Shown here: positions 1-64,000 of the stretch, piece by piece
How positions within the stretch are numbered: the first letter of the stretch is position 1
Layout: each line of letters opens with the position of its first letter
Assembly (NCBI GenBank): GCA_016935665.1
Contig: JAFGQN010000244.1
Location: 1 to 64,000 of the forward strand
Direction: 5' to 3'
Source of the DNA: Deltaproteobacteria bacterium
GTDB lineage: Bacteria > Myxococcota_A > Polyangia > JAAYKL01
Length of the DNA: 64,000 nt
The notes under the pieces: generated by a model
What the model saw: the letters and a program-made list of their open reading frames with translations, nothing else
Databases searched by the model: none
What the model was told of the DNA's origin: nothing
Made by a program: the position numbers and the translations under genes

Positions 1-39
1 CCAACCTTGTCTGGACCTGACAGTCCCGTCCTTTTTCAT
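1..39 (-). CDS. 5' end of a CDS running off the left edge (MKKDGTVRSRQGW...)
   Basis: On the minus strand ATG at 37-39 is preceded by GGAGGTGTGACA, a strong Shine-Dalgarno; open to the window edge. Only 13 codons are visible. Confidence 0.4.
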   Translation of the reverse strand, partial: MKKDGTVRSRQGW

Positions 40-278
40 TGTCACACCTCCATTTCGAGAGTGACTATACACCATCAAAAAAATTATTTCGTGCGCGTGT
101 TCACAGGACGGATACGTAGAAGATTTGTGGTTAGTTAATCGAAACTTTGTTACCTGTTTGAATCAAATGGGGATAATTTTCATATAATATTATAATTGAT
201 CATTCAACGCCGTATAAAAGAATTCTCAATCTGTGGCATTTGCACAAATTTTCGGATTTATGGAACATAGGACAATTG

Positions 279-1154
279 TTAGTGGCAAATGGAAAAATGA
301 TCCGAAATAAAATCTGTTATGCGGAGGATCGAGTAGTATTTTGCAAATCTTATAATTGGTACGACGCCATCCATCAAAAAAGGCCATAAAACAATTTGCC
401 GCTTTCGGTGATCCAATTGTTGAAATCGAAATCCATTTTCGTCTGGAACTAGAAATGAAAGGACATTGGAAACTGCAACTTTTGGAGCAATGGCTCTGAT
501 GAATGCATCGTCGATATCGATGTTCCTGGTTTTCTTCAATAGCATAAACATTAGCCAAAGTGCGCGTTCACATTTCCATGCCTTTGAACGTGCAATAAGA
601 ATATGAAAATCGGGTTTTTGATTCTCTATCAATAACTCAAGGTCACGAAGTGGACGAGTTAGCTCTGAGAAACAATCAGTAAAAGCATGAATTATAAGAT
701 GTAAAAAAGTATCTTCCGGGGCGAGTCGTTTACAAGGTACACCGTCGAAATTAGAGTCAATGGTTCTTTTCCATAGTGCTTCATAATTAATAGGATGGCG
801 TTCCTGCTGAACTAAAAACCGATGAGCCTCGAACAATATTTTCTTTGTGGCAGAGATCTGAAGATAGTATCCAGAGTCTTTTAACTGTGATGCAGTATGT
901 TTTCTGCCAGGTATAACTCGCTTTACATAACCTTTTTGCATGAGGAGTGTATTCACGAAAGCAAAGTTTTCAGCCTTGACCAGAAAATCAATGTCTGCCA
1001 GCAGACCTCTATCTTCGTTGGGCGGATAAACGCTCGTCAGTAATTCAGCGCCTTTTAATGGAGCCACGTCAATGCCGTGTTGATTTGCAACGCTAATAAA
1101 TTCACGGAAGTAATGGAATAGGATTATGTATTGGGGAGAGATCAAAACTTGCAT
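279..1154 (-). CDS. Nucleotidyltransferase family protein (NTP_transf_5-like)
   Basis: 291 aa ORF; 'APLKGAELLTSVYPPNEDRGLLADIDFLV' resembles the KG...RxxxDIDLLV core of uncharacterised nucleotidyltransferases found in polysaccharide loci. Confidence 0.7.
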   Translation of the reverse strand: MQVLISPQYIILFHYFREFISVANQHGIDVAPLKGAELLTSVYPPNEDRGLLADIDFLVKAENFAFVNTLLMQKGYVKRVIPGRKHTASQLKDSGYYLQISATKKILFEAHRFLVQQERHPINYEALWKRTIDSNFDGVPCKRLAPEDTFLHLIIHAFTDCFSELTRPLRDLELLIENQKPDFHILIARSKAWKCERALWLMFMLLKKTRNIDIDDAFIRAIAPKVAVSNVLSFLVPDENGFRFQQLDHRKRQIVLWPFLMDGVVPIIRFAKYYSILRITDFISDHFSICH

Positions 1155-1924
1155 TTTTGTTTTAGATAATCTTTTACAATGAGAGACAAAAATCGAGGTG
1201 TCGAGATGAAATTTCTACGCCAAAGGCGTTTAGGTTCTCTAATGAGGCGCGGCAGCCATTCCAGACCATGTTCTCGGAACCACGGATGAGAGCGCTGTAT
1301 TGTACCGGCATAGAAGTCGAATGCCGCACCAATCGCGGCGATAACAGGAATATCTTTCAGAAGTTCTCGATGTTCCGCTATCCATTTTTCTTGTTTAGGG
1401 GCAGTTAGACCAACCCACAAAAAATCAGGTTTTGAATCGACTATTAATTTACAGATGTCGCTATTATTCCAATGTGATTGATCACTAAAAGGAGGAGAGT
1501 ACGTACCCACTACTTGTATAAAAGGTTCTTCTAATGACAAACGAAGTACAATTTTTTTTAAAACGAAATCTGATGATCCTAGAAAGAAAAAACGTAAATA
1601 TTTTTGATTTTGTTTTGACTTTTTAAGAACATTCCTGAAGATATCAGGACCACAAATTCGCTCGTTTAGTGGTTGTCCCGTTAAATGAGAAGCTAATATT
1701 ATCCCATGGCCGTCTGGTAGAATTAAATCGAATTCTCTAAGCGCATTTTCAAATTTTCTGTCTTTTTGAGCGGTGACAATCGAATGTGGGTTTACAAATG
1801 CAAGACACAAATTTGAATTTTGCTTCTCCAATGACTCAATTAGAAAATTTGTCACAGCTTCGGAGTTCGAGTCTGAAAATTCAAATTTTGATATTTTAGT
1901 TTTTTTTATGTCATACATCAGCAA
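1142..1924 (-). CDS. WecG/TagA/CpsF family glycosyltransferase
   Basis: 'LPDGHGIILASHLTGQPLNERICGPDIF', 'FFLGSS', 'DFLWVGLTAPKQEKWIAEHR' and 'AIGAAFDFYAGTIQRSHPWFREHGLEWLPRLIREPKRLWRR' are hallmarks of the family. Confidence 0.93.
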   Translation of the reverse strand: MLMYDIKKTKISKFEFSDSNSEAVTNFLIESLEKQNSNLCLAFVNPHSIVTAQKDRKFENALREFDLILPDGHGIILASHLTGQPLNERICGPDIFRNVLKKSKQNQKYLRFFFLGSSDFVLKKIVLRLSLEEPFIQVVGTYSPPFSDQSHWNNSDICKLIVDSKPDFLWVGLTAPKQEKWIAEHRELLKDIPVIAAIGAAFDFYAGTIQRSHPWFREHGLEWLPRLIREPKRLWRRNFISTPRFLSLIVKDYLKQKCKF

Positions 1925-1963
1925 TCTACTTGCGGAACAATTGTGATTGTGTCGACGTTGCGA

Positions 1964-3082
1964 CTACTGGTTTAACAAAGACACAATGATGCTTGTCATA
2001 CTATTTTCAAATATTTTCAAAGTGAAATTCCTATTATATTTCTGATAGGCGCATTGTCCCATTTGAAACCGTAGATCTTTATTTTCTATTAAGAGCTGTA
2101 ATTTTTGTGCAAGTTCTTCAGCGTTTTGCTTCTTTATTAGAAATCCTGTGCGTTCATTATCAATGATGTCTGGAATACCACCTTCATAAGTTGAAATCGA
2201 AGGAAGGAAAAAACTTTGAGCTTCCAGAAGGACCAAGGGAAAACATTCATTGTCGTAAAAGGTTGGAAACGCAAAAACATCTGATTCCATAAAAAAACGC
2301 TCTTTTTCTTCCCCATATTTTGCGCCAACGTATTTAACATGCTCTTCTAGTTTTGCATTACAGATTTCTTCTTCCAGTTGCTTTCGAGAGATGTCTCCTT
2401 CGTTTCCAGCAAAAACACCCTGGAAAGGAATATTCTGACTAGCCAAAATTTTGCACGCATTCAATAGAGTAAGGACACCTTTACTTTCAATTAAGTTTGA
2501 AATGAAAAGAATTCTGGGAATTTTGTTGGAGTGCGAATTATACCCCCGGTTGCATTCTTTTGGTTCAGGTATCCCGTTAGGACAAATGTGTATTCGCTCC
2601 TTTGGAAAATACCTTTGTATATCTGGATAAAGGTATTTTGAGAGTAATATTGCATCACTGTTTTTAAAAACCAATTTATAGAAAACATTATACAATTTTT
2701 TTTGGCTATAAAGGTGCACACCTTTGTTATGAAAATGATAAACGATTTTTATGCCAAATGCTTTTACAATTAGAGCAATAACAGCATCTTTTAAAAAAGC
2801 GATTCCTTTTGCTGTAATTGCTAAATAGCATAAATCCGGTCGTCTAAAAATACATGATACAAATGTTGAAAAAACTATCTTAAAGAAAGAAAAGAACTTT
2901 GACGGATTCCATCTTCCAATATGAGAAATCTTTTTTGATGTATTCAGGTTTATATACTTGCAGCTAAATGTTGAATTTATCTTGTCACTATTTTGAATCT
3001 GTTTTCCAACAACAGAAGAACCATGAGTCGGAGGAGGCAAATGAAGTATGAATAAAATTTTACTGTGCTTACTCGAAGTCAT
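1964..3082 (-). CDS. Glycosyltransferase family 4 (GT-B) protein
   Basis: 372 aa; 'ILFISNLIESKGVLTLLNA' and 'ESDVFAFPTFYDNECFPLVLLEAQSFFLPSISTYEGGIPDII' are GT4 donor-binding motifs. Confidence 0.9.
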   Translation of the reverse strand: MTSSKHSKILFILHLPPPTHGSSVVGKQIQNSDKINSTFSCKYINLNTSKKISHIGRWNPSKFFSFFKIVFSTFVSCIFRRPDLCYLAITAKGIAFLKDAVIALIVKAFGIKIVYHFHNKGVHLYSQKKLYNVFYKLVFKNSDAILLSKYLYPDIQRYFPKERIHICPNGIPEPKECNRGYNSHSNKIPRILFISNLIESKGVLTLLNACKILASQNIPFQGVFAGNEGDISRKQLEEEICNAKLEEHVKYVGAKYGEEKERFFMESDVFAFPTFYDNECFPLVLLEAQSFFLPSISTYEGGIPDIIDNERTGFLIKKQNAEELAQKLQLLIENKDLRFQMGQCAYQKYNRNFTLKIFENSMTSIIVSLLNQ

Positions 3083-3112
3083 CTATTTATACTGTGAATA
3101 GTAGCGTGAAAA

Positions 3113-3991
3113 TTATACAAATTTATTTCTGATTCTGGAAATAAATGAATATTTTTTTCGAAATTCTTTTACTAAAGAAGCATTCAGTTTAATGGAAGAT
3201 TGAAAATTGAAATGCTTTTGTTCGCCACTGTCTAATGGTGTATTAAAACCTTTTATGCATCTAGTATGTGTCGAATCTTCACCGAAACCGACATTATTGA
3301 TCTTTGATTTGGAAGGGAATACTGTGAGTTGATTTTGAACAAATTGGCTATAACACCAGCGTATCGCCCAGGAATCAATTATTCCATGCATCTGATTATA
3401 CAGCATTTGTGGCAGGTCACTGCCGCCCCGCATAAATTGAATATTTCTTCTTAAATTGTTTTTAAATGACGGGTAATCACTAATAGTCCAATCGACATTT
3501 CCCCAGCGATTCTTCCAAGTGCCCCAGCCCCATGATGATGCCCTGTATCCCAGATAAAAATCTTTGGAATAGTTGTGCAAAGAGGAGAGGTCTGGTGTGT
3601 ATCCTGATATGGAAAAAATCCTTGAATTACTTTGAAAAAAATCCAATGCCTCGTTCATGAATAACAGGAAATTGGTCGAAGATATGAGGTCATCTTCCAA
3701 CGTAATTACGTTTCCGTATTTTTCAATTGTTTGAGACACACCCTTTATTATCGAGTTTGCCAATCCAATATTAGTTTCTGATTCCTGAATTGTTACAGAC
3801 TTGAATCCATTGATTTGTTGAACATATTTACGCGTTTCTCTGATTTTTTTATTGTCTCGCGTATCGCGAGGTCCATCACAAAAAATGAATAAGTCGCTTT
3901 CATCCGCCAAATCGTTTTTTTTTAGCGCAGATAAAGTTGCTTGTGTCTTTTCAGGACGATTAAAAACAAATAGACAGATTGGAGCTACCAT
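3113..3991 (-). CDS. Glycosyltransferase family 2-like protein
   Basis: 'PICLFVFNRPEKTQATLSALKKN', 'NIGLANSIIKGV', 'VITLEDDL' and the 'YRASSWGWGTWKNRW' motif. Confidence 0.85.
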   Translation of the reverse strand: MVAPICLFVFNRPEKTQATLSALKKNDLADESDLFIFCDGPRDTRDNKKIRETRKYVQQINGFKSVTIQESETNIGLANSIIKGVSQTIEKYGNVITLEDDLISSTNFLLFMNEALDFFQSNSRIFSISGYTPDLSSLHNYSKDFYLGYRASSWGWGTWKNRWGNVDWTISDYPSFKNNLRRNIQFMRGGSDLPQMLYNQMHGIIDSWAIRWCYSQFVQNQLTVFPSKSKINNVGFGEDSTHTRCIKGFNTPLDSGEQKHFNFQSSIKLNASLVKEFRKKYSFISRIRNKFV

Positions 3992-4410
3992 TTGTTATGC
4001 CTATATAAGCAAGTTCTTTATTCTTAGAGCATTTTGAACATCGTTTAGAGTGCCGGATTTTGTCTATCTTTAGAAAATTAGGAAACGATGTAAAAAACGT
4101 AAAAAACCGCTTTGGGTTAAGTAAAAAAATTTTTTTGGAGTTTATCAAGGAACCTTTCGAATTCTATCATAGAAACCGAATTTTAATTTGACAACGTTAA
4201 GTTTTCCATCAGAGGAATTTATCGCATTTTTTTGTTGTATTCAAAAATTTGTACTAATGAATTCTCTTTGTCGTTAAAACAACCATATTTTGTGCCCCAG
4301 TTACAAACTGCACGAGTCAATGGAACTTATCCTACTTTTATTGCAAGATGGCTGCAGGACGAATCTTAGGTTTGTATCTTTGAGGCAAGCCAATTTTTCA
4401 GTGGACCTTA

Positions 4411-5724
4411 TCATCGAACAAGCTTTTGAATACGATAAAAATAAAAAACCGCAAGACAAATTTCTCCTGTGAATAGACCCAAAATTGCGCCGCTAATGCT
4501 CCACAATTTTGAAAAAAATGTGACAGATACCAACGTGATTACGGTGCCGATTAGATTCGCCGATAAGTGAAATTTGAACTCCTTTAAAGACTGAACCATT
4601 ACTTCCAAACTGTTTCTAAGGGCTATCGCTGCACCAAATAGGCACCATATTTGCACGATGCCTCCAATGTTATGATAAGTTTCCCCTACAATACTTTGAA
4701 TGAATGGCCACAATAACATAAGCGCGATTACATAGAGCGACATTCCACTAAGAAAAGCGATGCTTAGAAAGATTCCTGATTTTTTAAACGCGTGTATGTT
4801 GTAGGCCCTGATGTCAGCCATTCTTGGAAGCGCAATCTGGCAGACTGCGGGAATGAGGAGTAGGCCAGGGGTAACGAATAGACGGGCAGCGTTCATTTGC
4901 GCAACGCCGGCAATGTCGATGGTTGATGCTACAATGAGTGTGTGAGCCTGAATTCTAAGAAAGAATGCAACATTCGTTATACTCGCCCATTTTCCTCCCT
5001 TCCACGTATCCCCCAATGCATCTTTAATTCGGGTGGCAGACCTTGGAAAATGTTTAAATCTGGAAAGGTGATGTGCGGCGACTATCGCAATCAGATGTGC
5101 AAGACCATAGTAAAAAATTGCTTCAAATAGTGTAATTTTTGATGTCAAAACCCAGTCTGCAACAAACAGTAAAAATACGCAGATGCTTAAGATTAGATTT
5201 GTGACAAAGGCATAGATTTCTTTTTTAATGCTATAGAAGTATCGTAGAAAAAAAAATTTGACAGAAAAAAACAATGACGCGAAAGCAAGCGGATAGATAT
5301 ATGGTAGAAAATTCGCTACTGTGCTTGAGAATGGCGAGAGCAAATGCGAACCTAATAATAAAAGCACAGCAATGCCAAAAGTCGTCAGGACGACGAGTTC
5401 ATAGACAGACGTAGCAAAGATTTTTCTTTGTCCTTCAGGTTTTTCAGGAGATAGCACCACCATTTGTGTGGTCAGTAAAGAATCTGTAATACCAGTTATA
5501 AACAAAAGTGCGGCAAAACAAATTCCGTATAAGCCAAATTCCGTTTTGGATAGTGTTCGAACCAAAATAATATTGATCCCAAAATTTGTTGCGCTGCTTA
5601 TGATCTGATTCAGTACGCTAATGGAAAAAGCTTTTCCAATTCTCTTCTTAGATGAGGATTTCATATTTGAAGAACCGAGTTCTGTCTTACGCATTGCAGA
5701 AATAGTATGTTCACATTTAAACAA
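4411..5724 (-). CDS. Oligosaccharide flippase (Wzx/MATE-like polysaccharide exporter)
   Basis: 437 aa, about 12 hydrophobic segments; 'NFGINIILVRTLSKTEFGLYGICFAALLFITGITDSLL' is a typical N-terminus. Confidence 0.85.
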   Translation of the reverse strand: MFKCEHTISAMRKTELGSSNMKSSSKKRIGKAFSISVLNQIISSATNFGINIILVRTLSKTEFGLYGICFAALLFITGITDSLLTTQMVVLSPEKPEGQRKIFATSVYELVVLTTFGIAVLLLLGSHLLSPFSSTVANFLPYIYPLAFASLFFSVKFFFLRYFYSIKKEIYAFVTNLILSICVFLLFVADWVLTSKITLFEAIFYYGLAHLIAIVAAHHLSRFKHFPRSATRIKDALGDTWKGGKWASITNVAFFLRIQAHTLIVASTIDIAGVAQMNAARLFVTPGLLLIPAVCQIALPRMADIRAYNIHAFKKSGIFLSIAFLSGMSLYVIALMLLWPFIQSIVGETYHNIGGIVQIWCLFGAAIALRNSLEVMVQSLKEFKFHLSANLIGTVITLVSVTFFSKLWSISGAILGLFTGEICLAVFYFYRIQKLVR

Positions 5725-5878
5725 CAGGCAGGGACGTTATCTGATATTATCCCAGGTATGCTTTGCTCGGGGACCAGACTTTGATAATTGCGTTTTGTTA
5801 CAAAACGTAGATTTCCGCAACGAGGCACTTGGTAAAAAAAAATTAGATTTCTAATCTGCATAAATGGGTACACCGGGG

Positions 5879-7291
5879 CTATTGACTTCCCGTTCGAACA
5901 CGGAGACGTTTCTTCAAATATAGATGTGCTTCAAGAAACGCTACACAGGTCAATGCCAGATGTAAATTCATGTTTAGGATGTGGAAAGAAGGGCCGGTCA
6001 TAGTGCGAAAAGTAAGAAAGGAAAAAATGATTAAAGGGATATTATGTATCGTCTTCTCTGAAGTTCTCGAACATTTTAGAGTTTGAAGCGAGAAAATGAT
6101 GACTTTGTATAGCAGGTATAGATGAAAAATAAAAAGCCATGATGTTCCCAGAATACCGATGTCAACCAAAGAATCCAGATAAGTATTATCAAGCGTGGAC
6201 AAATGCTTAATTTCGCCGCTTAGTACTGCTTTATGCCCGCTGTAATAGCCTGTCCCAAACCAGGGATTATTCAAGAAAACATCCCACCCTATTTCCCACC
6301 TCCAAGCGCGTCCGGTCATAGACATAAGCTCTTTTGATGATTGACCTCTAGACATATAGTCTACAACAAATTGAGTACTTCCATATGCCACCAGTAAAAA
6401 GATTACTGGAACGCTAAATACGAAGAACTTTTTATGATCTTTAATCAAAAGCAAGCAAAGAAGAATGGCCGTTGCAAAAATGGATGTTCTTGAATGGCTG
6501 AGAATCATCACTATAAATGATATCAACGTTGCCAATACAACAGGGATTCGATACTGTTTTTTATCCAACATGTACAGAAAAAGTACTAAGAAGACAGTGC
6601 CGCCGATTTGGGTTAAGGTATTGGCATTTACATAGGGAATTATACTGCCACCTGTGCTGGAACCGACATCCTTTCCTGACTCTGATATACGGAATGCTAC
6701 ATCTGGAAAAAGAACCATACTGACTACACCAAAAATCTCCAGTGCGAAAAGCAAATACATGGTGCCGTACAACAAGTTATGTGGTGTTTGTTGAATTATG
6801 GATTTTTGAATCACGACGGCGGTCCAGGACATATAGACGAGCAGTTCAAAGGATTTCCACATTGATTCCTGCGGAAAGGGAGAATATGTGCTCGAAGCGA
6901 GACAAAACAGAAAATAGAGGAAGTAATAAAGAAGCAGTTTCGATTTTGGAATTTTTAGTTTTAGAATTTGCAGAAGGTTTGTTCCGAATAATATCAAAAA
7001 GATCACGATGCGCAGATATCGTTTCATCCCCAACTGACTATCACTGGAAAAAGACGCTGCGTGCATTTCAACATCAACCGGCCAAGATAATAGACCAATT
7101 ATCAAAAGAGTAAAAATGTAAAAATTTCTATTTGAAAAGAAGCTTTTTTTCCATGTGATAAATGGTTCAACTTTTGAAAAAAAACAAATAATTATTGTGC
7201 CGACTAACAGAATAGTAATGTAGACTTTCAACGAAAAACCTATAACTACCGATAATTGGGATATTAACGGTGAACTTTCAATCCTCTGCAA
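5879..7291 (-). CDS. O-antigen ligase/polymerase (Wzy/WaaL-like) membrane protein
   Basis: Polytopic 470 aa protein with 'SHSRTSIFATAILLCLL' and 'GRAWRWEIGWDVFLNNPWFGTGYYSGHKA...DNTYLDSLVDIGILG'. Confidence 0.88.
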   Translation of the reverse strand: MQRIESSPLISQLSVVIGFSLKVYITILLVGTIIICFFSKVEPFITWKKSFFSNRNFYIFTLLIIGLLSWPVDVEMHAASFSSDSQLGMKRYLRIVIFLILFGTNLLQILKLKIPKSKLLLYYFLYFLFCLASSTYSPFPQESMWKSFELLVYMSWTAVVIQKSIIQQTPHNLLYGTMYLLFALEIFGVVSMVLFPDVAFRISESGKDVGSSTGGSIIPYVNANTLTQIGGTVFLVLFLYMLDKKQYRIPVVLATLISFIVMILSHSRTSIFATAILLCLLLIKDHKKFFVFSVPVIFLLVAYGSTQFVVDYMSRGQSSKELMSMTGRAWRWEIGWDVFLNNPWFGTGYYSGHKAVLSGEIKHLSTLDNTYLDSLVDIGILGTSWLFIFHLYLLYKVIIFSLQTLKCSRTSEKTIHNIPLIIFSFLTFRTMTGPSFHILNMNLHLALTCVAFLEAHLYLKKRLRVRTGSQ

Positions 7292-7651
7292 TCAATGGCG
7301 AAAATCGGCTCGAACTGACAACTTCTGTTCTCCATTGTAGGAAGCTTCGTTTTCGCATTGGGTATAACAAATTCAGCGCTTTTTAATTGACGTATAGTTG
7401 AGAAATGTGTCTTTTTGATTGAGAATCGTCTGCGGGTAAATACGGCTGATGTTTCTATATTGATCTGTATTTGAATGCTTGGGTTGAGATTTTTGTATCT
7501 GGTTTTTTTGAACCGAACTTTGTGCGGTGATACACATTACAAATAATTCCACTCCAGATCTAAGAGACCTATTCATTCTTTATACATTGACTTCGTAACA
7601 TCGTTCATCTGCTGTGGTCCTTACCCCTTCACCAATATAATGAATGACTAT

Positions 7652-9118
7652 TTAGTCGCTTTGTCTATCAGCCTCTTTCGATTGTTTGCAACTCGCTTCA
7701 ACAACAGAATCGAAAACGATGCGTAGCAATAGATCAGCGTATGGATCAAATGGTGAATCTTCGGAGCGCCAACCGAAGTTCATTTCGTAGTTCTCCGTTT
7801 TCTCACCACATTGGATAGAATGACGAATGCTGATTTGACGAATTTTTGAAGCTGCGTGGCCGTGATAGGTCACCCATTTCCAATAGTTCAAATAGTATGT
7901 GCCATTCTTTGTGCATTGCGCGATAACCAGTCCGCTGTGTTCACAAAACTCGTCCAGTGCCAATTGAAGCGCTTCGAGCGTTTGCGCCTCATGTATATTT
8001 AAAATAAATGCAGGAAGATTTTGTTTGATACGTAGAGTGAAGTCGCTATATTCTCCAGTGGATTCCAGTCGCCTCTCCCCGCGATGAAACATCCCTACCG
8101 CTCGCATCATGATAAATATTAATACCGTGGAAACAAGCAAGGCTGCACCAACTTCCCACTTTTCCCTTCCCAGGTATATGGCGATGGCAGTGGCGGTAAA
8201 TAGAATAGATATTCCGTATATAATCAGTACACTTTTTTTATGGGTTAGTCCCATTTCCAGTAATCGATGGTGAAAATGACCTTTGTCAGCAAGAAATATG
8301 GGCCGTTTCGCAACGAAACGTCTTGCGATGGCAATGAGCGTATCAAAAATAGGGACACCCATAGCAAGAATGGGTACTAAAAGCGCAACGGCTGTGCCGC
8401 CTTTGACGCCCATCAGAGATGTTGTCGCCAAAATGAATCCAATCAGCATGGAGCCGGTATCACCCATAAAGATTGTCGCCGGATTGAAATTGAAAATCAA
8501 AAAGCCAATCAGTGCACCACCTAAAGCGGCTGCGTACAGCGCCACAAGTGCATTACCCGACAGCAACCCAATAGTGAAGTTAACGATGCACACGAAAAAG
8601 GACACTCCGGCAGCAAGCCCATCGAGCCCATCAATCAGGTTTACGGCGTTGATGATTCCAACTATCCACAGCACAGTGACGGGCAGTGCGAAGATTCCCA
8701 TATGCAGCAACCCAACAAACGGAAGAGAAACCAAATTAATTTGAAATCCGCCAAAATAGGCACTGATTGCAATAATGAGTTGTACTAATAACTTGTGAAT
8801 CGCTCGAACATTTCGAATATCATCTATCGCGCCAAGCGTCGCGATAGCGATACTGCCGGAAAAAAGGGATATGATTCGCAATGTATCATTTTTGAACGCT
8901 TCTGTCAGCGGATTTGTAAATAGCATTATACCCAGAATGGGTGCGAGAAACCCGAATAATATAGCGATCCCACCAAGTCGTGGAATCACTGTTGTATTGA
9001 TTCGTCTCGTGCCAGGTTTGTCGACAGCGCCGACTTTAGTTGCGATTTTGCGCACCAGAGGCGTGACAAGTACTGCAACCGCTATGGATGAAACAAATGT
9101 TACAATTATCGTGTTCAC
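7652..9118 (-). CDS. wecA: Undecaprenyl-phosphate GlcNAc-1-phosphate transferase (WecA/MraY family) with C-terminal extension
   Basis: 'DDIRNVRAIHKLLVQ', 'NAVNLIDGLDGLAAG', 'FNFNPATIFMGDTGSMLIGF' and 'DKGHFHHRLLEMGLTHKKSVL' motifs. Confidence 0.9.
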   Translation of the reverse strand: MNTIIVTFVSSIAVAVLVTPLVRKIATKVGAVDKPGTRRINTTVIPRLGGIAILFGFLAPILGIMLFTNPLTEAFKNDTLRIISLFSGSIAIATLGAIDDIRNVRAIHKLLVQLIIAISAYFGGFQINLVSLPFVGLLHMGIFALPVTVLWIVGIINAVNLIDGLDGLAAGVSFFVCIVNFTIGLLSGNALVALYAAALGGALIGFLIFNFNPATIFMGDTGSMLIGFILATTSLMGVKGGTAVALLVPILAMGVPIFDTLIAIARRFVAKRPIFLADKGHFHHRLLEMGLTHKKSVLIIYGISILFTATAIAIYLGREKWEVGAALLVSTVLIFIMMRAVGMFHRGERRLESTGEYSDFTLRIKQNLPAFILNIHEAQTLEALQLALDEFCEHSGLVIAQCTKNGTYYLNYWKWVTYHGHAASKIRQISIRHSIQCGEKTENYEMNFGWRSEDSPFDPYADLLLRIVFDSVVEASCKQSKEADRQSD

Positions 9119-9174
9119 TGAATGCCTTTGATGTTTGCAAATGTCGACATGCAGAAAGTCAAATCGTTCCTATT

Positions 9175-10113
9175 TCAGAGATTTTCGGTGTACCATCCAA
9201 TGGCATTTTTCAGACCGTCAAAGACTGAGTATGCTGGAGCATAATGAAGTTGTCTTCGCGCCTTTTCAATCGACGCCACACTATGCTTCACATCTCCGGC
9301 CCGTTCTTCCACATATTGGACTTCCTGATGTGTGCCAAGGAGCGTTTGCATGTATTCAATGAGTTCGTTAACAGTAATTTGTTTGCCCGTGCCAATGTTG
9401 AAAACATCTCCATCGGTATCATTACCGGCCTGGCATGCTTTAATATTGGCTTGAACCACATCCTGAATGTATACAAAATCACGGGTTTGCTCACCGTCGC
9501 CAAATACAACCGGCGATTCGCCGTGAATTAACTTTCGCGCAAAGATGGGAATCGCTGCCGCATAGGCGCTATTGGGATCCTGCCGCTGGCCGAAAACATT
9601 GAAGTATCGCAATCCCACTGTTGGTAATCCGTATGCGGATGAAAACAGTTTTAAATATTGCTCGCCTATCAATTTGGTTAGAGCATACGGAGACAGCGGA
9701 TCTGGTGGCAGGTCCTCATGTGCGGGCAAAACGTTTGTATTGCCATACGCAGCGGATGTAACGGCCATTACCACTTTTTTCACATTATTGTCGCGGGCGG
9801 CCAATAGAACATTAAGCGTGCCGGTGGCATTGTGGTCGTGCGCCAACATCGGCTCTTTCATTGACCAGGGCACTGAGGCCATGGCGGCGTGATGCAGAAC
9901 GTAATCGACGCCTTTACACAGCTCATTCATGAGTGCAGTGTCGCGAATATCTCCTTCGACAAAACGCATTTGCGTTTGTAACGAGCCGATGTTTTCTTCT
10001 TTACCGGTTAGATAATTGTCAATTCCAATGACGTCGTGTCCCATCTGAATCAGGGATTCTGCGAGATTGGAACCGATGAATCCGGCGACGCCGGTGATAA
10101 GATATGCTGTCAT
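9175..10113 (-). CDS. SDR-type NAD-dependent epimerase (UDP-GlcNAc/Glc 4-epimerase, WbpP-like)
   Basis: 'LITGVAGFIGSNL', 'YVLHHAAMASVPWSM', 'SPYALTKLIGEQY', 'RYFNVFGQRQDPNSAYAAAIPIF' and 'RDFVYIQDVVQA'. Confidence 0.9.
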   Translation of the reverse strand: MTAYLITGVAGFIGSNLAESLIQMGHDVIGIDNYLTGKEENIGSLQTQMRFVEGDIRDTALMNELCKGVDYVLHHAAMASVPWSMKEPMLAHDHNATGTLNVLLAARDNNVKKVVMAVTSAAYGNTNVLPAHEDLPPDPLSPYALTKLIGEQYLKLFSSAYGLPTVGLRYFNVFGQRQDPNSAYAAAIPIFARKLIHGESPVVFGDGEQTRDFVYIQDVVQANIKACQAGNDTDGDVFNIGTGKQITVNELIEYMQTLLGTHQEVQYVEERAGDVKHSVASIEKARRQLHYAPAYSVFDGLKNAIGWYTENL

Positions 10114-10197
10114 AACCGTAAACTTCCCTGGTGGTTGAACTATCTAAAACAGTTGTGGTTTTTAATCGCGTTCAAAGGCATCACTTTAACAGCAGAG

Positions 10198-11124
10198 TTA
10201 TCTCGATGCCACGTTTGCTTTTCGAATATTGTGAACCAATTCTATGGCGGGTCTGGCGTGCTCAATACCAAAGCCGTTGCCGTTCAGAATTTCCTTATAT
10301 GACTGTGTATGCAATGAAGTAAACCCGTTTGAAAATTCGATTTCTTCCCCGTCGACCGTTATGGAGCGAAATGTGGTGGTTTGGCCGGGAAGAGCTTCAA
10401 ATGGGAGGGAGGCGAAATCCACGCTGAGGTGCCAGTCCACATCTGCGTGCGCCAGTTCCAGTTCGCCTTTCACCGTTAGCAAAGTCCGCTGTGTCACGCG
10501 CACCTGTTTCACTTCTCCAAACAGCCAGATGAGCATATCAAAAAAATGAATGCCAATATTGGTTACCAGCCCTCCCGAGCGCTCTTCGCGTCCTTTCCAT
10601 GAGAGTTGGTACCATGGTCCCCTACCGGTAATGTAACTGAGCGAGACTTTTTTCCGGGTCAAACCGGGGGTTTCCATGCGTGCTTTTTCCAGCGATGCCT
10701 TCAACTGAAGCAGTGATGGCAGGAGACGCAGCTGCATGATGGAGTAGACTTTTCCCCCCGTTTCTGACTCCACTTGCGAAAGCTGGTCCAGGTTCCAGGG
10801 GTTGATCACCAGCGGTTTTTCGCAGATGGCCGCGCAGCCGGATCGCAATGCCAGCCGCACGTGCGCATCGTGAAGATAATTGGGCGAACAAATTGACACG
10901 TAATGAATGCGAGTGTCATCCGGTCCATTTCGCAGTTTTTCGAGATGTCTGTCAAATCTCTCAATTTCAGGAAAATAGCGAACGTCCAGAAAATACTTAT
11001 CCAGGATCCCTACCGAATCAGCGGGATCGGCCACCGCCGCTAATCGGTTCCCTGTATCTTTAATGGCCTGCATATGGCGCGGCGCGATGTAACCAGCAGC
11101 GCCGATAAGTGCAAAGTTTTTCAT
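10198..11124 (-). CDS. Gfo/Idh/MocA family oxidoreductase (WbpB/WlbA-like, UDP-GlcNAcA 3-dehydrogenase)
   Basis: Start set at MKNFALIGAAGYIAPRHMQAIKDTGN; 'SICSPNYLHDAHVRLALRSGCAAICEKPLV' and 'GGLVTNIGIHFFDMLIWLFG'. Confidence 0.9.
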   Translation of the reverse strand: MKNFALIGAAGYIAPRHMQAIKDTGNRLAAVADPADSVGILDKYFLDVRYFPEIERFDRHLEKLRNGPDDTRIHYVSICSPNYLHDAHVRLALRSGCAAICEKPLVINPWNLDQLSQVESETGGKVYSIMQLRLLPSLLQLKASLEKARMETPGLTRKKVSLSYITGRGPWYQLSWKGREERSGGLVTNIGIHFFDMLIWLFGEVKQVRVTQRTLLTVKGELELAHADVDWHLSVDFASLPFEALPGQTTTFRSITVDGEEIEFSNGFTSLHTQSYKEILNGNGFGIEHARPAIELVHNIRKANVASR

Positions 11125-11132
11125 GGGTCGAC

Positions 11133-12257
11133 TTAACGCTCCCCCACACATATGGTGAGTGTCTGTATCACCCGTTGCTGTTCGTCGGGAGTAATAGTTG
11201 GGTTTATGGGCAACGCCAGGGCACATTGGGAAAGTTGTTCCGCTACGGGGAACGCTCCTGGCCTGTATCGAAGATATGACAGTGCCGGTTGCAGATGCAG
11301 CGGAGTGGGGTAGTACACTGCGCTGGATATGCTTTTTTCCGACAGCGCCTGTATCGCCATTTTCCTTTGGTGCGCCGGAACCTGAATCACGTACTGATTG
11401 TACACATGGCCTGGAAGATCTGTTGGGCAGGTTACATGTGATAACATAGCCAGCGACTGCGTGTAGCGCACCGCCACGTTTCTTCTGTATGTATTCCAGC
11501 CGTTTAGAAACGGGAGCTTCACTTCCAGAAAAGCGGCCTGCAGGGTATCCATCCGAAAATTTCCGCCAATCAACTGGTGATGGTAACGTCTGCTCGCACC
11601 ATGGCCCCGAAGCTGGCGGATTCGATGCGCAATCTGATCGTCCTGCGTCACCACGGCGCCGGCGTCTCCGGCAGCTCCCAGATTCTTTGCAGGAAAAAAA
11701 GAGAACACGCCCGCATCGCCCAGAACGCCAACATGCTGGTCGTTAAATTGCGCGCCCAATGCCTGGGCGGCATCTTCCACCACCCAGAGGTGATGACGTT
11801 TAGCAATTTTGCAAATGTGTTCCATATTTGCAGGAGCGCCAAACAGATGGACTGGAAGGATACCGACTGTATCTGCATCAATTTTCTGTTCAATCTGTGT
11901 GTGATCCAAAGCAAACGTCTCTGGTTCAATATCGACAAACACCGGAATGGCGCCAAGGCGCACAATGGCGCCGGTGGTTGCAAAAAACGAATACGGTGTT
12001 GTGATAATTTTGTCACCGGGTCTCACCCTCAGCGCCATCAGCGAGACGAGCAACGCATCTGACCCGGAGCTGACCCCCACGACGTTGCAGGCACCAATCC
12101 AATTGGCGAATGCCGCTTCAAATCCTGCAACAGCAGGGCCATTGATGTATTGACCCGAACGAAGCACTTTGAGCATGGCGTTTTCGAGCTCTGGTGACAG
12201 GGGCGCATGCAGTGCTTTAATATCTAACATGGGAATCATTGGCATGTCCATGTGCAT
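11133..12257 (-). CDS. DegT/DnrJ/EryC1/StrS aminotransferase (WbpE-like)
   Basis: '[16 protein letters not shown]', '[13 protein letters not shown]', '[18 protein letters not shown]' (PLP lysine) and '[18 protein letters not shown]'. Confidence 0.93.
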
Positions 12258-12772
12258 ACATCACAGGTGCTGCCCTGTGTCAGCTTTTCGCCACAACGAC
12301 ACACCCAGGCTGTCAGCTGTGCAGGTACCCCCAGCATGAGCCCGTGTGGCGGCACATCTTTTGTAATCAGGGCACCGGCGCCGACGAAGGCGTATTCGCC
12401 AATGGTCGCTCCGCAAACGATGGTTGCGTTGGCGCCAACCGTTGCACCACGCTCAATGCGCGTCGGGCGGAAGTTCGCTTTCTGGTTGCGGTGCGCTCTG
12501 GGGTTTTTCACATTGGTAAATACCGCACCGGGCCCAATAAACACATCGTCTCCAATGCTGAGACCGTCATAAAGAGACACATTGTTTTGAATGCGAACGC
12601 CGTTGCCGATGACCACCTGACTCGCCACATATACATTTTGTCCAAGGACGCAGTTCTCACCAATGACACAGCCTTTCATCAGATGACAGAAATGCCAAAT
12701 GCGAGTGCCGCAGCCAATCTGTACTGGCGCATCCACCACAGTACTTTCATGAATAAAAGGGCTATTGGTCAT
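12236..12772 (-). CDS. Left-handed beta-helix acyltransferase (WbpD-like N-acetyltransferase)
   Basis: Hexapeptide repeats; '[26 protein letters not shown]...[36 protein letters not shown]' and C-terminal Cys pairs. Confidence 0.92.
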
Positions 12773-13532
12773 GAGTGATTACTTTGTCCATGACCCGTCG
12801 AAACAGCGCGTTGGCCACTTCGGTGCATTCGGGGGTGATTCCCGTAATGCGCAGGGCAGTGTTCCGGGTGAGTGGTTTCTCAGGGGGATGTTCTCCCTGC
12901 GTTCGGCAAAAAGCTACAAATACATGTTTACCTATGTGAACGCCTATTCTTTTTACAATTTCGTCAGTGAGCCGTTTTTCAAAGTCGTCTGAACGGTTGC
13001 TGCATTCGAATACCCAGAGCGTCATGGGACGCGGCGTGGCCAACAGGGAGTTCAATACAAGGGAGATGGCCTCTGCGTCGAATTTTTCGGCGTTGATATC
13101 TGGTGCGAAAACAGTGATTAGCTGACAGTTGGTCGAGGTGATCGCGTTGAGATCGTCACAAAGGGAAAGTCCGTGGAGCAACGCCTCATGGAGATTCTCC
13201 GACGATTGGGAGGAGAGGGGCTTTGGCCTTTCATCGAGGAGACGTTCAACCATTGAAAGGTCGCCGTCCACACCCACCGTGTGAAATCCTGCATTGGCGA
13301 ACAGCTGCGCCATGGATATGCCAGTGTTGTTGAGTCCCAGAATGCCAATTGTGGCATCTTTCAGATTTATGCGGCCAAGCAGGGTATCTTTGGCATCGGC
13401 CCCTGGATCAAACTCGCTGTCGGCGTAGGAAAGGGCTGTGTAATGCCCCTCTGTATATTTTCCGGGCGTGTACACCGACGATGTATATTCGCTTGTTGTG
13501 TATTTGCTGCGGGAATAGGGTTTGTTGGTCAT
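12762..13532 (-). CDS. Truncated UDP-GlcNAc/ManNAc 6-dehydrogenase (WbpA)-like Rossmann protein with N-terminal YTxxx repeats
   Basis: Start set at [13 protein letters not shown]. '[32 protein letters not shown]' and the final '[28 protein letters not shown]' align to the N-terminal domain of UDP-sugar dehydrogenases, then the ORF stops. It overlaps the wbpD-like start by 11 bp. Confidence 0.72.
13413..13517 (-). repeat. Seven tandem pentapeptide (15-nt) repeats Y-T-x-x-x
   Basis: [35 protein letters not shown] read directly from the ORF. Confidence 0.9.
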
Positions 13533-13936
13533 GATACTACTCTGGCGCCGGACAGGCTCCGCCCCTTTGGGTTCCACGATGGGGACCCAATATTGACCGG
13601 CAGCGAGTGGCGTACATCTCCATAAAATTTGAGACGTTCTGGAATTCGCTTTTGAATTCAATTGGATATATAGCTCAAGTGTGCAGGTATTGCCACTTTC
13701 CGAACGTTGAAGGCAAAGACCTGTTCACTGCCGTTTTTCAATTAAAAAAAAACGCATTTCCCTCCTGGGTTGTGATAGCTTTTCAGGAATAGAGTGCACT
13801 GATGTTCGGACATCGAAGCAGAAGGGGCAACTGGCAGAAAATCTGTTTTGCTTTGTGGGTAAAAAAAACACTGGTCGCTACCAGTGGCGGCTTAATCGAT
13901 TTCAATTTTATAAATCGATTCCTATGGAGATTGCAC

Positions 13937-15211
13937 ATGAATAACATCCTTTTCTATCGTTTGATGCGTGCAGGCAACAGCAAAAGAGGACTGATTCTTT
14001 GTTGTTTTCTCTCGTTTGGGCTATTTGCTGCGTGTGATGGGGGGGACAACCAGAAAAGCGCTGAATATGCAGACAGTGCCGATGCTGATAGTGACAGTGA
14101 CAGCGATGGTGATAGTGATGGGGACGGCGATTCGGATTCGGATGGTGACGCCGATACTGATGGGGACACCGATGGTGACAGTGATAGCGATGGAGATAAT
14201 GATGGGGACAGCGATTCGAATTCGGATGGAGACGCCGATAGCGATGGGGATACGACGTCTGAATCAGAAAAAGACACCGAAACGGATAACGGTTCGAGCA
14301 GTGGGGATACAGATACTGAATCCGATGACGATAGTAATTCCGATACTGGCTTTTTGGATGCGGATTGTGACAATTTGCTGCCGCTGCCCAGGGAGGCTGT
14401 TAAAATAGACCACTTTGTCGCTTCGGAAGATTTTGTGTTCGATAAAGAGGGTTACATTCTCCAGGCCGGTGTGGAAAACGGCGCGATTGCGAAGACGACA
14501 TACGACGGCGAATCAACGACACTGGCCGCTATCAGTATCGAGTGGCCGCAGGGCACGCGCCTGTTGCCGGAAGGTGATCTTATCGTGACCAATGCGTTCA
14601 ACAATGAACTGGTGCGGATTTATCCCAATGGCGCTTTTGAGGCATTTGCACAGGGACTTCCCAGTCCCAATGGTCTGGCTGTGAACATGGACGGCATTAT
14701 TTATGCGGCCAGCGCAGAGGGACGCATTTACCGTGTAGATCCTGAGGAGAATACCTATGAGCCGCTTTTGTCAATGGATGGCGTGTCTTTTGACGGTATT
14801 ACCTTCAGCCCGGACTATAAAACCCTGTATTTCAACGAAGAAATGGGAAGCATTCATAGGGCGCCGGTGAAAGCGGATGGAACTCTTGGCGAACCCGAAC
14901 TGTTCACCACTTTTGACGTGACGACGGAGATGAAGGGGCTGCTTGACGGCATGACTACAGATATTTGCGGCAACCTGTATGCCGTGGTGATGTCTGGAGT
15001 GATTTTGCGCATTACTCCGGATGGCGAAGTAGAGGAAGTCGTCCGTCTGGGACGGAGTGATGGACGCGGGGGGGATGAAATGATTCCCGCAGTGAATTTC
15101 GGTTCGGGAGTTGGCGGCTGGAAGGCAGATCATCTCTACATAATGAGTTTTTTAGGTGGGATATATGAGGTGGATATGGGGGTTGTCGGGAAGCCCGAAC
15201 CGCATTTATAG
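13937..15211 (+). CDS. Lipoprotein with Asp/Ser/Gly-rich repeat linker and SMP-30/gluconolactonase-like beta-propeller
   Basis: Start MNNILFYR...; lipobox LFAAC; DSDSDGDSDG tract; 'PQGTRLLPEGDLIVTN', 'PSPNGLAVNMDGIIYAAS', 'FDGITFSPDYKTLYFNE'. Confidence 0.82.
   Translation: MNNILFYRLMRAGNSKRGLILCCFLSFGLFAACDGGDNQKSAEYADSADADSDSDSDGDSDGDGDSDSDGDADTDGDTDGDSDSDGDNDGDSDSNSDGDADSDGDTTSESEKDTETDNGSSSGDTDTESDDDSNSDTGFLDADCDNLLPLPREAVKIDHFVASEDFVFDKEGYILQAGVENGAIAKTTYDGESTTLAAISIEWPQGTRLLPEGDLIVTNAFNNELVRIYPNGAFEAFAQGLPSPNGLAVNMDGIIYAASAEGRIYRVDPEENTYEPLLSMDGVSFDGITFSPDYKTLYFNEEMGSIHRAPVKADGTLGEPELFTTFDVTTEMKGLLDGMTTDICGNLYAVVMSGVILRITPDGEVEEVVRLGRSDGRGGDEMIPAVNFGSGVGGWKADHLYIMSFLGGIYEVDMGVVGKPEPHL
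14080..14350 (+). repeat. Low-complexity GAY-AGY/GGN hexanucleotide-like repeat encoding (DS/DG)n
   Basis: gatagtgacagtgacagcgatggtgatagtgatggggacggcg... encodes DSDSDSDGDSDGDGDSDSDGDADTDGD... Confidence 0.9.
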
Positions 15212-15217
15212 TTGGAA

Positions 15218-17344
15218 TTACCCGCCTGCCTTTGACCGCATTTCTTTTTGCAATTGCTTTGAAATCCCCGCAATCCGGCTTGAAAATATGCGTCTCATGT
15301 CGGGTGACATGGTGTGTCCTCCAAAACGCTCCGCCAGATAGGCATCACTGAATTCCTGTAAAAAAGTTGCAATCAACGGATGTTGTTGCGCCATTTGCTC
15401 CAGGAATTGCTTTGGCGTCTTTGAAGCGGGCCGCGGTGCGGAAATTCGGCCAAGTTCGGTTTCCAGTTTCAGATAGAGAGCGGTTGCAGATGACCGGGGT
15501 GGACCCGACTGTCGGCGGAATTGCCGCCAGACAGCGCCCAGTTGTTTTCGCTTGAATATGACGAATATGCTGAAGATGACCAGTATGAGAGTGGCCAGAA
15601 CGGTTTGGGAGATAGAAAAGCGTGGTCTGTGAAATCGCTGCCCTTTGTTCGGCAAAAGCACCTGGGACAGCAGGTTCTGCTGGGTGGTCTCGTTATAATC
15701 AATCACGTACTGATGCCATTTCATTTCCAGTGTATCCATGAATTGCCTGAGATAAGGTGGCTTTTCTGCCAGGACCACGCTGTTTCCATTGGTTTGGACT
15801 GGAGTTGCATCCACGGTGTGCCAGCGTCCGTTGTAATATATTTCCGTCCATGCGTGGGCCATGGAGGCATCCACCGTGTAGTATTCGCCAATATCGTTCC
15901 ATTTGGCTCCCTGAAAACCGGTAACAAATCGTGCAGGAATATTGAGTGTTCGAAACATCAATGTGGCGGCGGTGGCAAAGTGTTCGCAGGTGCCTTTTCG
16001 ATAGCTGAAAAGGAAACGGTGCAGGACGTCTGATTCGCTGGACGATGCGCGTGCCAGCGCGGAAACGGTTTTGGCATATCCAAACTGCTGTTGAAACGTC
16101 ACCACAATTCTATTCACCTGGGTTTGTACAGATGGACTCCCGCGTGTCCATTCCTCTGCAAGACGACGGATTCGCTCGTGGTGTTCAGGCAATTGCAGAT
16201 ACACCCGGAAATTTTCAATGGGCCAGTTTGGTAGGGGGCTCCCGCTGATGTTGGCAGTGTAGCGAATACCCACCTTGCGCGGGTCATTGTACTTCAGCAC
16301 GCCATTCGCGTTGATACGCAGGGCGTTGAAACGCGTCCGACCTCTCCTTAGCTGCGCTTCCATTTGTACACTGTCTGCGCCCACCGGTATGAATAGAAAC
16401 GGGGGATCGGTGGATTTTTGCATGATCTGGTAGGACGCTGTTGCTTTTTGGGGATGAACAAAAAATGAATATCTGCCGTTTCGCGATGTAAAGTAGTGAA
16501 ATCCGCGGTCGCCTTTGTGATGCTGCCACTTGCCATCTCGGTAAGTATCGAAAACGGCTCCACGAAATTTTAAATTGAGAGAACGGCCGGGTTTGTCGCT
16601 GGTGTATTTGGGCCATAACCGCATGTAAATGTTGTTGTTTTCGATGGTCTCAGACAAATCGCCGATTTGTACTTCATCAGTGAATCCCGGCATTGGATTG
16701 CCAATTAATCCGCCACCACCAATACCAAATCCCCACCTTGGAATGCTGAGGAACAGCAGGCTGATCACTGCCAGCAGCGATACAGTGCCCAGCAGAGGAA
16801 TCGCGGGCAAACGCTTTTGCACGATTTTGGTGGACTGGAGCAGGCGCTGTCGGGTGTAGGAATTGGCTTTGGTAAATCGGACTTCCATTTCCTTGCGCAA
16901 TTGAGTGAGGAACATGGCGAAAGGTGCAAGCACCACGAAACCCGCGAAGAAAAATCCATATGACAACTGGTAGCTGGTCACCGTGGATGCGATTTGCGCC
17001 ACGAAAGACAGAAGTACAATTTGCTGGAAATCACCAAATTCGCTGCGCATGCAGAGTTTTACTGCCAAAAGCAGAGTGGCGAATTCGATGGTGGCCACGG
17101 CCAGATGCATCCCGGCGCCAACGCGAATTACCTGGATGACAAATAAGGTGGCCACCGTAAATGTGGCGACGGTGCGGAAAACCGGTTTTTTCATCCAGCG
17201 TTCCGGCAACCCCAAACCCACTATCCACATCAGGCCGACTACCGGGCCCAGATATATGCCGGTTTCACCGCTTAAAATCAACGGCAGCACCGCGATGGCG
17301 GCGAGACTGAAAAGCACTGATTTATGAACCAGCGCAAAGTTCAT
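15218..17344 (-). CDS. TgpA-like transglutaminase membrane protein (DUF3488 + transglutaminase + DUF4129)
   Basis: N-terminal TM bundle; 'FLFSYRKGTCEHFATAATLMFRTLNIPARFVTGFQG', 'VDASMAHAWTEIYYNGRWHTVDATP'; C-terminal 'KTPKQFLEQMAQQHP'. Confidence 0.92.
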   Translation of the reverse strand: MNFALVHKSVLFSLAAIAVLPLILSGETGIYLGPVVGLMWIVGLGLPERWMKKPVFRTVATFTVATLFVIQVIRVGAGMHLAVATIEFATLLLAVKLCMRSEFGDFQQIVLLSFVAQIASTVTSYQLSYGFFFAGFVVLAPFAMFLTQLRKEMEVRFTKANSYTRQRLLQSTKIVQKRLPAIPLLGTVSLLAVISLLFLSIPRWGFGIGGGGLIGNPMPGFTDEVQIGDLSETIENNNIYMRLWPKYTSDKPGRSLNLKFRGAVFDTYRDGKWQHHKGDRGFHYFTSRNGRYSFFVHPQKATASYQIMQKSTDPPFLFIPVGADSVQMEAQLRRGRTRFNALRINANGVLKYNDPRKVGIRYTANISGSPLPNWPIENFRVYLQLPEHHERIRRLAEEWTRGSPSVQTQVNRIVVTFQQQFGYAKTVSALARASSSESDVLHRFLFSYRKGTCEHFATAATLMFRTLNIPARFVTGFQGAKWNDIGEYYTVDASMAHAWTEIYYNGRWHTVDATPVQTNGNSVVLAEKPPYLRQFMDTLEMKWHQYVIDYNETTQQNLLSQVLLPNKGQRFHRPRFSISQTVLATLILVIFSIFVIFKRKQLGAVWRQFRRQSGPPRSSATALYLKLETELGRISAPRPASKTPKQFLEQMAQQHPLIATFLQEFSDAYLAERFGGHTMSPDMRRIFSSRIAGISKQLQKEMRSKAGG

Positions 17345-18447
17345 GGGGCAACCCTTCTATTTTCGGATGTCGATTCAGTGGTTGCGCCAGTTGTGGAAGC
17401 GGACGCAGTTTCGACATCCGTCGGTTGCAAAGAGACAGGATATTTTAAAAATACTTTCGCTGTGGCGGAATTGACAATGAGTGCGCCAAACGGAATATTT
17501 TCCGCCGGCGGCGATGGCATGTCGGTTTTCATCAGGGCCAGGTGATCCAGCAGAGGGGCGGCGGTTTCCTGGCGACTATGGATAATATGATTTCGGGATG
17601 TGCTGAGACTGACCGGAATGTTCCGGCGGTGGAGTTCATCGGTGAGAGATGCCGTTACCCGGATGAGCATTTCCTTTTCCCTGCCAGTGTCAGAAGCACC
17701 CAGCAAAAGCACAATATGCGCTTTGCGATCGCTGCGCGCCTGTGTTTCCATCAGAATAAGGCGGTTTTGTCGCGCGCTGGCTTTCCAGGATATTCGCCTC
17801 GCATCCTCTCCCTGTTGAAATTCCTTCAATTGCCAGAATTCGTCGCCTGCACCCTTAAATGAAATGGGAACGGTACCTTCCTGAACGGGGGAAAAATGCC
17901 TCGGCAGATGTACTGGCTCTTTAGCGGGCCATACAATTATTTCATGGCTTAAAGGGATTAGTTTGGCACGTTCGGTCAGTCCGAACGGGAACGCGGTGGA
18001 CAACAGGATACCGTCGAAATGGCTTCTTCCCCGCAGGAAGAGCTCACATTGGTATTCGATATGGCGCGCTTCCAGTGGTCCCGCTTTCAAAAAATGGCCA
18101 CTGCGTTTAAAACGTTCCCCATCTATTACATCGCGAAGTTGGATTCCGAAGATGGGCAGTCGCTTGTTTTCGTTGGTGATGTGCAACGTCACTGGAAACA
18201 ATGCGCCCGCCACGGCACGGTGCGGTGCGGTTCGCCTCAGAGACACATTTTTTAAATTGAATTCCGCCAAAAATAGTTGCACCAGAAATAGACAGATTTT
18301 AAGTGAGAGAACCAGATACAGTAGATTATTTCCGGTGTTGAACGCCGCCATGCCCACCCCCAGCAGTAACAGCAGGAACCATTTGCCTTCCCGGGTGATG
18401 CGGAACTTTCGGGTGGGCTTGCCGCGTTGCCTGCGCTGCTGAAACAT
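17341..18447 (-). CDS. DUF58 domain-containing protein
   Basis: Two N-terminal TM segments and 'GAGDEFWQLKEFQQGEDARRISWKASARQNRLILMETQARSDRKAHIVL'. Confidence 0.93.
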   Translation of the reverse strand: MFQQRRQRGKPTRKFRITREGKWFLLLLLGVGMAAFNTGNNLLYLVLSLKICLFLVQLFLAEFNLKNVSLRRTAPHRAVAGALFPVTLHITNENKRLPIFGIQLRDVIDGERFKRSGHFLKAGPLEARHIEYQCELFLRGRSHFDGILLSTAFPFGLTERAKLIPLSHEIIVWPAKEPVHLPRHFSPVQEGTVPISFKGAGDEFWQLKEFQQGEDARRISWKASARQNRLILMETQARSDRKAHIVLLLGASDTGREKEMLIRVTASLTDELHRRNIPVSLSTSRNHIIHSRQETAAPLLDHLALMKTDMPSPPAENIPFGALIVNSATAKVFLKYPVSLQPTDVETASASTTGATTESTSENRRVAP

Positions 18448-18457
18448 TGGTTTCTCC

Positions 18458-19396
18458 CTAAATCGGCGCTTTGCTCGACTGGAGAATCTGTTTTAGCAGC
18501 CCTTTTGCCGATTGCATTTGTTCTCCACTGTATATGCCATCACTGCGTCCCGACAGTCGATGCGCCAGAACTGGTACAGTCAATTTCTGAATATCGTCCG
18601 AAAGTACATAATCTCTCCCCTGAATACGTGCAAAGGCTTTGGCGCATTTGTAAAGGGCAATACTGCCGCGGGGACTGGAACCCGAGTTTGGTGACGACAT
18701 GCTTCGGGTTTTAGCCACGATAGTCATCAGATATTCCAGTACCGAATCGTCCATGTGCGTTTGCTCGATTTCGTCTTTTAGCGCGTTCAACTCAGATGTG
18801 GACACCGCCGCAGTGACGGATTCCGGATGCAGGTTTCCACCAGCGCGAACCAGTTGTTTTTCCACGTCCGGCGGCGCATAGCCCAGATGAATACGCATGG
18901 TAAATCGGTCCAGCTGGCTTTCGGGCAAGGGGTAGGTGCCAAAACTGTCGCTGGCGTTCTGGGTGGCGATGACCATGAAAGGGGCCGGCAGTTGGTATGC
19001 CTGACCTTCCTGTGACACCTGTCTCTCGCTCATGGCTTCCAGCAGTGCCGACTGGGTTTTGGGAGAGGCGCGATTGATTTCATCGGCCAACACCACGTTG
19101 GCAAATACCGGACCTTTTTGAAATTCGAAGGTATCCTTCTCCCCTTTCCAGATGGAAATACCGAGAATGTCTGCGGGCAGTAGATCTGATGTAAACTGTA
19201 TTCTGGAAAAACTGCCACCGAATGCGGCTGCCATGGCTTTGGCCAGTGTGGTTTTTCCAACCCCAGGGGTATCTTCGATGAGCAGATGGCCTTCAGATAA
19301 AAACGTGCACACTGCGAATTCAACCGCATTGCGATTTCCCATATATGCTTTTTCAATGGTTTGAATGATTCTGGTGATGGCGGATGTTGCGCTCAT
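18458..19396 (-). CDS. MoxR family AAA+ ATPase
   Basis: Start set at MSATSAITRI; 'GHLLIEDTPGVGKTTLAKAMAAAFGGSFSRIQFTSDLLPADILG', 'GPVFANVVLADEINRASPKTQSALLEAMSERQV', 'IATQNASDSFGTYPLPESQLDRF'. Confidence 0.96.
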   Translation of the reverse strand: MSATSAITRIIQTIEKAYMGNRNAVEFAVCTFLSEGHLLIEDTPGVGKTTLAKAMAAAFGGSFSRIQFTSDLLPADILGISIWKGEKDTFEFQKGPVFANVVLADEINRASPKTQSALLEAMSERQVSQEGQAYQLPAPFMVIATQNASDSFGTYPLPESQLDRFTMRIHLGYAPPDVEKQLVRAGGNLHPESVTAAVSTSELNALKDEIEQTHMDDSVLEYLMTIVAKTRSMSSPNSGSSPRGSIALYKCAKAFARIQGRDYVLSDDIQKLTVPVLAHRLSGRSDGIYSGEQMQSAKGLLKQILQSSKAPI

Positions 19397-19625
19397 ACGA
19401 CCACTTTCTTTCGAGTCCAAACGGATAACAACTTCATTTCTGCGTGGGTCATGGGTATTGTGTAGCAGAAAAAACGCAGCACTGCACCCTGGCTGTTGCT
19501 TTAAACGCACTTTTTGGGCAAAACCAAACTGGCGGGTGTTCGGAAGTGTCGCGGTCCGTTTTACGCATCGTGCTTGCGTTCCGAGATTATCTGTGTTTTG
19601 TTTGGGGCGCTTCGGTCATTAGGCC

Positions 19626-20405
19626 GTGGTGAAAAACCATTTGGAACGGGGAATCCCATTGAAATTTATGAACATCATTTCATCAAACAGTCCAAAGGGT
19701 GTCGTTTCGGGACTATTGGTGATACTGATTCTGCTTTGCCGCGGTGACTTTCTTCACTGTGCAGAAAACTGGGGTGTTGGTGACGGAGACGCTCCGAAAA
19801 ACGGAACGGAATCCCCCAAATGGTACAGCGACACAATCGCCTGCTACAGGAATGTCGATGGATTTCGCGCATTGTTTACCCATGAATTTATTTCCCGTTT
19901 TGGCAAGCGGGGAGCTGCGGCGACGGGGGAAATCCAGGTGTCTCAGAATGGCTATTTTAGAATGGCCTACACATCGCCTTCGGCAAAACTGGTAGTGTAT
20001 AACGGAAAACGCATTCGCGCATGGGATGGTGAAACAGGCATGCACCTGGAGGATACAGGAAGCGATGACCTGCTGTTTACCAGTCTGATTGAACTTTTTG
20101 GTAAACCATTGATATCAATTAAAGAGGGTTTTGGGGTGCGACAACTGCGAAAAACGACAGCGACGGAGAAAGACGAGAATTCTTCCCTTGAAGTTGTTGA
20201 ACTCATTCCCCGTGAAACGGACCCGCTGATTCGGAAAATTGTGATCACTTTTGGGGATTGCCCTACCGTTCGTCGGATTATCCTGGTGGACCAGGCGGGA
20301 AATATGATTCGTTTAACGCTGGAACAGATTGAATTGGTCAAAACCTTCACCAAAGCGGATTTTCGATTCGACGTGTTCCCCGACAGCACAGTGATTCGTC
20401 CGTGA
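19626..20405 (+). CDS. LolA-like outer-membrane lipoprotein carrier family protein
   Basis: Signal-peptide-like N-terminus (alternative start 19668) and 'RALFTHEFISRFGKRGAAATGEIQVSQNGYFRMAYTSPSAKLVVYNGKRIRAWD'. Confidence 0.8.
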   Translation: MVKNHLERGIPLKFMNIISSNSPKGVVSGLLVILILLCRGDFLHCAENWGVGDGDAPKNGTESPKWYSDTIACYRNVDGFRALFTHEFISRFGKRGAAATGEIQVSQNGYFRMAYTSPSAKLVVYNGKRIRAWDGETGMHLEDTGSDDLLFTSLIELFGKPLISIKEGFGVRQLRKTTATEKDENSSLEVVELIPRETDPLIRKIVITFGDCPTVRRIILVDQAGNMIRLTLEQIELVKTFTKADFRFDVFPDSTVIRP

Positions 20406-20594
20406 TGACCTGTCAGATAAGCGGGATAAATGTTTGAATGTTGAAATTCCAGATATAATTTGTTTGCACGGGCGAACGGATTGATTATACATTTGTTCAG
20501 ATGTAATTTGTCCATCCCGCGAACAGGGGCGTTTCCAGATAGTCTCGAAAATGCGGCGCATGGGGGAAACGTATCAGTAATTGAGGGAGTGTGA

Positions 20595-22061
20595 ATGCCC
20601 AGGGAAAACATTGTTGCCATCAATGTTGATTTGCAGGAGACGCGGGTGGCGCTCATTGAAAACGGAATGATTGCCGAGTTGCTGGTGGAGCGAACCCATC
20701 AAAAAACCTCTGTAGGCAACATTTATAGAGGCAAGGTGACCAGAGTGCTTCCTGGAATGCAGGCGGCCTTTGTGGATATTGGCATGGAGAAACACGCGTT
20801 TTTGCATGCGTCCGACGTCATCGTTGAAAATGAGAGAAGTCGCAGGAAGCAGCCCATTCGCGAGACACTTCAGGAGGGGCAATCTATTCCGGTTCAGGTT
20901 TCCAAGGATATGATTGGCACCAAGGGTTGTCGTATTACGTCAGATGTATCGCTGGCCGGACGACATCTGGTGTACATGCCCATGTCTCAGAAGGGGGGTA
21001 TCAGTCGTAAAATTGAAGATGAAAAGGAACGGGCGCGGCTACAGAAAATATTGGCGCGACTGGAGACCGAAGAAGGTGCGTTGATTGCGCGTACCGCGGC
21101 GATGGGCGCCAGCGCCGACGCACTTGAGGCCGATGTGGCATATCTGGTGGAGACGTGGCAGGAAATCAAAGCCCGTTTCAGCAAAAAGCGAAAACCATGT
21201 CTGCTATACGACGATCTCTCTTTACCGCTAAAGGTGGTGCGCGACAAATTTAATGACAGTGTCGCCCAGATTATCGTGGACGACCCCGATGTCTACGAGG
21301 ATTTGCGCGGCTTTATTGATCGATTGATTCCCCGCCGCCTGGACGCGGTGGAGCTGTATACTGGAGATGAACCCATATTCGATGCATTCGGAATCGAATC
21401 TGAAATCAAACGGGCATTGGAACGAGTGGTGGAACTGCCATCTGGCGGCTCTCTGGTGATTGATCAGGGAGAAGCGCTTACCGCCGTAGATGTCAATACC
21501 GGTAAATTTGTTGGAAAAGGGTCCAGGGATCAGGAGGAGACAATTCTCCGGACCAACATGGAGGCGGTGGAGGAAATCGCCTACCAGGTTCGATTTCGCA
21601 ATATTGGTGGATTGATTGTGCTGGACCTTATCGACATGGACAAGCCATCCAATCGGCATAAGGTTACCGCGCGACTCAAGGAAGTGCTGAAGGGCGACAG
21701 AGCAAAAACGTCGGTGAACGATATTAGTCGGTTTGGCCTGATTGAGATGACACGCGAGCGCACCACTGAGAGTCTGGGACGCATGTTGCACGAGTCGTGC
21801 CCCTATTGCGACGGGACCGGCAGCATTATTTCCAGAATCACCATTGCCAGTGAAGTGTTGCGGGAAATACAAAGAACGGCGGATGAGCCCCCCGTAGGGT
21901 TTCTGGAAGTAGTGGTGCACCCCAATGTGGCCGAAGTGTTGCGCGGTATCAGCCAGGCAGCGGTGAAGGAGATGTCACGGCGCATTGGAAGAAAAATCAA
22001 AATCACCGTGGACAAAAACTGCCACATGGAGAGTTATCATGTGTATTCCCGCAAACCGTGA
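20595..22061 (+). CDS. rng: Ribonuclease G/E family protein
   Basis: 'NIYRGKVTRVLPGMQAAFVDIGMEKHAFLHASDV', 'TAVDVNTGKFVGKGSRDQEETILRTNMEAVEEIAYQVRFRNIGGLIVLDLIDM', 'LIEMTRERTTESLGRMLHESCPYCDGTG'. Confidence 0.97.
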   Translation: MPRENIVAINVDLQETRVALIENGMIAELLVERTHQKTSVGNIYRGKVTRVLPGMQAAFVDIGMEKHAFLHASDVIVENERSRRKQPIRETLQEGQSIPVQVSKDMIGTKGCRITSDVSLAGRHLVYMPMSQKGGISRKIEDEKERARLQKILARLETEEGALIARTAAMGASADALEADVAYLVETWQEIKARFSKKRKPCLLYDDLSLPLKVVRDKFNDSVAQIIVDDPDVYEDLRGFIDRLIPRRLDAVELYTGDEPIFDAFGIESEIKRALERVVELPSGGSLVIDQGEALTAVDVNTGKFVGKGSRDQEETILRTNMEAVEEIAYQVRFRNIGGLIVLDLIDMDKPSNRHKVTARLKEVLKGDRAKTSVNDISRFGLIEMTRERTTESLGRMLHESCPYCDGTGSIISRITIASEVLREIQRTADEPPVGFLEVVVHPNVAEVLRGISQAAVKEMSRRIGRKIKITVDKNCHMESYHVYSRKP

Positions 22062-22077
22062 GCCCTGGAGAAAATAA

Positions 22078-22392
22078 ATGGGATATACATCAAAACGAAG
22101 TGAGGAACGCGTCACCATCAACAAGGAATTCGAGAGTTACGATGCGTTCATAAATGAGTATGTGACCAATATTTCCCGCAGCGGCGTCTTCATCCGTTCT
22201 CGAAATCCTCTGTCCGTTGGTACCCGAGTCAATTTAAAGTTCACGGTAATTACGGACGACATTGAGACAGTGGAGGGCGTGGGAGAAGTGGTGCGCGTGG
22301 AAACGGAGCCACGGGGTATGGGAGTGGCGTTCATCGAATTGCCCAACTACAGTAAAAATCTGATTGAGAAGCTCCTGGTTCGGAAAAAGTAA
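22078..22392 (+). CDS. PilZ domain protein
   Basis: 104 aa; 'RSEERVTINKEFESYDAFINEYVTNISRSGVFIRSRNPLSVGTRVNLKF' and 'GMGVAFIEL'. Confidence 0.85.
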   Translation: MGYTSKRSEERVTINKEFESYDAFINEYVTNISRSGVFIRSRNPLSVGTRVNLKFTVITDDIETVEGVGEVVRVETEPRGMGVAFIELPNYSKNLIEKLLVRKK

Positions 22393-22396
22393 ACGG

Positions 22397-22870
22397 TTAG
22401 GCGTTTCCCTTGGATGGGGAGTAGGCCAGCAGGTCCAGCTGTTTTGAATCAAGAGATTGGGGTGTGGTCTTTTTCCGTGTTTTTTGCCTTGATGACTGGG
22501 ATGTCACTTTTACTTTTTTTACCACTTCATCGGGATGGGTGAGCATGAACGGCCGATCGTTCGCCTCGGCATACAGTTTGTCCACTTCGCCGGCGCGTAT
22601 CCGACGCGGCGTTTGTACTGTTGCAGTGCCGTCCTGAACCCGCGCCATCACGACTCTCTTTAATGTGGCTGCCCGTTCCTGAAAGTGACGCCTGGCGCTG
22701 GCGACATCCATCACCAGTTCTTCGAGGGCTTCATCCACCCCGTCGAATCGGACCACTTGCAGATGGGGGCAACCATCGGATGGTCCAGCCGGATTGACCA
22801 CACCACAGGCGGGACAGATGTGAATCGTCGCCTTGCCAAGATTGTATTTTTTCGCGTCTCTTGTTTCCAC
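22397..22870 (-). CDS. Hypothetical protein with zinc-ribbon-like motif
   Basis: 157 aa, 'ICPACGVVNPAGPSDGCPH' Cys cluster; basic C-terminal tail. Confidence 0.6.
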   Translation of the reverse strand: METRDAKKYNLGKATIHICPACGVVNPAGPSDGCPHLQVVRFDGVDEALEELVMDVASARRHFQERAATLKRVVMARVQDGTATVQTPRRIRAGEVDKLYAEANDRPFMLTHPDEVVKKVKVTSQSSRQKTRKKTTPQSLDSKQLDLLAYSPSKGNA

Positions 22871-22965
22871 GGACTGTATTGTAACTCATTTCAAAATATT
22901 TCCAACTTTTCAGTCAATCAGGCAACGATGTGGAACCGGCATCTGGTGAGCGGAGCGTCGGACCG

Positions 22966-23913
22966 TTAAAATGATTCTGTTTGTTGGGATGTGGATTCCA
23001 ACATGGCTTTGACCTGCTTGAGGTCATCCCATACTTCGCGTTTGACTGCCGGGGTCGAAAGCATCTGATTCAGTGACCACGTGGGCATGACAGGAATATT
23101 GTTCCACTGATGGAATTTGCCGCGCAGGGTATGCAATTCAGCTTGAGTGTTTAGCAGCAGCTCAGTGGGGGCCTGCCCGAGTGCAACGATAACCTTGGGA
23201 GAAACCAGTTTCAGCTGTTCAAACAAAAAATCGCCACACGTATGCAGTTCTGTTCTGGTGGCGACCCGCCCTTCCGGGGGTGCGCATTTGACCACATTAC
23301 ACAGATAGCTGGTCTCCCGACGCTGACCAATCGCCAGAATGATTTTGTTCAGCAAATGCCCCCGTTGCCCAATAAATGGCAAAGACACCACATCTTCTTC
23401 CCGAGAAGGGGCGTCTCCTATAAATGCAATGGCGCCCGACATGGTGCCATCGCTGAATACAATCCGGCTGCGTCCTTCGGACAACGGGCAAAGGGTACAG
23501 GTTTCCAGCTTGAATTTGAGCGCCGCCATGGCATGCGCGCGAGACTGTTCCACAGGTGGATTGCTGCTATTGGACGCTGCAGAATTCAAAGATGCCGCAG
23601 ACGAGGGACGCGAATCGTAAGATGTCTGTTGCGGCGATGATGGAGCTATCCCTGAGGGGGCGAATCCGCGTGGTTCCTCCGGTGGCCTTCCCCCTGGAAC
23701 AGCGTGTCGGGTCTTTGGTTGAGGCTGGGCTGGAATGCCGCCTGTCCTGGCGGGTATCGGGGATGGCGCCGGAGTCATTGGCGGGGTGGTAATAACAGGC
23801 GCATCGCCAAAGTTGGCGGGCCTGGCATATCCGGGGCAATTGAGTTCCCTTTCCCAATCCACCCGTTGCAAAACATCACGGGCCAGTGCCAGAATGGAGT
23901 CTGTGTAGCTCAT
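22966..23913 (-). CDS. Uracil-DNA glycosylase family 4-like protein, Pro/Ser-rich N-terminal extension
   Basis: 'CTLCPLSEGRSRIVF', 'FIGDAPSREEDVVSLPFIGQRGHLLNKII', 'YLCNVVKCAPPEGRVATRTELHTCGDFLFEQLKLVSPKVIVALGQ', 'HTLRGKFHQW'; four Fe-S-type Cys retained. Confidence 0.85.
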   Translation of the reverse strand: MSYTDSILALARDVLQRVDWERELNCPGYARPANFGDAPVITTPPMTPAPSPIPARTGGIPAQPQPKTRHAVPGGRPPEEPRGFAPSGIAPSSPQQTSYDSRPSSAASLNSAASNSSNPPVEQSRAHAMAALKFKLETCTLCPLSEGRSRIVFSDGTMSGAIAFIGDAPSREEDVVSLPFIGQRGHLLNKIILAIGQRRETSYLCNVVKCAPPEGRVATRTELHTCGDFLFEQLKLVSPKVIVALGQAPTELLLNTQAELHTLRGKFHQWNNIPVMPTWSLNQMLSTPAVKREVWDDLKQVKAMLESTSQQTESF

Positions 23914-24908
23914 CAGGGGGTATAGGTAAAATGGAAAGGATGTCCGCAGATGGAGAAGGCATCACCTTCATCAATTCGTTTGGAATCCACCAGCTGATTG
24001 CCGTATTCCACGCCATTGGTGCTGCCAAGGTCTTTGATGTAATACGCACCATTGTGGAACAGAATCGCAGCGTGTTTGCGAGAGACATTGGGATCTTTGA
24101 TGGGCAAGTCCGCGCTTCTGGAGCCTCTGCCAATGATAAACTGATCCTTTTGAATATGAATTTTTCGTCCCTGGTAAATCATTGTTAAAATAGGGCGGCC
24201 AGGCTGCATCATGGGAGGCGCAACCACAGGCTGCGGGTGATGTTGCGGGGGAATTGATGATCCCACTGGAGATGCGGCTGTCGCTCTTGGGGGCCCTGGC
24301 GGAACCATGGGCCTGGGCGCTGGTGGCACGGAAGGCACCGCGGGACGGCTGATGGGCGGCGGCGGCGGTGTGGTCGATCTTGGGGGTCTGGGTATCGACG
24401 GCACCGATGGAACCGATGGTGCAGACGACGTGCTCATGGGCGGTGGTACCGATGGGACACCGGGTCTGGCGGGGCGAAGAGCTCCCCCCGGATTTGCAAG
24501 CGTGGGTGCCGATTCAGCCGGAAGTGGAAGTCCGGAATCCCGTTCGTCCAGGTCGAGACCAAAAAGGTCATCGCTGCTGTCTTCGTCACCGGCGAACGCT
24601 ACCAAATCGTCGTCATCGTCCATGACCAGCGAAGACGAATGCCGGTTGCGCGCCAGTTCCTGTTGTCTGCCATAATTGGAGTCGCGGTCATCAAATCGCT
24701 CCGCCACGGGTGGCGGCGCCTGAGAACCACGGGCGCCCGGTCCGGCAGGAAGGAATGCGTGAGCTTCGGCATAGGCGCGCATGGCCTCGTTAATCAGATA
24801 ATCAACGGAGCAATCCATTTCCCTGGCTTGCTCCGTAAAAATTTCCCATAGAGTCTCCCTTGCGTGAAAGCTTTGCAGAACTTTTTGACTGGCGGTCCGT
24901 GTGCTCAT
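23913..24908 (-). CDS. FHA domain protein with Pro-rich linker
   Basis: 'FIIGRGSRSADLPIKDPNVSRKHAAILFHNGAYYIKDLGSTNGVEYGNQLVDSKRIDEGDAFSICGHPFHF'. Confidence 0.95.
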   Translation of the reverse strand: MSTRTASQKVLQSFHARETLWEIFTEQAREMDCSVDYLINEAMRAYAEAHAFLPAGPGARGSQAPPPVAERFDDRDSNYGRQQELARNRHSSSLVMDDDDDLVAFAGDEDSSDDLFGLDLDERDSGLPLPAESAPTLANPGGALRPARPGVPSVPPPMSTSSAPSVPSVPSIPRPPRSTTPPPPPISRPAVPSVPPAPRPMVPPGPPRATAASPVGSSIPPQHHPQPVVAPPMMQPGRPILTMIYQGRKIHIQKDQFIIGRGSRSADLPIKDPNVSRKHAAILFHNGAYYIKDLGSTNGVEYGNQLVDSKRIDEGDAFSICGHPFHFTYTP

Positions 24909-24914
24909 GTAAAA

Positions 24915-26237
24915 TCAACCTTTCTTCTCAATCGCCAAAATGGCGGCTGAGGCAGCAGCACCAACTGTTTTATCCGGAAATTCAGCCGGCAACCGTTCCC
25001 TGCTACGGGTAAGTGGCTTCAGAGAGGGGATGTCGTCTTGCGTCCCCAGAAGTGCCAACACACCAATAGCGAGTCCCATGCTGAATCTGTCGTTGCTTTT
25101 CAGTTTAGCCACAATAGCGCTTTTCAGATTGGGAAACCGGGCGATTAAGGCTGTCAGTTCTTCAGTTTCCTGCGTATCTGTTACCATTTCCCGGTTTTCT
25201 AAAATAATGTCGAGGTGGGCTTCCCCGTTTTGGCGGAGCAGGCATCGGACGCCGACCATCCGCCAGAAAAATGTCTGGTCTTTCAATAATCGCTTGAAGC
25301 TGGCAACGGTAGCCGGGGAAACGGTTTGCGCCAGAGTGAGATAAATCTGCTCCCGGTGATCCGTTGGGCGCGCCGTATCTTCTGCTGCCGAAACAAGCCT
25401 GGCAACCTGTTTGTCGTTGCTGCTGACATTCTTTTTTTCGAGTGCGGTGGAGTAGGCGAGTAATGCATAGTTGCGCAACTGGATGGGAAGAGACGTTTGG
25501 GCGACAACGGCCACCAGCATATCCGCAACCGGCTTCCCGCCAATGATGGCGGCGGCGGTGAGATGGCCGTCTGTGATTTTATCCAGATGTCTCTGTAACT
25601 CGCCGGCGAGTTGCCGGGATGCGTCGTTCAGTATTTCCCGGTTTTCGGAGGCACGCAAAATGCGGGCAATCTGCATCAGGTTTCGCTTGTCGATGGTAAG
25701 ATTTTTTATCATTTTCCGGTACACCGGAACGCCAATCTTTTCAATGATCACACGGATGTTGAATCCGGCCTGTTCTCTGGCACGAAAATCGCCTTCCGTA
25801 CACCAGCGGATCAACTCGTCTTCCACCGGTTTGCGACTTTTCTGCCCGGCGAACGCAAAGAGCAGATACATGCCATCTTTGGCTGTAATCTGCGTCGAGC
25901 TGAGCCCGGAATCTTCTGCGGAATCCCCCTTGATTTGTCGGGTCAGAGCAGGCATGGATGCCAAAATGACTTCATCTGCATCATCTGGCGGCAGTCCTCG
26001 GAAAACATCGTTGATCAGCGCGTGTTCCTTTAAATCAATCAATGCGACTGTTGCCGCGCTGCGCAAGGATATTTCCTGCGACTGATCGCGAATGACATCT
26101 GCTATTTTACCGGGCCCATTTTGAGTGCTTTTCCATAGTGTGATTTTTTCCTCAGTGACGCTGCATCCCAATACGGCGAAACCGACGAACAACAACACGG
26201 CTGCGACTTCAAAATGTTTTTTCATCAATGAGTCCAA
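24915..26237 (-). CDS. HEAT-repeat-like lipoprotein
   Basis: Lipobox 'FAVLGCS'; helical repeats such as 'SLRSAATVALIDLKEHALINDVFRGL'. Confidence 0.7.
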   Translation of the reverse strand: MDSLMKKHFEVAAVLLFVGFAVLGCSVTEEKITLWKSTQNGPGKIADVIRDQSQEISLRSAATVALIDLKEHALINDVFRGLPPDDADEVILASMPALTRQIKGDSAEDSGLSSTQITAKDGMYLLFAFAGQKSRKPVEDELIRWCTEGDFRAREQAGFNIRVIIEKIGVPVYRKMIKNLTIDKRNLMQIARILRASENREILNDASRQLAGELQRHLDKITDGHLTAAAIIGGKPVADMLVAVVAQTSLPIQLRNYALLAYSTALEKKNVSSNDKQVARLVSAAEDTARPTDHREQIYLTLAQTVSPATVASFKRLLKDQTFFWRMVGVRCLLRQNGEAHLDIILENREMVTDTQETEELTALIARFPNLKSAIVAKLKSNDRFSMGLAIGVLALLGTQDDIPSLKPLTRSRERLPAEFPDKTVGAAASAAILAIEKKG

Positions 26238-26454
26238 AATTTCAGATTTTTCGTGAGGCTATTAAACATTTGCATCTTTTGTTAAATATATAATTGGGCG
26301 ATGCGTTTTTTGCCCAACTCTGAATTTCTTTAAGATAACAAATTAATTCATAAATTTTAAACAAAAGTTCTGTAAATAACGAAAAAGACCCAAAATCTGT
26401 CGCATTCAATTCGCTCGTTACGCAGCACAGGGCGATCGTAAGATCCTGATTTTT

Positions 26455-26492
26455 AGAAAAATAAAGTAGGGTGGTAGTTTATCTGCCACCGT
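26455..26492 (-). terminator. Hairpin with T-rich tail downstream of dnaK
   Basis: Minus strand reads GGTGGCAG-ATAAA-CTACCACC followed by CTACTTTATTTTT (one G.U pair); about 165 nt past the dnaK stop. Confidence 0.4.
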
Positions 26493-26654
26493 GATGGATT
26501 AACGGCTGGGAATAAATCCCGGACCGTCCACATTTTCGGACAATTTGACCGGTTCTCGAGCTTGAACTATCGCGTAGTCACGGACTAAACAACTCCGATC
26601 AGTGGTCCATGTGCGGGATTTTAGTAGGGGCGATGTGCCGTTTTGAAAAGTGTA

Positions 26655-28571
26655 TCAGTTTTCCTCAAACTCTGCATCGATAACGTCACCCTCATCTTTT
26701 GAGGGATTGGCCGCACTCGGGTTCGCACCAGCGGCACCGGTTGCGGCGGCGCCCGCTGCGGCCGGGGTTCCGCCAGCCTGTTGATAGGCCAGCTCCGCAA
26801 TTTTATGAGATGCTTTGGTGAGGTTCTCCATCTTGGCTTCGATTTTGGCTGTATCGCCGGATTTGATGGCATCTTTTAATGCATCAATCGCAACCTGGAC
26901 TTTGGATACCTCATCGGCGGGAAGCTTGTCTTTATTTTCTTCGAGGGTTTTTTCAATTCCGTACACCAACTGCTCTGCTTTGTTCCGGGTCTCAATGGAT
27001 TTACGTTTGACTTCGTCATCTGCCTTGTTTTTCTCGGCATCTTTCACCATGTTATCGATTTCGGATTCGCTGAGTCCCGAAGATGCCGTAATGGTGATTT
27101 TCTGCTCTTTCCCTGTTGCCAGGTCTTTTGCAGACACATGCACAATACCATTGGCGTCGATGTCAAACGTTACTTCAATTTTCGGTACACCACGTGGCGC
27201 CGGCATAATACCTTCCAGATGGAAGCGACCTAACGTTCTGTTATCTGCGGCCATTTCCCGCTCACCCTGCAGCACATGAATTTCAACAGAGGTCTGGTTA
27301 TCCGCCGCTGTGGAATAGGTTTCTGATTTTTTTGCAGGAATAGTGGTGTTGCGCTCTATCATCCTGGTGGTAACGCCGCCCAGGGTTTCAACGCCGAGGG
27401 ACAGAGGGGTTACATCCAGAAGCAGCAAATCTTTGACATCACCGGCCAAAACACCGGCCTGTACAGCAGCACCCAGAGCGACCACTTCATCGGGGTTCAC
27501 GCCTTTGTGGGGCTTTTTACCAAAAAATTTGCTCACAGATTCCTGAACTGCAGGAATTCGAGTGGAACCACCCACCAGAATGACTTCATCAATTTCAGAT
27601 GGTTTTTTACTGGCGTCATCAAGCGCCTTTTGGCAGGGGATGAGCGTTCTTTTTACCAGGTCCGAAATCATTGATTCAAATTTTGCGCGGGACAGGTTCA
27701 GGTTCATATGTTTGGGCCCCGTTGCATCAGCAGTAAGGAAGGGCAGATTGATATTGGTTTCCATCACACTGGACAGTTCAATTTTGGCTTTCTCGGCCGC
27801 TTCCTTCAAACGCTGCAACACCATTTTGTCTTTGGAGACATCAATTCCCTGATCCTTTTTAAACTCGTCTATCAGGTAATCAATAATCACTTTATCCACG
27901 TTGTCTCCGCCCAGATGCGTGTCCCCGTTGGTGGAGATCACCTGGACCACATTGTCGCCCACTTCCAAAATGGAAATATCAAACGTACCACCACCAAAGT
28001 CATAAACGGCGATGATTTCTTCGGATTTCTTGTCGAGTCCGTAGGCCAGCGCGGCAGCGGTGGGTTCATTTACGATTCGCTTTACATCCAGACCAGCGAT
28101 TTTTCCGGCGTCTTTTGTAGCCTGGCGCTGGGAATCGTTAAAATAAGCGGGTACCGTAATTACGGCGTCGGTGACGGCGGTCCCCAGATAATCCTCCGCG
28201 GCCTTCTTTAATTTCATCAACACGCGAGCGGAAATCTCCGGTGGTGCGAAATCCTTGTTGCGGGATTTTACAACCACGTCGCCGTTTGCGCTTTTGGCGA
28301 TATTGTAAGGTACCATCTTCGCTTCTTCGGAGACTTCGTCATACTTGCGGCCCATAAAGCGTTTGATGGAAAAAATGGTATTTTCCGGGTTTGTGATCGC
28401 CTGTCGTTTGGCTACCTGGCCCACAAGTGTTTCACCTTTTTCATCCCATGCAACGACGGACGGGGTAGTGCGTCCCCCTTCTTCGTTGGTGATGACGACG
28501 GGCTCATTTCCTTCGATAACCGCAACACAGCTGTTGGTTGTTCCCAGGTCAATACCAATAGTTTTTCCCAT
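26655..28571 (-). CDS. dnaK: Chaperone protein DnaK
   Basis: '[42 protein letters not shown]', '[18 protein letters not shown]', '[15 protein letters not shown]'. Confidence 0.99.
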
Positions 28572-28675
28572 AACAAAATCCTCCTTGATACGAATAATCG
28601 TATGCTTAATTCTTCACGTGTATTTGATAATCTGTATTCTATTACAGAATTGTTGTCGCCCAAAAAGGTGGCCCA

Positions 28676-28703
28676 AATGTAAGCACAGTTGAAATTGTGT
28701 CAA
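28676..28703 (-). promoter_or_regulatory. Candidate sigma70-like promoter for dnaK
   Basis: Minus strand TTGACA-N16-TACATT upstream of the dnaK start with GGAGG-type RBS. No CIRCE motif seen. Confidence 0.4.
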
Positions 28704-28921
28704 GCAACCTCTTAAAGCTTTTTTGGTTCGGGCGTTTATTGAAACAAGAGGTAATTTTATTGGAATAAAATCAACTTCTGGAGTTTCTGAATATTGAGGC
28801 AAATGTTTTATAAATACTGAATTTTCACTTTATTTTGGTTTTCGCGGTTGTTAGTAGGCACGTCATTCTGTATATTACCTTTACGTCGGGAAGTCGTGTA
28901 TGTTTAGTAAAGGAGTGCACA

Positions 28922-30268
28922 TTGGCGCACATTCTGGTAGTTGATGATCAAAAAAATATGAGGGCCACGCTGTCGATTATGCTGCGCAGTGCCGGCCACG
29001 ACGTTGCGGAAGCAAAAGATGGACAGGATGCCTGCGATGCGGTTGATGACGAGAGCTATGACCTGGTTATCACCGACCTGCGCATGGGAAAGGTGGATGG
29101 TATTGACGTGCTGAGGCATGTCCGGGAGGCATCTCCGTTAACGGAAATCATTGTAATGACAGCCTATGGCACTATTGAAACCGCTGTGGAGGCCATGCGT
29201 CTGGGCGCCTGGGATTATATTCAGAAGCCCTTTTCAGAAGACGAACTCTTTATAAAGGTTGACAAGGCTCTGGAAAGGCGTTGGCTATCGGGCGAGTTTT
29301 CGCTTTTGACACATGAATTCAAGGAGCGATACGGTTTTGAGAACATTGTTGGCCGATCGCGGCCGATTCGTGACGTTTTAACGCGCATTATTAAAATCGC
29401 CCCAACGGATACCACCGTGCTCATCACCGGTGACAGCGGCACGGGAAAGGAACTCATCGCCAAAGCGGTACATGTGAACTCCAAACGGACGGACAGACCC
29501 TTTGTTCCAGTCAATTGCGCGGCCATCAGCGAAACACTGCTCGAAAGTGAGCTGTTTGGCCATGTGAAAGGCGCGTTTACCGGAGCGGTCAGCACGCGCA
29601 AAGGCCTTTTTGAGGAGGCAAATGGCGGGACATTCTTTTTCGATGAAATCGCTGAAACCACCCCGTCTCTTCAGGCCAAATTGCTGCGTGCCGTGCAGGA
29701 AAAGGAAATTCGTCGTATTGGCGACAATAAGCCGATTCCCGTCGATGTGCGAATTATCGCGGCCACCAATCAGGATTTGCAGGAATCCATTCGGGAAAAA
29801 CGATTCCGCGAAGATTTGTATTATCGATTGAACGTGGTGCGTTTTATACTGCCTAAATTGCGTGAACGTCCCGAAGACATTCCTGTTCTGGTTGAGCATT
29901 TCTTGAAGAAATTTTCCATTAAAATGTCACGTTCGGTGCGTTTGGCCAAAGGAGTCATGGAGCGGCTCACCACGTATGAATTTCCCGGAAATGTGCGCGA
30001 ACTCGAAAATATGATTGAGCAGGGCGTCGCATTGACCATGGAGGGCGACGAAATTCAGGTGGACGATCTCCTGCCCGATGCCACTCGGGAGGATGGACCT
30101 CAAACACTTGATGCCATTGTCGCTGTGGCCGAGAAGCAGGCCATCAAAGCGGCGTTGGTGAATTACGAAAGTACGGATCGGGCTGCCGAGGCATTGGGCC
30201 TGTCTCCCACGACCCTGTGGCGAAAAATGAAAAAATTAAAAATCGACAACCCCCATCGCAGACATTGA
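28922..30268 (+). CDS. Sigma54-dependent NtrC-type response regulator
   Basis: TTG start 6 nt after AAGGAG gives (M)AHILVVDDQKNMRATL; 'DLVITDLRMG'; 'GAFTGAVSTRKGLFEEANGGTFFFDEI'; Fis-type C-terminal HTH. Confidence 0.96.
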   Translation: MAHILVVDDQKNMRATLSIMLRSAGHDVAEAKDGQDACDAVDDESYDLVITDLRMGKVDGIDVLRHVREASPLTEIIVMTAYGTIETAVEAMRLGAWDYIQKPFSEDELFIKVDKALERRWLSGEFSLLTHEFKERYGFENIVGRSRPIRDVLTRIIKIAPTDTTVLITGDSGTGKELIAKAVHVNSKRTDRPFVPVNCAAISETLLESELFGHVKGAFTGAVSTRKGLFEEANGGTFFFDEIAETTPSLQAKLLRAVQEKEIRRIGDNKPIPVDVRIIAATNQDLQESIREKRFREDLYYRLNVVRFILPKLRERPEDIPVLVEHFLKKFSIKMSRSVRLAKGVMERLTTYEFPGNVRELENMIEQGVALTMEGDEIQVDDLLPDATREDGPQTLDAIVAVAEKQAIKAALVNYESTDRAAEALGLSPTTLWRKMKKLKIDNPHRRH

Positions 30269-30286
30269 CCACCAGAATTATATCCC

Positions 30287-31309
30287 GTGACAGATATGTT
30301 TAGAATTGGACCATACGAATTTGGGAGAGGCGCCGTTCTCGCACCGATGGCCGGTATAACCAATCCACCCTTTCGGCAGCTGTGCACAGAATTGGGCGCA
30401 TTGTATTGCGTGACGGAACTCATCAGCTGTCACGCTGTGATGTATTTTGAGGCAAAAGCCAGAAACAGAGGCAGGAAAAGAGGGCAGAAGACACTCTCGT
30501 TGATGGAGCAATACGTGGGAGAGCATCCCCATGTGGTGCAGCTGTATGGCCGCGAACCGGAGATGATGGCGGATGCCGCAAAGGTAGTTGCCCGTGAGGG
30601 GGCGGACATCATCGACCTCAATTTTGGTTGCCCCGCGCGAAAAGTCATTAAGAACGGCATGGGATGTGGTGTCGCTCTAATGCGTACCCCGGATTTACTG
30701 GGTGAAATTACCCGCAGGGTGGTGGAAGCAGTGGATGTACCGGTGACTGCAAAAACACGACTGGGGTATGGCCAGGACGAAAAGAACGGGGTGAAAGTGG
30801 CCAAAATTCTGGCTCAGGCCGGTGCGCAGTTAATCACCATTCATGCCCGAACCAGGGAGCAGGGGCATAGCGGGCCAGTGGATTTGGCGTATCTGAAACA
30901 GATTGTCGATGCCGTGGATGTCCCGGTTATCGGCAATGGTGGTATTCATTCCGTGAAGGATGCCGATGATATGCTGCGGCAAAGCGGGTGTGCCGGCGTG
31001 GCGGTGGGGCAGGGCGCGAAGGGAAATCCGTGGATTTTCAGTGAGTTAGCCGGGGTGGGAACCAGACCAAACCTGGCTGAACGGGTCGCCACCTGTCGTC
31101 GCCATCTGGATTTGTATGTGGCATGGGGCGGGGAACAGCGCGCAGTGACCGAGATGCGCAAACACGCCTGCTGGTATCTGAAAGGATTTGACGGCGCGGC
31201 CGCATTCCGCAAGCGTCTCGGCGAAGCCACCAGTCGCGACGCCTTCCTCCTTTTGCTGGATGAAGTCCCCATGGAAAGTAATGCGGACGAAGACGCGACC
31301 GGCTGTTGA
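30287..31309 (+). CDS. dusB: tRNA-dihydrouridine synthase
   Basis: 'LAPMAGITNPPFRQLC', 'DIIDLNFGCPARKVIKNGMGCGVALMR', 'ITIHARTREQGHSG', 'VIGNGGIHSVKDA'. Confidence 0.96.
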   Translation: MTDMFRIGPYEFGRGAVLAPMAGITNPPFRQLCTELGALYCVTELISCHAVMYFEAKARNRGRKRGQKTLSLMEQYVGEHPHVVQLYGREPEMMADAAKVVAREGADIIDLNFGCPARKVIKNGMGCGVALMRTPDLLGEITRRVVEAVDVPVTAKTRLGYGQDEKNGVKVAKILAQAGAQLITIHARTREQGHSGPVDLAYLKQIVDAVDVPVIGNGGIHSVKDADDMLRQSGCAGVAVGQGAKGNPWIFSELAGVGTRPNLAERVATCRRHLDLYVAWGGEQRAVTEMRKHACWYLKGFDGAAAFRKRLGEATSRDAFLLLLDEVPMESNADEDATGC

Positions 31310-31362
31310 GCTGACAGATGTGTAAAATGGCCCCTGGGCAAGCGCTTCGCCAGATGGGTTCA

Positions 31363-32292
31363 TCAAGGGCCGAATGAAAATGCTTTTTTGGCCCAGCATA
31401 AACCGCACTGCTGACCTTTGGCAAATTGCCTGACTCCGTGTTTGAATATGGAATTGCCGTCACCGCCCGTCGCTAATCCATCGATGATCCCTCCCACCGT
31501 CCATGCGCTTGGGTAAGTAAGGAACTTGTTCATCATTAGAATATATATGTTCTGCCGACTGACAAAGGGACGGATGTAGGCATTGCTCTCGCACGCCAGA
31601 GCAAAAGTGCCTTTGGGTGTAGTCGAAGTGCCTTTTGACCAGGTGTGTTTGAGCATCCACCATGTGCTGGTCCCTTCCGAGACATCCATCATGTAGTTAT
31701 GCCCTATATATCCCACAAGATGGCTTTGTCCGCCGCCCTGCAGCAGTCGGCCATCGGACAGTGCGATTGTTTGGGGAGAGTCGTTGTTTACAGCATCCAG
31801 ATAATCTTTCATTGCATCGCCAATACGGTTGCCACGGTAGGCTTTGGCAATAATGGAAACGGAAAATTGACGTGGAAAGCCCATTTTCTGCAATGCCGTC
31901 GAAGCAAATTGGGTTTTGGACCATACCTCTTCTATAACAACTGTGTTGCTGACGTCTTGTCTGGATTGTACCTTGTGCCACTGGTGGGCCTTCAGGTATC
32001 CGGCAATACCGTTCCCTTTCCAGTATATATTTTTTAAGGGATCGTCGCCGTTGCAAATGGCGCGGTTTTTTACGGGGATGATTCCCTGTGAGTCGTTGTC
32101 GCATAATGCCACGTAAACGGTGACCACCAGCGGCTTTCCGTGTGTCACGTCGTCCTGGATGCGTTGCAGGAGAGCAGTGGTATTGGCGGCGGAATTTTGG
32201 GCATTGGTTCCAGGGCAGAAGAGATGAACGCACCAAAAGCAAACAAACGTGAAGATAATGCGCAGCATATGCTGTTTCCCAAATCGAAGCAT
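31363..32292 (-). CDS. Secreted hypothetical protein
   Basis: Signal-peptide-like start (M at 32292 or 32268), 'TVYVALCDNDSQGIIPVKNRAICNGDDPLKNIYWKGNGIAGYLK'. I loosely recall similar N-termini in unannotated secreted proteins but cannot name the family. Confidence 0.6.
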   Translation of the reverse strand: MLRFGKQHMLRIIFTFVCFWCVHLFCPGTNAQNSAANTTALLQRIQDDVTHGKPLVVTVYVALCDNDSQGIIPVKNRAICNGDDPLKNIYWKGNGIAGYLKAHQWHKVQSRQDVSNTVVIEEVWSKTQFASTALQKMGFPRQFSVSIIAKAYRGNRIGDAMKDYLDAVNNDSPQTIALSDGRLLQGGGQSHLVGYIGHNYMMDVSEGTSTWWMLKHTWSKGTSTTPKGTFALACESNAYIRPFVSRQNIYILMMNKFLTYPSAWTVGGIIDGLATGGDGNSIFKHGVRQFAKGQQCGLCWAKKAFSFGP

Positions 32293-32417
32293 GACGGTAA
32301 CGGACGCGCGTGTGAAAAAAAGGATCTGTAAAAGATGGCGAAAATGCGTTGCGCGCGGCGTCGACAAGTGCAACAACGGGAAAGCAGTGTGAGGACAATT
32401 TTTCAGGAGGCTTGCGC

Positions 32418-33161
32418 ATGGGAATCAAAGACTGGTTAAAACCCGCGTGGAAAGACAAGGATCGCGATAAGCGACTTGTGGCGGTGAAGGAACTTTCCTC
32501 GCAAAAACATCTGATATGGGTGGCGCTCAATGATGCGGACGAAGGGATTCGAGAAGTGGCCCTTGATGGTCTGGATTTATCCACATTGTGGGAACCAAAG
32601 CTGCTGGAGCGAATCGCCACTTCAGATAGACCCTGGGAAATCCGATTGACTGCCGTCGATCGCATTGAGGACGATGCCACTCTTTGCCGTCTCGCCTGTA
32701 CAGATGAACACGCGGTAGTTCGCTGGGCGGCATTGCGCCGCATGGAAAGTGAAGAATTCCTCCAGAAGGTGGCCACTACAGATGCGCCCGAAGATATTCG
32801 GATTGCAGCCATTGCGCAATTGGAGGACGAAGACGCACTGAAGAAGATTTTTTTGGGAACAACCTGTGAATGGATACAATTGGCGGCAGTTAAAAACATC
32901 AGGGATGACGACTTTCTTAAGACGGTGGCGACATCCAAAGCGGGACGCTGGGTGCGTCAGGCCGCTGTACAGAATCTGCAAAATGGGGAGATATTAAAGG
33001 ATATTGCGACCTCGGAGCAGGACATGTTTGTTAAAAAGGCCGCAGTGGAAGGCATTGCCGATGCAACCGTACTGGCGGAGTTTGAAAATGATAAAAACGG
33101 GCTGGTGCGGGACGCCGTTCGCCAGACTATTGCCAATCTCACCGAGACGCCATCTCAATAA
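32418..33161 (+). CDS. HEAT-repeat-like soluble protein
   Basis: CAGGAGG RBS then MGIKDWLKPAWKDKDRDKRL; about ten ~20-residue repeats of the type 'LERIATSDRPWEIRLTAVDRIEDDATL'. Confidence 0.75.
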   Translation: MGIKDWLKPAWKDKDRDKRLVAVKELSSQKHLIWVALNDADEGIREVALDGLDLSTLWEPKLLERIATSDRPWEIRLTAVDRIEDDATLCRLACTDEHAVVRWAALRRMESEEFLQKVATTDAPEDIRIAAIAQLEDEDALKKIFLGTTCEWIQLAAVKNIRDDDFLKTVATSKAGRWVRQAAVQNLQNGEILKDIATSEQDMFVKKAAVEGIADATVLAEFENDKNGLVRDAVRQTIANLTETPSQ

Positions 33162-33221
33162 GTGGATTCCTTCAAACGAAATTCGTCACATATTGTTTTT
33201 TATTTCAGGCAGAGCCATTTT

Positions 33222-34946
33222 TCAGTTCGGCAACTCGGTGCGCACGGTCAGGTTCACAACGCGTTTGTTTTCAACGAACAGCAAGTCGCTACTGGCCATG
33301 CGCGTAATGGTATCTTCGCTGCAGCCAATCTGATCGATGAGGTTTTTAATGGGTATAATTTCGTGAGTGGCGCCGATAATCTTAGCTTCTTCCTCATCCA
33401 GAGATATAACAGTTTCTTTATCGTTTTCGATGCGCACCAATCCCTGGATTGGATTTAAAAAGAGACCATCACCCCGATCATGACGTGTGTGCCATTCATC
33501 GAAGGCCGCCTGCAGGTCATCGAAGTAACCGTCCTCCCGGTTGTTTCCCTCTCCCTCGAAATGGTAGGCCAAATCCTCCAGTGTCTGCTCATCCACATGG
33601 GGGTGGGCCTCCCTGTATTCGGGCGCCGGATGAATGGCGGTCCAGCCGTAGTCTTTATAATTATCGAAATATGGGCTGAATCGATCAATATGAATGGGCC
33701 CCAGTATGCGTGGCGGCGGCAGATGCGGAATTTTTTTCATGATGTCGATTTGCTCCCTGTAGTCCGCCACCTTTTCCTGTGGGATTTTATACAGCAGATT
33801 CCATTTGCCAATCAAATGATGCTCACGACTCCATTTTAATGCCGCAATCACGCGAATGGCAGTGGCGCCTTTATTCATCATTTTCAGCAGACGGGTGCTG
33901 AGGGATTCAATGCCCATCTGAACAATGACTTTGGCTTTGGCCAGCGCCATAACGTCGCCTTCGGTGAGGTTGACCTTGAGTTCGTAAAACAACCACGGTC
34001 GCTGCTCGAACGTCCCCAGTTTTGGAATGGCGTTTCGCAAGTGGGTGAGGGAGAGAACCGCGTCGGTGGTCATGATTGTTTGGCCGTATCGTTCAAACAG
34101 GGTGCGGATTTCCTCAATGACCCGGTCGGTGGTTTTGGCTTCATACAATAAATGGGAACGGTGCAGTCCGCAGAAGGTGCAGTGTTTTTTTTCACCCCAC
34201 CAGCAGCCTCTGGAACTTTGATACTGGATGTTGATTTCCTTTTCGGGATTGAGCCCGTATTCCTCGGCCTCGCGTCTGAAATGGCGATAGTCGGGCAGAC
34301 TGGCGTTTTGAAATTCAGGTGGCGTGGCCGCCTGGATGAGTCCCTCTTTGGGAAAATTCCCTTGACACAATTTCAACAGAGGCGCTTCACCGTATCCACT
34401 GACCACATAGTCCACATGGGGATACGCTTTGAGGAGAGCTGCGCCCATGGCGTCACTGCATTGAGTGCCGCCTAATACCACGCGAGCATCGGTATACTTT
34501 TTAACAAGCTGGCTCAAAAAAAGTGACGCCATCATCTGATTATACGAAGTGGTGAATCCTACAATTTCTGCGCCAAAAAGCAGGATACGCTGCAAACACT
34601 GTTCACCAAATTCAGCGGTGATGGCATCGCGTTGTTTCCTGTCGCCAAAAAAATCAGTCAACTGTGCTGCGTACGCAGGGGAAACGTTGCCGTGAATGGC
34701 TTCGGCAAAAAGGAGCTCTGCCACATTGCCTTTGCGTCGCTCAACGCTATTGTAATACACTTCCTGCCCCACAATCCTCATCAGCTCCAGATGAAAAAAC
34801 GCTTCTTCGCAGTCCACGCCCTGTTCCCGCAGCCATGTGGCCATACTCGTCACCGCAATGGACGATAGAGTAGGGTGGTGAAACGGTGGACACGCCAGAA
34901 GTATTTTTTTTAAGTTTCCGGTTTCCTTTGTTGCTTTGTCTGACAT
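33222..34946 (-). CDS. B12-binding radical SAM protein, RiPP maturation radical SAM protein 1-like
   Basis: RBS GGAG before MSDKATKETGN; B12-type N-terminal region, 'YQSSRGCWWGEKKHCTFCGLHRSH' (C-x7-C-x2-C), 'QMGIESLSTRLLKMMNKGATA', 'KWNLLYKIPQE'. Confidence 0.88.
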   Translation of the reverse strand: MSDKATKETGNLKKILLACPPFHHPTLSSIAVTSMATWLREQGVDCEEAFFHLELMRIVGQEVYYNSVERRKGNVAELLFAEAIHGNVSPAYAAQLTDFFGDRKQRDAITAEFGEQCLQRILLFGAEIVGFTTSYNQMMASLFLSQLVKKYTDARVVLGGTQCSDAMGAALLKAYPHVDYVVSGYGEAPLLKLCQGNFPKEGLIQAATPPEFQNASLPDYRHFRREAEEYGLNPEKEINIQYQSSRGCWWGEKKHCTFCGLHRSHLLYEAKTTDRVIEEIRTLFERYGQTIMTTDAVLSLTHLRNAIPKLGTFEQRPWLFYELKVNLTEGDVMALAKAKVIVQMGIESLSTRLLKMMNKGATAIRVIAALKWSREHHLIGKWNLLYKIPQEKVADYREQIDIMKKIPHLPPPRILGPIHIDRFSPYFDNYKDYGWTAIHPAPEYREAHPHVDEQTLEDLAYHFEGEGNNREDGYFDDLQAAFDEWHTRHDRGDGLFLNPIQGLVRIENDKETVISLDEEEAKIIGATHEIIPIKNLIDQIGCSEDTITRMASSDLLFVENKRVVNLTVRTELPN

Positions 34947-34980
34947 TGGTTCTCCGAATGGTTGTGTTTGTTGCCACGTT

Positions 34981-36261
34981 TTATTTTGTGGAACGCCTGC
35001 GCCCCACGCGGTGATTTTTATCTTTTGCAGGTGCGCGACGAGACGTCTTTCCTTGTGGGAAGTGTCGGCTTTTTTGTCGGGAACGCTGGGATGCCGCCTC
35101 ATCATCCATAAATTGTTCAGGGGAAATGGTTTCTCCTTTCGCTCCTTTCAACTCTCCCACAGGAATATATTGCCCCATGATGCGCTCAATTTGTTTGAGC
35201 TGCCTTTTTTCCTCCGGCGCCACCAGTGAAATGGCGTCTCCCGGATTGCCTGCACGGCCGGTGCGTCCAATGCGGTGAACATAGTCTTCCGGCGCCTGCG
35301 GCAGTTCGAAGTTGACCACGTGTGAAATATCGGTGATGTCCAGTCCGCGCGCCGCCACGTCCGTAGCCACGAGTGCAGCGATATCCCCGGATTTGAAAGC
35401 GGCCAGTGCTTTGTCCCGTGAGGACTGTGAGCGGTTGCCATGCAGCACTTCGGTGGTGATTCCCATCTGGTTTAGATATTCACCAAGGCGATTGGCGCCA
35501 AACTTCGTTCGGGTGAATATGAGTATTTTAGACCAGTGGTCCTGTTGAATGAGATGACGCAACACGCCGCGCTTGGCCCGCGCATTCATGCGATACACCC
35601 GCTGTTGCACCAACGTCGCCGCCTCATTGCGCGAACTGATTTCCACGCGCTCTGGCCGATACAGTATCTGGTTCGCCAAATTCATTACGGCTTTGGCATA
35701 TGTGGCCGAAAAAAGAAGACTTTGTCGCTTTTTGGGAACAGCCGCAACGATTTCCGTGATGGCCTCAATGAATCCCATATCGAGCATCCGGTCGGCTTCG
35801 TCGAGCACCAGTATTTCCACATTGCCGAGCCGGGCGTGATTGTTGTGCATCAAATCCAACAGGCGTCCCGGCGTGGCCACCAGCACGTCCACGCCCCGGT
35901 TGAGTGCATCGATTTGCGCGCTCATACCCACGCCGCCGAAGACTGCGGTGCATTTTAAAGGAATGCCGCTGCCGTATGTGGTAAATGATTTGGCCACCTG
36001 TTGAGTCAACTCCCGCGTGGGGGTGAGCACCAGCGCACGGGGAAAACGGCGATCGGCAGTGTCTCTGTGTTCCAGAAGCTGCAAAATGGGCAATGCAAAT
36101 GCCGCAGTTTTTCCCGTCCCGGTTTGCGCACGCACCAGTACATCTTTGTTTTCCAGAATCAATGGAATGGCCGCCACCTGAACCGGAGTCGCCTCCACGT
36201 AGCCTGTGGCGTTCACATTTTTTTGCAGGTCGACGGTTAAGCCTAGATTTTCAAATGACAT
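34981..36261 (-). CDS. rhlE: DEAD-box RNA helicase, RhlE type
   Basis: 'VRAQTGTGKTAAFALPILQLL', 'VLDEADRMLDMGF', 'LLFSATY', 'ATDVAARGLDITDISHVVNFELPQAPEDYVHRIGRTGRAG'. Confidence 0.96.
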   Translation of the reverse strand: MSFENLGLTVDLQKNVNATGYVEATPVQVAAIPLILENKDVLVRAQTGTGKTAAFALPILQLLEHRDTADRRFPRALVLTPTRELTQQVAKSFTTYGSGIPLKCTAVFGGVGMSAQIDALNRGVDVLVATPGRLLDLMHNNHARLGNVEILVLDEADRMLDMGFIEAITEIVAAVPKKRQSLLFSATYAKAVMNLANQILYRPERVEISSRNEAATLVQQRVYRMNARAKRGVLRHLIQQDHWSKILIFTRTKFGANRLGEYLNQMGITTEVLHGNRSQSSRDKALAAFKSGDIAALVATDVAARGLDITDISHVVNFELPQAPEDYVHRIGRTGRAGNPGDAISLVAPEEKRQLKQIERIMGQYIPVGELKGAKGETISPEQFMDDEAASQRSRQKSRHFPQGKTSRRAPAKDKNHRVGRRRSTK

Positions 36262-36424
36262 TTGTGCTCCTGTTGTCGTGCGGCTGCTCCGTTACAATCG
36301 GACGTGCAAACCAACTCCCCGTATATCACAGGCGTCACCAAACAGATAGACGCTGAGCGAAATACCGAACTGTCAAAGTTCACCTGTCTTCCCTTTTTAT
36401 CGGTCCTGAGTGTATTATCAAGTA

Positions 36425-37507
36425 ATGATAGGACACTTAATGCGATTTTCAGGACTCTTTCTATTAATTTTTCTATTTGTTTGCGTTACACAGGCAAATG
36501 AAGACACAACTTCTTCAACCCGTTGCGCCACAGAAAACTGCGACGGACACGGGATTTGTGTGATTAAGGACGGAACTCCGGCATGCGCCTGCAATCCAGG
36601 ATACATCAACACAGATGCAACCCTTTTGTCGTGTGTGCCTCAATCCGCATACTATTCCACTCCCCATCTGTGGCCGGAAACGCTGCAAAAGGAACTGGCA
36701 TTGCATCCAAAGATAGATGCGGATTATCCTGGGAGAAATACAAAAAGTCCGAAAATATACACCCTGTTGAGAAATACGGCCGAAAGACGCGCGTGTGCCG
36801 GTATATCGTGCGCGGGCGGAGGATTGTGCGGCATACGCAGGGATGGCCAGCCCGAGTGCAGCTGTGACGACGGTTTTTTTCCAGAGCCCGGCAAAGGATT
36901 GAATTGTGTATCCGGGACCGTGGCGCCCACATATGAACGCATCCATAAAAAGCGCATGAAACGGGATGAGCTGATTCCATTGCGGCGGGAGGAGGCGCGT
37001 TTCAACGTGCTGAAAAATATTTTCGGCAATACGATTACAAAAAATCATTATATGAAATATCGGCAGAAACATCCCGACGAGGACTATCTGTATTTTCTCG
37101 AACGCCGATTCGATAGAAAAGTACGACATGGATACGCACTCATCTCACTGGGCGTGGTTTTGGGCACGGCAGCGGTTCCCTACCAGTTTTGGCTCTTCAG
37201 AACGATTCCCCCAGGTTCGGCATACCGGGCAACTAAAAACTGTGACAATGATTCGGCAGAGGGATGCGGTGGTGGACTCCTGTATATGTTTACATTTTGT
37301 TTGTACGCACTTGCCATCGCTGCCGATGTCGGTTCTGTTTTAATGGTAATTCTCGGTCATAAAATGATTCGCAGATATAAACAGCCATTAGAAGACGCCC
37401 GCCGTCTTACATTGAGTAAATCAGGGGATGGGTTTCGCTACACGGGAATTTCACCCTTTGGGTCGGACAATGGCCAGCGGGGGCTGAGTTTGAATTTTTC
37501 ATTTTAG
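36425..37507 (+). CDS. Secreted/membrane protein with two EGF-like modules and two TM segments
   Basis: Signal peptide; 'CATENCDGHGICVIKDGTPACACNPGYINTDATLLSCV' and 'CAGISCAGGGLCGIRRDGQPECSCDDGFFPEPGKGLNCV'; hydrophobic C-terminal helices. Start uncertain (36410/36425/36440). Confidence 0.75.
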   Translation: MIGHLMRFSGLFLLIFLFVCVTQANEDTTSSTRCATENCDGHGICVIKDGTPACACNPGYINTDATLLSCVPQSAYYSTPHLWPETLQKELALHPKIDADYPGRNTKSPKIYTLLRNTAERRACAGISCAGGGLCGIRRDGQPECSCDDGFFPEPGKGLNCVSGTVAPTYERIHKKRMKRDELIPLRREEARFNVLKNIFGNTITKNHYMKYRQKHPDEDYLYFLERRFDRKVRHGYALISLGVVLGTAAVPYQFWLFRTIPPGSAYRATKNCDNDSAEGCGGGLLYMFTFCLYALAIAADVGSVLMVILGHKMIRRYKQPLEDARRLTLSKSGDGFRYTGISPFGSDNGQRGLSLNFSF

Positions 37508-37556
37508 CCAGCGATTCCCTTTTGGAGGGCTCTACACAGCGTTGGCGCAACATCTT

Positions 37557-38261
37557 TCAGTTTTGAGCTCGTTTTCGTTCTTCCCGTCGATACACCCACG
37601 GGGGAATGGGGTCGGGCGCAGTCCATAGACCGCGTTTTGCTTCTCGGGCTTTTTCTTCCATGGCCTCCAGTGATTTGTCTTCGGAATACTGGCGATACCA
37701 CCAGGCAAGACCGGCTTTGAGCAGGGCCGCTGCCAGAGACGTGCCGTCGGCCAGTACAATATCAGCCACGGTGCGACCGTAGCGATCGGTGGCGCGAACA
37801 TTCACCGTAACCGATTGTCCCCCCACCAGATTTTCAGTGAAATGCATGGCCTCGATGCCAAAGGGCTGTTTGAATTCCGGGCAGTCAATATCCGCCACGC
37901 GGATTGATATTTGGTGTTTTTGCCACACGACAATCAGTGTGTCGCCGTCCTTCACTTTGGTGACCGGCGCCACAAATGTCTTCGGCGGTTTGACTTTTGT
38001 TTTTTGGCGCGGGCTTTTTCCCGTGGCCTTTTTTGGGGTCACCTCCTTTTTCCCGCCGCACTGCGGCATGCGCGAGCGACATGTTTCGCTTAAGGGGGCG
38101 CCGTCGCAGCACTCACAGTCGCACACCCCGTCGTGCCTCGAACAGCAACCCGAGACGGCATCTGCGTGTCGAGCGGTGAACGCCAGCATCGCAATACCGG
38201 CGGCCAAAAAGACCGAAACGGGCAGTAAGCGCTTTGAAGTGTTTTTGGACGTGTGTTTCAT
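37557..38261 (-). CDS. Thermonuclease (SNase) family protein, exported
   Basis: Start at MKHTSKNTSKRLL; signal peptide, Cys-rich stretch, 'VTKVKDGDTLIVVWQKHQISIRVADIDCPEFKQPFG' and 'VRATDRYGRTVADIVLADG'. Confidence 0.9.
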   Translation of the reverse strand: MKHTSKNTSKRLLPVSVFLAAGIAMLAFTARHADAVSGCCSRHDGVCDCECCDGAPLSETCRSRMPQCGGKKEVTPKKATGKSPRQKTKVKPPKTFVAPVTKVKDGDTLIVVWQKHQISIRVADIDCPEFKQPFGIEAMHFTENLVGGQSVTVNVRATDRYGRTVADIVLADGTSLAAALLKAGLAWWYRQYSEDKSLEAMEEKAREAKRGLWTAPDPIPPWVYRREERKRAQN

Positions 38262-38395
38262 GGATAATAAACAACCCCGTTTATGGGGCCTCGTCAACGC
38301 AGTTTCAGTGACAACCTGTGTTTTTACTGTCTTTTTTGTGCCAAAACGTGTACCTAAAATCACTACAAAACGGGAGCAATACGGAGATTGATGCA

Positions 38396-40192
38396 ATGAA
38401 AGACAAAAATGCCCTGATGGCAGAACCTAAAAAAAGCAAAGTGCATCCGCTGTTTTGGATTATTTCCAGTTACGTGGCCATGGGAATTCCGTTCTCGATG
38501 GTTATCTGGGTATCCGCCAGCCTGTTTAAGGATTTGGGACACAGCGATGGCGAGATTACCATTGCGGTGGCCAGTATCGGTATCGTTTGGTCGCTGAAAC
38601 CGTTCTGGGCCGATTTTCTGGCCATGTTTAAAACGAAAAAGTTTTTCGTTCTGTCCATGGAGTTCTTCATTGGGGTGCTCTTTTTACTCATGGGGCTGGC
38701 ACTCTTTTTGCCGTTCTATTTCAGTGCCATCATTGGTCTGATGTGGATTGTCGCCATCGCCTCGGCCACGCAGGACATCTGCTGCGACGGTATTTACATC
38801 ACCACGCTCAACAAAAAACAGCAAGCCACATTCATTGGCTTTCAGAGCATGGCCTGGAACCTGGGCCGTGTGGTGGCGGTGTCCCTGGTAGTGTGGGTAG
38901 CCGGATACCTCAAAGACAGCGTTGGCCTGACGCCAAAGATGGCGTGGTTCTATTCTCTGATGGGGTCCGGCGCGCTCATGGCCCTGTTTGGTCTGTATCA
39001 TTCGGCATTGCTACCCACCGGGAGTCTCCCTGAAGATAAAAAGGGACGCACAGCCAAAAATGTCGTTCAGGATTTTCTCACCAGTGCCCAGGACTTCTGC
39101 AATAAAAGATCGCTTTGGGGCATGTTGGCGTTTGTTTTCTTTTATCGCAGTGGCGAGGGGCTGCTACTGGTGGAAGCGCCTCTGTTCATGCAGGGCTGCC
39201 TTGAAGATGGTGCGCTGCAGCTGGCGCTGACTGACAAAGGTATTATCGATGGTACCATCAGCACGGTGGTGAGTGTTATCGGCGGCATTCTGGGCGGCTT
39301 TTTCATCGCGAGATTTTCACTTAAGCGCACCCTTTTCGTTCTCGCCCTGTGTGTGAACGTGCCCAACGCCTGTTATCTTTACCTGAGTTATGCGGTATCT
39401 CCGGACAATCCCTTGTCGTTTACACATATTGCCACGTTGGTGAGCATTGAGAAGTTCTGGTACGGTTTTGGTTTTGTGGGCAACATGCTCTACATGATGC
39501 AGCAGATAGCGCCGGGTAAATTCAAGATGACCCACTACGCTTTTGCCACAGCGCTCATGAACCTGATTCTGGTGCCCACGCAAATGGTGAGCGGTCCGAT
39601 GGCCGATTCCATGGGATTTCGGGATTATTTCATGTTTGTGATGGTGGCCTGTATTCCATCACTGATTGCCGCCTGGCTGGCACCCTTCCCGCAATTGAAA
39701 GCCCCCAATGAAGACATGAGCGTGGATGATGAGAGCCTGCTCGATGACAACGATAAAAAAATACAGAGCGGCGCCCGAAAAGCGAGCGTGTACAGTTTGC
39801 TGTCCATCTTCCTCTTTTTAATGCTCGACGTATTGTGCCTGGGATGGTTGAGCGGCGCCCAATCGGGTGCGGCAGTGGTCTTTTTCTTTGTGCTTTTGGG
39901 CGTGTCCACGCTGTTTAAACTACAGCTGGCCATCAAGGGTGTTCGCGCCGGTCTGGCCACATTAAATGAATCCAAATCGTTTTCGGGTGGCAAGGCGTAT
40001 TTGAGCAACGCCAAAGGCGCCATCATCGGCGGCGTGGTCATGGTGGCGGTTTCGGGCATTCTCACCTGGTACTGCATTGACAAAGCCAACGCCATTGACT
40101 GGGATTGCGCGTTCTCAAAAAACGCCAAAACCTGTCTGCAGCCCCACGCCGGCGAAACCAAAGTCTGCAAGCTCGATAAAGTTGAAAGATAA
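38396..40192 (+). CDS. MFS transporter, AmpG/PAT family-like
   Basis: Start MKDKNALMAEPKK with upstream GGAG; about 12-14 TM segments; 'LKPFWADFLAMFKTKKFFVL', 'IASATQDICCDGIYITTLNKKQQATFIGFQSMAWNLGRV'. Confidence 0.88.
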   Translation: MKDKNALMAEPKKSKVHPLFWIISSYVAMGIPFSMVIWVSASLFKDLGHSDGEITIAVASIGIVWSLKPFWADFLAMFKTKKFFVLSMEFFIGVLFLLMGLALFLPFYFSAIIGLMWIVAIASATQDICCDGIYITTLNKKQQATFIGFQSMAWNLGRVVAVSLVVWVAGYLKDSVGLTPKMAWFYSLMGSGALMALFGLYHSALLPTGSLPEDKKGRTAKNVVQDFLTSAQDFCNKRSLWGMLAFVFFYRSGEGLLLVEAPLFMQGCLEDGALQLALTDKGIIDGTISTVVSVIGGILGGFFIARFSLKRTLFVLALCVNVPNACYLYLSYAVSPDNPLSFTHIATLVSIEKFWYGFGFVGNMLYMMQQIAPGKFKMTHYAFATALMNLILVPTQMVSGPMADSMGFRDYFMFVMVACIPSLIAAWLAPFPQLKAPNEDMSVDDESLLDDNDKKIQSGARKASVYSLLSIFLFLMLDVLCLGWLSGAQSGAAVVFFFVLLGVSTLFKLQLAIKGVRAGLATLNESKSFSGGKAYLSNAKGAIIGGVVMVAVSGILTWYCIDKANAIDWDCAFSKNAKTCLQPHAGETKVCKLDKVER

Positions 40193-40207
40193 GTTCAAGG
40201 CCCTCTC

Positions 40208-40621
40208 ATGCGAAAGCTCTTCACCTACGGTTCGCTGATGTGTGACGATATTATGGTTCATGTGGCCGGTCCCTGCCGTACGATTGGCAGCGCGCGGTTG
40301 ACAGATTATCGCTGCGTGGCCGTTAAAAACGAGGAGTACCCCGCCATTTTCAACAATGGTGGATACATCACCCACGGCGTTCTTTACGATCAGATCAGCG
40401 ATGACGGCTTCGCCCGTCTTGATGAATTCGAAGGTGAGATGTACGAACGCCGGGTCGTTGCCGTAACGCTCGAAGATGGAAGTACAGTGGAGACGTACAC
40501 CTACGTCTTTAAACCGGAATTCGCTCACCTGCTTACAGACGAAAACTGGCAGTTTGAAGCATTCCTCAAAAAAGGCAAAGCGGCGTTTATTGAAAAGTAC
40601 GTGGGATTTACACGGATATAA
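40208..40621 (+). CDS. Gamma-glutamylcyclotransferase-like (AIG2/GGCT) protein
   Basis: 'LFTYGSLMCDDIM', 'GVLYDQISDDGFARLDEFEGEMYERRVVAV'. Confidence 0.93.
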   Translation: MRKLFTYGSLMCDDIMVHVAGPCRTIGSARLTDYRCVAVKNEEYPAIFNNGGYITHGVLYDQISDDGFARLDEFEGEMYERRVVAVTLEDGSTVETYTYVFKPEFAHLLTDENWQFEAFLKKGKAAFIEKYVGFTRI

Positions 40622-40796
40622 ATGGAGCGCCAATGGCTAAGTTCGGTGCCCCTTCTACGGTGCGTATCAGTCGTTAAAAAGCGGTTATGCGTATTGACCT
40701 GTAGATTAATCCGATTCCCAAAGTCCCATATGCACCGTCCACACCGCGATTTGCAGAATCCAAATGCCGCTGGTCCGTATGGGGATTCGAGCCAAA

Positions 40797-40848
40797 GACA
40801 CTGAGACCGGAACCGGGAAAAACTACTTTGCAACAGGCCCTCAGTGTC
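40797..40848. repeat. 9-bp inverted repeat GACACTGAG/CTCAGTGTC
   Basis: 40797-40805 GACACTGAG; 40840-40848 CTCAGTGTC, in an ORF-poor interval next to a transposase relic. Confidence 0.6.
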
Positions 40849-41023
40849 GGACCCCAGAGTCTCATTTTGGGTTCAGGAAGACGCAATACAGAAATTTCTT
40901 TGCAATTCCAATATTTTCGAAATGGCCCGAGAGTTTTCTGGGGCCTCATTCGAACAAAAGGGCGGCGTTAAATTGTTGCAAGCTAAACGCAATGCCTGTC
41001 AGTTAAGCGAAATTTGTTTGGAT

Positions 41024-41380
41024 TCATCGCCATTTACAGCAGGTTTCCCCGGACTTCGTTTGTATCCACTCATTTTGATATTTACGCGCCGCTCCCACGC
41101 GATATCGTCCCTGCGGAATTGCACTTTGCACTAATGGGTTACTTCCTTTGTTTGCTGTTTTCTATTGGCTGGGAAGTACCAGGTCCAAATGAGATACAAT
41201 CTCCTGAATCGAACGATCGCGGAAAATCGCCATCCCGATAACAAGCCAGACCAGTGTATTTGCTGGACGCTTTCGTTTGCGTATCGTTGCGGCGTCGGTT
41301 TCATTAAGTGCACTTTCAATTTATGCAGCATCAGGCGTTTTGGCAAACACCTTGAAGCTCTCCGGTATGTCTGTTTGACG
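41024..41380 (-). pseudogene. IS4-family transposase N-terminal domain relic (Nterm_IS4-like)
   Basis: One minus frame reads '...[92 protein letters not shown]...*', with in-frame stops; it matches the IS4 N-terminal consensus ([21 protein letters not shown]..SI.EVV..LDLALP). Confidence 0.82.
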
Positions 41381-41660
41381 TATTTCCTGTAAATTGGCAG
41401 GAAGGCTTATCCGATCTCCTTTCTTGAGATCAAGCCACCATGCCATCTCTTTCCTTCTGATTCAAATACTTGGCAGCGCAACTGATTGGCATTGCAATTA
41501 AAGGACAATGTGATTCTTTGGAGTTCAAATCCGGAAGCGAGAAAAAGTGTTATCGCAAAGTTCATTTTTGATACTTTTTTTGAGGGGGCGGGTTCTCATT
41601 TCGTGAGGGTGGGGTGTGTTTGGGTAAAACGGCTTTTATAGAAGAAATGGAGCGATTCCC

Positions 41661-42953
41661 ATGCAAAAAAAAACAGGATTTATAACCGTATCTGGTTTGG
41701 CGATGCTGATGCTGGCAGGGTGCAGCAGCTCAGATGGAGCCCCCCGGGAGAAATTTGAAGTTCTGGAAAGCGTTCTTCCACGCATTACAGCACCGGATGT
41801 GGCAGCTTCGGATGTTGACCAGTGTGTCAGCGGAAACAACGGATTCGCCATGGATTTGTATGGTCAGCTCGCCACGCAGACCGACGGGAATCTGTTTTAT
41901 TCGCCCTACAGTATTTCTGTGGCCCTTTCCATGGTGTACGGAGGCGCCCGGGGAAATACCGCTACTCAAATGAAATCGGCACTGCACTTCGATTTGTCGA
42001 AACCGCTGCTTTTCGAGACCTTCAACGCCCTGGATTTGGCCCTGACAAGCCGGGGAGCCAACGCGCAGGGGAAAGACGGCAAACCGTTTGAACTGCATAT
42101 AGTAAACGATACGTGGGGACAGACCGGTTATGGGTTCCTGGACGACTATCTGAATCTGTTATCACAGTTTTATGGCGCCAACCTCAAAACACTGAATTTT
42201 GATTCAGCGCCAAAAGAGGCCCGCAGTGCAATCAACAGTTACATCGCCAATGAAACCGCAAAGCGGATTACCGAACTGCTGCCTAACGGAAGCATCTCAT
42301 CTCTCACCCGTTTGGTACTAACCAATGCCATCTACTTCAATGCCGCCTGGGCCGTGGAATTTGACACAGCGCAAACCCGGCCCATGCCATTTACATCACT
42401 GGATGGGGGCAACAACGACGTCCCGATGATGCATCAAACCGAGTCCATGGGGTACATGGCGGGCGAGAAGTTTGATGCGGTAGGGTTGAACTACGACGGG
42501 AACGAAATTTCCATGGTGCTGGTACTTCCCGATGAAAATGCTTTTAACACGGTGGAAAGCAGTCTTACTGCAGAGATGATACACTCCATTTTTACGAAGT
42601 TGGTGGAGACAACTGTTCACTTGAGTTTGCCGTCGTTCACATCCAAAACGGACTTTTCGCTGAAAGATACACTGATTGCACTGGGAGTGACAGACGCCTT
42701 CAGTGACAGTGCGGATTTTTCGGGGATCGACGGATCCCGAACGCTGATGATTTATAACGTGTATCACAGTACGTTTGTAGAGGTGGACGAGAGTGGCACA
42801 GAGGCGGCCGCCGCCACCGCCGTTGTGATGAATGACAGGGGAGCAGTTGATGAGGATGCTGTTGAGATGAATTTTAACCGACCATTCATTTATTTCATTC
42901 GAGACAACCAGACCAACACTATTCTTTTTGCCGGCCGCGTTACGAAACTGTAG
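41661..42953 (+). CDS. Serpin family lipoprotein
   Basis: Lipobox 'MLMLAGCSS'; 'NLFYSPYSISVALSMVYGGARGNTATQM', 'LVLTNAIYFNAAWAVEF', reactive-loop hinge 'DESGTEAAAATAVVM', 'FNRPFIYFIRDNQTNTILFAGRV'. Confidence 0.97.
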   Translation: MQKKTGFITVSGLAMLMLAGCSSSDGAPREKFEVLESVLPRITAPDVAASDVDQCVSGNNGFAMDLYGQLATQTDGNLFYSPYSISVALSMVYGGARGNTATQMKSALHFDLSKPLLFETFNALDLALTSRGANAQGKDGKPFELHIVNDTWGQTGYGFLDDYLNLLSQFYGANLKTLNFDSAPKEARSAINSYIANETAKRITELLPNGSISSLTRLVLTNAIYFNAAWAVEFDTAQTRPMPFTSLDGGNNDVPMMHQTESMGYMAGEKFDAVGLNYDGNEISMVLVLPDENAFNTVESSLTAEMIHSIFTKLVETTVHLSLPSFTSKTDFSLKDTLIALGVTDAFSDSADFSGIDGSRTLMIYNVYHSTFVEVDESGTEAAAATAVVMNDRGAVDEDAVEMNFNRPFIYFIRDNQTNTILFAGRVTKL

Positions 42954-43299
42954 ATGGGATTGGGACTCAATTAAAATAAAGCACGACACACAAGGTTTTA
43001 TCCCGAAAGTCGCGCTTCCCAAACTTTATTCGTTTTGTCATCAACGTAGCTGGAGACCAGACTATTCGAGGAATAGTCGGACAATCAGGGAACAGCCGCC
43101 AATAAGTGCAGAGCAACGTCCATTGCAGCGGATACGGTCCCCCGAGCACCTTTCAAAATTCACGTATAAAAACGCTACTGACTATTACTTCTACAACGAG
43201 TTTGCAGACCTCCCTGGAACGGGTATCCACGAGTGTGACAGGCCGAGACTGTTGATGCGGCCCATGAACAGTTAGGTAGTCAAGTGAGATTAGATCGGT

Positions 43300-43333
43300 A
43301 AGAATTTAAAACGAATGAGCGTTTTGTATTCTT
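43300..43333. repeat. Imperfect 14-bp inverted repeat at the 3' end of rpoZ
   Basis: AAGAATTTAAAACG-AATGAG-CGTTTTGTATTCTT (12/14 pairs); flanked by direct repeats ATCGGTA at 43294-43300 and 43338-43344. Confidence 0.6.
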
Positions 43334-43577
43334 AAAAATCGGTAACACTGGCGGGAAGGGTTTCTACCATTTGCTCTTCCATCTCGGCAACATCCTGTTC
43401 CACGATGACTGTGCCTTTGGCGATTTCCCTAAGCGCTGTTACTGCTTCGCGGTTTTTGCTCTTTACAGTCTTCTCAGTGCCTTTCAGCAGCTGACGTGTC
43501 CGTTTTGATGCCACGGATACCAGTGCGAAACGACTGGGTACTTTTTCCAAACAATCTTCAACTGTAACTCTTGCCAT
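43332..43577 (-). CDS. rpoZ: DNA-directed RNA polymerase omega subunit
   Basis: 'MARVTVEDCLEKVPSRFALVSVASKRTRQLLKG...NREAVTALREIAKGTV'. Confidence 0.93.
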   Translation of the reverse strand: MARVTVEDCLEKVPSRFALVSVASKRTRQLLKGTEKTVKSKNREAVTALREIAKGTVIVEQDVAEMEEQMVETLPASVTDF

Positions 43578-43930
43578 AATGTGTCCTCCGTTGCCAAAAA
43601 GCTAAGGGAACATACGGCAAAACGTTTTCAGATTCAAGAAAAGGATGGAAAATGACATAAGAAAATCCAGAAACACTGAACATTTGCATGAAAAAAGCGA
43701 GGGAATGCAGATTGGTTCGGCTTGTGTTATTACTGTAAGTATTCGATTTTATGCAATAAAATAACACGAAGATGTGGAATGGCACTAATGTTACCGTGAA
43801 CGATTTTTTTAAGGTTTCCGATATCTTCACAGAGGGGTAACGGAAAAAAAATCCAGAGGAATTGGCCATTCCCGTAACATCCCGAAAACGTGTCGGTTGT
43901 GTATCGGTGGGGGTATTGCAAAAAGTGAAT

Positions 43931-43970
43931 CTGTCACACTCTTTTCGTTGTTTTGGCACACATTCGTCAC
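43931..43970 (+). promoter_or_regulatory. Pho-box-like array (11-bp phase) upstream of the Ser/Thr kinase
   Basis: CTGTCAC-actc-TTTTCGT-tgtt-TTGGCAC-acat-TCGTCAC: four 7-mers with exact 4-nt spacers. Confidence 0.45.
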
Positions 43971-44051
43971 GAAATGCACCGAATATCTGGCGCCGTGAAA
44001 ACAATTCAAATGGATACTGCCCAAATAGGGTGAGCAGGAAAGGGGGAATCG

Positions 44052-47033
44052 ATGAACTCCATCGATGAAAGGGTCACTGCCGCCACTCAGGATTTGATGA
44101 TACCAGCAACGGTATTGGAAACGTCTAAAGACACGGAACAGTTTTACCTGGGGAGTCGGTTGCAGACCCTCGGGGTTATCGGGAACGGGGGAATGGGTAC
44201 GGTGCTCAAAGTGTTTCACCGGGAACTCAAGGTGAACCGCGCCGTCAAGCTTATCGATGCGGAGGTGCTGCATCGGTCGCATCAGGTATTTGAGCGGTTC
44301 AGGCAGGAAGCCCTCATCGCCTCGGAGATTTCTCACCCGAATATAATAAAAGTGTATGATCTTGATAGAACGCCGGCCGGGTGTCCGTTTATGCTGATGG
44401 AGCTTTTGGAAGGGATGAATCTGGAATCGCTGATTTCGCAGAATGCGCCCCTTTCATTGTCGGCGGTAATTCGCCTGCTGGCAGGACCGGCGGATGCGCT
44501 GGATGCCGTTCATCGCAAAGGAGTGGTGCATCGGGATTTGAAACCGGCCAATCTGTTTTTGACCCACAGTGGCACAGTGAAGGTTCTTGATTTTGGCATA
44601 TCGGGCTTCATTTTCGGACCAAAGGATGCGCGCATTACCCGGGACGGAGAGGTGGTTGGTACGCCGCTCTATATGGCGCCGGAGCAGTTGACCGGCAATA
44701 GGCTGGATGGCCGGGCAGATGTTTACGCCCTGGGGGTGATTGCGTATGAGTTACTTACGGGAAAAACGATTTTTAAGTACAAAACGATACCCCAACTCAC
44801 CACGGCCATTATGAACGATACACCATTGGCGCCGTCCGTGTTGAATCGGACGCTGGCGGCGCACGTGGACGGCGTGATAGCCAGGGCGCTCGAAAAGGAA
44901 GCGGTCGGTCGATATGATACTGCACTGGATTTTGTTCGCGCGCTGGCGGGCCATGAATACACACATTTAATATCCAGCGTGATTCGTAAAGAGTTGTTGT
45001 GCGCCATTGACTCGTCTGAGTTTCACTGTCTGGAGTTGCAAAGCCATACAGTGAAATCAAGTAATGACACCTGCTTCTCGCAGAATGATGAACAACCAGT
45101 TGATGCACCTGATGCAAATACCGACGCAGAACAATTTGTGCCAAATGTGAGAAAAAAATCGAACTGTTCGAAGGCAAATTCAAAAAAGCGTAAATGGCGG
45201 TTTGTCGTCTGGTGGATTCTGTTGGGTGGACTGGCTGCCGTTCCTGGTATGCGGCTTCTTCTACCGACAACGGCATCCGCGCCTCACGTCACAATGACCA
45301 TCGATTCTGTGGAACTGGTTGGGATTAAAGACGATATGACATGGTGTACGCGAGCCATACGCCAGTTGCTGGGTGCGTATCTTTCACTGGATCCCAATAT
45401 TGAATTGATTGATCACAAAGGCGTCATCAGCAAACAACAGTCCGATGACTTGCATTTGCGTCTCACTGTGCATGCGACTTACGACACCCAATGGCGGTTT
45501 GCCATGAGTGTGCAAAATGACGCCAATGAGACGATTTTTTCCAAATTGGCCAATACTGCGGGGTTCGAAGATGCCATCGATGAACTCACGCTGGATTTAT
45601 ATCAGTTCGTGGGATTCGAGCTTATGGCGCCAGACTCGGAAGCAGGGGGAACGGACCAAAGCGCCTCCGCATCCATTGAAAAACGTCGGCAGAAGGAACT
45701 GACAACCATGGCACTGAAGGCGCTTATCTCGGAGGGATTGTTGCCGCGGGTTGGCAGTGTGACCGCTCTTATGCCGCCTTCTGCACAGCGGAGATTCTTT
45801 GATGCCTTCCATGCATATTTGCAATGCGTCATTGGTGAGTCGGCAAAAGAGTGTATGGAACAGCAACCGTTTCCACCGGTTGCTCATACAGGCAATGAAA
45901 CTGTTGATGCACTGTGGAAATTGTTTTCATCGGCAAACAAAACGACCACATGCGACGCAATTCGCCGGGGACCAGCAGGCGTTCGAGAACTGGCGCCGGT
46001 GTTGCCTGACTACTTTGCGTGCGAGACGTCCATGGACAAAATATGTGGCAATACAGATACGTTCTGGCGCAGATACGGATGTGCAATTGCTTCAGCAAAA
46101 GGGGACAGCGCCAGTACAGCGTTGAATTATATATATTCTGGGTTAAAGATGGATGCGGCCAACAAATTTTATGCGGGTATCGCCGTATTGCCGCAGACTG
46201 GACTGGCCAGTGAAAACGGAAACAGCTGGTTTCAGCGATTGGTCTGGCGAAATGGCGAAAACGAAAAATCGGTTGCCGCGTTGCATTTTTCAATGGAAAT
46301 GGCGAGACGACACGGTGAAATCGCGTTGATCTGGGCCAGACGGTCTTATGGGGCCGCATTGAAGACTGCGTTGGCGCTGGAAACGGCGGGCTGGTTGACT
46401 GAAGGAATGGTGCAGCATTTGCAGTTGTATTTGCAAATGTTATCCGACGGGAAGGGAACACCTGCGACACAACTTGAGCAGTTACGGCACTCGCTTTATC
46501 CAATCATATTATTCAAGGAAGAGTCGCTCGCGAATAAGTGGTTGAAAATCGTTGAGGAAAGTGAAAACGAAAACGAACAACTCACCGAAGCTTTAAGGTT
46601 GATCGCTTATGTTCTCGACAAAACCAGGGGAAGAACGTGTCGTCCATCCGCTTTTAAGACCTTTTCAAATGAAGCGGATTATCTTTGTGGGCGTCTGGAC
46701 CGCATCATTCGAAAATGTCCTGTCACAGTGGAAACGGCGCAGTCCAGCGCGTGGAACACATTTATAAGTGCAGATGCCAACCTTGAAAAAGGAAACGTAA
46801 ATGAAGCGAGAGCGCTTTTTAATAAACTTGAATCAGATGCGATTTTTCGAGTGAATTATCCGTTGATTTCAATTTCTGCATTAAAGCGTCTGGGAGATGT
46901 CGCTGTTGAAATGAAGCGCTTTGACGACGCTGCGACCTGGTATCGCCAGTATCTGTCCGTGTGGGGCGCTCTGGATTTACCCGTACGTGACTACATGGAG
47001 GCATCGCGTTATCTCAGCGGTCAACGAATGTGA
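44052..47033 (+). CDS. Transmembrane Ser/Thr protein kinase (Hanks type) with C-terminal helical sensor-like region
   Basis: 'GVIGNGGMGTVLKVFHRELKVNRAVKLI', 'VVHRDLKPANLFL', 'VLDFGISGF', 'GTPLYMAPEQLTG'; TM 'WWILLGGLAAVPGMRLLL'; about 590 aa C-terminal part. Confidence 0.95.
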   Translation: MNSIDERVTAATQDLMIPATVLETSKDTEQFYLGSRLQTLGVIGNGGMGTVLKVFHRELKVNRAVKLIDAEVLHRSHQVFERFRQEALIASEISHPNIIKVYDLDRTPAGCPFMLMELLEGMNLESLISQNAPLSLSAVIRLLAGPADALDAVHRKGVVHRDLKPANLFLTHSGTVKVLDFGISGFIFGPKDARITRDGEVVGTPLYMAPEQLTGNRLDGRADVYALGVIAYELLTGKTIFKYKTIPQLTTAIMNDTPLAPSVLNRTLAAHVDGVIARALEKEAVGRYDTALDFVRALAGHEYTHLISSVIRKELLCAIDSSEFHCLELQSHTVKSSNDTCFSQNDEQPVDAPDANTDAEQFVPNVRKKSNCSKANSKKRKWRFVVWWILLGGLAAVPGMRLLLPTTASAPHVTMTIDSVELVGIKDDMTWCTRAIRQLLGAYLSLDPNIELIDHKGVISKQQSDDLHLRLTVHATYDTQWRFAMSVQNDANETIFSKLANTAGFEDAIDELTLDLYQFVGFELMAPDSEAGGTDQSASASIEKRRQKELTTMALKALISEGLLPRVGSVTALMPPSAQRRFFDAFHAYLQCVIGESAKECMEQQPFPPVAHTGNETVDALWKLFSSANKTTTCDAIRRGPAGVRELAPVLPDYFACETSMDKICGNTDTFWRRYGCAIASAKGDSASTALNYIYSGLKMDAANKFYAGIAVLPQTGLASENGNSWFQRLVWRNGENEKSVAALHFSMEMARRHGEIALIWARRSYGAALKTALALETAGWLTEGMVQHLQLYLQMLSDGKGTPATQLEQLRHSLYPIILFKEESLANKWLKIVEESENENEQLTEALRLIAYVLDKTRGRTCRPSAFKTFSNEADYLCGRLDRIIRKCPVTVETAQSSAWNTFISADANLEKGNVNEARALFNKLESDAIFRVNYPLISISALKRLGDVAVEMKRFDDAATWYRQYLSVWGALDLPVRDYMEASRYLSGQRM

Positions 47034-47039
47034 CAGAAT

Positions 47040-47090
47040 TGTTCACACGGTTCTCACACAGTTGTCACGCGGTTGGTGCGAGACTGTCGT
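47040..47090 (+). promoter_or_regulatory. Pho-box-like array of five 11-bp-phased half-sites upstream of the response regulator
   Basis: TGTTCAC-acgg-TTCTCAC-acag-TTGTCAC-gcgg-TTGGTGC-gaga-CTGTCGT, then 8 nt to TATAGA (47099-47104), a possible -10. Confidence 0.6.
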
Positions 47091-47137
47091 GTGAAGTTTA
47101 TAGAACTGTGGAACAATCATTTCCAGGGAGTGTGCAT

Positions 47138-47890
47138 ATGACAACTAAAATACTGGTTGTTGATTCGGATGAATCAATTGTGGACAAAATTTCGGCGTTG
47201 TTTAATGGCGCCGGCTATACGTGTACGGGTGCGCATTCAGGTGCTGAATGCGTACGGCGAATTCAGAATACGCGGTTTGATTTGATTATTATGGAGTTGG
47301 AGTTGCCGGACATGCCGGGAACGGAGTTATGCAGAACACTCAAATATAATGGCGCTACAGCCAGTACACCGTTGATGTTTTTATCCCGCATGGGTGCGGA
47401 AATGGATCGTGTTGTCGGACTCTCGTTGGGGGCCACGGATTACGTGGTCAAACCGTTTAGCAGCAGGGAATTGGTGTTGCGCGTGCGCGCTATTCTGCGA
47501 AGGACTGCCCAAAGAAAAACGCAGTCTGTTTTGACCAATGGCGTGATAACACTGGACCCCCGCAGCCACCAGGCCACTTTGGATTCGGAAACGCTGACGT
47601 TGACGCGAATTGAATTCAGATTGCTGGCGTCACTGGTGGGAGCGGGCGGACATGTGCTGAAACGGGAACAGATTATTGAACTGGTATGGGGAGAGAATGC
47701 CCATGTGCTGGATAGAACAGTGGATGCGCATATTCGAACGCTGCGCAAAAAGATGGGCGTTGCCAAAGATGAACTGGAAACGGTTCAGGGGGTTGGTTAT
47801 CGAATCCGTCAACATAGAGATGTCCATTGTGAAAACACCGCTTCGAAGAATTCAGATGTCGGTTACACAACTGTAAATGATATGTTCTGA
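47138..47890 (+). CDS. OmpR/PhoB-family response regulator with non-canonical receiver (Glu at phospho-acceptor position)
   Basis: RBS CAGGGAG; 'MTTKILVVDSDESIV', 'FDLIIMELELPDMPG', 'LSLGATDYVVKPFSSREL', C-terminal 'EFRLLASLVGAGGHVLKREQIIELVWG...DRTVDAHIRTLRKKMG...VQGVGYRI'. Confidence 0.95.
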   Translation: MTTKILVVDSDESIVDKISALFNGAGYTCTGAHSGAECVRRIQNTRFDLIIMELELPDMPGTELCRTLKYNGATASTPLMFLSRMGAEMDRVVGLSLGATDYVVKPFSSRELVLRVRAILRRTAQRKTQSVLTNGVITLDPRSHQATLDSETLTLTRIEFRLLASLVGAGGHVLKREQIIELVWGENAHVLDRTVDAHIRTLRKKMGVAKDELETVQGVGYRIRQHRDVHCENTASKNSDVGYTTVNDMF

Positions 47891-47892
47891 AG

Positions 47893-47932
47893 TTGTCATA
47901 CAAGCTTCATTCAACTGTCAAAGAACTCGCCT
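47893..47932 (+). promoter_or_regulatory. Pho-box-like array of four 11-bp-phased half-sites upstream of the beta-helix lipoprotein
   Basis: TTGTCAT-acaa-GCTTCAT-tcaa-CTGTCAA-agaa-CTCGCCT; an inverted ATGACAG (exact reverse complement of CTGTCAT) follows at 47945-47951. Confidence 0.6.
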
Positions 47933-48001
47933 ACCTTCCTCCCCATGACAGTTGAACAACAACCTTGCCTATTAAGGTTTTATCCAGGGAGGATACTGAA
48001 G

Positions 48002-49387
48002 ATGTCAAAATTTACATGGAAATTAGTGGTGCTCTTTTGTCTGATGCTGATGGTCGTTTTGCTGGTTGGCGGATGCGAAGAAGACGACGATAAACCAGGT
48101 GAAAACAGGAAAACAGACAGTGACAAAATTACAGCAACAGACAGTGACACCATAGACACTGCCAGCGATACCGCAACAACAACGCCTATGGCGGAATGTC
48201 ACGGGGAGATGAACACCGCCAAAACAATGTGCATTGTCAGTGGTGTTCTTACCGGTGCAACGCACCATTGGACGAAGGCCTACACGTATGTGTTGCGCGG
48301 CGGCGTTTTTGTGGGTGATGATGTGAATGAGACTGTGTTGACAATTGATCCGGGTGTGACTGTTTTGGGAGAAGTATCCACCAAGGGTATGCTTGTTGTG
48401 ACAAGGGGGTCCAAAATTATGGCCGCCGGAACGGTAACCGAGCCAATTGTATTTACGTCCTCGAATCCTGTTGGTTCGAGAGCCCGTGGCGACTGGGGAG
48501 GCTTAATTATAAATGGACGCGCTACCATTAATGGTTGTGACACGCCTCCTTGTGAAGCCAGTGGCGAAGGGGGAACAGGTTGGTATGGTGGAACCAATGA
48601 TGACGACAACAGTGGTATACTGCAGTATGTACGCGTTGAGTTTGCTGGTCGTCTCATTAGTGAAGACAATGAACTCAATGGCATCGCTTTTCAGGGCGTT
48701 GGCCGTGGTACAGTTGTTGACAATGTGCAGGTACACATGAATGCAGACGATGGAGTTGAATTTTTTGGCGGCACAGTTAGTGTAAAACATGTTTACCTGA
48801 CCGGCATTGGTGATGATTGTCTGGACTGGACCGATGGCTGGAGAGGATACGCACAATACATTCTGGCAGTACAGTCGCCGGATGCGGGCGACCAGGGCAT
48901 TGAAGCGGACAACAACGCTGAAAATAACGCACTTACACCAATTGCAAATCCAATCCTTTCCAATGTGACTCTGTTGGGTTCCGGTGGTGAAAACTCTGAT
49001 ATTGGCATGCTTCTGCGAGAGGGCACCAAAGCGACTATTCACAACACAATCGTAGCCAATTTTGCCGATGGTTGCATCGACATGGACGGTGATACGATTA
49101 CACATGCCGCTAACGGTGAAGTGATAATCAATAACTCCATTGTAAATTGTACGGTGAATTTTATGGAGGGTGGGGATGAAGTTCCTGCCACAGTGGTGTC
49201 AGACACGTGGAATGCAGGCACAGGCAATCAAATTGGAAACGCGCTTGCGGGTATCTATTCGACAGGCATTGCCATCGGTACGGGTGCAGCACCCGCCAAT
49301 GCATTTTTTGACCAGGTGAATTACGTGGGGGCCGTCACGCAGGAGGCGGACTGGACCGCTGGCTGGACCACCACCGCACCAAATTGA
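48002..49387 (+). CDS. Parallel beta-helix-type surface lipoprotein
   Basis: Start MSKFTWKLVV; lipobox 'LLVGGC'; 'YVLRGGVFVGDDVNETVLTIDPGVTVLGE...LVVTRGSKIMAAGTVTEPIVFTS', 'GDWGGLIINGRATI', 'NDDDNSGILQYVRVEFAG', 'DDGVEFFGGTVSVKHV'. Confidence 0.85.
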   Translation: MSKFTWKLVVLFCLMLMVVLLVGGCEEDDDKPGENRKTDSDKITATDSDTIDTASDTATTTPMAECHGEMNTAKTMCIVSGVLTGATHHWTKAYTYVLRGGVFVGDDVNETVLTIDPGVTVLGEVSTKGMLVVTRGSKIMAAGTVTEPIVFTSSNPVGSRARGDWGGLIINGRATINGCDTPPCEASGEGGTGWYGGTNDDDNSGILQYVRVEFAGRLISEDNELNGIAFQGVGRGTVVDNVQVHMNADDGVEFFGGTVSVKHVYLTGIGDDCLDWTDGWRGYAQYILAVQSPDAGDQGIEADNNAENNALTPIANPILSNVTLLGSGGENSDIGMLLREGTKATIHNTIVANFADGCIDMDGDTITHAANGEVIINNSIVNCTVNFMEGGDEVPATVVSDTWNAGTGNQIGNALAGIYSTGIAIGTGAAPANAFFDQVNYVGAVTQEADWTAGWTTTAPN

Positions 49388-49409
49388 CGATAAGGGAATT
49401 TCCCGTTTC

Positions 49410-49439
49410 GAAGAGCGGTGTCTAAGGATGCCGCTCTTC
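49410..49439 (+). terminator. Hairpin between beta-helix gene and DUF3450 gene (terminator or attenuator)
   Basis: GAAGAGCGG-tgtctaaggatg-CCGCTCTTC (9 perfect pairs) followed by ATTTATATGATTTAT. Confidence 0.5.
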
Positions 49440-49480
49440 ATTTATATGATTTATCCTGTAACAAACATGGTGAGTTGGAC

Positions 49481-50287
49481 ATGATGATGAAGAAAACAGC
49501 GATGTCGGTAAAACATGGAATTCTGGCGGGGCTGATAGGGGCAATTGTATTTGTACTGGGGGCTCAAGACGAGGTTTGCGCTTCTTCAACAATGAAGATG
49601 GCGGAACGTCTTGCCACCCTAAGAAAAGAAGTCGACGGTCTGTCGGGAGAACTTGAAGAAAGAAAAGAAGAAGTAAAAGGGCGTATTCGGTCCTATGCCA
49701 CGCAGAAAGCAGAACTGGAAGCAGAAATTCAACGTGCAAAGATGCGTTTGGCGCAGCTTCGTGAATCTCATTCAAAGCGAGTGGAACAATTGAGCGAGGA
49801 GGATACGCAGATTGCGGTCCTGACTCCGGCTGTTTTGGAGTCCATTGGTATCTTGAAAAACAAAGTGGCGTCGGGGATTCCGTTTAAGCGCGATGAGCGA
49901 ATTGCACAGCTGGATCGATTGATTCGGCAGATTGATGACAAGCTGCTTCATCCCGTAAACGCGTTTGCCAGACTTTGGGACCAAACGGAAGATGAATTTC
50001 GACTGGCCAGAGAAAGTGGCATGTACAAGCAGGTCATTTCGCTCGACGGTAAAGAAGTTTTGGCAGATGTGGTGCGCATTGGCATGGTGGCCATGTATGT
50101 GCAAACCAAAGACGGAAAAGTAGGTAAAAGCGTGCACCGCAACGGTGAGTGGCATTTCGAAACGATTCGGAATACCGAGCAGCGCAGACAGGTGTTGGTT
50201 CTGTTCGATTCATTCAAAAAGCAGATACGCACCGGATTGTTTGTTCTTCCAAACGCGGTTGGAACAACGTCAAAAGGGATGAAGTGA
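49481..50287 (+). CDS. DUF3450-like coiled-coil periplasmic protein
   Basis: Start MMMKKTAMSVKHG with signal peptide; coiled coil; 'RIAQLDRLIRQIDD', 'GMYKQVISLDGKEVLADVVRIGMVAMYVQTKDGKVG'; first member of an ExbB/TonB cassette. Confidence 0.85.
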   Translation: MMMKKTAMSVKHGILAGLIGAIVFVLGAQDEVCASSTMKMAERLATLRKEVDGLSGELEERKEEVKGRIRSYATQKAELEAEIQRAKMRLAQLRESHSKRVEQLSEEDTQIAVLTPAVLESIGILKNKVASGIPFKRDERIAQLDRLIRQIDDKLLHPVNAFARLWDQTEDEFRLARESGMYKQVISLDGKEVLADVVRIGMVAMYVQTKDGKVGKSVHRNGEWHFETIRNTEQRRQVLVLFDSFKKQIRTGLFVLPNAVGTTSKGMK

Positions 50288-51750
50288 TGAAGTTGCGAAT
50301 ACAGATATTGTTGGTTTGGCTGGTGATAATGGCCAAAGTTGAAGTCGCGGCTGCGGATGACTTTTTTGATGCGTATCAAAAGGAATTTGCCTTTTTGGAG
50401 GCGGAGCGAAAGGCCTTAAAAAAGCGAATCGACGAGGTGGAAAACGAAACAAACAAAAAAGAAGCCGCTGCCAAAAAAGAATTGAGTGTATTGCAAAGTC
50501 AGCTTTTGGCCATTCACAACAGGGCGGACAGCATCGAGATGGATTTGGATGAAACAGCGCGTGACAACACGGATATGGAAGAACGTCAGGACATGCTCAA
50601 AGAGACGCTGGCCAGGGCTCAGGAAACAATAGAACAATATGGGTTCGATGTTTCAGCGCCTTCTGACAACGTGGATGTCCAGGCCACGCAGATAGTGAAT
50701 CTATTCAAATTGGTGCAGCAGGCGTATGACATGGGGGCAACAACGGCTGTTTCCGAAGGAGATTTCTTTTTAACCAACGGTAAAAAGGTTAAAGGAAAAA
50801 TTCTGACCATCGGTCATATTGCGGCTTACGGCATTTCAGATGCCGGGGGCGGTGTGTTGGCACCGGCGGGCAGTGGTCGCTACAAGGTCTGGGACAAAAC
50901 CACAAAAAAAACGGCGGCGATGATGGTTGGCGGACAGTTTCCCAGTGAAATGCCAATCTTCCTGTACGAATCCATGGAAAAGCCGGTTGAGCACAAAGAC
51001 GAAAAATCATGGAAGCAGATAGTCGACAGCGGCGGCATCATTGCGTGGATCATTGTTGGACTGGGGGCGATCGCTGTTTTGATGATTCTGGCGCGGGTGA
51101 TCATTTTGATTGTGGCGGGAACGCGTACCGAAAAGCTAATCGTTTCCGTGAGCGAACTGGTGCGCGGCGGTCAGATGGAAAAAGCGCTTGCAAAGTGTAA
51201 AAAGGCCAAAGGCGCCGCAGCCCATGTGCTGCGCGTGACCATTGAAAATCTGCACAAAGAGCGGGAAAAAATAGACGACATCGTTTCTGAAGCAATTCTG
51301 AATAAAGCGCCAATGGTGGACCGATTCAATACCTCTATTTTGGTTGCTGCGTCAGTGGCACCGCTTCTGGGGTTGTTGGGAACGGTAACAGGTATGATTT
51401 CCACCTTTGACATCATCACCGAACACGGCACCGGTGATCCCAAAATGTTGTCCGGTGGCATTTCTGAAGCGTTGGTGACAACGGAACTGGGCTTGATTGT
51501 AGCCATTCCAGCGCTGTTGTTTGGGACGTTGCTCAGCGGCAGAGCGAGTGCCATCATGGATGCGATGGAGAGAGCGGCGTTGCAGATAATTAATATTGAC
51601 GATGTGAAAAACAAATCCGTTGAAAACGAAAATGATGCACAAAGCGATGGCAAATCGCCTCGTTCCGACGGAGGGAAACCCGCTTCCGAATCGAAAGATG
51701 TTCCATCATCTGCCGGCATTTCCAGAAAACCCGCTGAGGCAGCCGTATGA
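50287..51750 (+). CDS. MotA/TolQ/ExbB proton channel family protein with N-terminal periplasmic coiled coil (TtpC-like)
   Basis: ATGA-type overlap with the preceding gene; 'VAASVAPLLGLLGTVTGMISTFDIITEHGTGDPKMLSGGISEALVTTELGLIVAIPALL'. Confidence 0.93.
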   Translation: MKLRIQILLVWLVIMAKVEVAAADDFFDAYQKEFAFLEAERKALKKRIDEVENETNKKEAAAKKELSVLQSQLLAIHNRADSIEMDLDETARDNTDMEERQDMLKETLARAQETIEQYGFDVSAPSDNVDVQATQIVNLFKLVQQAYDMGATTAVSEGDFFLTNGKKVKGKILTIGHIAAYGISDAGGGVLAPAGSGRYKVWDKTTKKTAAMMVGGQFPSEMPIFLYESMEKPVEHKDEKSWKQIVDSGGIIAWIIVGLGAIAVLMILARVIILIVAGTRTEKLIVSVSELVRGGQMEKALAKCKKAKGAAAHVLRVTIENLHKEREKIDDIVSEAILNKAPMVDRFNTSILVAASVAPLLGLLGTVTGMISTFDIITEHGTGDPKMLSGGISEALVTTELGLIVAIPALLFGTLLSGRASAIMDAMERAALQIINIDDVKNKSVENENDAQSDGKSPRSDGGKPASESKDVPSSAGISRKPAEAAV

Positions 51751-52382
51751 CACCGTCTTATGTCGAGCAACTGTCCAGCTACCTCAAAAGTGGTGGCTTT
51801 GTCATGGTGCCGCTGGTGCTTCTGGCGGGCGTATTGTGGTTTGGTTTGGGCTTTCGCATGTTCACTTTGCGCAGGGGGTCGTCCCGGACTGTCCGCAAGC
51901 TGATTGAACGCTGGCACAGCGGCCGTCGCCAGCGCGTTAAGGGGATTATTCCAAGAGCGATTGCGATGGCGTTGTCGGAACTGCGTCCTGGCGTGCCCGA
52001 TATTCGCCATCGGCTTACCAGTAAACTGGCGCCATTTGATGTGGAGATGGAACGATACTCTGTGCTTACCAAAGCCATTGTAGCAGTGGCGCCCCTTTTG
52101 GGGCTTTTGGGGACAGTGTCTGGCATGATAGAAACGTTTGATTCTTTGGCCGACATGTCGTTGTTTGCGCAATCTGGAGGAATTGCCGGTGGCATCTCGC
52201 TGGCATTGTTCACAACGCAAATGGGGCTGGCAGTGGCGATACCCGGTTTGCTGATTGGTCGTGTTCTCGATCAGCGCCAGACATCACTGCAAATGGAAAT
52301 TCAAAAGATAAAAGATGTTGTGGCTTCTCTGGATAGCCACGCCACAAAGGCCCCTTGGGACTATCAAGGAAAAGTGGCATGA
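51747..52382 (+). CDS. exbB: Second MotA/TolQ/ExbB proton channel family protein
   Basis: 'IVAVAPLLGLLGTVSGMIETFDSLADMSLFAQSGGIAGGISLALFTTQMGLAVAIPGLL'; 4-bp overlap. Confidence 0.94.
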   Translation: MTPSYVEQLSSYLKSGGFVMVPLVLLAGVLWFGLGFRMFTLRRGSSRTVRKLIERWHSGRRQRVKGIIPRAIAMALSELRPGVPDIRHRLTSKLAPFDVEMERYSVLTKAIVAVAPLLGLLGTVSGMIETFDSLADMSLFAQSGGIAGGISLALFTTQMGLAVAIPGLLIGRVLDQRQTSLQMEIQKIKDVVASLDSHATKAPWDYQGKVA

Positions 52383-52783
52383 GATATTTTAGAAAGAAAA
52401 ATACCAATACGGGCGTGGACATTTCTCCCCTCATCGATATGGTGTTTATTTTGCTCATCTTTTTTATGGTGTCGACGACATTCGTGAAAGATATGAAAAT
52501 TGATATCGAGAGACCAGGGGCCGCCAGCGCGTCACCGGCATCCACCAAATCCATTCGCATTCATCTTGATCGTACTGGCAATCTTTACATTGAAGGGCAA
52601 CCCATTAAGCCGTGGATGCTGCAAAGTCGCGTTAGAGATTTACTGAAAGGCGGCGCATCTGGCCAGGTGCTGGTGATTACCGATCGCCTGGTACCTGCCG
52701 AGAAGCTTGTCGAAGCGGTGGATCAGTGTCGGCTGGCCGGCGCAACAGATGTGGGCGTGGCAACGGAAAAAGAAGCGGGCTAG
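52379..52783 (+). CDS. exbD: ExbD/TolR family biopolymer transport protein
   Basis: 'MRYFRKKNTNTGVDISPLIDMVFILLIFFMVSTTFVKD'; ATGA overlap with upstream gene. Confidence 0.95.
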   Translation: MRYFRKKNTNTGVDISPLIDMVFILLIFFMVSTTFVKDMKIDIERPGAASASPASTKSIRIHLDRTGNLYIEGQPIKPWMLQSRVRDLLKGGASGQVLVITDRLVPAEKLVEAVDQCRLAGATDVGVATEKEAG

Positions 52784-52814
52784 CCCAGGGCAACGAGACA
52801 ACGGATTGGTGAAC

Positions 52815-53471
52815 ATGCATTTATATTCAAAACAGGAGCGTCTTGCGCGTTTTGCCATTGCCTTGCTGGTAATGATTCTGGGAAGCGCCGGTGTGTTGTC
52901 ATTGGTGCTGGCCATGAACAGCCTGACACCTCCCAAAAAGGAAGCCAAAGTCGACTACAAGGAAATGACGGCAGCGCAAAAGAAAAAGCCAAAGCCCAAA
53001 AAGAAGCGACGCGAGCAAAAAAAGCAGCGGCCGAAGCGCACGACCCGAAAAGCGGCGCCGGCCCCTGTGATTTCCACTGCGATTTCGGGACTGAGTTTTG
53101 ATTTACCGCAAATGGAGGGGTTTGGTTTGGGAGAAGCAGTGGACCAACTGATTGGTGAACAGGCTGTTAAAGATATGGTGATGACGCCGGAGTCTGTGGA
53201 TGTTGTTCCCGAGCCTGTGTACGAAGGAACGCTGGAATATCCAGCCCGCGCCAGACGAAACAATCAGGAAGGGTATGTGGTGATTAACATGCTGATTGGT
53301 GCGGACGGTGCCGTTGAAAAAGTCAATGTGTTGGAATCGGTGCCTGTGGGCGTGTTCGATAGTGTCACGTTGAACTGGGCGAAAAATCTGCGGTTCACGC
53401 CGGCCTATTACAACGGCAAACCGGTCAAGACATGGGCGCGTCGCAGAATACCGTTCAAATTGAGTGGGTGA
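52815..53471 (+). CDS. tonB: TonB family energy transducer
   Basis: N-terminal TM anchor, Lys/Pro-rich linker, C-terminal 'YPARARRNNQEGYVVINMLIGADGAVEKVNVLESVPVGVFDSVTLNWAKNLRFTPAYYNGKPV'. Confidence 0.95.
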   Translation: MHLYSKQERLARFAIALLVMILGSAGVLSLVLAMNSLTPPKKEAKVDYKEMTAAQKKKPKPKKKRREQKKQRPKRTTRKAAPAPVISTAISGLSFDLPQMEGFGLGEAVDQLIGEQAVKDMVMTPESVDVVPEPVYEGTLEYPARARRNNQEGYVVINMLIGADGAVEKVNVLESVPVGVFDSVTLNWAKNLRFTPAYYNGKPVKTWARRRIPFKLSG

Positions 53472-53474
53472 TTT

Positions 53475-54653
53475 ATGAAGTTGAAACAACGACAGTTATT
53501 AGTTGGTGCTCTGGTGGGAATGTTCTTATCAATTGGAGCAACGCTGGGGGCAACCCCAAAAAAGGAAACCCGGATTGAAGAAGAGATAAATACGTTGGCA
53601 CTTGTATCTGTGCTTATTTCGGACAAACATTTTGATCGCGCGGTGCACATGCTGGAGCAAATCGATTTGAAAAAATCGGGCGTGGATAAAGCACACTATT
53701 ATTTGCTGTTGGGGCTTGCACATTTGTCGCTTTCCAATGTGGAACCCGCGTATGCAGCGCTTAAGGCATCTGTTAAAAACGGGCAATCCGACCCGATGGT
53801 GTATGTGTTTTTGGCGCAGGCGGCATTTAAGCTGGCAAAATACAAAGAGACCGTTGAATTTGTAGACGCATCCAAAGGCGCAGGCAACGCGATAGCGGCG
53901 ACGCATATGCTTAAAGCCAACGCGTGCTGGAAATTGAACGATTATCATGGCGCATGGAAGGCGTTGCAAAACGGTATTGCGCGATTTCCCGATAACGCCG
54001 AAATGAAACGTTCATCAGTACTTGTGCTGGTGGAAGCGGGGTTGTTCAGGCAGGCGATTGGCGAGGGCCGATCGTTTTTGACGGCCCATGACGTGAAACC
54101 CGAAGACTACACGGTGATTGCTGAAGCCTTCATGAATGGCGGCGCCCCTGAGGAAGCCATTTTGTTTTTGGAGGCGGCCAGGCTCACTTTCCCCAATGCA
54201 CCGGAATTAACAGTGCAATTGGCCCGTGCCTACATGAAGGCCGGCAATGAATTGATCAGTGCACGACTGTTTGAACATGCGGCGATGGAGAATGAAACAT
54301 TTTGTGCAGATGCGGCCGAACTCTATCGGCGCAATGGCCAGCATTACAATGCGCTGCGCATGAACGAGCGTATTGTGGCGCAGCAGCAGAAAATCCGCCA
54401 GCGGATGGGAATACTGCTCGAAATGTCCCGGTTCGAAGAAGCCGCGGGGCTGGCGCCCCGATTGTTTCGTCTGGGGCTTCTGGATGAGGCGGCGGTTCGA
54501 TACGGCCTCGCCTATGCACAATTTAAGAACGGCGAATTGAGTGAGGCGGAACAAACGCTCTCAAACATTTCAGATGAAGTCTATTTTAACAAAGCCATGG
54601 AGCTTCGACTGGCCATTGAACGGTGTCGCGCCGATGGCTGGCAATGCGATTAA
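53475..54653 (+). CDS. TPR-repeat periplasmic/secreted protein
   Basis: Signal peptide; 'AHYYLLLGLAHLSLSNVEPAYAALKASVKNGQSDPMVYVFLAQAAFKLAKYKE' and further TPR-like repeats. Confidence 0.85.
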   Translation: MKLKQRQLLVGALVGMFLSIGATLGATPKKETRIEEEINTLALVSVLISDKHFDRAVHMLEQIDLKKSGVDKAHYYLLLGLAHLSLSNVEPAYAALKASVKNGQSDPMVYVFLAQAAFKLAKYKETVEFVDASKGAGNAIAATHMLKANACWKLNDYHGAWKALQNGIARFPDNAEMKRSSVLVLVEAGLFRQAIGEGRSFLTAHDVKPEDYTVIAEAFMNGGAPEEAILFLEAARLTFPNAPELTVQLARAYMKAGNELISARLFEHAAMENETFCADAAELYRRNGQHYNALRMNERIVAQQQKIRQRMGILLEMSRFEEAAGLAPRLFRLGLLDEAAVRYGLAYAQFKNGELSEAEQTLSNISDEVYFNKAMELRLAIERCRADGWQCD

Positions 54654-57600
54654 ACGAAATCATTATGTTCAATATTTTTCTTAACCCCAATTGGGTAGTT
54701 GTTGTTGTGCTGATTCTGTATTCGACGGTTGCACGTGCGCAGGATATCCCTGGAAAAGTGCATGGTGTTCTATTTGAAGATGCCAAAAAAACGCCCATTC
54801 AAAACGTATCGATATTCAGTAAGGCCCGTCCGGACTCTGTGGTTGAAATTAACGATGGTGTGTTTGAATTGACGTTGCCCCCTGGCAGACATGAGCTGCT
54901 GGTGCATTTGGGAAACAGTGTGGTGGCGCGCCTTGGGGAAGTGGATGTGGTAGCGGGATACTCGGTTGAAGTGGTGGGCAGTATCAACGCCACGGGCGAT
55001 GTGACATCCATCCAGGTGGAAGGCATTTCAAAAATTGAGGTTCCCAAACAGGATGCCGCAGCAATGGAAAATGCGCAAATGTCTGCGTTGGAAGGTCGGG
55101 TTATTCACGCGGAGACCGGGGAAGGTATTGAGGGCGCACGGGTGTTTGTTCGTGGTCAGTCGGGCGAAGCGGTAACCGATGCGTCCGGGCATTTTCACTT
55201 TAATGTTCCGGTGGGCGTGCATGATGTTTCGGTCCTGCATCATCAATACGCTACGGTCACAAAAAAAAATGTGTCCGTGGTTGCCGATGCGCCCACAATT
55301 CTTGAAATAAAGGCCACACCACTCGGGGTGATGCTCCAGGATTATGTGGTGACCGCTCCACGCATCGAAGGCGGCACTGCATCATTGATGGAAGAACGAA
55401 AAGAGTCCACTGCTGTGGAGGACGTGATCGGTGCGGAACAAATGTCGAAAACCGGTGATTCCAATGCTGCATCGGCGTTGAAACGGGTGACGGGAATTAC
55501 TGTGGTGGGCGGCAAATATGTGTATGTGCGCGGCCTTGGGGAACGGTATTCATCCACATTGTTTAACGGCGCCATGTTGCCCAGTCCCGAACCGGAACGG
55601 CGCGTGATTCCGCTGGATATGTTCCCGTCTGGAATGCTCGAAAGTGTTGTGGTTCAAAAAACCTATAGCCCTGAACTGCCCGGAGAGTTTGGCGGCGGAG
55701 TGGTGATGTTGCGCAGCCGCAATTATCCATCGACATTGGTTTTTGATATTTCGGGCAGTGGCGAATTGCTCACCGGGACTACTTTTTCAAAGGGATGGAA
55801 AACCAAATCCGGCCCCACTGATTGGCTCGGTATTGACGGTGGATATCGATCCTTGCCAGGTGAATTTGTTGCTGCCACAAAGGACAAGGCGTTGGCAGTG
55901 GCGGACCTGGTCAATCCGGATGGCGGGTTTACGCCGGAGGAGCTGGAACATTTGGGTGAAATTATTCCCAAAAACTGGCACAACTGGAAAGGAACAGTGC
56001 CCCCCAATTGGGGATTGTCCTTAAGTGTGGGAAACACGTTTAAACTAAAGCGCGTTAAATTGGGGGTTCTTGGTTCAGCCATGTACGACAATGAATGGGA
56101 GAATGTGTCGCCCAAAATGGTAGTGTACAATATGTCGGAGGATTCACTCCGGGCATTCCATGAATACGATTTTGAGACCAACACCAATACCGTTAAGACA
56201 GCAGCGTTCCTTGCGGTGGGCCTTGAGTTTAGCGAACATCACAGTTTGCGCAGCACCACCATGCTCAATCGCATCAGTGACAAAATGACACGCTGGTATC
56301 AGGGACGAAACGACGACGCGAATACCACTATTCGGGTTTTCCGCAGTCGCTGGGTAGAGCGACAGCTGTTTTCGCAGCAGTTATTGGGCGAACACGTGTT
56401 TGAAAGGTTGCATGATCTGGGAGTGACCTATCGCTACACGTTTTCCCGCGCATCCCGTCTCGAACCATTGCGATTGACGGCCCGCCAGGATTACGAAGAC
56501 TCCACCGGGAACTGGCGACTCTCCGACAGGCCCGAAGGCAACAGCATTTTATACAGCGAGTTGTTTGATATCACCCATGATTTGGGAATGGAAGTGAGTT
56601 TGCCATTTGAGTTTAACGCGAGGAACAATCTGAAATTGTTTGCCGGCGGAGCATTGATGATTCGGGACAGAGAGGTGGATACACGCCGGTTTAAGTACGA
56701 CAGCAAACGATCCAACACGTTTCCCGGGTCCGGGGGACCACTCACGTTGAACGATTTTGGCCAATTGTTCGTGGACGAGTATATTGGGCCATTCACGTAT
56801 GAGGGCGAGATGTACAATGGCTTTCAGCTGTTGGAAGCAACGATGAATACCGACAATTACAGCGCCAGTCAGAATCTGTCGGCGGGATATGGTAAAGCGG
56901 AATTGCAGTTGGTGGATACAGTTAAAGTGATGGGCGGGGCACGGGTTGAAAAGTCGGACCAGAATGTAAAAACATTCGAACTGTTTAATCCTGCGGGAGA
57001 AGAGGTGAATGCCGGTTTGGAAACGCTGGATGTATTGCCGGCGGCGACTGTCTCCTGGGAATTTAAAGACGGAATGATTATCCGCGGAGGTTACGGACGC
57101 ACCGTATCTCGACCGGAGTTTCGCGAGATGTCTCCCGCGTTGTTTAACGATGTGACGGGCGGCAATCCGATTGTGGGCAATGAGGATCTGAAAAGAGCCG
57201 TCATTGACAACTTTGATGTGCGCTGGGACTGGTTTTTCGCTCCTGGCGAGATGATTTCCCTTGGCGGTTTTTTCAAACAGTTCGATCAGCCCATCGAAGT
57301 GACCATTCGTTCTGCCGCGCAGTTGCAGGTATCGTGGCAGAACGCGCGTTCGGCACGTAATTTTGGACTGGAATTTGATTTAAAAAAGAACTTCGACTGG
57401 ATTTCCGAATCGCTGAAAGATATCTATTTTGCTGCCAATGCGTCGGTGATTCGGTCTCAGGTAAAATTGGATCCCGATGGTATTCAAACCAACAACAACC
57501 GACCATTGCAGGGGCAGTCACCGTTTGTTCTCAACTGTCAGCTGGGCTACGACAATGTGGATAATGGCCGTTCCCTGATAATGCTTTACAATGTGTTTGG

Positions 57601-57826
57601 AAAGCGAATATCGGAGGTGGGGGCGCTGGGATTGCCGGATACGGTTGAGTTGCCGTTTCATTCGTTGAGCTTTGTGGCCAAAATGAAAGTGAAAGAGAAG
57701 TTTAAATTTAGTTTCAAGATAGGCAATATATTAAATCAGACCGTGGCGTTTACCCAGGGGGGCAAAATCCGCTGGAAATATAAAAAGGGCATCAGCTTCT
57801 CGGTAGGTGCGGGATTTTCCTATTAA
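54644..57826 (+). CDS. TonB-dependent receptor with two N-terminal carboxypeptidase-regulatory-like domains
   Basis: 'LEGRVIHAETGEGIEGARVFVRGQSGEAVTDASGHFHFNVPVG', TonB box-like 'DYVVTAPRI', plug 'ALKRVTGITVVGGKYVYVRGLGERYSSTLFNGAMLPSPEPERRVIPLDMFPSGMLESVVVQKTYSPELPGEFGGGVV'; C-terminal aromatic residue. Confidence 0.95.
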   Translation: MRLNEIIMFNIFLNPNWVVVVVLILYSTVARAQDIPGKVHGVLFEDAKKTPIQNVSIFSKARPDSVVEINDGVFELTLPPGRHELLVHLGNSVVARLGEVDVVAGYSVEVVGSINATGDVTSIQVEGISKIEVPKQDAAAMENAQMSALEGRVIHAETGEGIEGARVFVRGQSGEAVTDASGHFHFNVPVGVHDVSVLHHQYATVTKKNVSVVADAPTILEIKATPLGVMLQDYVVTAPRIEGGTASLMEERKESTAVEDVIGAEQMSKTGDSNAASALKRVTGITVVGGKYVYVRGLGERYSSTLFNGAMLPSPEPERRVIPLDMFPSGMLESVVVQKTYSPELPGEFGGGVVMLRSRNYPSTLVFDISGSGELLTGTTFSKGWKTKSGPTDWLGIDGGYRSLPGEFVAATKDKALAVADLVNPDGGFTPEELEHLGEIIPKNWHNWKGTVPPNWGLSLSVGNTFKLKRVKLGVLGSAMYDNEWENVSPKMVVYNMSEDSLRAFHEYDFETNTNTVKTAAFLAVGLEFSEHHSLRSTTMLNRISDKMTRWYQGRNDDANTTIRVFRSRWVERQLFSQQLLGEHVFERLHDLGVTYRYTFSRASRLEPLRLTARQDYEDSTGNWRLSDRPEGNSILYSELFDITHDLGMEVSLPFEFNARNNLKLFAGGALMIRDREVDTRRFKYDSKRSNTFPGSGGPLTLNDFGQLFVDEYIGPFTYEGEMYNGFQLLEATMNTDNYSASQNLSAGYGKAELQLVDTVKVMGGARVEKSDQNVKTFELFNPAGEEVNAGLETLDVLPAATVSWEFKDGMIIRGGYGRTVSRPEFREMSPALFNDVTGGNPIVGNEDLKRAVIDNFDVRWDWFFAPGEMISLGGFFKQFDQPIEVTIRSAAQLQVSWQNARSARNFGLEFDLKKNFDWISESLKDIYFAANASVIRSQVKLDPDGIQTNNNRPLQGQSPFVLNCQLGYDNVDNGRSLIMLYNVFGKRISEVGALGLPDTVELPFHSLSFVAKMKVKEKFKFSFKIGNILNQTVAFTQGGKIRWKYKKGISFSVGAGFSY

Positions 57827-58060
57827 TGGAATTGCTGCCGCACTGGCACAAATGATGTCTCGAAGTGGCACATGTTGCAGTTCTCGAATCGATTTTGTGG
57901 TGAAATTTTCACTGCCCCGTGGCCGTTAAACCAATAAATCCGGGCAAAAACACACTATCTCAACGAGGCGTTGAATAACACCGTTTTGGCACAGTCTTTG
58001 CTCAAATTCGCATCCATCGCGCATTGTACCGAAGTGTGTACCGAACTGTGGAGGAAAAAA

Positions 58061-58708
58061 ATGCAGCGTCAAAAAGCAAAACTGAGTGCCCTCATTTTTC
58101 CGTTGCTGTTTATCGCATTATTTACCATGTATGCGGTCCCTGCAGAGGCCGGTGGATATTTTGCCCAAAATCCCGATGAGCAACCGTCCATTTTTACTTA
58201 CGGATTGCGCGGTATCGGGGTTGGCGCCCTGGATGGGATGGCCGCGGGGTACCTGGTAATTTATTCGGAGATTAGCGATGTGGAAGAGTGGCGCATTTTT
58301 CTGGCAAGTACCGGTATTGGTGCAATGGGGGGCGCAGCGCTGGGGTTGGCAACGGGGTTCATCGATATGGCGATGTATAGCCGCTATCCCAGTGGCCATT
58401 ATGTGGGAATGGGCGCGATTATTTTGAGGGACGCGTTGTACGGCGCCCTGTTTGGCGGTTTGTTGGGAACGATTGGGGGGGGCGTGGCCGCTATCTTGAA
58501 TGAAGAGGGGAAAAGTGTGCCCCTTGGCGCCGCCATCGGGACGTTATCGGGCACCGCACTGGGGATTTTGATTGGCGTCATCGAAGGGCGAGTGTTGACT
58601 CGGCGACACGATTCCCACCGCCAGGCCCGGTTGCAGTTTGGGGTGACGCCTGTAATGACTGCGGAGCGGCGCTGGGTTCCATTGGCGGGTATCGCCGGAA
58701 CCTTTTAG
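58061..58708 (+). CDS. Glycine-rich (glycine-zipper-like) membrane protein
   Basis: TGGAGG RBS; signal peptide; 'GIGAMGGAALGLATGF', 'GALFGGLLGTIGGGVAAIL', 'GAAIGTLSGTALGILIGVIEG'. Confidence 0.65.
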   Translation: MQRQKAKLSALIFPLLFIALFTMYAVPAEAGGYFAQNPDEQPSIFTYGLRGIGVGALDGMAAGYLVIYSEISDVEEWRIFLASTGIGAMGGAALGLATGFIDMAMYSRYPSGHYVGMGAIILRDALYGALFGGLLGTIGGGVAAILNEEGKSVPLGAAIGTLSGTALGILIGVIEGRVLTRRHDSHRQARLQFGVTPVMTAERRWVPLAGIAGTF

Positions 58709-58897
58709 CTTTCGCCCTTTCCATTCGATGCCGTGAATTGTATCCAATTACATCACAACTGCTTAAAATTATTGAATATTGATATCCTACCTTGACCTTT
58801 GGCCAAAACAGAAGGAAACTCATACCGTTCGTGTACGCTAGTCACAATAACGCAGAGGTGGGCGAAATAAGTGCCGCATATTCTGCGAGGAGGTTTT

Positions 58898-60412
58898 ATG
58901 AGACGGTTATTTTTTGTTGCAACACTGTTATTACTCGCTGGCTGTGGTGGCGCGCAGATGAGCCGCGGAGATATTTTAAAGCATTACGAACAGGTTAATC
59001 AGTTAAGTATTGAAGTGGCGGATGCAGAAACCAAGGAAGGTGCGCTGCTGGCGCCAGAGGGATTTGCATCGGTTAGTGATTTGCTTGAAGATGCACTGAA
59101 CGGTGCCATGAAGGGCGAAAAAGCGGATGCCGATGCGAAGGCGGCACAGGGACTGACGAAAATGGCAACGGTTCGTCAGAACATGAAAAAGGCCCGTGAG
59201 GAATTTGAGGAAACATTGGCCACGCGTGAAAGAGCCAAACTGGAAGGGGCGGACAGCCTGTACAGTGACGAGTTTGTCTCCGCTGACGACGAATTGCGCG
59301 ACGCCTCTGCTCTTATAGAAGAAGGAAAAATAGACAAGGCGCGTGAGAAGCGAATCGAAATCCAGAATATCTATGCCGATTTGGAATTGCGCGCTCTGAA
59401 AGAGGGCAAGAAAGCTGCCGCTGAAGCGGCGGTTCGCCATGCGGAGGAACTGGATGCGGACGATTGGGCGCCCAAAACATTCCATAAGGCCAAAGAGGAA
59501 CTGAAACTGGTGACCTCTGTGCTGGAAGCTGACAGAACACAGAAAGAAAAAGCGGACGCTCATGCCAATACGACTATTTGGCTGGCCGGTCGCGCCATTG
59601 CCATCACGGAATTGGCGCAAATGTTTGATGATGGGGACTATGAGCTGGAGGATCTTATCCTTTGGCACCAGGAACAGCTGGAAAACGTAAATCAGCCTCT
59701 GGAAGCGACGCTGCCATTTGATGAGTCAGATGCCAAAGCGGTTATTGCCATGCAGAACGCCATTCACGGCCTGCACAAGTCGATTGCGGACATGCGCGAA
59801 ATCATCAAAAAGAAGGAACAGGAAAAAGAAGATCTCGAAAAGGCCCACGAAAAGAAAATTTCTCAGATTCTTGAGGATCACAGCAAACAGCTGGCCAGGC
59901 TGCACAGTATGAGTGAGTCTGAAATTAACAAAGTTCAGAAAGCGGCGGCAGATCGGTTGGCACAAGCCAACGCTCAGCTGGACGCAGAGGCGGCGCAGAA
60001 GAAAAAATACGAATATGTGTCATCCCTTTTCTCTCCCAGCGAGGCCACGGTATCGAGACAGGGGGATAACATCCTGATCAGCGTGCATGGATTTGATTTC
60101 CCCAGACGCGACACCGGTATTGGTTCGGAGAACTTTGGACTGCTGGATAAAATCGTTTCGGCTATTAACAAGTTTCCCAAAGCGGAAGTGGAAATCAGTG
60201 GTCATACCGATTCCAGAGGTGGAAAGAATCGCAATTACACGCTGTCTGCTCAGCGGGCTGAAGCGGTGGCGAAATTCCTGACGACTATCGGCGGCATCGA
60301 TGCCAAACGCGTGCGATCAAAAGGCATGGGCGGCGACAAGCCTATCGCGCCGAACAACACGCGTGAAGGTCGCAGCAAAAATCGACGCATCGAAGTATTG
60401 CTGACACTCTAA
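58898..60412 (+). CDS. OmpA-family lipoprotein with DUF4398-like helical N-terminal region
   Basis: GAGGAGG RBS; lipobox 'LLLAGCGG'; C-terminal 'VEISGHTDSRGGKNRNYTLSAQRAEAVAKFLTTIGGIDAKRVRSKGMGGDKPIAPNNTREGRSKNRRIEVLL'. Confidence 0.94.
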   Translation: MRRLFFVATLLLLAGCGGAQMSRGDILKHYEQVNQLSIEVADAETKEGALLAPEGFASVSDLLEDALNGAMKGEKADADAKAAQGLTKMATVRQNMKKAREEFEETLATRERAKLEGADSLYSDEFVSADDELRDASALIEEGKIDKAREKRIEIQNIYADLELRALKEGKKAAAEAAVRHAEELDADDWAPKTFHKAKEELKLVTSVLEADRTQKEKADAHANTTIWLAGRAIAITELAQMFDDGDYELEDLILWHQEQLENVNQPLEATLPFDESDAKAVIAMQNAIHGLHKSIADMREIIKKKEQEKEDLEKAHEKKISQILEDHSKQLARLHSMSESEINKVQKAAADRLAQANAQLDAEAAQKKKYEYVSSLFSPSEATVSRQGDNILISVHGFDFPRRDTGIGSENFGLLDKIVSAINKFPKAEVEISGHTDSRGGKNRNYTLSAQRAEAVAKFLTTIGGIDAKRVRSKGMGGDKPIAPNNTREGRSKNRRIEVLLTL

Positions 60413-60563
60413 CGAATTTTCGCCTTATGCGGATGCGAGATTGCTTTTCATTCGCCTTGTACACCCCCTTCGTTGAACCCGTTTTCCAGCCATTGACCCT
60501 CCCTTTGGGTGATTGATTTTTCCCCGGAGTTGTGTTCCTGAAAAAAAAGACTACAATCGCGCC

Positions 60564-62912
60564 ATGTCAAATATGAAAAAATATCAACAGGAAATATTAA
60601 GTTTTTTAATGTCCAAACAGCCCAATGGGCAAATCAAACCCCGCAAACTGGCCAGGCAGATGGGGATATCTGAAGAAGATTATGGCGATTTTCGCGTGGC
60701 GTTTAAAAAGTTGCGCGAGGAGGGTCGGTTGCTGCTGGGGACTGCCAGAGCAATGACGTTCCCCAATGGCGAACGGAAAATACTGGGACGGTTTACCGCC
60801 AACCCCAGAGGCTTTGGATTTGTGGTGCCCGAAGACAAGACGCTGCAATTCGATTTGTTTGTGCCGGAAGGCAAAACGGCAGGGGCGCAGGAGGGGGACC
60901 AGGTGATGGCGGAGTTGTCCAAAACGGACGAGAAGGATGGTGAAACCCGCTATGCCGGCAGAGTAATTGAAATTTGTGAACGGGGAACGTCTACCGTGGT
61001 GGGTACGCTGGAACTGGCCAATCACACGTGGTTTGTGACCCCGGATGGTCGTCGGTTTTCCAAACCGGTGGTGGTGCGGGATGTCCAAAGGGAATATCAG
61101 AAACCGGGCATCAAAGTAAAAGTGGATATTATCTGGTACCCCGCAGAGGGCGGTATGCCTGAAGGGGTGATTGTGGACGCGTTTGGTCTTTCCGGGGAGC
61201 CGCAGGCGGAAATTGCTGCGGTCATGGCAGCGTATGGTTTGCGCAAAGAGTTTCCCAAAGACGCCATTTTGGAAGCGGAGCGCTCTTATGAACGATTTAA
61301 TCCGGACGACGCACCGGATCGCGAGGATTTCACAAAGGAGATCATCGTTACCATCGATCCCGAGACTGCCAGAGATTACGATGACGCCATTGGTCTGATT
61401 GCGCTGCCGGATGGTGGATATCGCCTTGGCGTCCATATCGCGGATGTGGCGCATTTTGTGGAACAGGGGGGCGCGTTGGATGTGGAGGCCAAACGTCGGG
61501 CCCTTAGTGTTTATTTTCCAAGGTATGTGGTGCCCATGTTGCCCGCCATGCTGTCCAATGGGCTGTGCTCTCTCCAGGAAGGAGTGCCGCGATATACGCG
61601 GACGGCGATTATCGACTATAACGCAAACGGGGAGCGGGTGGCCAAACGGGTGTGCAAGGGATTGATCTCATCGAGAAAGCGGCTGACCTACCAGGAGGCG
61701 CAAGGCATCATCGATGGAAAAGGGCAACGCAATGATGCCGATGTGGATGCGCTCCTGCTGCGGATGGATGAGCTGGCGCACAAGATTGAAAATCGTCGAA
61801 AAAAGGCAGGGATGATTAACCTGAATTTGCCGGAAATCGAATTGTCCCTTGATGATACCGGCCGCGTGATGGACGCGATAAAGGCGGACGATTCCTACAC
61901 TCACAAAATAATCGAGATGTTTATGGTGGAAGCCAATGAGGTGGTGGCTGAAATTCTGGATGACCAGCAGGCGCCGTTTATTCGCAGAATTCATCCCAAA
62001 CCCGACGAGGAGTCCAAGCTGCAGTTGTCGAAGTTTGTGGGTGCATGCGGATATTCACTGTCACCGGATCATTCCCTGTCGGAATTGAACCGTCTCATCA
62101 CAGAGGTGGAAGGGAAAGACGAGTCGTATGCGGTCAATCTCGCCGTGTTGAGGTCCTTCCAGCGTGCCAGTTATGCGTTGGAGCGCGAAGGTCATTTTGC
62201 GCTCGCCAGCAAATTTTATTGTCATTTTACCAGCCCCATTCGCCGCTATCCGGATTTAGTGGTGCATCGACTGATTGAAACGCTGCTTAGAAAAGATTCA
62301 TTCGATACGTCGTCGGAATATGAGGCGCAGCAAAAGGAGGACGCGGCCATTTTTTCGGCAGTGGAGCGTTCGGCCCAGGCGGCGGAGACAGAGTTGCGTC
62401 TGGTGCTGGTTTTGGAATTTTTAAAAGCGAAAACCGGTGAATTGTTCAACGGTATTGTGACGGGCGTGACCGATTTTGGGTTGTTCATTCAGCACCCCAA
62501 ATTTCTGATTGAAGGCCTGGTTCGGCTGCAGGATTTGGGGGATGACTGGTGGGAGGTTTCGGTTGATGAAGGTAAGGTTCGCGGTGAATATTCCGGGCGC
62601 GTTTTTAAAATAGGATCGGTTATTGAAGTGCGGATAGATGGTGTGGATACAGCCAGACGACAGTTGATGTTATCACCGTCGTGGATGCCCAAAAAAGTGG
62701 AGAAGGAAGTCGGATTGTCCGAATACTTTTATTCGTCTTCGCAGGGAAGTACTGCACCCAAAACGCAAAACACGCGAAACGCGCAAAATGACGAAAAGCC
62801 CCCAAATAAACGTTCTGGCCCGCTGCGTGGTAAAAGTCATAGTCGACGGGGGACGGGTCCTCAAAATAAACGCGGGCGCCGTATTGGCGGCAAATCCAAA
62901 CGGGGGGCATGA
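60564..62912 (+). CDS. rnr: Ribonuclease R
   Basis: Start MSNMKKYQQEI; 'RDYDDAIGLIALPDGGYRLGVHIADVAHFV', 'LSNGLCSLQEGVPRYTRTA', 'FYCHFTSPIRRYPDLVVHRLI', S1 domain 'GIVTGVTDFGLFIQ', basic tail. Confidence 0.96.
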   Translation: MSNMKKYQQEILSFLMSKQPNGQIKPRKLARQMGISEEDYGDFRVAFKKLREEGRLLLGTARAMTFPNGERKILGRFTANPRGFGFVVPEDKTLQFDLFVPEGKTAGAQEGDQVMAELSKTDEKDGETRYAGRVIEICERGTSTVVGTLELANHTWFVTPDGRRFSKPVVVRDVQREYQKPGIKVKVDIIWYPAEGGMPEGVIVDAFGLSGEPQAEIAAVMAAYGLRKEFPKDAILEAERSYERFNPDDAPDREDFTKEIIVTIDPETARDYDDAIGLIALPDGGYRLGVHIADVAHFVEQGGALDVEAKRRALSVYFPRYVVPMLPAMLSNGLCSLQEGVPRYTRTAIIDYNANGERVAKRVCKGLISSRKRLTYQEAQGIIDGKGQRNDADVDALLLRMDELAHKIENRRKKAGMINLNLPEIELSLDDTGRVMDAIKADDSYTHKIIEMFMVEANEVVAEILDDQQAPFIRRIHPKPDEESKLQLSKFVGACGYSLSPDHSLSELNRLITEVEGKDESYAVNLAVLRSFQRASYALEREGHFALASKFYCHFTSPIRRYPDLVVHRLIETLLRKDSFDTSSEYEAQQKEDAAIFSAVERSAQAAETELRLVLVLEFLKAKTGELFNGIVTGVTDFGLFIQHPKFLIEGLVRLQDLGDDWWEVSVDEGKVRGEYSGRVFKIGSVIEVRIDGVDTARRQLMLSPSWMPKKVEKEVGLSEYFYSSSQGSTAPKTQNTRNAQNDEKPPNKRSGPLRGKSHSRRGTGPQNKRGRRIGGKSKRGA

Positions 62913-64000
62913 TTAGTCCCATGAAATGTTTTCGACGTTGGCCCGTCGCCAATAGCCATCCGCCGAGGTTTTGCAGCATTGGTGCGGCCGTATTCGGTTT
63001 GTGTTTTGTGGCGTTCAATGTTCTGGCCTCTTCGACTGGCGATGGGGATGGTGCATCGCAGCCCCCAAAAAAAGAAGGGATTTCCGGAGAGTACGAAAGC
63101 ACTCTGAAATATGTGGGCGACAACGGACGAACACCAGTGGAGTTCGCGTTGGGCGAAGACGATAATCGCGCATCGGTCCTGCAGCAGCTGATGTTGTCAG
63201 TAAAACGCGGTGACACCGACGGGGGGGCCACGTTGCAGCTGCGGATGTTTCCGGCCTCTCCCGCGTATTGGCCAATAGATAATATATCGATGTATCGGTT
63301 TGGTAACGATGTTCGCATCGAACGGTTTTGGTATCATCATAAGGCCCAGTCCATTGAGGTGACGTTTGGCGACTTTTCACTGACACTCGGCCGCAAGCTG
63401 GCATTTTATGTGGATGGCGACGCAACAGGCTGGGATCAGGCAACACTGCGAGGCGCTTCGCTTGAGTTTGCACAACCGGGGCGTTTTTTATTGGGTCTGT
63501 ATGGCGGCAGTACCAATACCCAGAATACGGATCCGGTGACCGGAAGTATGCTGGAAGCAGAAGCGGCCGATACGGTGGTTGCCGTTCAGGTGCAGTGGCA
63601 CGCCAAAGAGGTCGTTCGCTTTGGTATGCACGGCGTCCATTTTGAACCCAGATATAAATTGGCCACCGACATTCCACAGCAACAGTTATGGGTGGATAAA
63701 GGTCCCGGGATTCGCATTTCCACCGCAGGGGCGTTGCTGGACTTTCGTTTGGGCGGCATTTCGTTTTATGCGGAAGGGAATTTTCAATCTCACGACAATT
63801 TCAGGACCATCTCTTCAGAAGGCGTACACAATGAATCAGGCAGCGCGGTATATGCGGAACTGGCGTGGGATTCAGGGCCGTATTTCAGGCGAATAAAACT
63901 GCAGTTGCAGACCGAAGGGGTGTGGTATCGGAGATTCCTTGCGGAGGGAACCTATCGCAGCGCATTTGGCGAATATCTGCTGTCTGAGCTTGACCCGGCG
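62909..64000 (+). CDS. Partial outer-membrane beta-barrel-like protein (no stop before window end)
   Basis: ATGA overlap with the rnr stop; open for 364 codons to the last base: MISPMKCFRRW...ASSTGDGDGASQPPKKEGISGEYESTLKYVG...IEVTFGDFSLTLGRKLAFYV... Alternating hydrophobic/aromatic strands. Absent from the supplied ORF track. Confidence 0.7.
   Translation, partial: MISPMKCFRRWPVANSHPPRFCSIGAAVFGLCFVAFNVLASSTGDGDGASQPPKKEGISGEYESTLKYVGDNGRTPVEFALGEDDNRASVLQQLMLSVKRGDTDGGATLQLRMFPASPAYWPIDNISMYRFGNDVRIERFWYHHKAQSIEVTFGDFSLTLGRKLAFYVDGDATGWDQATLRGASLEFAQPGRFLLGLYGGSTNTQNTDPVTGSMLEAEAADTVVAVQVQWHAKEVVRFGMHGVHFEPRYKLATDIPQQQLWVDKGPGIRISTAGALLDFRLGGISFYAEGNFQSHDNFRTISSEGVHNESGSAVYAELAWDSGPYFRRIKLQLQTEGVWYRRFLAEGTYRSAFGEYLLSELDPA

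Follow-up and report, generated by a model that had tools for sequence, protein, structure and literature searches.

We propose that a response regulator of the OmpR/PhoB type encoded in the window (the whole 64,000-nucleotide stretch of DNA analyzed here) is a PhoB-derived, aspartate-less (pseudo-receiver) protein, which probably controls its own gene and a neighboring TonB locus without being phosphorylated on aspartate. With a glutamate as the acceptor and one acid missing from the metal-binding pocket, the usual Asp phosphorylation switch would not be available to it. Instead, the protein probably dimerizes via its retained α4-β5-α5 face and probably binds arrays of 11-bp direct repeats, one preceding its own gene and the other preceding the uptake locus of TonB2 type downstream. 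Control would then most likely be exerted through the amount of protein, either by autoregulation or by other regulators acting at its promoter. The basis for this reading consists of individual residues, their conservation, phylogeny, gene order, and the repeat arrays, from which we infer DNA binding, dimerization, constitutive activity, and regulation of the TonB locus. Aspartate-less regulators are a known class, of which this protein is one more example. The features are collected in Table 1.

Table 1. Features of the window around the aspartate-less regulator.
Feature	Position	Strand	Basis or context
Protein kinase of the Ser/Thr type with a single transmembrane stretch and a sensor/TPR-like C-terminal part	44052..47033	+	PF00069 154 bits, TPR_12 weak
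Three 11-bp direct repeats TTCACACGGTT CTCACACAGTT GTCACGCGGTT, candidate autoregulatory operator	47042..47074	+	104-bp gap before regulator
OmpR/PhoB-type response regulator, aspartate-less receiver	47138..47890	+	PF00072 and PF00486, PhoB alignment
Codon 10 (TCG, Ser), where PhoB has Asp10	47165..47167	+	alignment with PhoB
Codon 53 (GAG, Glu), phospho-acceptor site	47294..47296	+	alignment with PhoB
Winged-helix DNA-binding domain, residues 151-223	47588..47806	+	PF00486
Three 11-bp-spaced units GTCATACAAGC TTCATTCAACT GTCA, candidate operator of downstream locus	47895..47920	+	regulator-lipoprotein gap
Beta-helix-like lipoprotein; conserved MSK start, ORF open from 47945	48002..49387	+	homologs
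DUF3450 (TtpB-like)	49418..50287	+	PF11932
TtpC-like N-extended ExbB	50149..51750	+	PF01618
ExbB	51747..52382	+	PF01618
ExbD	52355..52783	+	PF02472
TonB	52707..53471	+	PF03544
TPR protein (TtpD-like by position)	53475..54653	+	PF14559
TonB-dependent outer-membrane receptor	54623..57826	+	PF00593, PF07715

The regulator comprises 250 residues and starts at an ATG that is preceded by GGGAG, lies in an enclosing frame of 47030-47890, and is the start residue in all three same-genus orthologs (the host genome, G000, and its relatives G001 and G002). Its receiver domain is recognized with 79.1 bits (PF00072, cut-off 30.2) and its C-terminal winged helix with 76.9 bits, well over the PF00486 cut-off, which places it in the OmpR/PhoB subfamily; since the recognized receiver has no Asp at the phosphorylation site, it belongs with the aspartate-less receivers. 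Nucleotides 47276-47311 translate to FDLIIMELELPD, the phospho-acceptor stretch. Our alignment reference was E. coli PhoB, with the phospho-Asp being D53 when counted from the Met1 of the sequence used. The preliminary description of this DNA had the stretch, the codon, and the coordinates of Glu53 exactly right, and the site it equated with "PhoB Asp54" does align with E53, only the numbering of the PhoB residue being different. The alignment likewise bears out its statements that the acidic pair reads VVDSDES (residues 7-13), with Ser10 opposite PhoB D10 (D9 is kept), and that the conserved lysine (Lys105) and the winged helix remain. Also retained are Tyr102, R91, D101, E111, and R115, with a Ser at the position of T83 (the Thr/Ser switch residue); R91 is replaced by Lys in G001 and G010.

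Glutamate at this site is unusual in the host genome (8.16 Mb in 249 contigs, with at least 150 receiver domains), because only 2 of 57 receivers have it in a sample of distinct high-scoring ones, the other 55 having Asp. A second receiver combining VDSD with Glu at the phospho site is found in an 842-aa frame (G000:C76:42562-42936, L036) and apparently acquired this pair independently. A scan of genome contigs for relatives gave only three weak, unrelated receivers.

The closest relatives are the same-genus genes of G002 (67% identity) and G001 (64%). It had been pointed out in the preliminary description that Asp in orthologs would suggest a sequencing error or a strain-specific mutation, but both of these orthologs have Glu. 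Across the three same-genus genes, codon 53 reads GAG/GAA/GAA and codon 10 TCG/AGT/CCG, so that residue 10 is Ser (AGT) in one of the two relatives and Pro (CCG) in the other. Because the same residue is thus written with different codons in independent assemblies, an error or strain mutation was ruled out, its probability being negligible. Glu also occurs in homologs from three further genera of the family (G010, G011, and G012; 39-41% identity), giving a total of six genomes in four genera, with Ser at residue 10 in G010 and Pro in G011 and G012. The homolog of G009, a family member from another genus, has Gly at the phospho site and Arg at residue 10; each of the seven family members thus has either Glu or Gly at the site. 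Among more distant lineages, G203 has Gly, accompanied by replacement of Lys105 by Arg, and G053 has Ala, whereas the acidic pair is present in every Asp-type homolog examined. A profile built from the first five Glu-type members gave 371-441 bits for members and at most 267 bits for everything else in 318 genomes of the class, and a phylum-wide search of 379 genomes returned no additional Glu-type relative above the Asp-type scores.

In a maximum-likelihood tree of 50 rows, a 99/93 split parts the seven family Asp-less regulators from the Asp-type rows. Since G203 is nested among the Asp-type rows and G053 branches at their base, the tree suggests that the phospho-acceptor may have been lost two or three separate times, a count that is tentative because several of the branches involved are long. 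These long branches, the loss of Asp and pocket residues, and the more eroded receivers of G009 and G053 might also be expected of a PhoB duplicate that is losing its function once the locus has come under other control. We regard such decay as very unlikely, given that the frames are full-length with a conserved tail, that the repeat arrays are conserved in three species, and that dN is far below dS in both domains of the same-genus orthologs. With dN at ~0.3 and dS saturated or nearly so, the gene is therefore under purifying selection, and the DNA-binding domain is the better conserved half.

The recurrence of both Glu and the lost pocket acid across four genera lends good support to the earlier suggestion that activity independent of phosphorylation is plausible. 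The mechanism offered with that suggestion, in which Glu acts as a phosphomimetic, is not supported. In its full form, Glu53 would engage Lys105 and the Ser at the T83 position, lock the active state, and keep the operon constitutively on. Such a role would fit the presence of Glu in six genomes and four genera, the retention of that Ser together with Tyr102 and Lys105, and the facts that Glu is the commonest substitution among aspartate-less regulators (26%) and a mimic in some regulators (PMC4395418, PMC12632262). However, the G009 regulator of this same locus carries Gly here, G203 and G053 have Gly and Ala, and the pocket acid is lost as well. Furthermore, the Glu-type regulator ChxR tolerates both E-to-D and E-to-A changes, and D-to-E alone is often insufficient in PhoB and CheY (PMC4395418). 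A phosphomimetic is thus not required, because Gly and Ala versions exist and D-to-E alone failed in published cases, and we consider this mechanism rather improbable.

ChxR from Chlamydia trachomatis, an atypical member of the OmpR/PhoB subfamily, resembles the window regulator in having Glu at the phospho site and a winged helix. It does not need phosphorylation, forms stable dimers, recognizes several sites in its own promoter, and has direct-repeat DNA as its target (PMC3960148, PMC4395418), and it still binds DNA when its Glu is replaced (PMC4395418). Although ChxR belongs to another lineage, has other targets, and lacks part of the receiver secondary structure near the pocket, it is by analogy our working model for how the window regulator may function. 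The wider pseudo-receiver class likewise has a recognizable receiver without Asp and a replaced pocket acid, with Glu as the most frequent substitute. What sets the window regulator apart within this class is its membership in a branch that derives from PhoB, is confined to the family, and is linked to a single TonB locus, and our literature search returned no description of such a branch.

Of the curated models, the PhoB model is one of those that score best with these regulators. The PhoB equivalog cut-off (TIGR02154, 296.2) is not reached by the window regulator (191.7), and the Asp-type PhoB candidate of the host genome also falls below it (237). The differences from PhoB include the loss of both the phosphorylatable Asp and Asp10 (E53 and S10) and, in seven of seven family Asp-less regulators, the replacement of Arg201. 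At this position in the recognition helix, the family members have Thr, Leu, or Gly and the aligned Asp-type relatives have Arg, and a shift of DNA specificity is possible. In G012, the Glu-type copy comes after a PhoB-PhoR-like pair, the order there being an Asp PhoB-like regulator, a PhoR-like histidine kinase, the Glu-type regulator, a Ser/Thr kinase, the lipoprotein, and the TonB genes.

Downstream of the regulator, the window has the DUF3450, N-extended ExbB, ExbB, ExbD, TonB, and TPR genes in the order that characterizes a TonB2-type locus, and this order is kept in relatives. The transport genes correspond in type and order to those of the Vibrio TonB2 operon (TtpB2-TtpC2-ExbB2-ExbD2-TonB2-TtpD2), in which TtpB2 is the DUF3450 protein; the available excerpt of that account describes a putative Fur site and no adjoining response regulator (PMC6957404). 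To judge from the same excerpt, the window differs from the Vibrio operon in that a lipoprotein and the regulator precede TtpB. Homologs of the lipoprotein occur in 186 of the 318 class genomes; it has no Pfam match, and the label "beta-helix-like" is a reading of the sequence by eye with no model behind it. G000, G001, G002, G010, and G009 share the gene arrangement regulator-lipoprotein-DUF3450-ExbB. In G011, the contig of the regulator ends right after it and a separate contig starts inside the lipoprotein gene, and synteny is therefore likely rather than established. Counting G011, 9 of the 10 loci with a neighboring regulator have one without Asp (G266 retains Asp), although the link to the locus is weaker for G203 and G266 because their regulators are divergently oriented. 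Most Asp-less regulators adjoin this one lipoprotein/TonB locus.

Tandem direct repeats of ~11 bp are the operator layout of PhoB/OmpR-type proteins. The pattern of the array upstream of the regulator has 2 matches where 0.02 would be expected, and its three units are also present in G001 and, more weakly, in G002. The array in the regulator-lipoprotein gap is the sole match to its pattern within the window and has the same place in G001 and G002. Shuffling gave p ~0.001 for each triple array, values that are not independent of our choice because the pattern was seen before the test. A scan of repeat periods from 8 to 14 bp peaked at 11 (14 gaps, seven genomes). Two points weigh against the main reading: beyond the genus, in G010, G009, and G012, no clear arrays can be made out, and the host genome has exact matches at other places too. 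In the triple-repeat scan, G000 gave 13 matches and the reversed pattern 5; the corresponding numbers were 14 and 3 in G001 and 13 and 4 in G002.

Other arrays were noted in passing. One with four units is conserved in three species (G000:C118:7817-7853, G001:C331:24664-24700, and G002:C195:11966-12002), where it is flanked by a DnaJ-like gene on one side and, on the other, by a gene encoding a product with KKILLSGVFGPFGVDD. A triple array is located 24 bp before a gene for a Na/Pi cotransporter with a PhoU domain (G000:C21:27498-27523, L223); because this array is not among the scan matches of G001 and G002, a phosphate role for the regulator is only hinted at.

Immediately upstream of the regulator is a kinase which, as the preliminary description stated, is of the Ser/Thr type, and the same description's remark that no histidine kinase is nearby agrees with the finding of no HATPase_c domain on the contig of the window (C82) among the matches listed (at least 150 in the genome). 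A full-length serpin gene (41661-42953; PF00079, 367 bits) lies further upstream. That the adjacent kinase phosphorylates the regulator on Ser/Thr in place of the Asp switch is a proposal for which co-occurrence speaks, but conserved adjacency does not. Among 59 relatives, the C-terminal part of the kinase was detected in 6, each a family member with the lipoprotein/TonB locus; in the 14 family genomes, the six kinases all fall within the eight locus carriers (Fisher p ~0.009, calculated by hand and ignoring relatedness). The kinase adjoins the regulator in G000, G002, and G012. On the other hand, it was not found in G001 (assembly 92% complete), although that genome has an intact regulator and locus, and the kinases of G010 and G004 lie on a different contig with no regulator as a neighbor. 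The G009 kinase gene is apparently split over two contig ends and is separated from the regulator by other genes, including two that are also found beside the G001 regulator. No Ser/Thr conserved for phosphorylation was identified. The kinase is therefore a candidate, unproven partner, and we think it unlikely that it took over the switch.

Returning to a regulator independent of Asp phosphorylation, we consider it most likely that the cell sets its amount and not its phosphorylation state, because Glu is kept in relatives and predicted sites lie before the uptake operon. SsoR from Shewanella oneidensis, an orphan regulator that governs siderophore and TonB-dependent uptake genes independently of phosphorylation, is controlled through its amount (PMC12442407). 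SsoR differs from the window regulator in that its phosphorylation site is kept and it is structurally locked on (PMC12442407), but by analogy it shows that amount control would be possible for a phosphorylation-independent regulator of TonB-dependent uptake. We give little credence to a broader scenario, in which a PhoB-derived regulator tied to one TonB2-type locus lost its acceptor at least two or three times independently within the class (replaced by Glu in the family, by Gly in G203, and by Ala in G053) and control in the family passed to the co-inherited Ser/Thr kinase.

It is an open question by what means pseudo-receivers are turned on and off in organisms other than plants (PMC12632262). 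The Glu, Gly, Ala, and Asp versions constitute a small natural series in which a single type of regulator occurs at the same uptake locus, and this series and the predicted operator sites make a direct test of the importance of Glu possible. In G053, the TonB genes are separated from the TonB-dependent receptor by two degenerate OmpR-type regulators arranged back to back, one of them without much of its receiver (L155:4260-5787).
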